From positions 61,017,980 through 61,081,979 of the forward strand of contig NC_068575.1 of assembly GCF_025698545.1 (NCBI RefSeq): a stretch of DNA of 64,000 nucleotides. Direction: 5' to 3'. The stretch is from Gossypium raimondii. Its lineage: Eukaryota; Streptophyta; Magnoliopsida; Malvales; Malvaceae. Below are positions 1-64,000 of this stretch, one piece after another (position 1 is the first letter of the stretch; each line of letters begins with the position of its first letter). Position numbers and translations under genes: made by a program. Below the pieces are notes generated by a model, which was given only the letters and a program-made list of their open reading frames with translations, searched no databases and had not been told where the DNA came from.

Positions 1-385
1 TTTTAAAATTTTCTGGTGTCATATTTTAAAATAAAAGCGTCGTTTGCATTGCAATAGACCTAAATTTAACAGATGAATTTATATTTTTAAATCCGAAAAT
101 AAAAACACTGAATTCTAAAGATACAAATAGACATGAATTGTTAAAGATATTTTAACCTAATTTTTTTAAAGAATTAGATACAAAAATAATTTAGGGGTTG
201 GCATATTGGTTTTTATTCTCGCAATGTCTAGGAATCAATTGAGAAAACAAAAGAGTGGCTAACTACATTTCGAGGGTTGGGATTAATAGATCTAAAATGG
301 TGGGAAAAGGGTATAGAAAAAGTGATGATTCTTCAATGATTTTAATTGTTTATATGAAAAATAGGGTACTTGAATCTAGAATTCA

Positions 386-417
<32 letters not shown>
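386..417. repeat. (TA)n(CA)n microsatellite
   Basis: About eleven TA dinucleotides run directly into five CA dinucleotides. Similar simple TA tracts lie at 9,677-9,706, 37,242-37,268 and 62,921-62,943, and a CA tract lies at 6,291-6,308. Confidence 0.9.
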
Positions 418-3400
418 TTGTTGTCCTCTTGCAATTTAAGTTGCTAATTTGACTTCTAAATCATAGGGCAGCTTCAATTTCCCATGAGAGATGCCTTAGA
501 CTACAATTAAAAACTAACTCAAGTCAGTCCTCTTCTTTGTCTGGAATGTAAGATTATAGTAGGGTATTCACGCTAGTTGTGTTGCTGTTAGGACTTTGCT
601 TTTTTCTTGTAATTCACAAAGAAAATTACATTTTATTATATTATCATCCTTATAAAAACTTTTTAATAAATTTTAGTTTTAATTTTCATAATTTTATGAA
701 CTTTCTTTTGTTTTCTTATTATAATTTATATACTAATAAGTGAATATATGAGTTGAAATAAATTTATAAATAGTATAATTATATAATTCATTAAATTTGT
801 TGGAAACTCAAAATAACAATTTTAAGCAATACAATAATTAATAATAAACATATGGGTAAAACAATGTTTTTAATTAGAATTGTATTTTATTTAAATTAAA
901 AAAGGATGAAATTGATTAAAGATAATAAGAGAAGTGGGTAAAATAAATTAAAATTTAAGATTTCAGTAAGAATGTAAGATGATAGTATTAACATTATCCT
1001 TATATTCTGGAATATTGACAGGGTTAAAACTGTGTAACTATTATATGATTGCAATGTTTGAAATCTAACTAGGGCAATTATATTTCTGAAAGCTTACATT
1101 ATTACCGAAAATATTAGATTCCACGAGCGAAATGCTCCTAACTCAAAGAGAAAGGCAGGTTTAACTACAGCTCAACATTTCTCTACCTTGTTTATTATTC
1201 TTCCCAGTTGTGTGCATGTGTTTTTGTTTGCTACACCTTTTGTTCCAATTTGCGGCTTAAGAGGATTTGAATCTTTTTTTGCAGCATCCATTCAGATTCT
1301 TACCATACATACATACAAGAAAAAAGGAGATAAAAGGAGAAAAAATGGGGTCAAAATACAAGTTGATTTCATTAATGGTTATATTAAAGAAAGGCATAAA
1401 TTAAATACATAATTATTTGGTGGTCCAGCCTGTCCACCAGACCTTAAACAAAAAGGAGTTTTTTCAAATCGTATAAATCTCTTTGAATATTGCCCTAATA
1501 TTCCTTGTAGGGAAATACCTAATCTTCATCATCTCATAAATCAGGTCTAATGGTGTGAACATGATCGATTCACCCAACCCTAACTCAAAGTTAATTAAGG
1601 GTAAAAAAAAGAAGAAAAAAGGGTTTATCATTTATCATCCAACAATGGGTAATGATGTTGCACCCATTCATCAAACACAACATCAATATATATATGTATA
1701 TATCAAAGTTTTGAACACTTATTTTTGGGACCCCAAGTAAGCATATATTATGATGAATTAAATTAGTGGGGGTTGTGTGAAGATTCTCAATGGGGTTGCT
1801 TAAGAATGATTAATGTTGATATAGAGTTCTGATTTCGGTGCAAAGGGGAATATTTGAAAGACCTTAATGTCTTTATCTTTTTTACTGTCACAAAATCATC
1901 ACTTTGCTGCAATTTGCCGAGGTATTTGAGAATGAGATGTAGTCAGCCATTGGTGTTTTTGATTGATTGCATTGCCCAATTTTTTTTAACTGCAGAAGAG
2001 AGCTGTTAAAAAGGTAGGGTAATTAGTATTGAAAAGGGCCCCAACCAGACTGACTTTGAATCTATTTTTTGTGTTCTTTCAACTTACCTAAAGTTGCTTT
2101 CAGATGAGGTTAAAAGCATCGGTAAAAGTGGGGTCTAAAGCTTAGATCAAGTTGAAACTTTTGTATGCATCTTAGCATCAAAAGGCCAATCAAATCATCC
2201 AAATTTTCTATCCAACATGCATGTGCAGGGTGTGTATCAGACGTTTTTTTCTCTGAAGAGGATATTGAATTTATAATAAATAGACCCTTGATTACCTATT
2301 GTCACGTCAAGCGCTCTATTGAAATGAACAAACTGTATTAATCTTACATTGAAAAGTAAAGGGTAATTTCAAATCGAAAAAGAAGTTCTTTTTGGAGATG
2401 TAAAGTGGGTGTGCAACACATACCCTCCACGACAATATGCCACACTAAACACTATAAGAATTAGGCCATAGATAGGGGTAACCCAGTTTAACTCTAATAC
2501 TATTAACCTCAAGCTTAATCTCAATTTGAAATTCGAAGTTTGATATTCTATTTGAGTTTTATCAAGCATTTGTTTTTAAATTTTAGCTCAATTCGAGATA
2601 TAATCGTGTTACTAAAGTTCGAGCTCGATTGACCTCATTTATCAATTTTTGTACTCGAGCTTGAGCTCGACTCGATAATTAAGCTTAGGGTTAATTATAT
2701 ATATTAGGGAAAATAATGTAATTTAATAATATGAAAATATGAAAAGCTCGATAAGACTCATAAGCTATTCGAATCAAGTATTACTAAACATAGAATTTAG
2801 CTCAATCTATAGCTCAAACTCGGCTCAATAATTACCAAAAATTAATAGTATACTTAATTTCGATCCAATCCTACGAGTTTTTTTAAATTTTTTATAAAAT
2901 TGTGATTAATTAAAAAATTAACAAATGAAAAGTTTTGGCACCATTTCTTATTAGATTTGCTTAATGATTTATCTCGAAGTTATGTGCTAATGTATATGTA
3001 AACACATGTTGTGATTATAACACAAAAGGAGCAAAGATTCCTTTAATAAATTATTATATTAAGAAGATAGAAAATGTAAGAAATAACCTTACAGGTGAAA
3101 ATGGACTAGTATAGAGGTAATAGAATGAGGTTAGTAGTGATAAAATTTAAGTTTTATAAATCTAATTAATATTAAATATGTATAGAGGGTAATTTCATAA
3201 ATATCTTAGGGCGGGGTGAGCGGTTTTATTCTAAATCTGACCTGATCTAACCCGACTATTTCCAAAAATTAATCCGCCCCGCCTCAACCCCCCGACTTCA
3301 ACAAAAAAAACTCGACGCTGTTGGGTTGGATCGGCTCAAAACTCATTGGATTCGGATTATTTTTCCATCTCTACGGCTAACCCATGTAAGGTATTAAAAT

Positions 3401-3726
3401 AAGAAAAAAAAATCTTCTTTCAAGTCACTTGCAAAAGAACTCTAAAAAAATGAGATAAAACACACACAAAAAATCAAGATCCAATAGAAAATAAAGGCAT
3501 TTAAAATGTTATCTGTTCGGGTAGTAATGCAACCAATTATTCCAAATAAGTTCCAAATCAATTAGCTTGGTCTCGTGTGAAGCCTAAATTATAGTAAAAA
3601 AATTATTGCAAGTGACTTGTAAGAGAGTACTTTTTTTCTTATTTTAACATCTCACATGTGTTTGCCAATGGGTTATAAAGGGATAAAAATAATTTAAAAA
3701 AAATATATTTTTAATTTTTGAGTGAG

Positions 3727-3900
3727 GATTGAATTGATAGATTTTGTAAATATTGAGGGCCAAATTTATTAATTTTCTAAAATTAGAACTAAAATGACAA
3801 ATTTTGTAAACATTGAGGGCTAAATTTGTTCACTTTTTTATATTTAAGATCAAATTGATAAAATATGTAAACATTAAAGAGCTAATTTTATTACCAAACT
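3727..3900. repeat. Degenerate 61-bp tandem repeat (three units)
   Basis: Three imperfect units of about 61 bp share the words TTTGTAAACATTGAGGG and CTAAATTTGTT. The same words occur inside the arms of the fold-back element at 36.06-36.78 kb, so this is probably a decayed internal piece of that element family. Confidence 0.55.
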
Positions 3901-4613
3901 AAAAAAAAACACGCATCAGCTCAAAGGGACAAAAATATTTAATTTCAAAACTTTTAGTGACTAAATAAAAAATTAATAGTTGAGTGATCAAAATAGAACG
4001 AAAAGCATAATTTAGTGACAATTTTATTATTTACCCATAAAGAATAATTTTCAGCATCTTCAGATCACTATTTAACAAAAAAAAAGTAATTGACTTGTTT
4101 CGAAATATATGATAATTAATTTACTTGTTTTTTATTAGAAGGCTTTCCTAATACTTTTAGCATGATTAAGTCCATTTTATGCTACATGTCTGACCCAAAA
4201 TGAAACTGGGTCAAACATTTTGGATTGGGTCCAGTTTCAAACATTTTGGATTGGAATTAGAGCATTGCTTTTTTATCTAGGCTAGGCTGTGTTGGTCCTT
4301 AATTGCAGCAATGAAATCATCTGCAAATGAAATGCTTTTGAAGAAAAATGTAAAATAATTCAGCGAGGAGTAAATGTAAAAATGGGTAATTGATGAAAGA
4401 ATGTGGTTTTCTTCCAGTCAATCAATGGGAGTTTACAGCGATCTCAAAGAATTGGAGTCATTGTATTGCCGAAAATTTGAATCGAACATCATAGTTCACT
4501 GTAAATGGCAAACTTGTATGCATACCTTGTGAGAAATTTGGCTGCAATATTTGAGATCTAACCTTATTTCAACTGCAATTTTTCTCATATACTTGTTAGT
4601 ATTGGCCATGGAT

Positions 4614-5594
4614 TTAGCCCAAACTCGACCTTGTCACTTCGTAAGCCAAGAAGCATGCTGCATTTGCGGGAATGCTTCGTGCCATGGCAGGGCCGAACCC
4701 TTTGTAAAGGCCTTTCAAACTCTCTGAAGCAAATATCCTCCTGAATGCATTTATGGAGCCGGTATATTTGGGGTTTTTGTAATCATCTACTTGGATCACA
4801 CTCTTGATGACATCGGTTGGGTAGACAGTGAGCCAGAATGCAGCACCAGCCAAGCCTCCGGCCACGATGAAAGAGCCTCTTCCTAGTTTAGAAGTGTCTG
4901 GCCCACCTGCCATGTATTGCTTTAGTGCTTCGTAGACGCCAAATACGACAGCATTCCCGGGAACCTCACGAGCTAAGGTGGGAACCATTCCCTTGAACAG
5001 ACCCCTTACGCCACCTTCTGACCTCAGAACATGCCTGGCTACATCCATTGGCCCTCCATACTTCACCGCCACACCAGCCGAGGCAGAATCCGCCAATACA
5101 CTCTGCGCTTGCAATCTGCTTGCACCATAAGAACACTTTGTAAGATGCTATAACTATTATAAACCGATAGGTAAATAGAAAGCGAAAAGCCATGATACCG
5201 ACCTGCATTTGATCAACTCAGTGGGGCAAGCTAAGAATGAAACAGCAACTCCAGCTCCAGCCCCACAAATCACCTGCTGGCCGACTGTAAGAGTGGCACC
5301 AGGTTCCGATCTCAACAGCGCTTCCATTTGCCCTCTCACCGTAAACAGAACAGCATTAAAGGCCGCCACAGTAGCAAGTGGTGCCCCCATACCTTTATAC
5401 AAACCCCTTGGGCCTTCAGCAGCTAAAGTTTGTTTGACAGCATCCATAGCACCAGCATACTTAGGTGGTTGCCCCGGGAGTGGAGCAGGCTGACTTTGAA
5501 GCTTAACCTTGATGGTATCAAAAGGGTGTCCGACTATCAACTGTGCCACTCCTCCAATCGTTCCAGATGTTAGGTCCTTAGCTACATCTCCCAT
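4614..5594 (-). CDS. BOU: Mitochondrial carrier, BOU type (A BOUT DE SOUFFLE-like)
   Basis: Mitochondrial inner-membrane carrier of the plant BOU subfamily, once annotated as carnitine/acylcarnitine-like and linked to photorespiratory glycine decarboxylase function. Exons: 5594-5203 and 5115-4614; introns are GT-AG and the joined frame gives 297 residues, close to the usual 300. Three carrier repeats are visible, each with a PX[DE]XX[KR] signature: HPFDTIK near residue 23, CPTELIK in the middle repeat and YPTDVIK in the third. The protein ends in YEVTRSSLG, as in Arabidopsis BOU. The start chosen is the ATG of MGDVAKDL, which directly follows an intron AG, so the leader is spliced (see 5595-6562). 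An upstream in-frame ATG at 5600 lies inside that intron. The substrate cannot be read from sequence; glutamate has been proposed for the family. Family assignment is very secure. Confidence 0.95.
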
Positions 5595-6562
5595 CTGCAC
5601 AGGAGTAAAACAATTTATTCACCAAAGTGCCATTAAGTGGAACACAATAACCTTAAGATAGTTTGCAAACACAAGAATCAAAGGCAATAATTTTCGATAA
5701 AACCGTTTCTCGTTATCAATTCATTTTTAGAGTTGAATGCTTAGTTATGTTAGGGACATCATCTGCAACTAAAATAAACTTATCTTAGGGACCAACACGC
5801 ATGCTTTTGAAACATAAAAGATAACATGTTTTGTCATATATGGATATAATATTCAATCACCAACCATGCTTTCCACTAATCTCCATATTGGTTTTCTGTA
5901 CTTAAGAACAAGTACAACATAAAAGGGACAGATCCACTAACATATCTAAGGTGGAAAGCAACTACAGCCAATCACTTACTTGTAAACCTTTCCACTGTAA
6001 TTGTGACCAGTCACTTATAGAACAATACATGTTTTGGTTCTCATTGGCAGATATAAACACAAAGCAGAACTGGTATTATTTATAGATGAAATTTAAATGA
6101 AATGAAAGACAAAAGGCAAATGAATAAATTAGCAGAACTGGTATTATTTATAGATGAAATTTAAATGAAATGAAAGACAAAAGGCAAATGAATAAATTAG
6201 CTGCTGAAAAACAGATTAAGGTAGCAAACTAGCACATATAATCAAATCTCAATTCTTAAAAAATTTAAAGTGAGCCCTTTAAATTTGTTGCACACACACA
6301 CACACACATTTGAGTTTAGATTTGACAAAGGTTGTAATCATCCTTAAACAGGACAACCTTTTGAAGCAAGATCTTAGGGACTCTGCTAAAATCCCAAAGT
6401 TTTAATCCTTTTGCAATAGACGGTTACTCAAAACGGGAACTTGAAAAAAAATGAAAATTTTGACAGTTTAGAGTTCAGACAAAATATATACATGAAATAT
6501 TAGAACATGATCTCAGAAAAACTAAAATGGATGTTATATTCGACGAGAACTAGGAATCTTAC
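5595..6562 (-). promoter_or_regulatory. Predicted 5' leader intron of BOU
   Basis: On the minus strand a donor CCGAG/GTAAGA at 6562 and an acceptor CTGTGCAG ending at 5595 bound a 968-bp intron that stops at the base before the start codon. The leader exon would run from 6563 to about 6,760. Upstream, a TATA-like CTATATGC lies near 6,795 and a GCACGTGC box near 6,812. The intron carries a perfect 68-bp tandem duplication and a CA microsatellite. This is inferred from splice signals only. Confidence 0.6.
6063..6198. repeat. Perfect 68-bp tandem duplication
   Basis: Two head-to-tail copies, 6063-6130 and 6131-6198, are identical over all 68 bases. They lie inside the predicted BOU leader intron, so they do not touch coding sequence. 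Confidence 0.95.
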
Positions 6563-6829
6563 CTCGGAAAACGTTGATGAAATGACTAAAGTCACAACCC
6601 AAGACTGATCAAATCTGATTTAAAAGGAAAAAAAAGCATCAATAAGATTCAAAAGATGTTTCTGCAAAAGTTCAACTTATGAACCAAAAAAAGAAGAGAG
6701 CAAAATCTTAACAGAAAGCGGCAGAGCAGCCTACAAAAAGCCGCCTACAATTTTGAAGGGTGTTTTAGGGGGTGGGCGAGAGATTGATGAGAGCATATAG
6801 AGATCAAAGAAGCACGTGCAATGAATCTT

Positions 6830-8110
6830 TGGGTCGGAACTAAAGCCTTAGACAGTAAAATAGTAAAAATGGAAGGTTTGGTTTACAAAATGTTATATTT
6901 TCTAATATTTTAATCTTTAATTCAGAATATTACAAAATTTTAATATCGCTAAGATTTTATAATTTATTACCATATTTTTCTTATATAATATAACAATCTT
7001 AATGCAATGTTCTTAATATTTATTCATTTTTAAATTTCATGAAGGGTTTTTTTTTTTTTACATTTTAATAAAATAACTAAATAAATAATATAATGTTTGA
7101 ATAATTTTATTATAAAAAATAATATAACATTCCGTAAATCAAAGAAAGTGGCCATTCGATTCATCAGTTCTACACGAAAACCAATTTCATCTTTTTTGTG
7201 ATTTTAACCATTTTGAGTTGGAATTGTCTAACGTTAGCCCATGCCGTGTATTGATGGAACTTGGACCAATTTGTATAAATTATAAAGCAGGGAGTTGTAT
7301 TAGTTGCAATTTCCTTTTGATACTTTTCACGGTTTATATTTGAAGTTTATGATTCACCTTTCTAACAATGTTATTTTTAAAATTTATGATACAAATAATC
7401 AGGACGAAACTAGGGAGAACTGGCAAGGACCCCAATCTTCTAAAATAGAATTTTTTATTTAAACCTTTTAAAATTTTAAATTAGTAAAAGTAAAATTACA
7501 CTTTGACTCCTCTTAAAAATATAAAAATTTGATTTAATCTTTTAAAATATATAAAGATATAAACTATTAAAATGATAAAATTATATTTTTATTATCGTAA
7601 AAATTATAATTTAATTCGACCTTTAAAAATAATTTTAATTTCATCCCTACATATAACATTGCAAAGTAGTATAAATAAATAAAATATATATATAACATTG
7701 CAAATTTCATTATATTATTATTGCACAAACTTTTCCTTTATCGATTTAATCAAATTCAAGTGGTAGTTATCATTCACATATTGAATCCTTGTAAAATAAT
7801 CTAAAGGTTTTCATTCAAAGCATACTTACCTAATCCTTCTAATTAAGTACTTGTCGTCCCACCATATTTCGTAACATGTGTAAAAATACTATACAGGTCA
7901 TTATAATAGAAGTTAAATTGTATTTTGTCTTGTTTATTTAAAAGATGGATAAATTTATCACTATTAAAAATTTATCTTTGTATATCAGCATAATATACGC
8001 TAACACATTACATATTATTGTTGAATTATTCTGCGAAACATGTTAATTTTTAATGGTACAAATAGTTGAAATTTATAATAGAAATAATTAAATTGCTGTT
8101 TGATGAAGAA
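6830..8110. other. AT-rich intergenic DNA with repeat remnants
   Basis: I see no gene. Around 7,400-7,660 is a decayed member of a repeat family whose text alternates short T/A runs with words such as AAAATTACACTTTG. Related copies lie at 26.63-26.74 plus 28.35-28.61 kb and, in the other orientation, at 49.26-49.49 kb. Sequence at 7,920-8,010 resembles 18.95-19.14 and 50.14-50.33 kb, probably another MITE family. Confidence 0.45.
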
Positions 8111-8560
8111 TATTTGGTAATGTTGGAAGTCACCGGCAAAGCGGATGCAGCTTTCAACAGCATGTGATGCCTTTGAAGGGAGGCCATGCTGTGGCAGCCT
8201 ATAAAAGGAGCCCGGCAAAAGAGGACTTCGCTACCAAAAATAGCTACAACCAGCAGTCGCAAAGAGATTCGGGTTCCAACGAGCTCCATTCAACGGAGAT
8301 CCATGGTGAAGGCGGCGCCAAGAAGACAGAGAGTGGGGGCAACCGGATGAGAAACGAGGGACACAAGGCCAAGAGTCGCGAGCGGGAAGAGAACCTCTAC
8401 AAGATGACCGACAAAAGACTGAGATTGTTAATGAGAGGGAAAAAAGGATGGACATTATTCTGCGAAAAGAAAACGAAATGGGAAAAGGTAGAGTACAAGA
8501 AGGCCGAAAGATAACCGACATGAGGACGGGCACGGCGAAAAAAGAGAGATGCTGCTGATC
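8110..8560 (+). other. GC-rich orphan block with TATA box and 116-codon open frame
   Basis: This 450-bp block is clearly richer in G and C than the AT-rich DNA on both sides. It holds a TATA-like TATAAAAGG at about 8,200 and an open frame on the plus strand, 8164-8514, whose product is very rich in Lys, Arg, Glu and Asn (for example KSREREENLYK). I do not recognise a family. The opposite strand is also open over much of the block, which weakens the coding case. It could be part of an LTR or promoter carried by a transposon, or a fragment of a gene captured by one. Confidence 0.3.
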
Positions 8561-8974
8561 ATTTAATTATCGAATACTTTTTCTTTTATTTTATATAAAA
8601 ATATTATTTTCATTTTGATTATATGCGGAGATTTTTTGAAATTTCGTTATGAAACCACTAGCAAGTAAATATCAAATATATAATACATCAGCCAAATGAA
8701 GCTTAAATCCAAATTGTATATGGAAGTGGGACAAAGAAAAAAATATTAAAAGTTTAAATAAAACATAAAATAGCAAAAACAAACTTAGAAACCCCAAGAA
8801 AATCATTTTAGTTTGTGTAAATAGAAAACTTACCAAATTAACCCAAATAGGTTACCAATTAAGTATTTTAATTTTTTATTAACTTGATTAATGGTTTTTG
8901 GATTTGATTAATATCTGAATTCATCATTCGAGCATCAAAATAAAAAATTATCATAAGAATTTATATGTATCAAT

Positions 8975-9347
8975 TAGAGGTGCTCATGAGCCAGGCAGGT
9001 CGGCCCCAGAAAAATTTCGGCCCGGGCCTGGCTCGGCCTGAAATTTTGTCCAGGCCCGGCCCGGAAAAAAATTATAAGCCTGAGCCTGTCCCGGCCCAGC
9101 CCATTTTTTTAATAAACACAAAAAATTTATTTAAAAAAAGTATTTTAAAAATATTTTAAAATTAAAAAATTAAAAAATATATATTTATTATATATTCGGG
9201 CCAGGCCGGGGCAGGGCCAAAAAAGTGGTGCCCGAGGCCCGAAATGGGCCTTATTTTTTGCCCAAACCTATATTTCGGGCCTATTTTTTTTACCCGAACC
9301 CTCCCATATTTCGGGTGAGCCGTTGGCCCGGCCCATGAGCACCTCTA
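8975..9347. mobile_element. hAT-type MITE, copy 1
   Basis: A 373-bp non-autonomous element. The ends are inverted repeats: TAGAGGTGCTCATGAGCC on the left and, read from the other end, TAGAGGTGCTCATGGGCC (17 of 18 identical). It is flanked by a perfect 8-bp target-site duplication GTATCAAT at 8967-8974 and 9348-9355; the 8-bp length points to the hAT superfamily. The interior has two GC-rich, C/G-run arms around an AT-rich centre and could fold back on itself. It encodes nothing. A second copy lies at 22959-23376. Confidence 0.88.
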
Positions 9348-9674
9348 GTATCAATAGTAAATTTATCATTTTTTATCTAAAAACCCAAAAATTTGACAAA
9401 AGAGGGCTAAAAACCCAAATCAAATTAAAATTATTGAAAAAACAACCCCTTCAATATCCGTCTTTTAACAAGTGAATGATGCCATGAAAAAGTTGTTCAA
9501 GAAAATACAAGTTTTTCCTCATTCGATAGACTTTCTTTGGCCATATAATCCGCAACAAAATTTATCGAGGGACGTAGCTCAATTCACATCTCCATTCAAC
9601 CTAACAAGTCAACAAACTAAAATATATTAGCAAAATAAAAATTATTTATAAAAAACTAAAAATTAAACCATAAA

Positions 9675-9709
<35 letters not shown>

Positions 9710-10004
9710 GTGAGTTTTCTTCAAAAAATCTATATAAACTCATAATAGTGCACAAAAATCGTTCATATTGATATCAATATGTATTAATTCTTTGGTGAAT
9801 TGGAGAATCTGAAATCAAGTTAGAAAGACGGTGAAATTCACTACATACATACATACAGCATCAAAGGGATTCATCATTTAAGCATAAACTAGTGATTGAA
9901 AACAATGTACCTTAAAGCTAACTCTTTTGCACTCTTAATCATCTTCAACATAGAAATCGATAATGTCCCTGAAATTATTAAGCTGAAGCAATGAACAACA
10001 ACAA

Positions 10005-10289
10005 TCATTGTTCATCCAGTTCCACCAAATTCACCCTTTTCTTCTCTCCTTTTGCATCCATTATTACTTCGCTACCGTATTCTTCCTTCACTACATCGAT
10101 CAAAACCCGGAATGGACTCTCCTCTAACATGAAAGGGTCGATCAGGAACTCGTTCTTCTCTTTCCCTACCACCACTGTCACTTTCTGGTCCAACTCGTCA
10201 CGTCTGTCCTCTGGTAGACGCCGGTAACCTAGCTGTGATGCGGTGCCGCACTTTCGCAATAAGGAGATAGGCAACACTAAGCAATCCAT
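10005..10289 (-). CDS. SAUR-like auxin-responsive protein
   Basis: A 94-residue, intronless, single-domain protein of the SAUR (small auxin up RNA) family. Residues about 36-70 carry the family core: VTVVVGKEKNEFLIDPF followed by SPFRVLIDVVKEEYG, matching the usual VGKE...F.VP..L..P.F..LL...EEE pattern. The length is typical of SAURs, which lack introns and have short tails. The start at 10289 leaves a leader of roughly 55 nt below a good TATA box at 10373-10380. SAUR proteins of better-studied subgroups inhibit PP2C.D phosphatases and promote cell expansion; whether this divergent member does so is unknown. The gene stands alone rather than in the tandem array common for SAURs. Confidence 0.75.
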   Translation of the reverse strand: MDCLVLPISLLRKCGTASQLGYRRLPEDRRDELDQKVTVVVGKEKNEFLIDPFMLEESPFRVLIDVVKEEYGSEVIMDAKGEKKRVNLVELDEQ

Positions 10290-10372
10290 GAAATAACAAG
10301 TCAGAATTTTGAAGATGGAAGTGTAGGAAAATTATGGAAATGAGAGATGGAGAGATGGAAAAATGGAAGGCA

Positions 10373-10380
10373 TATTTATA
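10373..10380 (-). promoter_or_regulatory. TATA box of the SAUR-like gene
   Basis: TATAAATA on the minus strand, 84-91 bases before the start codon at 10289. Initiation about 30 bases downstream would give a short leader. Confidence 0.6.
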
Positions 10381-10984
10381 AGCAAAGCAAAGGAAAAGGT
10401 AGATAAATCTATTTTATTTGTGTTTTTTAAGGTATTAATAATGTTTGGTTGGGAAATTAAGGTAATGGAATGGTCAATTATTAATTAATTAAATGTGGTA
10501 GTTCATCATCCATCATATAGCCAGGCAAAATAAGGTTCATGGCTTAATTTGTTAGATAATCTTGGTATAAAAACACAAATGACAGAAATTATTAAGATTG
10601 AAAACTAAAAATTACATCATATCCGATTCAGCTTTGCATCATTACGTGATATTTAATAAACACAATATTGAATCTTGCAAATGAAAATTATATTGAGATA
10701 AGCATGAAACATGTGTTAGCAGCCGGCCAAGTATATTTTGGTGGAATAAGATTGTGTTTCAGACGCCGTTTCCATGTTGTGTTTTGCATGTGGCGATTGA
10801 ATGGGGGGATACTCCATTGATTTTATGACTCTGCAAGTTACAGTCTCGACATGCAAGCAAGCACTCTCTTGTTTAGTGGACCATAATAAGGTACTTGGAA
10901 CCTCCACCTAATTTGTAATAGATTGTGCCGGCGTTTGTTTGGCTGCCTGTTCTAATTTTTAGCAGATTGCAAGCTTGTAAAGGA
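10381..10984. other. Intergenic region between SAUR-like gene and LINE relic
   Basis: AT-rich apart from a slightly GC-richer patch at 10,716-10,907, where a 63-codon minus-strand frame exists. I recognise no protein family in it and there is no supporting promoter or second exon. Confidence 0.5.
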
Positions 10985-11105
10985 TAGAAACTAGCACCCA
11001 AGGTGAGGTTTTAAACCTTGTTCTAGCAAGTTTAGCAATCCAATTCGCTACTCTATTACCTTATATGAGACAAAGAAAAAATGTTCTCTTCAATGGTGAA
11101 AGTAT
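10985..11105 (-). pseudogene. LINE RNase H-like (RVT_3) C-terminal fragment, frameshifted
   Basis: On the minus strand two adjoining frames read FSLSHIR and then GNRVANWIAKLAR, which together match the end of the plant non-LTR retrotransposon RNase H domain (pattern SHI.R..N.VAD..AK.A). The frame changes between the two parts and stops follow, so it is dead. Related fragments are at 23466-23927 and 62593-62700. Confidence 0.55.
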
Positions 11106-11647
11106 CGTAAGACCCAGACCTGCCGAGATACTATTGAGATAAAGGCATTAAACTAGATGACTCGATAATCAATATGAACAGGTTGAACAAGATAGTTAAA
11201 CTAGATTTCTGATATTTTTATAAACGTTTTAATGATTTATTTAATCAAACCGAAAAATTCATATCCTGACCGGTTCACCCAACCCAATTCCATATCAGAT
11301 CAACCCAATTCATTCCAAAATGCAAACTTCCAGGTTTCTGCTGTCCCATTCATACTTTGTTTTAAAACCGAACATGTAACCGTTACAACAAAATGTGCGA
11401 CAATATGCAATTTGCAAACAAATAATACAGCTTTGTGAAAAAAGGGCTAGCCTTTACAATAGAAAATAACCCACCAAATACTCACGTAATCATATTAACA
11501 AAAACTCCACTATGAAGGGGAAAACAAAATGCCTAATAATTCATGAAAGTATAACGGTAGCTGCATCCTTAAGGAAGGAAATCCGAACTCGTGCTAGTTA
11601 ATATTTTCATTCTCTCATACAATCTCGGAGTAGCGATCCCATGTTTT

Positions 11648-14600
11648 CTAGCACCTGATCTCATATGAACCAGCCTTTGTAATATAGCGAACCCATTCAA
11701 CTGTGTTATACCCACTCTTTTCCCAGACCTGCAAAATAATTATTAAGTCAATACAGCAACTTTCACCTGAAGGAATCACTTGTCAGAATATATAAATATG
11801 CTTACCTTAAGAAACCGGACACGTAAGCCAGAGGCTGTAAACATTGGAACCTGAGAGGAAATTGCAAATAAGTTACATATATGTACTTCACTTGTCTGAA
11901 AAGGCAAATATATCCCCTGTTTTAGTCACTCAAAACCGATGTTTCTCATTTTCATGAAATGTAATTAACAAAATAGGACCATGACTCTTCCTTTTATATC
12001 CATTGATCATCCAATTATTCCAAGTCCCCCCCACCCCCATCAAATTTCAAATTTTCTGTTAATCTAGCATACACGGCAGTTCAACAATCCTTAAGAGGGC
12101 AAGTACGGAAATCTAAAGTAATATAATGAAACTTGAAGAATAATTCAAGAATAGCAATACGTTTTCTATACTTTAGAAAAGATATACAGAGCAAAATAAT
12201 TCAACATATTTAAGCAGTAAAATGGTAATCAATTTGGGCACCTGAAATTCCATCTGAATTGGAGGCCTTGTCCATGACTTCTTTTCTGCCATCGTGGAAA
12301 TTAACTCCACTTCTGCGCTCAAGGTTGGTTCTGTTTGTCCAGGGAATTTTCTTATCCTAAAACATTAGATAAATATAACACTGAGCAATTGCAGAAGTCA
12401 ACCTAGAGATAAAGCATAAGTACAGTGAAAACTACCGAGAACCAGATGGCTGCAGTTAGGGCTGCACCACAAAGGAACCATTTTGGCTGGTCCACTTTAT
12501 GTGAGACGAAAAGCAGGCAGCCAGAGTTTCAACATAAAAATGGAATAAAGAAGATGCATATATATTAACAAATAAATACACTTACTTCCAAACCAAGCAA
12601 TCAATAGCAGCTTGGTACTTTGCTCGACCTGATGTTACTTGGAAACTTGTTTTAGCTGTCTGTTTTGGAACAGGAATTTTGATGACAACTCCAAGAGCAA
12701 ACATCTTTGCTCCAAAGACACTTTTAACCTGAAATATTAATATAAATAAGCCAATTTCAGATCCATCAGCTTTCAAATATGGCCAATTCCAGAATATATG
12801 ATTACAAACCTTAACATTTACTTCCATTCGTGTTCGACCAAGCTCCTTGATTGTTGGCAATACCCGGAAAGGAAGATTAACTCCCTCAGTGATTCGGTAC
12901 CTATGCAATCATCAAACATCAAGTCAAGAAGAACATTAATCAAGCATTTATAAAAGAATTATGTACTGTCAAAACATAAAAAACTGAGACCATTATCAAC
13001 ATTTGGTATTCACTTTCAAAATATATATCCAGATTTCTAGGTTCAAGGCATCTACCATGAACTTGAAACACGATAAATAAGGGAGAAGATTTCTAAGCTT
13101 ACTTCATTAGTTCAAATTCACCATCAGGTGGTACAAAACTAACAGTCTTTTCTGAGTTGAATCTTGTAAGATTTACACACTGATGGAAAGTAACATCGTC
13201 CAGCTCAATTGTCTTGCCACTGCAATAAGTAGCCTTGTAAGAGATAGGAATTATAGAGCTCAACTTGCATGCTAGAGTCAAAAGTTGACTTCATGGCAAT
13301 GAGAGCAGTACATATAACTAGAGTGTATAAAAGTTTACAAATTAGGCAGTTTAATATGAAACCCTTTAGAAAGTTACGTGAAGAATCAAAATTCAATCAT
13401 AAAAACTGCACCAATGACAAGAAAGTAACCAAGAGGATGATATATGAAGAAGGCAGAGAATAATAGAGTGCAGGAAATTAGAAGCCACCTTTTAGGAGGA
13501 CGGGATTTAAGTTGTGATTCTTTCTCAAGCCCAATTTTATCATTCAAGCCCAATTTCAGATCAGGCATTCCAGAAAGGAAGCACTTCATAAGAATCTTTC
13601 CCGTAACATCACAACGCAAAACACTGCCTGCAATCACCAAATGGTTTATGTTATACAAAGCATACATCAACAGAAACAATTTCCACAACCAGCACCAACC
13701 TTTTGAAGACATTAGTAGGTTTACACTTTCCACAATGTCCAGAAACACCTGAAACAAACAAATTTTAATACCATTGAACAGCACCATTCAATAGAGAAAG
13801 GCATTTGACAGAACCTAGAAGAAAGATAACCTCATTCTTTTTATAAACAAGTCCCTCTCTTCGCCAGCCAACAGCACCAGTGACTTGTAAAGTTGCATTT
13901 GGAACAGGCTTATCTGAAGGCTAATGATTTATTCCAAATGGTAATTGAAAATGGTTAATTACAATGCAACTTTACATAAAAATAAAAGCACAAATTAAAC
14001 CTACATATGCTGTTTGAGCATTGCCTACACACATCAATCCTCAAATAAAATAATTTGTAATACGCAAAATACAACTTGCCTTGGATGAAAATGGGGACCG
14101 AACTCCTTCCTGAGTAATGTAAAGCTTTAAAATTTCAGGAGAAAGATTTTGTGGGTAGCCAAAGTCCATGATCTCTGCAATGATAATGGAGGAATCAAAT
14201 GCCTATGTTATTTAATTTTCTGTTGTTGTTTTCTTACCGGCAAGAGTCTAAAAGCAATATTCATAATTTCTGCAGCTACAACTAATAATAATACTAGTCA
14301 ACCTAAGCTTCTTATAACAATCCATGACACCAAGAGTCAAGAATAATAGCTAACCAGCAAATGCAAAATAAAGCACTACAATAGAACATCATCATTCAAG
14401 CCAAAAGAAACAGTGTCCAAACATGCTACAAACCAAGTAAGACAATGCACATTGAAGGATAAATATTCAACTGTCACTGAATACATACCATCCAACAATT
14501 CATAAATCAGAACAAAATTATTACGAATAGCATCTTCATCAAAAGCGCCACCAAAATATGATTTAAACAAAGCAACAGCCTGCAAAAAAGGAGCAGAAAC

Positions 14601-15146
14601 GCAAGCATCAATTATGACAGAAAAAGAATTGCACATATTTTTTTTTCTAGTGGAATATGAGGCAAACCTCAGTATATTAAACATAAAGAACTACAAATGA
14701 CTACCTCAACGACAAACTTGAAAGCACAAGCTACATTAGCATTACTGCTGACAACAATTACGATGTATACGTTGCTGATTCTCATGTAAAAGAAAGAGCA
14801 ACCTCCAATCTGTCTGACAGGACAAGTTCCGAGTTCTTTTGTTTGCATAATGTGCATCCGGAAGGCATCCACCATGTTTCCCCTAAATGAAAAAAATTAT
14901 ACAAATAAAAAATTTCAGCGAAGCTTCATTATTTCACGAAGGGGGAATAAAAAAAACCTAGCCATTCGGAGAAACCTGGATTCACTCTCAGCGAAACTAA
15001 TTGTATTTGTAAAAAATTAATAGTAGCTGGCCTTGAACTGAAATGAAGAACGCAGATAATTACCCGACATCGTCTCGGTAGAGACGATTGATGAGGACAT
15101 CGCCGCGAAGATTCAAGAAGTAGATGGCAGAAGCGGCCACCGGCAT
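11648..15146 (-). CDS. AP2M: AP-2 complex subunit mu (clathrin adaptor medium chain)
   Basis: Medium chain of the AP-2 adaptor, which selects tyrosine-motif cargo for clathrin-mediated endocytosis at the plasma membrane. Thirteen coding exons: 15146-15064, 14882-14705, 14579-14489, 14174-14080, 13920-13831, 13748-13700, 13627-13489, 13219-13103, 12900-12810, 12728-12586, 12356-12242, 11850-11806, 11728-11648. They join without a break to 1,317 nt, 438 residues, the length of Arabidopsis AP2M. It starts [19 protein letters not shown] (longin-type domain, about residues 1-140). The mu-homology domain fills the second half ([20 protein letters not shown]; ends AGSYEIRC). All introns are GT-AG except intron 4, whose donor reads AAG/GCAAGT. 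No sign of decay. The neighbouring tRNA and NAC genes lie upstream on the same strand but are independent. Confidence 0.97.
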
Positions 15147-16559
15147 CTTCGATCCAGTGGGTCGCGTCACACGTTTAATGAATTGAAATCAATAGGTGAA
15201 ATGACTGGATCGGAGGTTGCTAAGACCGGCGACGTGCCCAGATCTGGCGAAAAAGAGGAATTTCGTGTTCGATTTTTGGTTTGGTGATCAAAGTCTCGGT
15301 GAAGAAGATAATTTTCAAAAAGGACAAAAAATTAAAAGAACTTTAGTATTGTTCGCTGTTGGACTTGGAAGGAAACAAGGGTCAGGTCAGAGGGACATTT
15401 CTGTCTTTTCAAATATTTAGAAAAGTAGCTAGATTACCGGAAAAAATAATAATACGAGTAATTTAGTAAAAAATGAATTTTACTTTGGTTAAAAACATGC
15501 CAAATTCACTTCCCGCTTTATAAATTTAGAATTTAGTTTATATATTTTTATTTTGGTTCAATTATTAGTGTCACATTTTAAAATAAGTTGTAATCATATA
15601 ATTAAAAATATGATATTGTAATAAATTTAAATTTAACAAAATAAATTTAATTATATTAACAGTTGGACCTAAATTTTAGAATTTGAAAAATAAAGAGATT
15701 TAAATTCTTAAAAATAACAATATAGAGACTAAATTTCAAATTTTCAATGAGTATAAAGACTTATAACACATTTTAACATTTTACTTGTCCTGCATAACTT
15801 AGTAAGGGAAACCGGAAATTAATTCATGGAACTTGTTATACCAAAATAGTAGTTAATATTTGGTTAGCTATTGTCATGTTACGTTCGTAGTCATTAGAAG
15901 AAAGAAAAATTTGTTAGTCAATTATTACAGGTTTTGGACCTTACGGGTTCTTTTGGATGAGCACTTATCTTCAATACGGCGCATTTAGTCTTTTTTATCT
16001 CACACTGTAAAACCGCTACAATATCTAATTTTACCGACACTGTTATTTTTACACTAATCACAACTAAGAAAAAATGATGTAATTCAAAATGAAGGGTTGG
16101 AATTTCCATGATTATTCTCCTGCATTCTTTTTTTACCTGGAAATATCGTACTTTCATTCAAGAATCCTAATTGATTTAAGCGTAACACCCTTTTATTCAT
16201 TGTTTCCTTGCAGGGCGAATAACCTAACAATTATTTCATTAGTAATCTCAATAAAACAGAAACAACATTACAAGTAGGGTCCAATTCAAAAGATACAAAT
16301 AAATATCATGTGTGTACAAGAACGATAGATTATCAAATATATTTTAATATTTATCCTAATAAAAATATCACCCCCACCCTAAACTCATTACTCAACTGCT
16401 TTAGGTTTTATTTGGTGGCTATTTTGCTTTTTTAATTTGACAAAAATTGCTGTGAAATGATTTTATTGGTATAAATGTGACTCAATTGAGCTTTGGCTTA
16501 GAAGCTCCAATCTGATTGGAAATTTTATACTACATGTCTTATAAAATAGCCCAAAATTG
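15147..16559. other. AP2M upstream region and AT-rich spacer
   Basis: The first few hundred bases above the AP2M start are the likely leader and promoter; no clear TATA box was picked out. The rest is AT-rich spacer with decayed repeat text (15,480-15,800 resembles the first 180 bases of the window). Open frames here are short and unsupported. Confidence 0.5.
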
Positions 16560-16578
16560 AAAAAAAAAAAAAAAAAAA
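16560..16578 (-). terminator. Pol III terminator of tRNA-Cys
   Basis: A run of 19 T on the minus strand starts 14 bases after the tRNA 3' end, far more than the four or more T that RNA polymerase III needs to stop. Confidence 0.75.
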
Positions 16579-16592
16579 CACCCTAGGGGAGC

Positions 16593-16664
16593 AGGGCCCA
16601 ACCGGATTCGAACCGGTGACCACTTGATCTGCAGTCAAATGCTCTACCACTGAGCTATGGACCC
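16593..16664 (-). tRNA. tRNA-Cys(GCA): tRNA-Cys (anticodon GCA)
   Basis: A 72-nt cloverleaf on the minus strand. The acceptor stem GGGTCCA pairs with TGGGCCC (one G-T pair). The A box is TAGCTCAGTGG, the anticodon loop reads TTGACTGCAGATCAA with GCA in the anticodon place, and the B box is GGTTCGAATCC. There is no intron and CCA is not encoded, as expected for a nuclear gene. All stems are intact, so it is probably functional. Confidence 0.95.
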
Positions 16665-16854
16665 TGTCAACTTAAAAGTTAAACAAAAACTAGATATAAA
16701 ATATTCATTTTTAAGTTTATTTGGTTCAAACACAAACCAAAAACTACCATTAAGAAAAAGAATCGTCTTAGAGATCCCTCCTAATAAAATTTAAACAAAC
16801 TAGGTATTTTTATTCATTAATGGTATATACCAGTCTGTCCATAATATATAGCCT

Positions 16855-18366
16855 TCATTGCCATAGAATGTCATTTGCATGTCCCGAATAAGGCGACATG
16901 CATCCTATACGACCGAGATCATCAAAATGCTCGCTTTCCCCGAAATTCGAGTACGGACTTTGGTTTAAGCTTGGGAACCCATACTGTGGGAAGTACTGAG
17001 CTGCTGATTCACATATTTGTGGATAATCCTGCAATTAAGTCCATGTACAAATGGTTAGGCAAAACATAAAGAAACTTGAATCTTCAAGTTCCATTTTTCT
17101 TCAGGACAAGTTATATGTACACCTTTGAAGAATCAAAAACTACATCAGGTGAGGCCCAAAAGCTGGCAGGATCGGTATCGACGGAATGACGGGTCTCGTT
17201 GTTAGGGTAACTTGTTTGGCACGAAATGGTGCTTAAATGCTCGTTACAGTTCCTTGTGATGGAAGTAAGCTCCACATTTGTTGAACTGCTTCCTATACTC
17301 ATTTCCTTTGGCTTTCCATCATTCCTTTTCACAACACGGCACAAGGCGAAAGCACTTGATCCAAGAGAAGGCTCATCGGACAGCCGGTACTCGTGCATAG
17401 CCCAATCGGTTCGATCACCTAAAGGTGCACGCCCTCGGTAGAAAACCAGGGTCTTACGATAGCCGGTCACGGCAGGTTGACACACCACTTTCCTGTCTTT
17501 CCCTGTTGCTTTCCAATAGCCAGCTTTGGTGGCTCGATTCGTTCTCGAGCCATTCGGGTACTTTCGATCCCTTGGACAAAAAAAGAACCACTCCATATCT
17601 CGTTTCGGAAGGAAAGACTTCTCTGCAAAAGCAATTCATTTTTTTTAGATTTTCCATCAAACTTGTGAAAATGAAAGTGAAACACGAGAAGACAAATCAG
17701 AGGATTCAATTGGTCGACTCAGTGCTATTTTTCTTTATGTGCAAAATTTGTTTCATTGGAAAATAAAAGACACGTGGTTGAAGTTTGAATAGGTTCTTCG
17801 CAGTAGGTCCTAACGTCCCATGTGAATAAAGGAACTGTTCTAACAAAAAAAAGAGGTTAATATAACTTTTAGACCCTGAAGTTAACAATTATATTCACTT
17901 TGGTACCTGAATTTGGCAACTAAGTCCATTTTGATCGCTGAACTTGGGAAATGTAAAAGTTTGATGGAATCCAAGTTTAGGGACCAAAATAGACTTATTT
18001 CCAAGTTTATATGCCAAAGTGAACATAATTTTCAAGTTCAGGGACTAAAATTTATACTAACCAAAAAAGCCAAAACTACCCAAAACAAACACAAACATGA
18101 ACATGAAACTTGATAATCTTCAAGAGAACCAACTTTTTTAATGCTATATTTCTTCAAATTTCGATTACGAAGGTTTAAAAAAGAACAAAAAAACATAAAG
18201 AAAAAGTACCTGGCAACTCCCAAGGATCAAACTTGTACAAATCGAGGACGGGGATGACTTCAAGTTCAATTTCAAGCCCTTCATTTTTTCTTTTCAGGTA
18301 ATACCCTACCAACTCTTCATCTGTGGGATGGAACCGAAAACCTGGTGGCAATAATGCTCCTTCCAT
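16855..18366 (-). CDS. NAC domain transcription factor (ANAC071/096-like)
   Basis: Plant-specific DNA-binding transcription factor. Three exons: 18366-18210, 17622-17123, 17028-16855; they join to 831 nt, 276 residues. The NAC domain begins [19 protein letters not shown] (residue 6) and continues through [66 protein letters not shown] and MHEYRL; all five subdomains A-E are intact. Exon junctions fall where NAC genes usually have them. The C-terminal third is low in recognisable motifs and ends ANDILWQ. The combination [23 protein letters not shown] resembles ANAC071/ANAC096; these act in wound or tissue-reunion and stress responses, but the role here is inference. Intron 1 (18209-17623) contains a MITE-like inverted repeat. 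Confidence 0.93.
17855..18062. mobile_element. MITE-like inverted repeat in NAC intron 1
   Basis: About 208 bp. The left arm starts GGTTAATATAACTTTTAG; the right arm read backwards starts GGTTAGTATAAATTTTAG. The similarity continues inward for roughly 80 bases (TTCACTTTGG, CATTTTG versus CTATTTTGG). Nothing is encoded. Target-site duplication is not clear because both flanks are A-rich. It does not disturb the splice sites. Confidence 0.65.
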
Positions 18367-20465
18367 TTTATCTGCTACCAGAGGTTTTAGAATTTAAAGG
18401 GAATAAATTAATTGATTCAAAAAAAAAAAAAACTAGCAATTAGAGCAGAAAGTTATGGACTTTGCTGCTAAATGCCATGGCTGTATCAGTTGATGAAAAT
18501 CTGGGAAAACCCAAAAGTAAAAGCTTAATGGAAGAATCATTGCTGGAAAATTAATTGTACCCTAAAAGGCAAATTTATGTCTTTCCTTGAAATTAAGCAA
18601 ATCTTTTGAGAATGAACTAAGCTAGGCAGCAAAGAATTTGAGTAGACTAATAGTAGAGGCGGGGGTGTCTGAGTCTGAACTCTGAAATATAATGCTTAAA
18701 TTAGTTAGACAAGGCATTGAGTTCCGAGAGATTTGCTTGTCTGAAAATTTCACGGGCTTGACCCCACTTACCTGACTTAGTTTTCAAGAAAATTACTGTA
18801 ATGCACGCACACTAATCGATAATTTTTGTGATTCGAATTCATGTGGTGAACATGAAAATAAATAATTTTACCGGGATGATGAAAGAAACCTCTATAATAG
18901 TGGTATTTTGTCCCTTTTATTAAGAAGTTGAGTAAATTAATTTATATACGTTATACTAAAAAATAAATTGATCATTTTGTTAAATGTTTTATTTATTTTA
19001 TTGTTAAAATTTAATCTTTATACATCAATATAATAAACATGTGATAAGTCACGTATCATTATTTAATTACCTCGTTAAATAGATAAATTTTAATAATACA
19101 AATAAATAAATTTTAACTAAGTTAATAAAAAATTATTTATTGAATAGAAGATACATATTACAATATGTCTCTTATTATTTTTAGGGTTTGTGATTTGATT
19201 GGGTAAAATAAATTTGTGGGGTACATGATTCAACAACACGTACAGATCTCTTAATTTTATAGCTAGAAAAGAAATGCAAATAGCTTGTTATAAACGATAA
19301 TAAACGTTACAATGATGTAAACTTTACATGGAAAGGGGGGAACTATGGAAGATTTTATTGTAATCTTTTGTCGACATCCAATTTAATTTCCAAACCACCT
19401 TTATCTCAACACTTTATCGAAAAAGGTGCAGTTTTTCCGATGATTGATTTAACGAATTTAGGTTTTTCCCTGGTCACGTCATTTTAGGGCATGCTATATA
19501 TATATTTTTTATTTGTATCGATCGAGTTTTAATTTAGTTGGTATTTGTATTGCTATTAATACGGAGAATGTAAGTTTAAATAAGTTGAAACATATTATCA
19601 TCTGCTATGAATAATTCTAAATATTGTATCAAAATATAAAAATTAAAAATCGTGATAATACTCTTATATGAGAAGAAGCAAAGAGAAAATATCCCAACTC
19701 CAAAAAGAAATTGTTATATTGAGTCAAACAAGTTTGAATGTGCATTTTTATATTTTAAGTTCATAAAGTTAAAGATAATTATATAGCACAAACCCAGTTA
19801 ATAAAATGATAAATATTAAAAACCTAAGATAATATATTATAAATAAATTTCATTTATGAATCCTCTTCATTATCTCTATTTTTTTATAAAAATAACACTA
19901 TTTAAATTTAATGATTCAACATCTCTTTAGATTTATTCACATAATATCAAACCGCACCGACCATCTCTCCAAACTCCTTATCAAATATTCATTTAATTTT
20001 ACAATATATATTATTATTTTCTCTTATTATGTGAGCTGAAACAAGAAAAATAATTACCCTTGTAGATAATAATTGTATGAATAATATTATATGTGCACTG
20101 ATTAATAACATAATATCTCATAATTGAAGAAAATAAAGATTCATAATTAAATATTAATTATAATTATTTTTAGAGTTTAAAGTTTAAGACTTAAATTTAA
20201 ACTTTTGTATGCTTAATAATTATATTTAAATAAACTTTTAATATTATATTTTTCTTTTGTTTTATTTGGAGATGAAATGATAGAGTATTGTTATTCATTG
20301 ATATTGCATGGCATTAAAAGTGCACCAAATATTATACTACAATTGTGAAGTGAAAATTTAGTATCATTTTATGTATCTTTTTAGGATTTACTAATTTATA
20401 TATTTGTTAGTTCTAAAGGATTTATAAAAAAGAGATTTATCATATTATAGTTATTATAGTCGTTG

Positions 20466-20620
20466 AACCCCATGTGATGGTCCAATGGTTAAGAATGTTC
20501 ATCGTTCTCGGTGTGGCCTAGATTTGAGTCACGCTAGTTGCGTGGTGGCGAGAAACATGGACACAATGGCCCATTTATCTGTTGTAGAAAATAGAATCTT
20601 TTGCACTAGTTCTTTAAATA
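20466..20620 (+). repeat. SINE-like tRNA-related fragment
   Basis: TGGTCCAATGGTTAAG resembles a Pol III A box and GATTTGAGTC, about 45 bases later, resembles a B box, the spacing of tRNA-derived plant SINEs. No clear tail or target-site duplication. Similar two-box fragments are at 28,855 and its copy at 31,096, and at 63,135. Confidence 0.35.
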
Positions 20621-22068
20621 CAACATGATCAATCACATTATGTGTAGAAATTTCTACCTACCAAAACAAGAAAGAAATTTATTTCTTGTAAATTTACATA
20701 TTAATGAATCTCCCATGATTTGTACAATTTAAAATGCGTATCCCCTTTTGAAGAAAAACATCAATAAGGAAAAAGTTTTGCGCTAATCAAATGTATCTTA
20801 CAACTTTTGTAAAATGAGGAAGCTTGGTCAATTGAATATGTTCTTAGAGATGAAAACATGGAAGTTGATAGTATTACCAAGCTGGCTTTTAGTAAGGAGA
20901 AGGCCTTATAGTTACATGAAACCTCCTTAATTTTGATGTCTTTCTAATATTTTGTAATGTTATTTATTTTCACAAAAAAGAAAAGAAAAAATATGTAAAA
21001 TTATATGTTTCAGATCTAAATACATATATTCTCAACGTAGAAGGCATGTTTGATAAACTGAAAAAAATTTGACTTTTGGTATTGAATTTTATATTATAAA
21101 ATTGTTTGATATATTAGTAAAATTAAGCATGGAATATAGTTATTTTGTTGGTAATAGTAAGTCGTGATTTCTAAAAATTTATTATTTTATAATTTTAATC
21201 TTATTAATACGATGTTTTTATTTTATTTTGAAGATCTCGACATTTGTTAATATATATTTATGTTCAAGCTGGTGATTGCCCCTCTCAACAGTCATCTCCA
21301 AGATTCAAACTTAGGTCTTCCCTTTGGGAGTACAATGCACCTTACCATTGCATTATTTAACCACTTGTTGTTATAGTGTTCGGTGTTATTAAGATATAAT
21401 ATTGTAAATTTGCAATACATTAACAAGTAGCCTAAATTACATTTTATATCCAAGATAACTTCAAGGTTACATGTGTGTGTTAATAATCCTATTAATTAAT
21501 TGGTATTGTTCCATAAAATTTTATATATTATTCTAAACGTTGCGTTTAAAGTTTTATTAAAAAAATCATCGGAGCACGAAAAAGAAAATAACTTGCGGAT
21601 AATAAATTACCAGTTCGTCTTTGCTTGTCTTCTGCTAACTTGGTCGACTTTGCTGCTTAGCCCTTAATTGACCTCAAAAGTAAAAAAAATCAACCTCCCA
21701 TGCATATAGAGAGAGAGAGAGGTCGAAACTTGTTGAATGATGACTAAAAGAAAATGAATAATCCCAATATGTTGTAGTTATTATCATAAGGCCTTCCATT
21801 AATATCTATATAGAGAGAGAGAGGTCGAAAATTCATAAAGTTGATTATGATTTGACGGCTCAAAAAGATTTTAAAACATGAAAAGACTACGCACATTGAC
21901 GCACAACTAATCGAGGTTTGATTTGTGTTTTAAAAAATTCTACCTCAAAAAAAGAACTTTCAAAATCACCTATGTTTTTTTATGTCTTACTTTCATTTTA
22001 GGGTTAATATATATTAACAAAATACGTGACTCATCAAAGCTTGGCAACTTTTGAGTATAATGTTGAGG

Positions 22069-22183
22069 TACATTTCGTTTCTAGTCATAAATCATTTGTT
22101 TCAATTCAAATTTTAACACGGGTTAATTGTTTTGATGCGTTTTAATCTATTTTAATTGAGTAATACGAGATGTTGATTTTTTA
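22069..22183. repeat. Imperfect direct repeat, left copy
   Basis: Shares TACATTTCGTT, CTAGTCATAAATCA, TTTTAATCTATTTTAATT and TAATACGAGATGTTGAT in the same order with 22454-22592. The 270 bases between the copies have no recognisable content. It could be the decayed ends of one small element, or a local duplication. Confidence 0.6.
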
Positions 22184-22453
22184 ATTCTTTTATAATTATA
22201 TTAAAATATTTAATACACTGTGAGTGAGTGGAGCTTTTAGACTCTATGAATAGGGTTAGGGGTTGACAAATGCCATGTAGGGGTATAATAAAATATTAAA
22301 AATAAATAAAGATTTAAAAGAAAGATATGTGGCAATTTTTAAAACAAAAATAATAATATTAATGCACCAAATACTAACCCTTTAAATTATATAATTGAGA
22401 TGGTGTTGACGTTGGTGTTATTAAGTCCGTCACCTTTATAATCGTATCAAATT

Positions 22454-22592
22454 ATACATTTCGTTCTAGTCATAAATCAAAATTATTAAGTGTTTTTTGT
22501 TTTGTTTCAATTAGAATTTCAACATGTTTTAATTGTTTGGATGTGTTTTAATCTATTTTAATTTCAGTAATACGAGATGTTGATGTTTTAAG
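22454..22592. repeat. Imperfect direct repeat, right copy
   Basis: Partner of 22069-22183, with a short extra stretch (AAATTATTAAGTG) after the shared TCATAAATCA word. Confidence 0.6.
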
Positions 22593-22958
22593 TTGATATT
22601 TATTTTTTTGTTTTGGGGTTGAAAATATCCTACTAAATCAAAATTGAATTAAATAATTTTAAATATTTTATTAAATTTAATTATAAATATATATAAATAT
22701 TAACATAAATGATATATTATTAATTTTAAAATGGTAAAATGGACTATTTGATTGGCCAGGAGTTATGCTAAGCTCAATAAAAGGTTTAAATTTTGACTCA
22801 AAACTTAACCAATTTAAATTTGAGATAAAATTAAACTCATTTCGCTATTAAAAATAAGAATAATATCAAATTTTGGAAATTAATGAATTTCTTCAATTAT
22901 TGAGAATTGAGTATCTTGATTTAAAGATTAATTTGATAATATGACAAACTATTGAAAT

Positions 22959-23376
22959 TAGAGGTGCTTATGGGTCGGGCCAAGTCGGGCCCATAAAAAA
23001 TTTCGGCCCATGTCCTAGGTCTGGGCTCAGCCCGACCTGAAATATGGGCCTAAAATTTTGTCCATGCCAGGCCTGGGAAAAATTCCTAAGCTCGAGCCTG
23101 GCCCGGCTCGGCCCATTTTTTAAATAAATACTAAAAATTTATTTTAAAAAAATAAAAATATTTTAAAATTAAAAAAATAAAATATATATTTATTATATAT
23201 TCGGGCCGGGTCCGGGCCAAAAAAGTGGTGCCCGAGGCCTGGCCCGTTTTCTAAACGGGCCTCATTTTTTGTACAAACTTATATTTCGGGCCTATATTCT
23301 TACCCGAACCCTCCCATATTTCGGGCGGGCCATTAGGCCGGGCCGAGCCTGGCCACCTGGCCCATGATGACCTCTA
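22959..23376. mobile_element. hAT-type MITE, copy 2
   Basis: A 418-bp relative of the element at 8975-9347. The ends are TAGAGGTGCTTATGGGTC and, from the other side, TAGAGGTCATCATGGGCC. It is flanked by 8-bp direct repeats with one mismatch, ATTGAAAT (22951-22958) and ATTGGAAT (23377-23384). It shares the GC-rich arms and the central TATTTATTATATATTCGGGC text with copy 1. The imperfect duplication and ends suggest an older insertion. Confidence 0.85.
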
Positions 23377-23465
23377 ATTGGAATCAATAAAAAATACACG
23401 TTGTCTTGTCTTGTACTTATTTGGGGACATTTAGGAAGATAGATGAAAGAGACCCCATCTCCAAT

Positions 23466-23927
23466 TTATGCAAATAAGACGATTAACACGTCAAATGTTT
23501 TTGACATCGACATCTCTTTAAAAATTTGCACCTCATTGCAATATAAACTTGAAAGTTTAGTCATATAGTAAGTAACTTTGTTATGGCCTCTTGAAATATG
23601 TCGAAGATGAACTCTCCAATCACGACCTAAGAATTGGTGAATTAGACACAACTTCGACATCCTACTATTTGTAGCACCACTTGTTAGAATAGCTTCAACT
23701 ATCAAAGCATTACCACACTCCACCTCTACTCGTCTAAAACCAAAATCCCAAGTTATCTTTAGACCTTCAAAAATAGCTTTAGTCTCAATCTTAAACATCG
23801 ATTCCTCCCCAGTTGGCATAATGAATCCACTAATCCATCTAGCACAATGATCTCGGAACACCCCTCCAATCGAAGCAGAGCCATTAGGAACTGAAACTAC
23901 ACCATCAGTGTTGAGTTTTATCCACCC
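23466..23927 (-). pseudogene. LINE RNase H-like (RVT_3) domain fragment
   Basis: On the minus strand an open stretch reads WIKLNTDG near its start, GGVFRDHCARW, then IETKAIFEGLKITW and CGNALIVEAI, the usual order of the RNase H-like domain at the end of plant non-LTR retrotransposon polyproteins (RVT_3). The catalytic Asp of NTDG and the Glu of IETKA are present. A stop codon lies just before the domain (23928-23930) and no reverse transcriptase is found upstream, so this is a truncated, isolated piece. Its 5' end adjoins AT-rich spacer and its 3' end lies 89 bp from the hAT-type MITE. Confidence 0.8.
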
Positions 23928-23930
23928 TCA

Positions 23931-24930
23931 TTCCGATGCCATCCAAGAAGCGCCTACTATTCTTTAATTTTAATGGTGCTTTGATTGTATTGATATGGTT
24001 GAGCTTTTATAATTTAAATGGTTAAAACTGGGGTTTTATAGTAGATTTATTTTAACTTGAATCTCATTATATATGGATTATATCTAGATCTATTTTGATA
24101 GTTATTAATTTGTTACACAGTTTTTTAAGGAAATAATTTTTACAAGTGCAATTATAATGTAAATACAAGTACACATTTGAATATTTACAAAGTAAAATCA
24201 AGCTATTACTACGTACAGACAGACGAAGAACCAAAAATGATCCGAACTAAAACCTATACATGCACAATTGTGCATAATGAGACTAGAGACTCACTCATGC
24301 ACACAATTATATATGGTGAGACTCAAACATCAATACTCAAGACCCAACGTCTCAATCTTTATCAATAGTGTCAAAGTTTCATTCGCATTAATCCGTTGTA
24401 TTTTATATTGTTTGAGTTTGTGTATTATTTATATTTATAAATCAAAATTTTAACAATTCTTCAAATTAAGACATACAAGAAAATAACTAAAAAAGATAGT
24501 TTTAATATGAGGATACTTCTATTTTTATGTAAAATATTTTATAAATATAATTTTACGTAATAATTTAATTAATTAATTTCTGAATGAAGAAAAAAAAGAG
24601 AGATATGAATTGACTAAATTAGTCATCTCAAAAAAGGAGAAATGACAAGTCATGGATGGAAAACCGAAAGAAAATAAGTGATAATGTTAACACTACACCA
24701 AACCTATTAAGGAGTGACTAAATTTGAGTGAGCCAACCAAAAAGTGACGTGGGATGGATTCAGTTTGAGTGCACCTTTCAAATACAATGACGGCGTCCTA
24801 TTTCATTTGAAAAAGTTAATATTGGGTTAATCGAAATTTATATATTTTTATCTTTTAGTTAAAATAATTATAAAATATATAAAAGATATATTGAAAATAG
24901 TCATTTATCTTAAGTTATCTGAATTAATCG
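23931..24930. other. AT-rich spacer
   Basis: I see no gene. Short open frames at 24.18-24.45 kb are of low complexity. The right end adjoins the first unit of the duplicated block. Confidence 0.5.
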
Positions 24931-26570
24931 AAATTTTAAGTCTTGAAACTCTAAATAATTAAAAACACTACATAAATTTGGTAAATTCGGTTAATTACTC
25001 GATTTCGAACCGAGTTAATTGGTAATCGAAATTCAAAAAAACCATTAACCGACTTTCGATCAAACTAAATTCGGCCACCGATTGATTAACCAAATTAGAT
25101 TAGTTCAGTTGATTAATTCAATTTTAACTAATACCCAAAATTTTTAAAATAAAACATAATTAATCTAAAAAATATAAAATCTAAGAAAACTAATCTAAAA
25201 CCTAAAATTTACTCTTAAAATTCTATGGAATTATGCTACAATAACTCTAACTATAAATGTTATCACTTAAAAATACCTTTCACCTTTCTTTTCGTTTTTA
25301 CTCCTCCTTCTTCACCAATAAATATAACAAAAACTTAATTTTAAATTATTATGAAGCTTAGTTGTCTCGGAGCTTTTATAGATTGTGATATATAATGAAA
25401 GTATTATTTTAAATCTTTTATATAAATTTATAATGCTTTTTTAACACAAACATAATATAAAGAATACCATAAATACTGAAATATATTAAAATTTACAATA
25501 AATAAATTATAAATGCGTCAAAATTTATATAATGCAATTATGTTATAAAGAAAATAAATATACCAATACAGATTTTTAGTAAAAAGAAAAGAAATAAAAT
25601 AAAATATGAAAAATAATTATTTTAATTTAAAACCTTTTAACCTCAAAATTATAAAAGCATGGATAGCAATAATTCAGAGAGATAAACTGATCAAACAACA
25701 AACAAAGTGAATAAAATAATAAGTAAAAGATTGAGCATAAAAATTTTACATGGAAAAACTCTTCAAGAGAGGATAAAAAACCACGGGCAAAAGGAGATTT
25801 TCCTATAATAAAAAATAGTACAAAAGATGGAGAGAGTTAAAATAAAACCTGAAGCCCCATAAGAACAATCATTCGAAACAAAAAACAGAATTCTCTCAAC
25901 CTAAATAATTTTTTGTTGTGTAAAACCTAGAATAATTAAAGCTTATTTATAGGTTGAAACTCGTAGCATATATGACTACAGTAACTCTAAATTTATCGAA
26001 TTTAAGTGAAAAACTAAAACAGAAATGAATTAGGAGAAGAAAAACCAAAATAAACTTTGATCAAAGATATTTTCCCACAAATTCCAAGTATTGCCATTAT
26101 TTACCCAAATTAACTTATAAGCAATTATACAAAGTAGCACCAATTATTAATAGCTACAACACAATGTTAAGTTGTCCCTAAAACAATCACTAATTTCAAT
26201 TATAATTTGTGCAAGATTGCTTTTATTTAATGTTAAGTTATAGACTTGGCCCTTGGAAAAGTAATGGTTTAAATATATTAATAGTCTTTTACTCTAAATT
26301 TTACATTGAAAGAGTAAAGGGAATTTTGATAAATTTAAATCATAAAAAGCTCCCAATTTAGGCAAATACCAATAGACACAAGTGAAGTTTTTGGGTATCT
26401 AATAAAATGTGTCATTCATTTTTTTTTGAAGAATTTTAATTACAATATCATACACTTTCTAGATTAATTCTTTTAATAATTCTTTAATTCTATTTACTGT
26501 TGATTGATTAAATAAAATTAATGTCAAAAATTAAATAAATTAACAAATAATAATACTAACACAAGGTTTA
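24931..26570. repeat. Duplicated block, unit A (first copy)
   Basis: About 1.6 kb of AT-rich, apparently non-coding DNA. It recurs as unit B (26744-28353), and its last 290 bases recur once more (30293-30582). Against B the differences I can see are almost all 1-2 base gains or losses, often in homopolymers or at CG, with hardly any plain substitutions. Confidence 0.9.
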
Positions 26571-26743
26571 TGGTTTTTTTTTTTTTTTCGACTAGATTTA
26601 TGATTTATAGCGCAGTGGGCAAGGGAGAAACTAAAGGCTAATCTAGGGGGCTTCTTGGGCCTCCTAAAATATAAAATTATTATTTAGGTATTTAAAATTT
26701 TAGTAAAGGTAAAATTACACTTTGGCCCCTTAAAATTATAAAA
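26571..26743. repeat. Left part of an interrupted dispersed repeat
   Basis: A T-rich lead-in is followed by text such as AAATTACACTTTGGCCCC, a repeat family also seen at 7.4-7.66 and 49.26-49.49 kb. The continuation of this repeat seems to be at 28354 onward, on the far side of unit B. Confidence 0.5.
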
Positions 26744-28353
26744 AAATTTTAAGTCTTGAAACTCTAAATAATTAAAAACACTACATAAATTTGGTAAATT
26801 CGGTTAATTACTCGATTTGAACCGAGTTAATTGGTAATCGAAATTAAAAAACCATTAACCGACTTTCGATCAAACTAAATTGCCACCGATTGATTAACCA
26901 AATTAGATTAGTTCAGTTGATTAATTCAATTTTAACTAATACCCAAAATTTTTAAAATAAAACATAATTAATCTAAAAATATAAAATCTAAGAAAACTAA
27001 TCTAAAACCTAAAATTTACTCTTAAAATTCTATGGAATTATGCTACAATAACTCTAACTATAAATGTTATCACTTAAAAATACCTTTCACCTTTCTTTTC
27101 GTTTTTACTCCTCCTTCTTCACCAATAAATATAACAAAAACTTAATTTTAAATTATTATGAAGCTTAGTTGTCTCGGAGCTTTTATAGATTGTGATATAT
27201 AATGAAAGTATTATTTTAAATCTTTTATATAAATTTATAATGCTTTTTTAACACAAACATAATATAAAGAATACCATAAATACTGAAATATATTAAAATT
27301 TACAATAAATAAATTATAAATGCGTCAAAATTTATATAATGCAATTATGTTATAAAGAAAATAAATATACCAATACAGATTTTTAGTAAAAGAAAAGAAA
27401 TAAAATAAAATATGAAAAATAATTATTTTAATTTAAAACCTTTTAACCTCAAAATTATAAAAGCATGGATAGCAATAATTCTGTAGGAGATAAACCTGAT
27501 CAAACAACAAACAAAGTGAATAAAATAATAAGTAAAAAGATTGAGCATAAAAATTTTACATGGAAAAACTCTTCAAGAGAGGATAAAAAACCACGGGCAA
27601 AAGGAGATTTTCCTATAATAAAAAATAGTACAAAAGATGGAGAGAGTTAAAATAAAACCTGAAGCCCCATAAGAACAATCATTCAAACAAAAATGAATTC
27701 TCTCAACCTAAATAATTTTTGTTGTGTAAAACCTAGAATAATTAAAGCTTATTTATAGGTTGAAACTCAGTCATATATGACTACAAGAACTCTAAATTTA
27801 TCGAATTTAAGTGAAAAACTAAAAAGAAATGAATTAGGAGAAGAAAAACCAAAATAAACTTTGATCAAAGATATTTTCCCACAAATTCCAAGTATTGCCA
27901 TTATTTACCCAAATTAACTTATAAGCAATTATACAAAGTAGCACCAATTATTAATAGCTACAACACAATGTTAAGTTGTCCCTAAAACAATCACTAATTT
28001 CAATTATAATTTGTGCAAGATTGCTTTTATTTAATGTTAAGTTATAGACTTGGCCCTTGGAAAAGTAATGGTTTAAATATATTAATAGTCTTTTACTCTA
28101 AATTTTACATTGAAAGAGTAAAGGGAATTTTGATAAATTTAAATCATAAAAAAGCTCCCAATTTAGGCAAATACCAATAGACACAAGTGAAGTTTTTGGG
28201 TATCTAATAAAATGTGTCATTCATTTTTTTTTGAAGAATTTTAATTACAATATCATACACTTTCTAGATTAATTCTTTTAATAATTCTTTAATTCTATTT
28301 ACTGTTGATTGATTAAATAAAATTAATGTCAAAAATTAAATAAATTAACAAAT
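26744..28353. repeat. Duplicated block, unit B (second copy of A)
   Basis: Near-identical to 24931-26548 over about 1,610 bases. Examples of differences: ATTTCGAACC in A against ATTTGAACC here, AAATTCGGCCACC against AAATTGCCACC, CTAAAAAATATA against CTAAAAATATA. It seems to be inserted into a dispersed repeat. The 61-codon open frame inside (27465-27650) is broken in unit A and is not taken as a gene. Confidence 0.9.
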
Positions 28354-30292
28354 TAAAATTATAAAATTTGATTTAATCCTTTAAAAATTAAAATTTCACC
28401 CGCCCCTAAAAATATAAAATTTCATTTTGGTCCCTTAAGGTTTACAATTTTAATTTAGTAAAAGATGAAATTGCACTTTACCCATAAAAATGATAAAATT
28501 TTAATTTAATCATTTAAAAGTTATAAAGATATAAGCTATTAAAATTGTAAAATTACATTTCAGCTCTCATAAAATATACAACTTAATTCCTTTCGAAAAA
28601 AATTTCTTACTTACCCGATCGTGGGTTAGAATTTAGAATTTTAAAGAAAAGTTAGATTAAGATCTAAGGTCTAAGATTTTAGGATTTCAGAATTTTATAA
28701 AAAATCAATTTTATTAATTTTAGAGTTAAAATAGTGATACAATTTAATTTGATTTTCTAGATGCATGCATTCTAAAAATATGATGTGCCATGTTATATTG
28801 GGTGCCTAAAATGACTTTTAGGATGATCTTAATATAAGCTAAACTCGTTTCACAAACCATGAGATATAGTGTGGTGGTTGCTCATCACATCCATTAATCA
28901 CAAAGTTGAGAGTTTGATCTCACTTATGAAAATGGAATCCATTTTATTGTCAGTTGTTTACCTTTTTGAAAAGCACCAGCCGCAAGGAGATTAGTGACTA
29001 CTACCGGTTGTGGATACCTTATTTTCGACCAAAAAAGCTTTTTCATGAAACTTTTTATTAAAGTTTTAAATTTTAAAACCGTTAAATATTCTTCCGGTGT
29101 ACGTAAAATATTGAATTTAAACATAAAATTGCAAGTTATATTCGGGACATTAATCTCATAAATTAAACCTAATGAGGCAGCTTGGTGGAGATAAGAACTA
29201 ATAGTGGACAGTTGTGCATGTTGCATTCAAACAAGTTGCAGCAGCCCCCCTCATGCATCTTCATGACTTAATGTGGACATTTCATCTGTCTGTTGGTCCT
29301 ATTCCACAATGTGAATGCTTGTACATATAGACTGAAATCGTAGAACAACGATATTTTTTATATTCGTTGTACGATTTACAGAGACTAATCTCATTAAAAT
29401 TCATGATCCAATAAACGTTATCTTTAAAAGATAAAATCCCAAGGACTGCACAAAACACTTGTTCATATATTTACGATAAAGTAACCATAAATTAAGGACC
29501 ATGCATGCACATATTGCATGTCCATAAAGAGTCGAGCATTGTTCATTTGCCTCACCAGAGCAGCTATTACAATGATATATGCATACATACATAGCACTGC
29601 TAATTAAGGTTTAGTGATGGGAAAAAGTGGGTAGGCAATGGCAAACTGGAAATGTCAAATCCAAGGTCTCCCAAATTATTTGCCTGCTTCTCATGCCCTA
29701 GGAAAATAGCCAACTGTTCTTACTTTCTAGCACGTTCGTGTGATTATTAACGTAGAGTTGGGACTGCTGGAAAATAAAATGGTTCGTCTTTTCGTTTGAA
29801 GCTGATCATTATATCGACAGCTACCATCATATAAAAAGAAAATTGCTTCATTACTCCACAAGAAAATGACTCTGCAGAAAAACAACCATAACGGATGCTT
29901 TCATATATGGTTTCATGTCAACTTCACGTCCATTCAAACAAATTTTGTTCTTACTTGGGAAAGTGGAAAATAGATTTTACTTATACGTGACGTAAGTAAA
30001 ATATTTATATTTATAATTATTGTTAAACTTTATTTGAGTTTAGGGTTAAAAATAAGCTCGGGTTTATATTTTATTGGATAAATGAATCTAATCAAAGCTT
30101 TAATTTATATTATTTATTTACTTAAAGCAAATTTTGTTTAGAACTGAACTTTGTGGGTTTGATCGAATTTTTCTGTTTTAATTAGTATTAATCAACTTTG
30201 ATTTGAACTTGTGCTTTTCAAGTGAAACATGGTTGAACTGGAATTAAGCATCAAATCTCATGTCCTAATATCAAACATTTATTCTATATTCT
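28354..30292. repeat. Duplicated block, unit C (copy 1)
   Basis: Starts with the right part of the interrupted dispersed repeat (to about 28,610), contains a SINE-like two-box stretch at 28,855-28,925, and then about 1.3 kb of unique-looking non-coding DNA. It recurs at 30581-32760 and, from 28954 on, at 32761-34510. Homopolymers in the first 800 bases tend to be one base shorter than in copy 2 (for example AGTTAAAATAG against AGTTAAAAATAG), whereas the part from about 29,230 on looks identical in all copies. Confidence 0.9.
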
Positions 30293-30582
30293 ATAGTCTT
30301 TTACTCTAAATTTTACATTGAAAGAGTAAAGGGAATTTTGATAAATTTAAATCATAAAAAGCTCCCAATTTAGGCAAATACCAATAGACACAAGTGAAGT
30401 TTTTGGGTATCTAATAAAATGTGTCATTCATTTTTTTTTGAAGAATTTTAATTACAATATCATACACTTTCTAGATTAATTCTTTTAATAATTCTTTAAT
30501 TCTATTTACTGTTGATTGATTAAATAAAATTAATGTCAAAAATTAAATAAATTAACAAATAATAATACTAACACAAGGTTTA
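30293..30582. repeat. Third, partial copy of unit A (3' end only)
   Basis: Matches 26281-26570 and includes the ending ACACAAGGTTTA that unit B lacks. It joins unit C copy 1 on its left through the short shared word ATAG, and unit C copy 2 directly on its right. Confidence 0.88.
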
Positions 30583-32760
30583 AAATTATAAAATTTGATT
30601 TAATCCTTTAAAAATTAAAATTTCACCCGCCCCTAAAAATATAAAATTTCATTTTGGTCCCTTAAGGTTTACAATTTTAATTTAGTAAAAGATGAAATTG
30701 CACTTTACCCATAAAAAATGATAAAATTTTAATTTAATCATTTAAAAGTTATAAAGATATAAGCTATTAAAATTGTAAAATTACATTTCAGCTCTCATAA
30801 AAATATACAACTTAATTACGCTTCAAAAAAATTTCTTACTTACTTTGATCGTGGGTTAGAATTTAGAATTTTAAAGAAAAAGTTAGATTAAGATCTAAGG
30901 TCTAAGATTTTAGGATTTCAGAATTTTATAAAAAAATCAATTTTATTAATTTTAGAGTTAAAAATAGTGATACAATTTAATTTGATTTTTCTAGATGCAT
31001 GCATTCTAAAAAATATGATGTGCCATGTTATATTGGGTGCCTAAAAATGACTTTTTAGGATGATCTTAATATAAGCTAAACTCGTTTTCACAAACCATGA
31101 GATATAGTGTGGTGGTTGCTCATCACATCCATTAATCACAAAGTTGAGAGTTTGATCTCACTTATGAAAATGGAATCCATTTTATTGTCAATTGTTTACC
31201 TTTTGAAAAGCACCACGCAAGGAGATTAGTGACTACTACGGTTGTGGATACCTTATTTTGTGTACGTAAAATATTGAATTTAAACATAAAATTGCAAGTT
31301 ATATTCGGGGACATTAATCTCATAAATTAAACCTAATGAGGCAGCTTGGTGGAGATAAGAACTAATAGTGGACAGTTGTGCATGTTGCATTCAAACAAGT
31401 TGCAGCAGCCCCCCTCATGCATCTTCATGACTTAATGTGGACATTTCATCTGTCTGTTGGTCCTATTCCACAATGTGAATGCTTGTACATATAGACTGAA
31501 ATCGTAGAACAACGATATTTTTTATATTCGTTGTACGATTTACAGAGACTAATCTCATTAAAATTCATGATCCAATAAACGTTATCTTTAAAAGATAAAA
31601 TCCCAAGGACTGCACAAAACACTTGTTCATATATTTACGATAAAGTAACCATAAATTAAGGACCATGCATGCACATATTGCATGTCCATAAAGAGTCGAG
31701 CATTGTTCATTTGCCTCACCAGAGCAGCTATTACAATGATATATGCATACATACATAGCACTGCTAATTAAGGTTTAGTGATGGGAAAAAGTGGGTAGGC
31801 AATGGCAAACTGGAAATGTCAAATCCAAGGTCTCCCAAATTATTTGCCTGCTTCTCATGCCCTAGGAAAATAGCCAACTGTTCTTACTTTCTAGCACGTT
31901 CGTGTGATTATTAACGTAGAGTTGGGACTGCTGGAAAATAAAATGGTTCGTCTTTTCGTTTGAAGCTGATCATTATATCGACAGCTACCATCATATAAAA
32001 AGAAAATTGCTTCATTACTCCACAAGAAAATGACTCTGCAGAAAAACAACCATAACGGATGCTTTCATATATGGTTTCATGTCAACTTCACGTCCATTCA
32101 AACAAATTTTGTTCTTACTTGGGAAAGTGGAAAATAGATTTTACTTATACGTGACGTAAGTAAAATATTTATATTTATAATTATTGTTAAACTTTATTTG
32201 AGTTTAGGGTTAAAAATAAGCTCGGGTTTATATTTTATTGGATAAATGAATCTAATCAAAGCTTTAATTTATATTATTTATTTACTTAAAGCAAATTTTG
32301 TTTAGAACTGAACTTTGTGGGTTTGATCGAATTTTTCTGTTTTAATTAGTATTAATCAACTTTGATTTGAACTTGTGCTTTTCAAGTGAAACATGGTTGA
32401 ACTGGAATTAAGCATCAAATCTCATGTCCTAATATCAAACATTTATTCTATATTCTATATTCTATATTCAACCCAATTTCAAATAATGTAATACTAATAT
32501 ACCCTCAAACAAAACATAACTGGAAAACTTCATTGTCGTCTAATTACTTGCTTTATTGACAAAAATTTCAAAGTTTGATTAGATGCAACAAAGCAATTAA
32601 AATAATATATTTTTAGAGTTTTACTTACGTTAACCTCTTAAAATCACAGTTACGATTTTAAGTTCCGTCGTTCTTAACAAGTACTCTTTTAAAATATGGT
32701 AAAAATTCGAATGAAAATAAAATAAATAGATAATTTGTGATATAACTTACGAACTTAAAA
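30581..32760. repeat. Duplicated block, unit C (copy 2)
   Basis: Second copy of 28354 onward. It lacks about 80 bases present in copy 1 (between TTATTT and GTGTACGTAAAATA near 31,257) but continues about 300 bases further to the right than copy 1 before joining copy 3. Confidence 0.9.
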
Positions 32761-34510
32761 TTGTTTACCTTTTGAAAAGCACCACCGCAAGGAGATTAGT
32801 GACTACTACCGGTTGTGGATACCTTATTTTCGACCCAAAAAGCTTTTTCATGAAACTTTTTATTAAAGTTTTTAAATTTTAAAACGACATTATTAAGAGA
32901 AATAGCTCAAACCTCGAACATAAATGAATATAAAAAATAAAAATAAAAACCAATCTGATGAAATTTTGTTTTCAAAATATTGAATCCGTTAAATATTCTT
33001 CCGGTGTACGTAAAATATTGAATTTAAACATAAAATTGCAAGTTATATTCGGGGACATTAATCTCATAAATTAAACCTAATGAGGCAGCTTGGTGGAGAT
33101 AAGAACTAATAGTGGACAGTTGTGCATGTTGCATTCAAACAAGTTGCAGCAGCCCCCCTCATGCATCTTCATGACTTAATGTGGACATTTCATCTGTCTG
33201 TTGGTCCTATTCCACAATGTGAATGCTTGTACATATAGACTGAAATCGTAGAACAACGATATTTTTTATATTCGTTGTACGATTTACAGAGACTAATCTC
33301 ATTAAAATTCATGATCCAATAAACGTTATCTTTAAAAGATAAAATCCCAAGGACTGCACAAAACACTTGTTCATATATTTACGATAAAGTAACCATAAAT
33401 TAAGGACCATGCATGCACATATTGCATGTCCATAAAGAGTCGAGCATTGTTCATTTGCCTCACCAGAGCAGCTATTACAATGATATATGCATACATACAT
33501 AGCACTGCTAATTAAGGTTTAGTGATGGGAAAAAGTGGGTAGGCAATGGCAAACTGGAAATGTCAAATCCAAGGTCTCCCAAATTATTTGCCTGCTTCTC
33601 ATGCCCTAGGAAAATAGCCAACTGTTCTTACTTTCTAGCACGTTCGTGTGATTATTAACGTAGAGTTGGGACTGCTGGAAAATAAAATGGTTCGTCTTTT
33701 CGTTTGAAGCTGATCATTATATCGACAGCTACCATCATATAAAAAGAAAATTGCTTCATTACTCCACAAGAAAATGACTCTGCAGAAAAACAACCATAAC
33801 GGATGCTTTCATATATGGTTTCATGTCAACTTCACGTCCATTCAAACAAATTTTGTTCTTACTTGGGAAAGTGGAAAATAGATTTTACTTATACGTGACG
33901 TAAGTAAAATATTTATATTTATAATTATTGTTAAACTTTATTTGAGTTTAGGGTTAAAAATAAGCTCGGGTTTATATTTTATTGGATAAATGAATCTAAT
34001 CAAAGCTTTAATTTATATTATTTATTTACTTAAAGCAAATTTTGTTTAGAACTGAACTTTGTGGGTTTGATCGAATTTTTCTGTTTTAATTAGTATTAAT
34101 CAACTTTGATTTGAACTTGTGCTTTTCAAGTGAAACATGGTTGAACTGGAATTAAGCATCAAATCTCATGTCCTAATATCAAACATTTATTCTATATTCT
34201 ATATTCTATATTCAACCCAATTTCAAATAATGTAATACTAATATACCCTCAAACAAAACATAACTGGAAAACTTCATTGTCGTCTAATTACTTGCTTTAT
34301 TGACAAAAATTTCAAAGTTTGATTAGATGCAACAAAGCAATTAAAATAATATATTTTTTTAGAGTTTTACTTACGTTAACCTCTTAAAATCACGAGTTAC
34401 GATTTTAAGTTCCCGGTCGTTCTTAACAAGTACTCTTTTAAAATATGGTAGAAAATTCGAATGAAAATAAAATAAATAGATAATTTGTGATATAACTTAC
34501 GAACTTAAAA
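32761..34510. repeat. Duplicated block, unit C (copy 3)
   Basis: Third copy, beginning at TTGTTTACC (equal to 28954 and 31192). It has about 110 bases near 32,885-32,990 that both other copies lack, so it is the most complete version of the middle part. The right end runs on into unduplicated DNA. Confidence 0.9.
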
Positions 34511-36062
34511 TGAATCAGAAACGAACCAACGTTATAAAACGTGACCTAATTTCTATAGAAAGAAGAACCTTGATCTACTATCTATATGGAGATAAGAGCC
34601 AAAGGTATAGAGTTGATCACCACACTCCGAAAATACGAGAAGAGAAGAGATAAAAATTGAAAATGGATCAACACCACAAAACAAATTTTTAATATGTTGG
34701 GAATAATTAATAAAGAATAATTAAGAACAAAGAGTTATCACTCAAAAAAAAGTATATTTATCAAAATAGGCTAACCTTTTACAAAACATATGACTAACTA
34801 TATATAGGAAAGCATCTAGGTAAATAAATGGCCACAAATACGACCATGAATTACATGTATAAACCTATTCATGAACCAATTTAATGATGCAAGTTCATTC
34901 ATAAAGTCACATTCTTCCCCCATGCCGTATACATTCATCTTAAGGCCGTTCAATGTATATGAGAATGGACACATTCTCCTACCTTTGGACGTGCATGCAT
35001 GTTGACATTCATTCCCTTTGTCAAATGCATCTCCTTGCATGTTCATGCATCCACAAGTTCATTGTTCAGCATTTAGTTTGTACAACACCCCCTTGGACGT
35101 AGATGCATGTGGATGTGCATGTATCAGCCGAATAGTCACTTTAATCCCCTTGTAATGCTATTCATTCATGGCAAGTTCATACATTGAATTCGGCCATGCG
35201 TTCATGTGCAGAAACCTTGAATCTATGGTGGAATATGAAGAGACGTATGGACTTGGTTGAGTACATGAATCCATGGTGCATGTGTTTGTCATGGAAAACG
35301 ATCAACCACTTGAGGAAATATGGTCACACGAATGAACCTGAAAACAATATAAAAAGGGTTCACGAGATCACAACCAAAACACTCAAACAAAGATATAACA
35401 CATAAGACTTGAAAAAAAGGGAAAACATAGCTATATTACTAATGAAATTAAACATGTTGTGATCACAAAATAAACGTGAAAATATTTAATCTTAAAAAAT
35501 CGTGGAATTTAAATAAAAGTAATTTGAACTTCAAAAGTTCACGTGTAAAATGTTGCATGGATTTGTTAGTTTTCATCTTGCATTTAGACCCTTCGAGTTT
35601 GATTTAATTTTAAGTTCTTTTAGTCGATTTACATGATGTGACCCGTATCACATCACTTATTTAGAGATATTTTCTTAAGTAATTTTTTTCAAAAATAATA
35701 TCTCTCGAATATCTTCACTAATCATAATCCCGTATATTGTTGATCAAAATTCTAAAAAAAGAAAAAGTGAATAATCAAAATATTTAAGTTAAAATATTCG
35801 CAAGTTACACGACGTTTTGTGAGTTGCGTGCAACTAACCATTTTAATATAATTAAATAAGATTTAAGATATATTTTAATAAATCTCAAAAAGTAAGTTTT
35901 TAATAATGACTTAATCTAACTTGAATTGTTCTATAAATTTAATTATAACAATATTTTTGAAATATGTTTCTTTAAAAATATTTTAACAATTTTCAAATAA
36001 AGAATAGATTCTTAAAATAAAATAAAATGTTGCAATATTATATAATAGGTTGTTGTTTAATG
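34511..36062. other. Non-coding region with a CATG-dense block
   Basis: From about 34,840 to 35,330 the sequence is full of CATG and ATGCATG words (17 CATG by my count in roughly 490 bases) and is less AT-rich than its surroundings. A TATA-like TATAAAAAGG follows at about 35,350. The short frames on both strands here (34816-35046 minus, 35184-35405 plus) are Met-rich because of the CATG words and have no family signature. It may be part of an LTR or a decayed element. The remainder is AT-rich spacer. Confidence 0.4.
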
Positions 36063-36781
36063 GATAAACTATATAGATAGTCATCTAACTATAAAAATTT
36101 CATTTTAGGTATCTAAAATAAAATGTTTACAATGTAAGCACTCATGTTATATAGTTCGGTTATTTTGATCACTCCCGTTAAAATTATAAATGACAAGTTG
36201 ATGTTGCAGTTAAAAAATTGATATAATAACAAAATTAGCCTCAACTTCTACATATTATATCAATTTAGTCATTTTTTAAAAAATAACCATAAAATTATAA
36301 ATATTCTCAATTGATCATTATTCTAAAAATCAAAGAAATATATAAAAATACATAAATATTTTTTAAAATATAATAATAAACATAAATATAATAAATATTA
36401 ATAGTAAATGTTTAAAATTATTAATACATTTTTTGAAAATATTTATTTTATGTTTTAAAATTATTTTATATATATTTAAAATATTTATGTATTTTATATA
36501 TTTCTTTGAATTTTTAGAATAAGGATCAAATTGAGAACATCTGTAAACTTGGGGTTAATTTTTAAAATTATGACTAAATTGATATAATATGTAAAGTTGA
36601 GGGCTAAATTTGTTATTATACTAATTTTTAACTGTTACGTTAACTTGCCATTTGTGATTTTAATGGGAGTGACTAAAATGAACGAACTATATAATGTGAG
36701 TGCTTAAATTGTAAAACTTTTTTTATTTTAGATGCGTAAAATAAATTTTTTATAATTGAATGATTATCATAATAATTTAGT
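36063..36781. mobile_element. Fold-back element with about 330-bp inverted arms
   Basis: The left arm (ATAGTCATCTAACTATAAA ... TTTAAGCACTC-like ... GTTATATAGTTCG ... CACTCCCGTTAAAAT) is repeated in reverse on the right (…TGGGAGTGACTAAAATGAACG … TATAATGTGAGTGCTTAAAT …). The arms meet at an AT-rich centre near 36,400. There is no coding capacity. Words from its arms also occur at 3.7-3.9 kb. This is a MITE or fold-back element, possibly Mutator-like, but no clean target-site duplication was found. Confidence 0.75.
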
Positions 36782-37241
36782 CTTATTTAATTTATATGTG
36801 ATATAAACGGTATAATACGTAAATAAGTTAGACTTATACATTAAGTATTGATGTTGAAATCCGACTAATATTTTAAAAAAACTTTGAACTTGAACAAATA
36901 ATACTATTCTAAGTAAAAACTTCAAACCAACTTTTAGAACTTGAGCTTAAATAATATTCTTTTGTAACACCTATTATCCATATTCATCACCGAAACAAGG
37001 TAAGAAGTATTATCAAACGATCTGAATTTTTTTTACAAAAATTTTGACATAATTTCTTTTCATAAACATTCAATTTCTCCTGCAAATTTTTGAAACACAA
37101 TTTCAAACAACTTCAATATTTCAACCAAATACGCTTATATGTTCGACACAATTTATCCATCTACAACATTCTAAATACTTTGTTAGTAGTTTTAAGAAAA
37201 CAATTTACCAACTAATATACACCAACATTTTAAACCAAACA

Positions 37242-37272
<31 letters not shown>

Positions 37273-38260
37273 CCACATTAAATTAAGTCATCTATACATG
37301 CCATATTTCAAAAGTATTGGTTGCAAAATACCCAAAAGATGATGATGATAGTGTGGATGATGTTCTAACCTCGTCTAATTTCCGAGCTGATTAATGTCAC
37401 TATAAAACAAGGGAAAATAAACAGGAGTAAGGTAAGCATATAGCTTAGTAAGTATGTATGTAATTGATAAATAAATTTCTAGCAGGATATCATGGATAAT
37501 ATAATTTTTATCACACATAAATCTATTATGTATTCAATTTCCAGAAAACTGTTTTTCTGCGTCACAGTCACTAAATTATTTCTATCTGGAGCTACAAAAC
37601 TCCAAATTAAAATCCGTAAATGTTCCCTGAAACTAGACTCATATACTTTCTTACAATAAAATTTTCAGAATTTTTGATTCAGCCAATTAGTAAATTTTAT
37701 TCTCTAAAGATTCCCCTGTTTCTCTGCTTGACATTTCTGACCTCTCTTCACTAAAAGTCAGTTATCTCTTAGTACAGAATTCAAATGATGTTCCCACTTA
37801 TTTATTTTGAAAATAGACTCAATAAGAAATTTAATAATGTAAATTACAAAACATAATTATTTTTGTACAATTTTTAGTGATTTTCAAAAGTTAGAACAGA
37901 GGATTTCGAAATCATTCAGACCTTGTCTCACTAAAATTTCAATATCTTAGAATATATAACTTCTTTGGCCGTTCTTTCTCTTTTATTGAAAGTAGACTCA
38001 TTAAGCTTTAATTCCATGTCTTATTCAACTACTAGCTCAATTCCTATAATTTTTTGGTGATTTTTCAAACTAACATCATTGTCACTGTCCAAATCTATTC
38101 TATTCCAACATCTCTCATTCACATAGCGCTATAACCATTTATTTTATAACACAATACAAGACTTCATCACTTCAGTCACTCTTTCGCAACTTATCACATT
38201 TCAATCACATACTCATATCTCGTTGAACATGTCGGTATAACAACAAATATTTAGGGGTTT

Positions 38261-38487
38261 TCACATAGTACCACCCATGTTACTATTATCATTCGATACA
38301 CATAGTAGCCTTCACATAGTACTACACATGTGATCAAGTTTTACGGTTCACGTAGTAGCCTTCACATAGTACTACACACGTGACTAAAGCTTTTCGGTAC
38401 ACATAGTAGCCTTCACTTAGTACTACACATGTGACCATTATTTATTGATACACATAGTAGCCTTCACTTAGTACTACACACGTGTTC
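38261..38487. repeat. 51-bp minisatellite inside the LTR
   Basis: About four and a half units of 50-51 bases, each with CATAGTAGCCTTCAC and TAGTACTACACA(T/C)GTG. Units differ by scattered substitutions. Confidence 0.85.
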
Positions 38488-38913
38488 ATCAATACTTTAT
38501 TCAAATCTTTACCATTCCGACAGTTCCACAAAGATTCTTACTTTCCAATAATTTACAATTTTGTCCCTAAACTTTTGCATATTTACATTTTTATCCCAAT
38601 GTTCGAAAATTAAATTTCATTCTTTATTCTTATGTTTTACAACATGCTGAACACTTTTTCCTTCTATGGCAACATCAAATTCTCACTCTAACTCTTACTT
38701 ATGAACATTAAATATTTTTACCGATTATGTTATTTTGCTCGGTTTCACTTAAAATCGGCTAGCAAAAGTTGTTTAACATAAATTCTAGCTTCACATTCTT
38801 CCATAAAACATCAAAATACATATATTTCACACATGCGTAATTTTTCAAATTTCAACCCTAGCTTAAAATAACAGTAGAAATAGATAAACCGAGCTACGGG
38901 AATCTCAAAAATG

Positions 38914-38983
38914 CAAAGAACATTTAAAATGGGGCTAGGATGCACTTACAAAGAACATTAAAAATGGGGCTAGGATGCACTTA
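38914..38983. repeat. 35-bp tandem duplication inside the LTR
   Basis: Two adjacent copies of a unit containing AAAGAACATT and AATGGGGCTAGGATGCAC, differing by one base. Confidence 0.9.
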
Positions 38984-39445
38984 CTATGAGCTTGAAAAAG
39001 CAAAGAAACCCTAACTATGGTGTCTTCTAAAATTCGGCAGCAACTATGGAGAAGATGAGCATATTTTGCCATCTTTTTCTCATTCAATTTTATTTATTTA
39101 CCAAATGACTAAAATGCCAATTCTTAAAAAAAAAAAATCCTATTTCACTTATTTCATGTCCATTTTTGTCCATGATTAACGAATGGTCTAATTACCACAT
39201 AAGGACCCCTAATTTATGATTCCATAACAATTAAACACCTTTGACATATGGAACTCAACTTTTGCACTATTGACAATTTAGTACTTTTTACTAATTTGAG
39301 CGCTCAAACGTCGTCGAACGAAATTTTCACGAAATCTTTTCGTGAAGTTGTAGACCATAAAAATATAATAATAATAAAATTTTTCTCATCGAATTTGTGG
39401 TCCTGAAATCACTGTTCCGATTAGGTCCTAACTTGGGCTGTTACA

Positions 39446-40072
39446 CTTTTTCTCAACTTAAGCGTATTAAGAAATTATTAGTGGTGTTTATAGGTTAGGT
39501 AATCTGTTTACCTCGATCTATTTTGAATCGAGTTTAGGTTTGTATTTTTAATTTCGGATCACCTCATTTTATTATTTATTGATAAAATTTAATGTTATAT
39601 TAATATATATTTTATAATTAAATTTAGATAAAAAAATATTATTTTTCAAACAGTGAAATAGACTAATTGGAAAGACTTGAGTGGACTAAGCCTAGATCCA
39701 AACCTAAAATTTCTTTAGAATTGGGCAACTCGGCTGGCTCAATAAGCCCAATTGAACTTGGGTCGAGCTTGGACACGATTTTCTATGCCAAATTCAAATT
39801 ACTTAATAAAAAATGTTTTTAAAAGTAAATTAAATTATAAGTATTTCTAAATATTAATATAAAAATATATTTGTAATATTTTATTAATTTTAAAGGGTAA
39901 ATGGGCTTTTTGGGTGGTCTGGCCCAAAAGCGGGTATAGGCTTGAAATTTTTTGGGACTGGGCCAAGATTTAGGGCCGTTTATGCGCTTCAATGCAGTTT
40001 AAGAACTTACAATTCAGATAAGGCAATCAAAACCATCCACTGTGAGGCACAGACAGGAGGAAACCTGTTGTA
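39446..40072. other. Spacer and upstream region of the PPR gene
   Basis: Decayed repeat text (CTCGGCTGGCTCAATAAGCC and similar) to about 39,990, then the probable promoter and leader of the PPR gene. No clear TATA box, which is normal for PPR genes. Confidence 0.45.
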
Positions 40073-42229
40073 ATGGCCGCTACTTTCTCCTCTGCTCTAG
40101 ATGTTCATTTTGCTGTCTCTCAATCTGATCCAAAAAGACCCATTTTCTTCACCAAGAGACTGAAACATCAAAACCCTAGTCAAAGATTTTGCATTTCTTG
40201 TAAGACCTCCAAGTCTTCTTCTTCTTCAAAACCTCAGCAAAACCCACTAGAAGAACAGTCACCCAAAAAAACCCAGTCTTTATCGGAGCAGCTTCAGCCA
40301 CTTTCCACCACCACACTGCCCAAAAAAGACCAAGCTGCTCGTCTCTCTTCGAACCCAAAGTCCACTTGGGTCAATCCTTCCAAGCCTAAAAGATCCGTGC
40401 TTTCACTACAAAGACAAAAGCGGTCACCTCATGCATACAATCCACAACTCAGAGAGCTAAAACTCTTTGCAAAGAAGCTTAACGATTGTGAAAACAATGA
40501 AGGTGCTTTCCTAAGTGTTTTGGAACAATTCCCACATCAACCCAACAGAGAAAATTCACTTTTGATACTCAACAGCTTGAAACCATGGCAAAAGGCTTAT
40601 TTATTCTTCAATTGGTTAAAGACCAATAATTTTTTCCCCATGGAAACTATATTCTACAATGTCATGATGAAGTATTTGAGGCTTGGGGGACAATTTGAGG
40701 TCATAGAAGAACTTGCTAATGAAATGGTAAGCAATGAGATTCCACTTGATAACATTACATATTCAACTATTATTAGTTGTGCTAGAAGATGCTATCATTT
40801 TGATAAGGCTGTTGAGTGGTTTGAAAGAATGTATAGAACTGGTTTAATGCCTGACGAAGTTACTTATTCTGCAATTCTTGATGTTTATGCGAAATTGGGT
40901 AAAGTTGAGGAAGTGATTAGCTTGTATGAAAGAGGGGTAGCTAGTAGTTGGAAACCAGACATGGTTACATTCTCTGTGTTAGCAAAGATGTTCGGTGTTG
41001 CAGGAGATTATGAAGGGATTAAGTATGTTTTGCAAGAAATGAAATCTGTTGAGGTTAAGCCTAATTTGGTTGTTTACAATACTTTGATAGAGGCAATGGG
41101 GAGGGCAGGGAAACCTGGGTTTGCAAGGAACCTTTTTGAGGACTTGATTGAGTCTGGTTTAAGTCCGAACGAGAAGACTTTAACTGCCATTGCAAAGATA
41201 TACGGCAAGGCGAGGTGGGAGAAAGATGCACTGAAATTATGGGAGGAAATGAAGTCGAAAAACTGGCCTGTTGATTTTATTTTGTATAATACTTTGTTAA
41301 CTATGTTTGCAGATATCGGTTTAGTTGAGGAGGCAGAGCAGCTTTTTATTGACATGAAGCGATCAGAGAATTTTAAGCCGGATAGTTGGAGTTACACGGC
41401 AATGCTAAACATATATGCAAGTGGAGGAAATGTCGATAAGGCGATGGAGTTGTTCAAAGAGATGTTTGAAGTAGGTGTTGAGCTTAATGTAATGGGAACC
41501 ACTTGTTTGATTCAATGCTTGGGGAAGACCCGAAGAATCGACGAGTTGGTGAGGGCCTTTACTGTCTCGATTCAACAAGAGATCGAACCGGATGATAGAC
41601 TTTGCGGGTGCTTGTTATCTGTTGTGTCCCTATGTGATAACAGGGAGGATATTGATAAAGTTCTCGCTTGCTTGCACCAAGCTAATCCTCGGTTAGTTGA
41701 ATTCGTGGAATTGATCGAAGACGAGAAAAGTAGTCTCGACACCGTTAAAGAAGAGTTCAGACGTGTCCTCAGTGACACTAAAGATGACGCTAGAAGACCG
41801 TTCTGTAATTGCTTGATTGATATATGTCGAAGCAAGAATCTCCACGAGAGAGCACATGATTTGCTTTATCTAGGAACTCTATATGGGTTGTACCCGCGCT
41901 TACACAACAGAACAGCAGACGAGTGGAGTCTGAACGTTCGAACATTATCTGTTGGTGCAGCCAAGACCGCACTTGAAGAGTGGATGGGGACTTTGGCCAA
42001 AATTGTTAAGCGTGGAGAAGCATTACCGGAGTTGTTCTCAGCTCAAACCGGGACTGGAACTCATAAATTTGCTCAGGGACTGTCGAATTCCTTTGGTTCT
42101 CATTTGAAGGAACTTGGAGCACCATTCAAGAACAGTGAAGATAAAGTTGGTTGCTTTGTAGCAACAAGGGAGGATTTACTGTTGTGGTTACAATCAAAGA
42201 TTCCATCATCATCCACTGTTATATCTTAA
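40073..42229 (+). CDS. SVR7: Chloroplast PPR-SMR protein, SVR7/ATP4-like
   Basis: A 718-residue intronless pentatricopeptide repeat protein with a C-terminal SMR domain. The first 90 or so residues are Ser-, Lys- and Pro-rich with few acidic residues, a plausible plastid transit peptide. PPR motifs fill about residues 190-500 (for example NITYSTIISCARRCYHFDKAV, DEVTYSAILDVYAKLGKVEE, NLVVYNTLIEAMGRAGKPG). The SMR domain is about 617-700, with LNVRTLSVGAA and the TGTGTH loop. SVR7 (Arabidopsis At4g16390, also called P67) and maize ATP4 have this layout and are needed for plastid ATP synthase gene expression; extending that to this gene is inference. The length fits the family (about 700). The neighbouring H-protein gene is on the same strand 1.2 kb downstream. 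Confidence 0.92.
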   Translation: MAATFSSALDVHFAVSQSDPKRPIFFTKRLKHQNPSQRFCISCKTSKSSSSSKPQQNPLEEQSPKKTQSLSEQLQPLSTTTLPKKDQAARLSSNPKSTWVNPSKPKRSVLSLQRQKRSPHAYNPQLRELKLFAKKLNDCENNEGAFLSVLEQFPHQPNRENSLLILNSLKPWQKAYLFFNWLKTNNFFPMETIFYNVMMKYLRLGGQFEVIEELANEMVSNEIPLDNITYSTIISCARRCYHFDKAVEWFERMYRTGLMPDEVTYSAILDVYAKLGKVEEVISLYERGVASSWKPDMVTFSVLAKMFGVAGDYEGIKYVLQEMKSVEVKPNLVVYNTLIEAMGRAGKPGFARNLFEDLIESGLSPNEKTLTAIAKIYGKARWEKDALKLWEEMKSKNWPVDFILYNTLLTMFADIGLVEEAEQLFIDMKRSENFKPDSWSYTAMLNIYASGGNVDKAMELFKEMFEVGVELNVMGTTCLIQCLGKTRRIDELVRAFTVSIQQEIEPDDRLCGCLLSVVSLCDNREDIDKVLACLHQANPRLVEFVELIEDEKSSLDTVKEEFRRVLSDTKDDARRPFCNCLIDICRSKNLHERAHDLLYLGTLYGLYPRLHNRTADEWSLNVRTLSVGAAKTALEEWMGTLAKIVKRGEALPELFSAQTGTGTHKFAQGLSNSFGSHLKELGAPFKNSEDKVGCFVATREDLLLWLQSKIPSSSTVIS

Positions 42230-43432
42230 ATAGCTTTCAAATAATGGGAATTCCACACCGTTAATTTTTTTTTTTATAAAAAAAACACTGATCTTTGTGG
42301 AGTTATGGTACATGGTTCGAATTCATATTGAAGAATTGTGTTTTAAAGTTTGAAACTTTGAATTCAGCTGAAAGCTTGAAACTTTCCCAAACATTGGAGC
42401 AGATCATGAGAGTTGAAAGCTAGAAACATTTATTTGTTTAATAAATTAATTAGTTAAATTTATTTTAACAGTACAATTATTTTTCTTTTGCAAGTAAAAT
42501 TAGTCAAATTTATTCAGTTGTCAATAAAAATTTTATTTTTTTAAGTAAAATTACAGTTATTTCATATGGACAAACCTATTAAATACCGTTTATTAAAAAT
42601 AAAATATTATTTCAATAAGTTAATTAAATCCACTTGAAAAAATATTAATTATATTTTATTAACTGAAAATAATCTTGAATAAGTAGAATTAATTTAAGAA
42701 AGTATTAAGTTCGTTAATTATGAATTTGGAACATCATACGCTTATAAATATAGATTGATTACTTGAATTTAGTATTATTAATTAATTAATTAAATTTGAT
42801 AATTCATATTGATTAATTGAGCTTGTTATTTATAATTAATGATGTGAAAGAATGAAAGATAAAAATGCATAAAAGCAAAAATACATGTCTTTTAATTTTG
42901 TTAATTTGATTCCCACTTTCTTTATTTTTGAACAAAATTCTCACTTAATTTATTTGCACAATATGAAGTTTACAATAATGATCTCTCTATAACAAAGATA
43001 TTATAGGTGTATAATAGTACCCTCTCTATAATGACAAACAAATGAGGTTGTTATAAAGAGAGTAAACGATATATATATTTTAAAATATTCGATTAAGTCT
43101 ATTTCGGTTTAAACCGTTTTTGATGGTGAAGTTATTTATTATTAAATTTCATAACTAAATCGATAGACTTAAATTAATATTTAAAATTTAAATATATTTT
43201 AAATAAGTCCATCGGTAAAAAAAATCGATTAAACTGGTGGCGTAGAGGACAAGGAAATGCTCACATGAAAAAGTAAAAACAGGATGGTGTGTGTCATTGT
43301 AAATCTGGTTTTTCTTAATAAGGATGAGGCTTTCGTTGCCTACCATTCATACAAGATAAAAAAGAACCGGGCTCACACCAATCAAAATAAACCCATCTTC
43401 TTCATTTGCAGGCAATCAAAAAGCCGAAAATC
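42230..43432. other. Spacer between PPR and H-protein genes
   Basis: 3' flank of the PPR gene, AT-rich spacer, a short MITE-like stretch with CTCTCTATAA words facing each other at about 42,975-43,065, and the H-protein promoter. No further gene seen. Confidence 0.5.
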
Positions 43433-44150
43433 ATGGCACTGAGAATGTGGGCTTCTACCACTGCCAATGCCCTCAAAATTTCTTGTGCTACCACCAAAGC
43501 CCCTGTTTTCTCCCTCTCCAGATGCTTTTCCACTGGTACCTCTCCTTTCTATTCCATGTTTGTTTCTTCTAAATGTGTTGAATTTATTATTTTTTTTTAC
43601 AGTTTTGGATGGGTTGAAATATGCTGAATCACATGAATGGGTGAAGCACGAAGGTCCAGTAGCTACCATTGGCATCACTGACCATGCTCAGGTTTGTTTC
43701 TATGAAAATCAAAGCATTTTTCATGTCTGTTTTACGGGGCATAGAGATTTACAATTTACATAAATTGCAGGACCATTTAGGAGAGGTAGTGTTTGTAGAG
43801 CTGCCAGAACCAGGTGGTTCAGTGAGCAAAGGAAAAGGGTTTGGGGCTGTTGAAAGTGTTAAAGCAACCAGTGATGTCAATTCCCCTATCTCTGGTGAAA
43901 TCGTTGAGGTTAACTCCAAGCTTACTGAAACTCCTGGCCTGGTAAATCAAAACTTATCATTTTTATTTTCTTTTTATTCTTCTGCTTAGCAACTTATGTT
44001 AAAAATTTTGGGTATTTGAAGATCAATTCAAGCCCATATGAAGGAGGATGGATGATAAAGGTGAAACCCGGCAGTCCTTCAGAATTAGAATCCTTGATGG
44101 GTCCAAAGGAATACACCAAATTCTGTGAGGAAGAAGATGCTTCCCACTAA
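43433..44150 (+). CDS. GDCH: Glycine decarboxylase complex H protein, mitochondrial
   Basis: Lipoyl carrier of the mitochondrial glycine decarboxylase complex, which shuttles the aminomethyl group between P and T proteins and is reoxidised by the L protein; central to photorespiration. Exons: 43433-43535, 43603-43691, 43771-43941, 44022-44150; all GT-AG; 163 residues. A presequence ([15 protein letters not shown]...SRCFST, about 34 residues) precedes the conserved [12 protein letters not shown]. The lipoylated lysine is K95 in [10 protein letters not shown]. The C-terminus [16 protein letters not shown] is typical. The N-terminus resembles Arabidopsis At2g35370 (leaf-type GDCH) more than the other isoforms. 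The gene is intact and convergent with the pyruvate kinase gene 640 bases away. Confidence 0.97.
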
Positions 44151-44790
44151 TAACTTTGTATCACCCAACTAAGCTTGTTTTTTTACACATGTTCTATGTT
44201 ATTAATAATAATCCACATTCTTCACTTTCTTTAATCCTTATATCTTAATTTTTTTTCTTATTTAAGTAGGTTTTTAGTTTACTAGATTCTTACATGGCAA
44301 TGACGCGAGACAAAAAAAAGTTGTCAAATCCACCATAGCATCACAGTAGTTTGAAGTTCAGTTTTGAGAAAAACGACGACCAAGGAAAAATGTAAAATCT
44401 TTTAGGGTTTTAACATATTTTTAATGTATGTTTAAGCAGTTACTATAATAGTTCTATACTTATTATTTCACAAAAATCGGCCCCTCGCCCCTCGCCCCTC
44501 GCCTTGCATCCACTTTTCAAAAGAACCAATTCAAAATTCACAAGACAATTCGGGTTTTGCTATCTCTCATGCATGAAGCTGCTGAAATTGCCACAATTTG
44601 TCTATGTTTACAAGACTGGTATTTTATTTTTGTTTTTCAATTTTCTTTACTCAAAAAAAGAAAAAGGAAATTACAAACATTGTAATAAAAAAGTTAAAAA
44701 CCTGAAAACATGTCTATCATTTGCCTACCATTTCGTAACTTCTATGACAAGAAAGAAAAAAAAGTGTCTTTTCTCTTGCATCATAGGCTA
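44151..44790. other. Convergent 3' flanks of GDCH and PKP3
   Basis: Both genes end here. It contains T- and A-rich stretches suitable for 3' end formation on both strands and a triple CCCCTCG(C) repeat at about 44,480-44,503. No gene seen. Confidence 0.6.
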
Positions 44791-47700
44791 TCATAGTTCA
44801 ACTTTTCGAACTTGAATATGATGGGTGGATTCTCGACGCCAGATCGGTTGCGCTCCGCTTTGGACAAGAGTAATGAATTCTCCCTCCTCCACCAAGTTCT
44901 TGCCCTAAATCATCAAAAATTTGTATCAGATAATTGTTCAGACATATCAAGTAGTTGATCTAATAAAAAAACATCGATAGCCTGAAGGAGGGCGAGCTCA
45001 CTGATGTCATGCGTTGTTTTACTGTTAAGATCTCAAATTAAAGAAACTAGATAGTGTATTTTACCGTTAACAGCTTTAGTGCTCGAGAAAAAGTCTCCTC
45101 CGCATCATCTGAAAACTGCATATATATCGGTATCACGCCTTGATAAAGCGCCAGCCTCTGCTTAATTCTTTCCCTGTCAAGAAATGATAATTACAGCACA
45201 AAAGTGAGAATAAGGAACAGAAACAAGTTCTAATTCAAAATAAGGGCGAAAAAAATTGTTTATGTAGTATGGCTACTAAAACTGACTTGTTCGTGAAGGC
45301 AAAGATTGAAGAGGAAGGACGGTAATGACTCAATAGTATAGCCATGGATCCAGTTCTTGTAAAGACCACGATTGGTGTATTGAGAGTATTAGCCATGGTC
45401 GTGGAATGGAAAGCAAACATTTCACCCATATGACTCTGGGAAACAATGCCATAACACGGTCAGATTATGAATTGCAAAACTACAAAGAGGACACAACCTT
45501 GAATGATAATATAGCAAATTCCGAAAACCGATTACCTTGTAAGCATTAAAACGAACAGGAGGCATAACATTGAGTGGAAGACTTGACTCAGTCCTCAATG
45601 CTACAGTGTGCATGACTTTAGCGGCTTTAATCGGATACCTGTGGTTATTGTCATCAAAGGAAAATTAGCCACTAATATTTAAAACGAACAAGCATCCATG
45701 ATTATTCCGGAAAGCAAGTATTTCTGATAGCATCTAACAATAATTACTCACTTCCCGTGTGCAGTTTCTCCAGAAAGCATAATTGCATCAGCGCCTTCTC
45801 GAACAGCAATTGCGATGTCAGAAACTTCAGCTCTTGTTGGTGTAGGATGATTAATCATACTTTCGAGCATGTTTGTTGCCACGATTACCGTTTTATGCAT
45901 ATCACGACACCTTCTGATGATGTCTTCCTATTAGAACATGATAACAAGTTGTTATATTTGGAATTGGAAAATGATATTTAATCCTACAATCAAAACTTCA
46001 TTGGTTCAGGTAGGACACAACAATTGCGTATGTCTCTATAAGTTCTCCAATACAAAAAATGCATACGGTTTTAAAACCATTTCACGGCTTATAAATTTAC
46101 CTCATTGTATGATCCTTGATTCTTTCTTTAATAGATCTATATTAAATCGAGACATGTTGAGATTTAAAAGTTACCTGCAATAAAGGGACTTCCTCGATTG
46201 GAAGTTCAGCTCCAAGGTCTCCTCGAGCAACCATTGCCTATAATAATGTCCATGACAGCAGTTAAATCTACATTTTCTTTTAAAGCTTTTCGAGATTATA
46301 AACAAATTATTCGAGAATATAAAAACAAACCCCATCAGAAGCGGAAATTATAGAGTGAAGGTTCGGTATAGAATCAGCACTTTCAATTTTCACAATCACG
46401 TGAATGTCTGCATTGCAACCTGCAAAAGAATTTGGTAAAGAAAACAATCACAAGTGTGGAAAACCATATAATATAATACACACCATGACTAAACTAGAAT
46501 TAAATTTTACCTTTAAGATAATCTTTCAACTCATGGACTACCTTAGCATCCTTCACGAAAGAAACGGCATAAAAATCAACTTGGTTGTCCACCCCAAATT
46601 TGATATCTTCCCAATCTTTGTCTGTAAACTCAACGTGTACCATTCAAAATTTTCTATCAGCAATCAAAGTTGAACAAATTAGACAGTGTTTTAAGTAAAA
46701 CGTCAAAACAACTGCATGAATAACCTGTTATCGATGGCAAAGTTGCACTTTTTCCACGCACGTTTAAATGGCGCCTCGATTTGAGCTCTCCGCCATCAAC
46801 TACTACACATGTAACCAAATCCTTTGTCTTTGACTTCACAGCTAGCGACATCATTCCACCTGCCATACAGAGACATGGAACAACTCGTTAAGTTACATAT
46901 ACAAGTAAAAACTCAACAAACACTTGTTTTTGATTAGCGAATAGTTCCTGGAATTTGTCGTGTTTTTCAAAATTACAGATCAAATACATTAAATGCAGAA
47001 CCAGAAAACAGGATGAGGATTAAAGACAAAAGGATTTTGTTCTATTCCGAGAGGAAACGACATAGGAACGATTCGTTAAAACTTATTTGATCAGTTCTAC
47101 TTCTAATTATAGCATCATAAATTCTAAAACAAAAGACAACACGGCTAACAAAGACATCAAATTGAAATCTGTTCTCACCATCAACTAATAGTATGTCTCC
47201 AACTTCGACATCATTCACAAAGTCGTCATAGTTTACGCTAACGGTATCTTCAGTGCTAACTCCTCTCCTGATAGTGAATTTAAATTCTTGGCCCTCTTTA
47301 AGCTGTATTGGTCGAGGAACATCACCGCTTCGAACCTCGGGACCCTAAACAAAAGAGCATATTAACCAGACAACCACATCACATCACAACTAAGGCTAAA
47401 AGAAGTTTAATTCCTAATCTATGCATGCTATTAAAATCTGGGTTTTGCTATGTAGTGCCTAATCAGTTAAAAATTGTGCACTTATGATGAACACACACAC
47501 ATATATATATATATATGAAACTGGGTATACCTTAGTGTCCAACATTATAGCAATAACTTTGTCTTCAAATTGGGCATTGTATTCCTTAACAAGATCAATG
47601 GTTTTTTTATGAGAAGCATGGTCACCATGGGACATATTCAGGCGAGCCACATTCATTCCAGCTTCAGCCAGTTTCCATATCATCTCACGTGAGCTCGTCG

Positions 47701-48107
47701 AAGGACCGATGGTGCAAACGATCTTGGTTTTTCTCCGGTGACTCGAGTTCATTTTCACTTGTCCTAATGCCCCGCCGTTTAAAAGCTCGACTGTAGATTT
47801 CAGCTTGTCCTAGAAAAGGGAACAATCAAAATAAATAACATGGAAAAGAAAAGGGAAAAGAAATTGGGTCGAGCATATTGAAACCGACAGCGTTGAAATG
47901 GCCGTTGGTGGAAGAAGCGACGCCGGTTTGAGTGTTGTGCATGGATCTGATTGGAAAAGATGAATCTCCTTTAGAGGAAAAGAGACGTCGTTTAGTCCAA
48001 TTGGTTACGGAATCGAACAGTGAATGGTCGGAGATGGTACGGAAAGACGACAAATCAGCGGGGGCGACGGCGGAAGCGTCGGTTAAGATGGTAGTAATCG
48101 CCGCCAT
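44791..48107 (-). CDS. PKP3: Plastidial pyruvate kinase beta subunit
   Basis: Converts phosphoenolpyruvate and ADP to pyruvate and ATP in plastids, feeding acetyl-CoA and fatty acid synthesis. Twelve exons: 48107-47885 (donor uncertain), 47790-47531, 47344-47179, 46859-46725, 46621-46511, 46419-46331, 46237-46175, 45927-45752, 45638-45536, 45435-45287, 45173-45065, 44904-44791; 565 residues. The first 75 or so residues look like a transit peptide, then [46 protein letters not shown], the catalytic [10 protein letters not shown] (Lys309), [32 protein letters not shown] and GETAHGKYP. Words such as [21 protein letters not shown] match Arabidopsis PKP3 (beta-2) better than PKP2. The exon 1-2 junction is the weak point: the chosen donor TCG/GTTTCA and acceptor CTACAG/TCG keep the frame, but a stronger-looking acceptor TTTTCTAG/GAC 19 bases upstream would need another donor. 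Confidence 0.94.
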
Positions 48108-50700
48108 TTCCAACACTCCTGAACAGAACAGAGGCAGATATTTTATTTATTTGTGTTTAGAGGAAAACAGAGATGGGGTCTCCTTAGATAGTATTAGGAC
48201 AGTTAGGAGTTTCTGTGCGCCGTCGCTGTTGCTGGTCCCTGTAAGTGAAGGGTGTAGGGTACAATAAATGGAAACACACAGGCAGTTAAGGTTAGATCCA
48301 GTCGCAGCGCGTCATGCAAAATATCATACATTCTTACACTTGGCAATTCATGCTTTTGTTTATTATCAAAAGTTACTCCATTTTCAGTCTTTTGAGAATT
48401 GAGCTGCCATTAAAACAAAAAATAATTTTGTTTCCATTTTCTGCTTCCAAACATTGATTTTCAATAAACCCAAACAGACTGTATTTTTCTTATTTGTTCA
48501 AGGCTGTTCCAGAGGGATAGTCATAATCATTTTTTCCTTCCTATCTTTATAAAAATCATTTTAATTTTCATTTAATTCTACTTTTTTCAATCTTTAAATT
48601 TAGATTTTTATTAGATCGCTCCAACATAAATAAAAAAATTAATACTGATATTGTATACACGTACCATCATTTAATTAATTTTTAAATTTAAAATTCAGAA
48701 AAACACATAAAATTATTTTTAAAAATTAAAATCACTAAATTATTTAAAATATATTTTAAATATTTTAAATTTTAAAAATACAATTAAATATTAACATGTC
48801 ATCTATATGATAATTCACGTGTATGTCAAGTCAACAAATATTTAAGGCCTAAAAGAGACAAAAAATAAAATAAAATGAAAAACTAAAATAATTTTTTGAT
48901 AAAATTGAAGAGCCAAATAAATCATCATGTCATAAAAATATTTCTCGGAGTGGGTTTGAAAAAAATTCTCATAATCCAATTTCTGTGTACATATATCTTA
49001 TGTGGGCTTTGGATTCCTTCCAATTAATCAAGTTTTGTTTAATTTTTTGTTTGTTGTGTATTGTATTAGTCGAATGTATACTTGTAATTTGTACGTGCCA
49101 TGTACTTATAATTGTATTGTTTTTGTATTAGTAAAATTTAAAAGAAAATTCAACTCCATTGCATTGGTAATGAAAATTTGGTATTATGGGTAAAAGTTGA
49201 GAAAATAAATATTTGATTTCTATCTATTTGTAATTGTATTATACTTATGATTAGGGTGAAGTCAAGTTGTTTCTGGATGGAATTAAATTGTATAAATTTA
49301 TGAGAGTTAAAATACAATTTTACTATCTTAATAACTTATATCTTTATAATTTTTAAAGGATTAAATTAAAATTTTATCATTTTATTTTATTATGTATTAA
49401 TTTAAAATTTTATAAATTTTTAAAGATTGAAATTTAAATCTTGTATTTTAGAGGCGGAGCCCTGTCACACCCCCTGCCTCACCCGCTTCTATGCTTAAAT
49501 TTTTAATAAATTTACTGATAATAATAATAATAATATTATGTGTGTATAATGCACGGATTTAAATGTATATAATAATTTAATTATATTATATAATTTGTTC
49601 AATTTTTGCATTAATTAATTTAAGATTTCATTAATAAACTAAATACAAAATTAATACATAAAAAAAGATAAAACTGGTTTTTAAATGCTAAATAAGTAAA
49701 AAAAAATCATAAAACATATCATTTGAATCTAAACAAAATATTTATTGGAAATATGAAAATATTGCTGAATTGGAAAGTTATGCATATCATCTCTCATGAT
49801 TCTTTGCAGTTTAAACTTTAAACCGGAGGATATGGTGAAGTTATTAATAGTTCATTTTAGTGCAACCAACATGTCTTCCTGCAAGTGAGAATCTAATAGA
49901 GCAGTATATATTTTTGCCCAGGTAGTACATTTGGCAGCAATGATAAGTACAATCAGTTAGGAAAATGGTTGCACTTTTTTCGATAATAGCTGAAGTACGT
50001 AACTGATATTAATTTGTCTTAGTAACGCTCAGTTTGGGGTGTTCATTTATCTTAGTACCGCTCAGTTTTGAGATATAAGTGTTATGGTATGTAAATACTA
50101 AAAGTTAGTTTATATTTTGTTCATTCTATTAAAAATAGGTAGGTAGGTAAATTAATCACTGTACTTTAGATTAATGGTTAAATTGATATTTTTGTTAAAA
50201 TTTTACCTATTTGTTAAAAAACCTTATGTAGATGGTGGAATAACCAATCAATGACACGTGTGTTGATGTATAAGGACAAAATTTTAATAGTATAAATGGA
50301 TAAAATTTTTAACAAAATAGTCAATTTCAAATATGGATCCTGGGGGACTTTTCATTTTGTTTTTTTTTTTTTGTAAATTTTCATAAAACCTATAAATTTT
50401 TTAAAAGTTTCAATTAGACCTTCCAAAATTTTTAAAAATTCTCATTAAAACCCAAGTTTTAAAAATTTTAGTTAAGCCCCCCAAAACTTAATGACAAGAT
50501 CCTTCGTTGACTAATTTGCTATTTGATCTAACTTACAAAGACTAATTTGCTCATGTTTTCTTAACAGAAAGGGTAAAATGCAATTCGACTCTTAGTACAT
50601 GGACCTCCATAATACTTTTACCTTAGTTTGTGTTGTATTCTTCAGTCCTGTAATTATTACATTAATGTCTCCAATTCCATGCCTAATTTTTATTGTTCAG
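48108..50700. other. PKP3 upstream region and AT-rich spacer
   Basis: The first few hundred bases are the PKP3 leader and promoter. Around 49,255-49,490 is a reverse-oriented copy of the dispersed repeat seen at 7.4 and 26.6/28.4 kb, ending in GC-rich text. Around 50,140-50,330 is a MITE-like stretch related to 7.92 and 18.95 kb. At 50,360-50,490 there are about four degenerate units of roughly 32 bases. No gene until the orphan exon at 50701. Confidence 0.45.
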
Positions 50701-50770
50701 GTGATGAACCTAATTGGTAACGTAAAAGGAAAAGTTGCAGTGATGGCGGATGATATGATTGACACTGCTA
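50701..50770 (+). pseudogene. Orphan exon of ribose-phosphate pyrophosphokinase (PRS)
   Basis: A single 70-base exon reads [18 protein letters not shown] then MIDTA, matching the PRPP-binding region of PRPP synthetase, whose usual text is [25 protein letters not shown]. It is bounded by a good acceptor (TATTGTTCAG) and donor (GCTA/GTGAGT). No other exon of the gene is visible within several kilobases on either side, and the exon has two changes (Asn for Asp, Ala for Val) in positions that are normally conserved. It is best read as a captured or left-over gene fragment. Confidence 0.8.
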
Positions 50771-51297
50771 GTGAGTGAAAGCAGTGTGAAGACGGAAAAC
50801 ATAAAATTATGTTCTTAGTCACAAAGACATGCATTGGTTTTGTTTTAGATTCAAGTATCTTTATGAGTGAGTTTATACAAGAAATGCTGACATTTGATCA
50901 TTCTTGAAAAGATGAGTCAAATCCATTGTACACATTTGATACTTTCTCATCAGAATTTCGTAATTGAATTCTTAATTGAGAGTTAAATATACTTTGCGTG
51001 GCTACAAATTATACATATATTAGAAAGAAAACACAAAAGAAGAAGAAGAATTAGAAGGAATAGGATACCTTGCCTCGGAAGTAAATGCATATGGCAATCA
51101 GTGATTTTCCGCTCCTGGGAAACTTGTAAACACACACCTATATAAGAAGGCCCCATTTGCAAAAGGGTTAAATTCTCTTTGCTGGACCAGAACAGCTAAC
51201 CTCATTTACATGTTCCCAAAGGCAACATGTTAGATTAGAATCACCTGTCGCGGGAGACATGTTAGATAGATCAATGCCTTTGAGTTCAAGAGCTTTG
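50771..51297. other. Spacer and 3' flank of LON2
   Basis: Contains the 3' untranslated region of LON2 on the minus strand (the first 150 or so bases below 51,298) and otherwise AT-rich spacer. No gene seen. Confidence 0.5.
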
Positions 51298-54200
51298 TTA
51301 TAATTTTGAGTGTTGGTGTTGTCTCCAGGGACATCCCCCATCAAATGCATGCTCCAACACGTCTTCCATTCGCTTTGCCACCAGAATCTGGCAATACAAT
51401 AAATTATACACGATAAGCAAAAAGAGGCGTATTCTGATCAAAGATTCAATTCTTGTTCCCTTAACAAAATGCCTAAAGAACTCACTGTAATGGCAAAACC
51501 TTATGTGCGGGAAACAGAACCAACTTTTTGTTGCATGCTGATTGAAGATTAGATAAATAGGAGCTTATAACAATTTATAGTTTCAGTGTCTCAGCTCGAG
51601 AAACATTTTTGCTTCAAATAAAGGGGAAAAGTTACCTCCAGACTGGAAAGCACATCCGCAGGTACTTCAACTAAATCCTTCAGATTTCTCTCTGGCAAAA
51701 TAACCCTCTTGATACCGTAACGGTGTGCTGCTAGTACCTGCATATTTCATTTACAAAAGCAAGATGTATCGAAAATGATGAGAACCAAAAGCCTTTACAG
51801 TCTCTCTGTTTGTTGCTGAATACCATCTGATGTAAGTATGTAACCAAAATGTATCAAAATACATATTTTTCGCTGGAAACAAAGAAAAGTAGTAGGAATA
51901 GCTCACAAAACACACCTTATCCTTGACACCACCAACAGGTAACACGAGACCTCTCAGCGTCATTTCTCCAGTCATTGCTGTATCTGCTCTTACATTTTTC
52001 TGACTAAACAGTGAGACCAACGCTGTTACAAGGGTCACACCAGCTGAAGGTCCATCTTTGGGTACAGCCCCAGCAGGAAAATGTATATGAATATCTTTGC
52101 CCTGCAGCAGATCGGTTTCCTCAGCAGCTGCTAACTTAAGATCCTCCACCCTGGCTCTTACCTGAAATATAGGGAACTCTTTCACATCAAACCATAAAGG
52201 AATATACATTTTGAATCACTACCATATGAAGTCATCAAAATAAAGTTGAGAGGAAGTACTCTATACAACTTTTGAATAATTCAGATTGTCAATTGGTAAA
52301 GTTGATAGATTTATGTGATTTAAGAGAGGATACCCATGTCAGTGCTATTTGTGCTGATTCTTTAATAACATCACCAAGTTGTCCTGTAAGACGCAATTCA
52401 CCATTTCCAACCACTGACGTAGCCTCCACAAACTGAACCTCTCCTCCAAAAGCTGTCCAAACAAGCCCAACAGATACTCCAGGAGTGGCAACACGATCTG
52501 CAGCTTCTTGATCGTCAAATCTAGGAGGCTGCATTAGAGAGTAAATAAGTGTCCTAGGGCATGTTCAGAAAGAATATGAACTCAACCTACAGTAAGCATA
52601 AACATATTCAACTATGCCCCCTCCCCAGAATTTAAGTTTTTTAATATGAACCGGTTGTGAAGATTTACAAAAGTGAATCATAAGGCTGCTCCAAAAAAAT
52701 AAAAAGAAATAAAGGTGATTATCCTGATAAAAGGAGTAAAATGAGGAATTATTACCCCCAATATTTTTTCCAGCATAGCCTCATCAACAACCAAAGGTGA
52801 GGCAATTCTGAATGCATTTGATATCTCATGATTATTTACAACCATTGGAATGACTTCCATTTCCATTTCTGCTCCCTCAGCAAGCCTGTTATCCAACAGT
52901 GGTGAAGTTATCTTATGAACATCTTTGCTAACTGAGACAGCCTGTTCTCGCTCAGCAACTCTTACTGCAGCAGCACGAGCTAAGGCAGCCAAGTTCCTTT
53001 CCAGATTACGGACGCCAGCTTCCCTGGTGTACCTCTGAATGACAAGTTTAACCATGTCCTACCACCAAAAACAAAAGCACTAAGAGAAGATTATACAATA
53101 ACATACAAGTCTCATATTCAGATCAAAGTTGCTTCTTTCATCTTGCATCTTACTCTGAAATCTCAAGCTAAATTCTAAACAGAAGAGTTCAAGTAATGAA
53201 AGTAGCTTCATTTTGTTATATGTTGAAAGTGAAACAGTCTAGAGATCTTCCATGAGGATAATCAATAAAGGCAACACTGTGTAGACATCAATACATTAGT
53301 CCTATAATTGCTTATTCAACCACGGAGGTGATGAGGGAGCAAAAACACCAGTTGACAAATTTCTCAAAACATCTCAGGTATCAGGAAGCAACAGATGTTA
53401 ATGAACTTAGAGTGAAAAGATGAACACGTGACAAATACCTCTGGAATTTGAAGGAACGCAGAGCTCAATCCATGCTGATCCAAGACTCTTGGGATCAAAT
53501 GTTGCATGGCTATTCTGAGCTTTTCTTCAGCTGTATATCCAGGCAGCTCAATGACTTCCATCCTGTCCAAGAGTGGGGGAGGAATAGGCTGCATCCTATT
53601 TGCGGTAGCCACAAAAATCACCTTTGAAAGGTCAAATGGAACATTCAAATAGCTATACAACCTCAGTTAAAGAACCACAAGGAATCTACTCACATTCATC
53701 ACATTGTTAATGATAAAGGAGATAGATGCAAATAAACATGTAAAATCTGCAAAAATATTATATACAGTTCCAAAAAGAAAAGGGCTAATTGAATAAATCT
53801 AAAATAAAAGCCATATAGTAAAACTATAATGCAATTTTCTTAAGGATTTACTAATAACAGATCAATAAAGTAAATGAGGTTTATCAAAAACCAAGGCTCA
53901 GTATGTTAATCTAGACTCAGAAGAAAGTAGGATACTGATCATTAAAAGATTTATTCTGCTCAGGATCAAGAACCTCCAGTAGAGCTGAAGCTGGATCACC
54001 ACGCACATCAGAACCTGTCTTGTCAATCTCATCCAATAGCATGACTGGGTTGCAAACACCTACTCTCTAGAAGCCAAAAGTTAAAATGACAATTACAGTA
54101 AGACCAATAATCATTGACGTAATATGAATGCTCCCATGAGGATATGGATAATCTTAATTTATGGGGATTCAGTTCTCCAAACTTCAGATTCTATGTACTC

Positions 54201-57200
54201 TCAACAGAAGATAATTCAACTTATGATAAATTTGGTATTTACAATCTACAAACAAAATTTTCATTCAGTTCTAAGCTCGAACAAATTGATGGGGCAAAAT
54301 GCACCACCACTTCTCAGAATAACATATATTTGTGCAGTAACACACAGAATCACATATAAATAGCAAGCACAGAAAGATACTATGCAGTACAACCGCAAAA
54401 TGAAATGGTATGTAAGTTAACAGCTGAATAGATCGAACTCGAGCCTATTTAAGACCGGAAATTGACTACACAGATCAAAATTAAGACTGCTCATGAAGTT
54501 GCAGATGCTAATAATGTCCCAAAGACTAATAAATCAGTTACTGAGAAAGTAGACCGAGAGAAAATCACAAAGAAGAATGAGAACAAACAGGTAGCTAAAT
54601 CACAGTCTGTTAAAACAATCTAGACCTCTAACGATTATAAATATTCTTAACCAGTTGGGACAAGCATCATTTGGAAAACAGTATGCCATAAGATGAAAAA
54701 AAGAGTACAGAATAACGTCTAATTCATGAAACTATTTATACCTTTAACCCATCAATAAGACGTCCTGGCATACTTCCAATGTATGTTCTCCTATGTCCTC
54801 GGATATCAGCCTCATCCTTGACACCTCCGAGGGATATACGTATAAATTTTCTACCCAAAGCAGCAGCAATTGATGACGCTAATGATGTTTTCCCCACACC
54901 TGGTGGGCCAACAAAGCACAGCACTGGACCTCTTGCATCTGGCTTAAGCTGAGTGCAAATAATTCAAATCAAATTAACTTCAAACCAAAAGTACAAGATT
55001 TAGCCTTCAAGGCAACAAGATATAGATAGTTTGGTCAACCTTGCGAACAGCCAGATATTCGATAATCCGTTGTTTGATCTTCACTAGACCATAGTGGTCA
55101 CAATCAAGATGATCTTTTGCAGCCTTTAAGTCCAATTCCTGTTCTTCACTGGCCTTCTGCCAAGGCAGATCAGCAAGAAGGTCCAAGTAAACACGTGAAC
55201 TATTATATCCAGGTTGCTGTGGTTGCATTTTCTTAAGCCTCCTGAAATAAAAGAATAAAAATAACAAACAAATGAACTTTGCTAGACCTCGTATCCAATT
55301 AAAATATAGAATAGTAACAAGTTAGGATCACATAACTTTTTCGAAAATGCAACAGAAACAAGAGTGGCAAGTGATACCATCAACAAAAATTAAATGCTGT
55401 AAGATAATTTGCTTATAGCTTCCATTAATATCCCCAGGACTTAGATTGCTATCAACAACTACATTTTGGCCGCAGATAACAAAATTGTGCCATTTTTACT
55501 GCTATCTCAAATAATACCTCAACTCCCTCTGTGCATGCTTCCAGATATTTGAAGGCATCCCTGCATTCTGCATCTTTCTTTCCAGGGAAGCCAAATCATC
55601 CTCATCATCATCATTGTCTCCTAGCTCCTCTTTTATTGCTCTCATCTGGAATGCATTTGAATATCCAAATGACGAATAATTAGGCAATAAAACTTACAAA
55701 AATAATAATCAAATAATGGTTTTTCCAGAAGCCAACTCAGCACTGGAAATTAGACATGAGAAGCCACCAAGAAAGATTATTACATATGTGGACTATATCC
55801 ACCTTGACTGGTGCTATACAAACAGCTGGAAAACAACAAATCATATAGTATTAACTAGTTCAATAACCACCAAAATCTGTAGTGCCCTCTACTTTCCACT
55901 CCCTCTAGCAATGCCTGCAGCAGAAGTAAGAAAGCTAACTGCTAACCTGCTGTCGCAAAAGATATTCCTTCTGTGATTTTGACAATTGCCCTTCAACCTT
56001 TTGTGTAATCTTCTCTGCTACACGTATTGACTGCACAAGTAATACATTAAAAGACTGGATTCCAGAAGAAGAATTAAATTAACGTTATTAACCATAAGTA
56101 AATAATGCACCTGCAAATGCCTGTCAACTAACTCAGTAGCTTTCGAAAGCCTTACTTTAGGATCAACAGAGTCCAACATACAGAGCTGCTCTTCAAAACT
56201 GATCTCAAAGCTAGCAACAAATATATCGGCCAATTTGTGAAACGGAAGCGTCTCCAAAAGAACTTTTATCCTTCCACCAGTTTTTTGTTTCTACAAGCAG
56301 CAAAGGAACATTAAGTACCAAGAATGACAACATAAAACCTAGCCGAAATTTACAATCAACAGGAGAACTAGCAATCTTAATTGGCTTAATGCATATGTCA
56401 TAGTTACTAATAAGTAAAACAAATAAGTTAACTATTTTACCTGTTCAAGAATAGAAATTAGCTCCATGGCTATTGCTTTGAACTGGCGAGACAGTGTTAC
56501 AAAATCTGGATCTTGTTCCACTTGTTCCATCTCTAAACAAGTTAAAAGGTAAAAGATACTGATCAGAAAATAGCCTAAAAACAATGCATGTTAGAACCAT
56601 AAACAACGTTCCTTCCAATGCTTTTGAAAAGAACACTCGCAACTAAAATAAAATAAAAAACAGAACTATGCATATGCAAGAAAGACTGTGATACCAACTT
56701 ACCGGACTTAGTCATCTCAAGTGGAGATATCTTTGCAGTGCAGTAAGGTCCTCGTGTGTTAAGTTCCTCTATATTGAATCTGCATAAACCCTCAAGGACG
56801 ACAATGTATGTGACCCTCCCACTTGGTTTCTCCACTCCTCTTGATAGATGCAAAGCTCGTGCTGCCACTCCCCTGATACAATATAAAAGCAGAATTCAGC
56901 ACCATAAGTAGAGAAGTACGTCATAACAAGAGCTAAATCAGTAAATTACAAGATTTTGCCTGATACTCTCCAAAATGATGCAAGCTTGATGCAGCAATAA
57001 TCTGAAAGCACGAAATAATAGCAGAAGATGAATTGAAAAGTACCTGTTATGCCAGTGAATGACTTCTGAAGGGTTTTTCCCATCAACCTTGTGAGCATCA
57101 GATGTGCTAACCTGAACGTTCGAGCTTCGCTCACCTGATTCACTTCCAACACCTGAAAAACCGTTAAAAGAACACTCACGTACTAATTATAGACGTTCTT

Positions 57201-57783
57201 TTTAAACAATTAAAACTGGACTTTTGATAGGCAAAACACCTTGAGATAACATGGAATCCATGGAGGTCGTCTCAGCAGCATCTTGAACCGGAAGAATTCC
57301 TATTAATCCTTTCTCCTCTCGCTGCCATAACTCTTGCTCCACCAATTTTACACTGCATAGTCAAACCATGTTATTCTCTAATATTCAAAGCTTCCACGCA
57401 GAACAAATAACGAATCAATTCCTGATTCTACTAGCTTTTTATGTTTATTATCCAGCTAAAACAAACAGAAAATTAAATAAACTTAGAAAACTCAACGAAC
57501 ACGTAAGAGCTCAATACTTTGATGTTTTGAAAAGAGAGAATCATATAAACGATCCTAATTCAAAATTTTTAAGCTTCCTTGAACTGTGATTTTCTGAGGA
57601 AACAAACGAGAGAGAAGAATTTATAACTCGTTAATAAAGTTCAGTCAAAAGAAAATTTGAATAAAAAAAAGGAGACCTGCTCTGTGAAGTGCAGCGAATT
57701 CGAATAAAGGCGCCAGGCAATAAAACTTTGTTTCTGAATGGAAGAATTGCTAAACGACCTGGCAACTCCACCGATTCCGCCAT
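51298..57783 (-). CDS. LON2: Lon protease 2, peroxisomal
   Basis: ATP-dependent serine protease and chaperone of the peroxisome matrix. Seventeen exons: 57783-57677, 57352-57240, 57152-57044, 56872-56703, 56532-56441, 56290-56111, 56030-55947, 55645-55518, 55241-55040, 54948-54742, 54066-53936, 53652-53439, 53058-52756, 52528-52334, 52161-51916, 51737-51636, 51387-51298; they join to 2,673 nt, 890 residues (888 in Arabidopsis). Order: N-terminal LON substrate domain ([20 protein letters not shown]...), AAA+ module with Walker A GPPGVGKT (409-416) and Walker B VMLLDEID (472-479), then the protease domain with catalytic Ser784 in PKDGPSAG and Lys827 in GGVKDK. The last three residues are SKL, a canonical type 1 peroxisome signal, which separates it from mitochondrial LON1. 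All splice sites are GT-AG. No damage seen. Confidence 0.98.
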
Positions 57784-58497
57784 TTTTCAGCTTCTCAGAG
57801 AAAATAAAAGAGAAACCAGAACCAGAAAGGGAGATTACTACTTTGTTTAGCTGAGGTTTAAATAGAAGGAAAAAAGAAACGAAAAATCAAGAGATGAAAA
57901 AGCGCGTGGGGAGCCTACCAGTGCCCACTGCCAGTGCCTGCTGTGCTCTGCTCGGGTGCGGGATGCAGCTGGGGATTTGCTTTTGGTATTTTAACTGAAC
58001 CCACGCCGACGCTTTTTTTTCTTTCTGGCACTTATTTTTTATTTTATTTTGCCATTATTGAGTTTCTTTCTTTCATATATATATATATATTTAAATTCTT
58101 GTTAGTAATATAACTCAGGAAGTTTAAAATATGCTTCAAGTACATGTATTTTTAGTTTTTTTAAATTTAAAATTTAGGTTGAATTCTGAATATTGTTAAA
58201 AAATTTATTAAATTTAATGATATATGACTTTTGAAATAAGAAAAATTCACTCGGTAGTATTTGTAACAAAAACATTGACATTATAATTGCATCTTAAATT
58301 TAAAATTTAAAAGTAAAATTTTAAGTTCCTAAAATAAATCTAGATCAAGATTGAATTCTAAATGTACGAAGAATACAACAACTTATATTATGTTTTAACC
58401 AAACCGAATGTTCTGTATGGTTGTTTCTTTGCTTATTATTTGAAGAATTTCTTCAAATAGAATTTTATTTTATTCTGTTTATTTTATATAGACATTT
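57784..58497. other. LON2 upstream region
   Basis: The leader and proximal promoter are GC-richer (57,900-58,010, with repeated AGTGCC words) and then give way to AT-rich DNA with a TA tract near 58,078-58,091. No clear TATA box was chosen. Confidence 0.45.
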
Positions 58498-58855
58498 ATC
58501 TATACTATTAATAAGTCAATGATTGAGTTGGTGTCACTTTCAATTGAGTCACTAACTCGAGATAGGAAGTTATGAGAATATTTTCATGTAACTAAAATAA
58601 TTAATATTATTTGAGTGTACTTTAATCTTTTCACTTTAAAAACAAGAAAAAGATGCATAGCGTGGATTTAAATCCACACCAATTATATTAGTAAAACTTT
58701 TAATTTATCACTCAATTAAAACTTTATTTTTATATTTTTATACATTTTAATTTTATTACATACTTTTATTTTCTTCATCAGTTGTATTTATTAATAATGT
58801 ATTTGTTTGAGTAGATGTTACAAGTTAATTCGACACTAACTTAAGGTTGATGACA
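58498..58855 (-). repeat. 280-bp repeat family, cluster 1
   Basis: One full unit, and the start of a second at about 58,790. Each unit starts with TATTAATAA and TGAGTTG.TGTCAC, continues with GGTATTTTAATCTTTTCAC-like text and contains, on the minus strand, a tRNA-like B box. It is related to the cluster at 60990-61625. Confidence 0.65.
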
Positions 58856-59535
58856 ACACCATAATAAATAATTTAATCTATTTTTTCATTTTAATAATAT
58901 ACATATTTCATGTGTTATTACTAAATAATTTCAAACATTACGTTTCATTATTTATTATATGTTATTTTAAACATATATTTATATTCTAAATTTATAATTT
59001 CCACCCATAATAAAATTTTTAATTTTAATAAGATGTCAAGATATGGTCTCTTATATTTCTTTTCTTCCGACTATTACCCCACGTGGTTTGATAAAATAAT
59101 ACATTAAATATAAAACTATTTTAAAATAATATATTTCATTATCCAAATTTATATTTATCAATTTTATTTCATACGTCACAGCGAATGATAATGAGAGATC
59201 AGCTAAATAATAGAATAAATTAAATTAAAAGGTCCAATTAAAATAGCCTTTAAGATCTTCTATAAAATTTTTGAAGCAAACAACCAATGATTGATTATTG
59301 AGTATGAACTTAATTTTATTATGAATAAATTAATAAAATAAATACAATTATAAGAAGGATTGTATTATTTATTTATCATTTTAGTCAACACATTTTGGTA
59401 AACAACACAAAAAAGAAAATCAAATAAAATTGGAAGTCCTTTGTAAGCAACGAAAAATACATACAAAAAAATGAATTGACAAATTTATCATTATTTTATT
59501 CTTTGTATTTTTCCAACTAAAACATGAAACATTTT
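58856..59535. other. AT-rich spacer
   Basis: I see no gene or clear repeat here. Confidence 0.5.
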
Positions 59536-59760
59536 CCACCCTCCAATGAGGGACGTTGCTCTCTAGGGGAGTTCTGAGCCGTTCGATGTTTCGGATAAGA
59601 AGAGGAGGTTACGCGTCAGCATGCTGATGGATAGGATGATGAAGTAATGGCGGGGCTGCTTTTAGAATTTGCGGGGTTACAGCGAGTTCTTTCCACGTGG
59701 CATGCGGTGATAGGACAAGCAGGAATCGTGTCTGGGAATTATTGGATTATTAGATAATGA
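59536..59760. other. GC-rich non-coding island with G-box
   Basis: About 225 bases are much richer in G and C than the surrounding kilobases and include TTACGCGTCAGCATGCTGA and a palindromic G-box CCACGTGG at 59693-59700. There is no open frame of note on either strand. It could be a promoter or enhancer of a gene outside the window, a conserved non-coding element or a fragment of a gene. Confidence 0.35.
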
Positions 59761-60989
59761 TTACTAAATGCTGCACGTTTCAAGGATGGCTAAATTTTGA
59801 TTGGCCACACATCAGGATTCAATATCTGTTTGGTTATTTTTCAAGTTTGTAGTGATTTCAGAAATTTCTTCTTCGATACTATAATTTATTGCGGAAATAA
59901 TAAGACCGTGATCTTGGAAAAACAAAGAAGACTCGTGAAACAAACGTTCGAGTATCTAATGATTAAGAAATTATGGCTGCCATTTCATCCTGGATTCAAA
60001 GAAATATCATGAATTAATTTAGATAAAAAAATTATTTAAGTTTCTATATAGTTATTAAGTTTATGGTTTAACTTAAACAATTGTGAAAATAATTATCAAG
60101 TTTAGGGTTTAACTTTGATAAAGAAATTCTAATCTCAAGGTGAGAATAGTTGCCAAGTTTAGGCCCTAAAATGTGATTTAACCCTTTTATTGTCCTACTT
60201 ATTAAGCTTGGCCATTGTTCTCACATTGGGATCTAAATTTTTAGTCCAAGTTAGCCCCTAATATTTCCTTGAAAACCTTGAAATTTAGGCTCTAATAGGA
60301 ACAATTATCAAGCTCAAGCTGCAATATAAAAACAATCGTCTGGTTCAAGTCCCGTTGTGGAAATTTTTACCAAGTTCAGAAACTAACTTAGACCAAAAAA
60401 AGTTTAAGTCCCAACGTGAGAACAAAAGTCTAGTTCAAATCCCAACTAATGATTTAACCATTATTTTTCAATAGAATGAGTTTTGTTGTTATTTTCTAAT
60501 TGAGTTATTATTCAACTAATTCATGACGCTAACTTAGTCATATATTTTAAGTTAATGGAGTAACTTGAATTTTTAATTCACCTGTTTATATAGTATTGCC
60601 TTGTCAATGATGTTTTATTAATGTTGGAAAAGTTTAAAATTTTCGAACCTTGATTTATGGTTCGACTCTAACCTTGTGTAAATTATGTGTGGTGCTTTCT
60701 GAAATTATTATGGTTTAACCTTGTATATATTTCGATTATAAACCTGAACTATTTTAGTTTGATTCTAAATTTATTCTGATTATTAATTTAATTGTGCGCT
60801 TTAATATGATTATTTGATTGGAATATGTATTTCTTTTCATTGTAATACGGTTCTCTTTTCCTGGAAAACAGGCAATAGGAGAAAATATATTTTTTTTTTT
60901 AAACCAAACAGAAAATAAAAGAACCATTAATTATTTATTAATTATAGGTTTGGATATTTTTAATTATAATTTTTCCAGCACTTATCTAT
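59761..60989. other. Spacer with a MITE-like stretch
   Basis: Between about 60,040 and 60,475 there are recurring words in both orientations (CAAGTTTAGGG, TTTAAGTCCCAACGTGAGAAC, GTTCTCACATTGGGATC), typical of a MITE with internal inverted repeats. The ends are not sharp. No gene seen; the 71-codon frame at 59797-60012 lacks a family signature. Confidence 0.4.
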
Positions 60990-61625
60990 ATCTATATTAT
61001 ATATGGTATTAATAAATTTTTGAATTGATGTCGTCTTCAATCAAGTCACCAACTCGATTATGGAGTTGCGAAAATGTTTTCGTTATTAAAAAGTAATATT
61101 GTTCAAGAGTATTTTGGTCTTTTCACTTAAAAACCTAAAATATATATATATGGTAAGAATTTAACCCACACAAATTACATTAGTAAAACCTTCAATATAC
61201 TGCTAAGCTAAAGCTTTTTTAAAAAATATTTTTATACATTTTAATTTTATTATCCGCACTTTATTACCTCCTCCGATTGTATATCTATGCTATTAAGAAA
61301 ATCCCTAATTGAGTTGATGTCACCCTCAATTGTGTCACAACTCGGTTACGAAATAATGAGAATGCCCTCCTATGATTAAAATAAGTAATATTATTCGATG
61401 GTATTTTAATCTTTTCACTTTTAAAAAAAATAAAAAAATGCATATGGTAGGATTTGAACCCACACCAATTGCATTAGTATATCTTTATTTTGATATTTTT
61501 ATACATTTTAATTTTTATTATGCACATTGTATTACCTTCATCAGTTATAAATATTAATAATGTATTTGATTGAGTTAATGTCACAAGTTAACTCGACGCT
61601 GATTCAAGGTTGGATTTGTTTGTAG
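60990..61625 (-). repeat. 280-bp repeat family, cluster 2 (tandem, SINE-like)
   Basis: Two full units and the start of a third, starting at about 60,990, 61,280 and 61,545, in head-to-tail order. On the minus strand unit 1 carries TTAGCTTAGCAGTA (A-box-like), and unit 2 carries GGGTTCAAATCC (a perfect B box), so the family may derive from a tRNA-type SINE. Units differ by about one base in five to ten. Confidence 0.6.
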
Positions 61626-61804
61626 TGTGAAATATTGGATCATTCATATAATTCAAAAATTTCAACCAAGAAAAATCAAACTTTTGAAAAGAATCACCAA
61701 TTTATAACATAAACTAAAAAATCTACTAATAATTTTCCATATGGATTAGTTTTTTAATATTTTTAATTTTATTGTTAATGTCTAAACGATTAATTAAGAT
61801 AATG

Positions 61805-62170
61805 GGTGTATTTAGACACCATAAAGTAATTGGATGAAATTGTAATTGTCAAGGTAATAATTACACGTTCTTTGTAAATTTATTTACTTGATAGAATGTA
61901 ATTACATAATAATTTATTATATAATATTTAATGGTATAAATTTAATTTTAAAAAATAATATTAATTATTATACAATTTTATCAATAATACTTAAGAATTT
62001 TTTTCTAAATAAGTAACAAAAAAATTATTATATAATCAAGTCATTGTATTGTATGTAAGATATTAGTCAAAAAAATATTCGACAATATGATTACCAGTGA
62101 AACTAACAAATAAACGTCCAATACAACTTAATCTAATTACTTTAGTATTCTATATTCGTTAGGTTCTACA
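61805..62170. mobile_element. MITE-like element with inverted ends
   Basis: TAAAGTAATTGGATGAAATT near the left end is matched in reverse on the right by TAAAGTAATTAGATTAAGTT. The interior is AT-rich and non-coding. No target-site duplication identified. Confidence 0.35.
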
Positions 62171-62592
62171 TATAGTATTCCTTGTCGTATTGGTTTGGTC
62201 ATTGGAGAGTATGACAATTAATAATAAATACTAAGTAGTTTATTTAGATATTTAGTAAATCAAAATGTATGAAAAATTATCTTTCGTCGATAAAATTTTG
62301 AAATTATTTAAACAAGATTAATAAAATAACATATTATTTTATTTTAAAAATAAAATATAGGTCTTAAAATTAAAGTACTATTATTGTATAAAATAATCTT
62401 AAACTTAAATCATATACTGATTGCATTTAAAAATCATAAGATAATTTAGTTTATACGTATTTATCTATAAATATTCCAATTTTCATCCTTCTCTAATTTT
62501 TTTTGGTGAATAATAACACGAGATAACTATATTAAATTAAAACGAGCAAAAGCATCGGAAGACTTATCTTCAACTACGTGCATACCCTCTTT

Positions 62593-62700
62593 TCAATCAG
62601 AAGACATTTTAGCTATAAGATTAGTGACTTGATTACTTTTTCTAGGCATATACCTTATCACCCAATGATCTTTACTCTGTAATACTTGTTGAATTCGGCG
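62593..62700 (-). pseudogene. LINE RNase H-like (RVT_3) C-terminal fragment
   Basis: The minus strand reads FRRIQQVLQSKDHWVIRYM then PRKSNQVTNLIAKMS, matching the end of the plant LINE RNase H domain (pattern I..L......IRH.PR..N..AD..AK). The frame stays open upstream only through TA microsatellite sequence, so the longer 123-codon frame to 62964 is not a real protein. Third relic of this kind in the window. Confidence 0.6.
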
Positions 62701-63134
62701 AAATAAAACAAAATTTGAAGACACATAATAAACCTTCTTAGATAGTTTAATTACACCCAATTTAGTAAAATTGGTTAATTGTAATAAATATCTCAAATAT
62801 ATATATATATAAAAAAAACCAAGATCTAATAGCAAGTCAATGGAAACAGTTGGGGAGTGGGACAACATTTGTGGTTGGTTCACAATTGCAAATTTGCAAC
62901 TTGGAAATAAACCCACCTTGATATATATATATATATATATATAATCTTCTAGTAGTTCGTACACATGGGCATTATCATTCTCTACTTCAATTATTAGTCT
63001 CTTACTATTTACTTAGTGGGTAGCTTAAGTTAAATATCGAAAAGAATTAGGCTGCTTTGACCAATTAGCTACTTCATTCTTGTTTTATATGTGTTAATTG
63101 TAAAATGATATTATTATTATTTTTAAAAGAGTTG

Positions 63135-63260
63135 GATTTAACATTAGCTTAATTGGTATTAATGTTATTATTAGTGCGGAAGGATGTCGGTTCGAGTGTC
63201 TTTGAAATATATTATCTTACTATTTAATAATTGGAGAGGGTAATTATGGATAGTTCTAGG
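63135..63260 (+). repeat. SINE-like tRNA-related fragment
   Basis: TTAGCTTAATTGGTATT resembles an A box and GTCGGTTCGAGTGTC, about 40 bases later, a B box. This is the pattern of tRNA-derived plant SINEs. No target-site duplication identified. Confidence 0.4.
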
Positions 63261-64000
63261 CATTGTATCAAAAATAACATATATGATAAAAACTTATGAT
63301 GAAATTAATGTTAAAATAATATTTTTTAAAAGAAAGAAAAATAATAAATAACATTTATACTTTTGCTAAACAATATTTTCATGAACTTTTAGTTGTTACT
63401 AGAGTGAAAGCATCAATGGATTTATTAAAGAAAAATGATTTTCTGTATTTTTTATTTTTATAATATAATAATTTAAAATTAATCACTCTTTTTAATATAA
63501 ACTTCTCTGATGTTTATTTAGTAAAGATAAAAAGTAACATTCAAGGTAATATCAAATTTATTTTTTCTAGACATAGATAAATTTATTAGCGAAAATTATT
63601 TGATATATTGTCTCTATGAACGATAATTAATTATTATTATCATTATTATAATAAATTTAGTTCATAAATTTACCCATTGATTTCAATTTTAAAATATTGC
63701 ATTCACTTTTTAACCATAAAACTAAGACATGGTTAAGCCCACTTATAAGTGGCCATGGTGAAACCAAAGCCTAATTTTTCCAGGACCATGGGCTATGGCC
63801 AAATTATTGGATAATCACAATTTCCAAGTCCAAAGCAGCCTATTCTTTACCTCTCATCTTATATTTGTGGATCAATGGGTGAACTCTTGTATGTTGGCAG
63901 CATATAATTTAAGTAAAAAAAGGCATGAACGTTGTTTCAGTCGATGATAATGGGTTGAAGAATTATTAAGGGTGAGTTTGGATGGGCGATACGTTTATTT
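63261..64000. other. AT-rich spacer to window end
   Basis: I see no gene. The last 33 bases (GGGTGAGTTTGGATGGGCGA ...) look like the beginning of another plant MITE, cut off by the window edge. Confidence 0.4.

Follow-up and report, generated by a model that had tools for sequence, protein, structure and literature searches.

Among the systems closest to the locus described here are the complex duplications attributed to template switching (FoSTeS/MMBIR-like); within one locus they combine several jumps, backward as well as forward, that keep a single orientation, and their joins carry short or no microhomology. The block of repeats analysed in this work shows jumps and joins of the same kind. 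It differs in that its microhomology is not above chance, and the comparison concerns an undated and unpolarised event within one genome.

A second system is the false duplication of the homotype class, whose copies, according to the passages of PMC9516828 that define it, are near-identical, lie on one scaffold, differ by sequence errors and are separated by a gap. The block shares the first three of these features; unlike that definition, it has no gap between the copies and contains seven joins, and a linked insertion is located 1.6 Mb away from it. Sequence errors, to judge from their pattern, are present both in the copies of the block and in structurally sound copies elsewhere.

A third system is represented by the insertions that patch-mediated break repair is described to leave in plants (Vaughn and Bennetzen 2014, as cited in PMC5244254 and PMC6097286), in which ectopic fragments are placed between direct repeats of the target. 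The linked insertion, found at 59.43 Mb of C11, has this structure: exact repeats of 99 bp enclose one fragment from C11:61.05 Mb and one from C5:47.63 Mb, and its joins carry 17-24 bp of unmatched sequence. The block itself is not a patch-mediated insertion, since no ectopic fragment was found inside it.

Setting and organization of the block

The window, i.e., the whole stretch of 64,000 nucleotides that was analysed (C11:61017980-61081979), contains no N bases, and the copies follow one another without an intervening gap. Copies were searched for in the whole genome (750.8 Mb, 281 contigs). The three ORFs submitted to Pfam were all of usual plant kinds:

4.6 kb in the window: mitochondrial carrier ORF
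17.1 kb in the window: NAM/NAC ORF
40.1 kb in the window: PPR protein ORF, 718 aa

The block is intergenic and lies between the NAM/NAC and the PPR ORFs. An RNA gene as its content was rejected, the comparison of Rfam with window positions 20001-44000 having given no match. Since, in addition, the sole listed ORF of at least 100 aa inside the block is exactly 100 aa long (28924-29226, minus strand), no function is implied for it. To the right of the block, self-BLAST also disclosed an imperfect palindrome at 36076-36768, where about 700 bp align with their reverse complement at 81%.

The original prediction of a tandem, near-identical block was confirmed, at the positions given for it, by self-BLAST and pairwise alignment, which resolve it into four overlapping pieces, in the order A, B-C1, A3-C2 and C3, composed as follows:

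24931-26743, plus strand: A, the first piece, part of a transposon-derived repeat (self-BLAST, alignment, relatives and model)
26744-28353, plus strand: B, second copy of A (positions 601-2218 of the model described below)
28353-30299, plus strand: C1, following B after a forward skip of 181 bp, with about 90-100 bp missing near 29079
30293-30582, plus strand: A3, a third but incomplete copy of A, with 290/290 identities to A 26281-26570
30580-32761, plus strand: C2, following A3 after a forward skip of 159 bp, with 173 bp missing after 31259
32761-34511, plus strand: C3, the last piece, continuous with the right flank

The segment 26549-26729 is present in a single copy, within the A piece, and C3 keeps the segment that is partly missing from C1 and C2. 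The two segments kept by A and C3 are lacking to different extents in the inner pieces, B-C1 being devoid of 181 and about 90-100 bp of them, and A3-C2 of 159 and 173 bp. C1 breaks off within a TTCTATA repeat, at the equivalent of position 34207.

Origin of the block from a single locus

A single ancestral locus, in which A is directly followed by C, accounts for the whole block. Along this one-locus model, the path follows the left flank as far as 26743, returns to 24931 and continues to 28353, where it skips 181 bp; it then traverses C1, except for the missing 90-100 bp, up to 30299, returns to 26281, skips 159 bp, traverses C2, except for the missing 173 bp, up to 32761, and finally returns into C and passes through C3 into the right flank. 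The path jumps backward three times and forward four times without a change of orientation, which makes seven joins. In the model, a single copy would measure about 4.2 kb, against about 9.6 kb for the block between 24.9 and 34.5 kb. The starts and the ends of the pieces advance strictly from left to right along the model, of which neighbouring pieces share 1.81, 2.50 and 1.75 kb. Neither of two simpler arrangements matches this structure. An ordinary tandem array generated by unequal crossing-over is at odds with three backward joins located at different places; the overlap of two unmerged contig ends, which had been proposed for this block, was also discarded, as it would give one join, with one backward jump.

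A ends and C begins within one and the same transposon sequence. When 11 relatives of this transposon, fetched out of 40 non-self matches, were compared with the two alternative junctions, A joined to C outscored A running into B in all 11 cases. The join shares a motif of 14 bp. On A-C, ten relatives extend 27-72 bases beyond this motif, whereas the remaining one ends 2 bases beyond it; on A-B, eight of the 11 end at the motif, and the other three (L060, L064 and L070) continue with lower scores.

The microhomology at the seven joins, scored by eye, is 0, 1, 1, 3, 3, 0 and 3 bp; the sum of 11 is not above chance (p = 0.088), and microhomology was rejected as a proof of a real event. Secondary structure was likewise rejected as the cause of the twice-skipped segments, which fold no better than shuffled sequences (z = 0.62 and 0.74).

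Differences between the copies

The comparison of A (24931-26548) with B (26744-28353) revealed 98.5% identity and, as had been predicted, many short indels with few substitutions: 15 of the 16 gaps are of 1-2 bp, and none of the three substitutions is isolated, two being adjacent at 25981 and one lying within an indel cluster at 25885. A and A3 do not differ; B and A3 differ by two gaps, one of which is at the boundary. The left 0.67 kb of C1 and C2 differ by 16 gaps and five substitutions. The prediction that homopolymers are shorter in C1 than in C2 holds for 10/10 simple homopolymer differences in the interval 28486-28848, but not at 28963, where C1 is the longer one. Similarly, the middle of C, about 1.2 kb that had been described as identical in the three copies, is so for C2 and C3, whereas C1 departs from C3 by one indel (29144). 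C2 and C3 differ by four gaps and no substitution, all within the last 152 bp of C2 (32610-32702); C1 and C3 differ over 28954-29081 by three substitutions and three gaps, which lie partly at the boundary of this stretch.

Five comparisons (A/B, the left part of C1/C2, the core of C1/C3, C2/C3, and C3 plus flank versus the copy at 59.43 Mb) gave a total of 10 substitutions versus 45 indels of 1-2 bp in 6,495 columns, this count omitting C1/C3 over 28954-29081, A/A3 and B/A3; with these figures, the copies are near-identical and lack haplotype-like substitutions. Isolated substitutions are almost absent, numbering three (28953, 29031 and 35466) even when the omitted comparisons are included. 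In three stretches, 38/44 difference events coincide with a CG or with a homopolymer of at least four bases (12/15, 14/16 and 12/13, against 5.2, 6.3 and 4.1 expected from random placement); the enrichment at CG alone is weaker (p = 0.016, 0.017 and 0.11).

The middle of A and B is part of a repeat family, and its alignment with 20 relatives was used to assess the polarity of the A/B differences. The copy that deviates from the family is A at about 25676-25687 and at 25725, and B at 25875-25885, 25963 and 26020; at 25909 and 25981 the 20 relatives leave the direction undecided. Since each copy deviates at different sites, derived, error-like states are present in A as well as in B. Compared with C3, the tail of C2 has lost bases at all four places where the two differ; at three of these sites the copy at 59.43 Mb matches C3, and at the fourth, a T-run, it is intermediate. 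Some of the differences are close to the ends of pieces, namely the start of B and the end of C2.

Four older repeat pairs of the same genome, in the same orientation, 7.3-7.7 kb apart and 4-6% diverged, which were taken for LTR pairs, show 208 substitutions versus 16 indels of 1-2 bp, against 10 versus 45 in the block (Fisher p = 1.3e-28). Eight young copia LTR pairs, selected from 150 scored RVT_2 matches because of their long open frames, were compared over 3,518 columns, which show 42 substitutions against 15 indels of 1-2 bp; the block thus has more indels (6.9 vs 4.3 per kb; Fisher p = 2.6e-9). The class of change, however, is common to both: 12 of the 15 young-LTR indels occur in two pairs, L055 and L057, at CAG, CTG, CG and homopolymers, the others being in L051 (two) and L058 (one), and none in L052, L053, L054 and L056. 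The difference clusters of L055 (1217-1701/5741-6221) and L057 (1123-1548/5554-5975) are located at CG, CAG and CTG, which suggests local under-polishing elsewhere in the assembly. LTRs of about 500 bp would be polishable from anchored read pairs, whereas copies of 1.5-3.4 kb hardly would.

In a bacterial benchmark, nanopore consensus errors occurred chiefly at methylated motifs and homopolymers, and consensus identity was 99.3-99.5% for one basecaller before further polishing, as reported in the sections of PMC6591954 on these points. The pattern of the block fits nanopore-type consensus error, the sequencing method itself being presumed, and 6.9 indels per kb between two copies is of the order of that benchmark. 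As originally predicted, the small base differences, which lie at homopolymers and CG and include hardly any isolated substitution, are very probably artefacts, i.e., residual consensus errors. These would persist in near-identical copies that exceed a short-read pair in length, since few polishing reads can be placed uniquely on them. It is highly improbable that the indels are, instead, real mutations from the same error-prone, slippage-prone synthesis that made the copies, even though recently copied DNA differs here mainly by indels and the gaps of the 59.43 Mb fragment are all losses with respect to the window. Indeed, the same CG, CAG/CTG and homopolymer changes occur between the LTRs of retrotransposons, which arise by a different kind of copying, and the nanopore consensus profile documented, for bacteria, in those sections of PMC6591954 is one of errors at methylated motifs and homopolymers.

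A linked compound insertion at 59.43 Mb of C11

Genome searches with C3 and its right flank detected a second occurrence of part of the locus, within a compound insertion:

Window 34198-35673, plus strand: end of C3 and right flank, copied to C11:59428273-59429737
C11:59428150-59433268: compound insertion with its flanking repeats (genome search and fetched sequence)

All of the 23 candidates of the C3 search were scored, and none of them is on an unplaced contig; the A search is represented by the best 40 of 3167 candidates, and further weak copies are possible. The direct repeats of the insertion, 99 bp long, lie at 59428150-59428248 and, in exact form, at 59433170-59433268. Between them are found, in order, 24 bp unmatched, the fragment of 1,465 bp from the window locus, 19 bp unmatched that correspond to AGTTCTTTT twice, 3,396 bp matching C5:47632176-47628803 in inverted orientation, and 17 bp unmatched. 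The word AGTTCTTTT also occurs near the right end of the window-derived fragment, which starts 9 bases before the equivalent of the C1 break in the TTCTATA repeat. The stretch at 59.43 Mb contains no N bases.

The window-derived fragment differs from the window by one substitution and nine gaps over 1.48 kb, all nine being losses and none a gain. The C5 part, compared with the 47.63 Mb copy only, differs from its source by 42 clusters in 3,408 columns; these comprise 37 gaps and 16 substitutions, four of the latter isolated, and are located mostly at homopolymers, CG or CAG motifs. Three related stretches of C5, at 47.59, 47.61 and 47.63 Mb within C5:47588754-47632176, contain tandem repeats. 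In our judgement, a mis-assembly would hardly yield two ectopic fragments between exact target repeats.

Real versus false duplication

The duplication is probably real and recent. According to this reading, an intergenic A-C locus would have been amplified in place into a four-piece mosaic that is present in the plant, and the three backward and four forward jumps would be those left by error-prone break repair or by replication with template switching, in one or a few recent events; the base-level indels would be leftover long-read consensus errors. In its favour are the fit of the one-locus model to the whole block, the preference of all 11 relatives for A-C, a number of joins exceeding that of a simple contig overlap, the absence of N both in the window and in the 59.43 Mb stretch, the absence of the 23 C3 candidates from unplaced contigs, and an insertion that holds a fragment of the same locus starting near the C1 break. 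A serious rival, which we regard as somewhat doubtful, is a false duplication of the homotype kind, in which the plant would have one A-C copy and four overlapping consensus pieces, each retaining its own errors, would have been laid end to end unmerged. Such a series could produce the observed jumps, and under-collapsed sequence from read errors is among the false duplications described in the relevant part of PMC9516828. The strict order of the overlapping pieces, the scarcity of isolated substitutions and the derived error-like states of A and of B agree with it, as do the bases lost within the last 152 bp of C2, where the 59.43 Mb copy sides with C3 at 3/4 sites and is intermediate at the fourth.

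Several observations count against a real duplication: besides the ordered overlaps, parts of the same two segments are skipped twice with different breakpoints, which is odd for independent real events, differences lie near the start of B and the end of C2, the microhomology at the joins is not above chance, and the block exceeds in indels the eight young LTR pairs, four of which have no indel of 1-2 bp. On the other side, false copies would leave the linked insertion in need of a separate explanation, no gap and no N separate the copies, and pieces of 2.5-3.6 kb would be short relative to long reads. Moreover, the base-level signature also occurs in structurally sound copies (LTR pairs and the C5 part of the insertion). 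The claim that indel-only differences denote a false duplication did not survive this control: the 59.43 Mb insertion and two of the eight young LTR pairs are alike in this respect, so that this class of error is compatible with real copies and reflects polishing rather than the existence of the copies. What remains beside these two readings and that of real indel mutations falls to something else.

Small indels between near-identical copies in this assembly should be used neither to date the copies nor as mutations; nor do they prove that the copies are false, since duplications of sound structure show them too. It is also conceivable, although unlikely, that one accident of break repair or replication made both the block and the 59.43 Mb insertion with its 3.4 kb from C5, a different chromosome; if so, this would be a small and very young plant chromoanasynthesis, the sources and targets of which are still readable. 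If the duplication is real, the locus would represent a mosaic duplication of very recent date, accompanied by a linked insertion from break repair, in which the patching of breaks in a plant genome can still be read.
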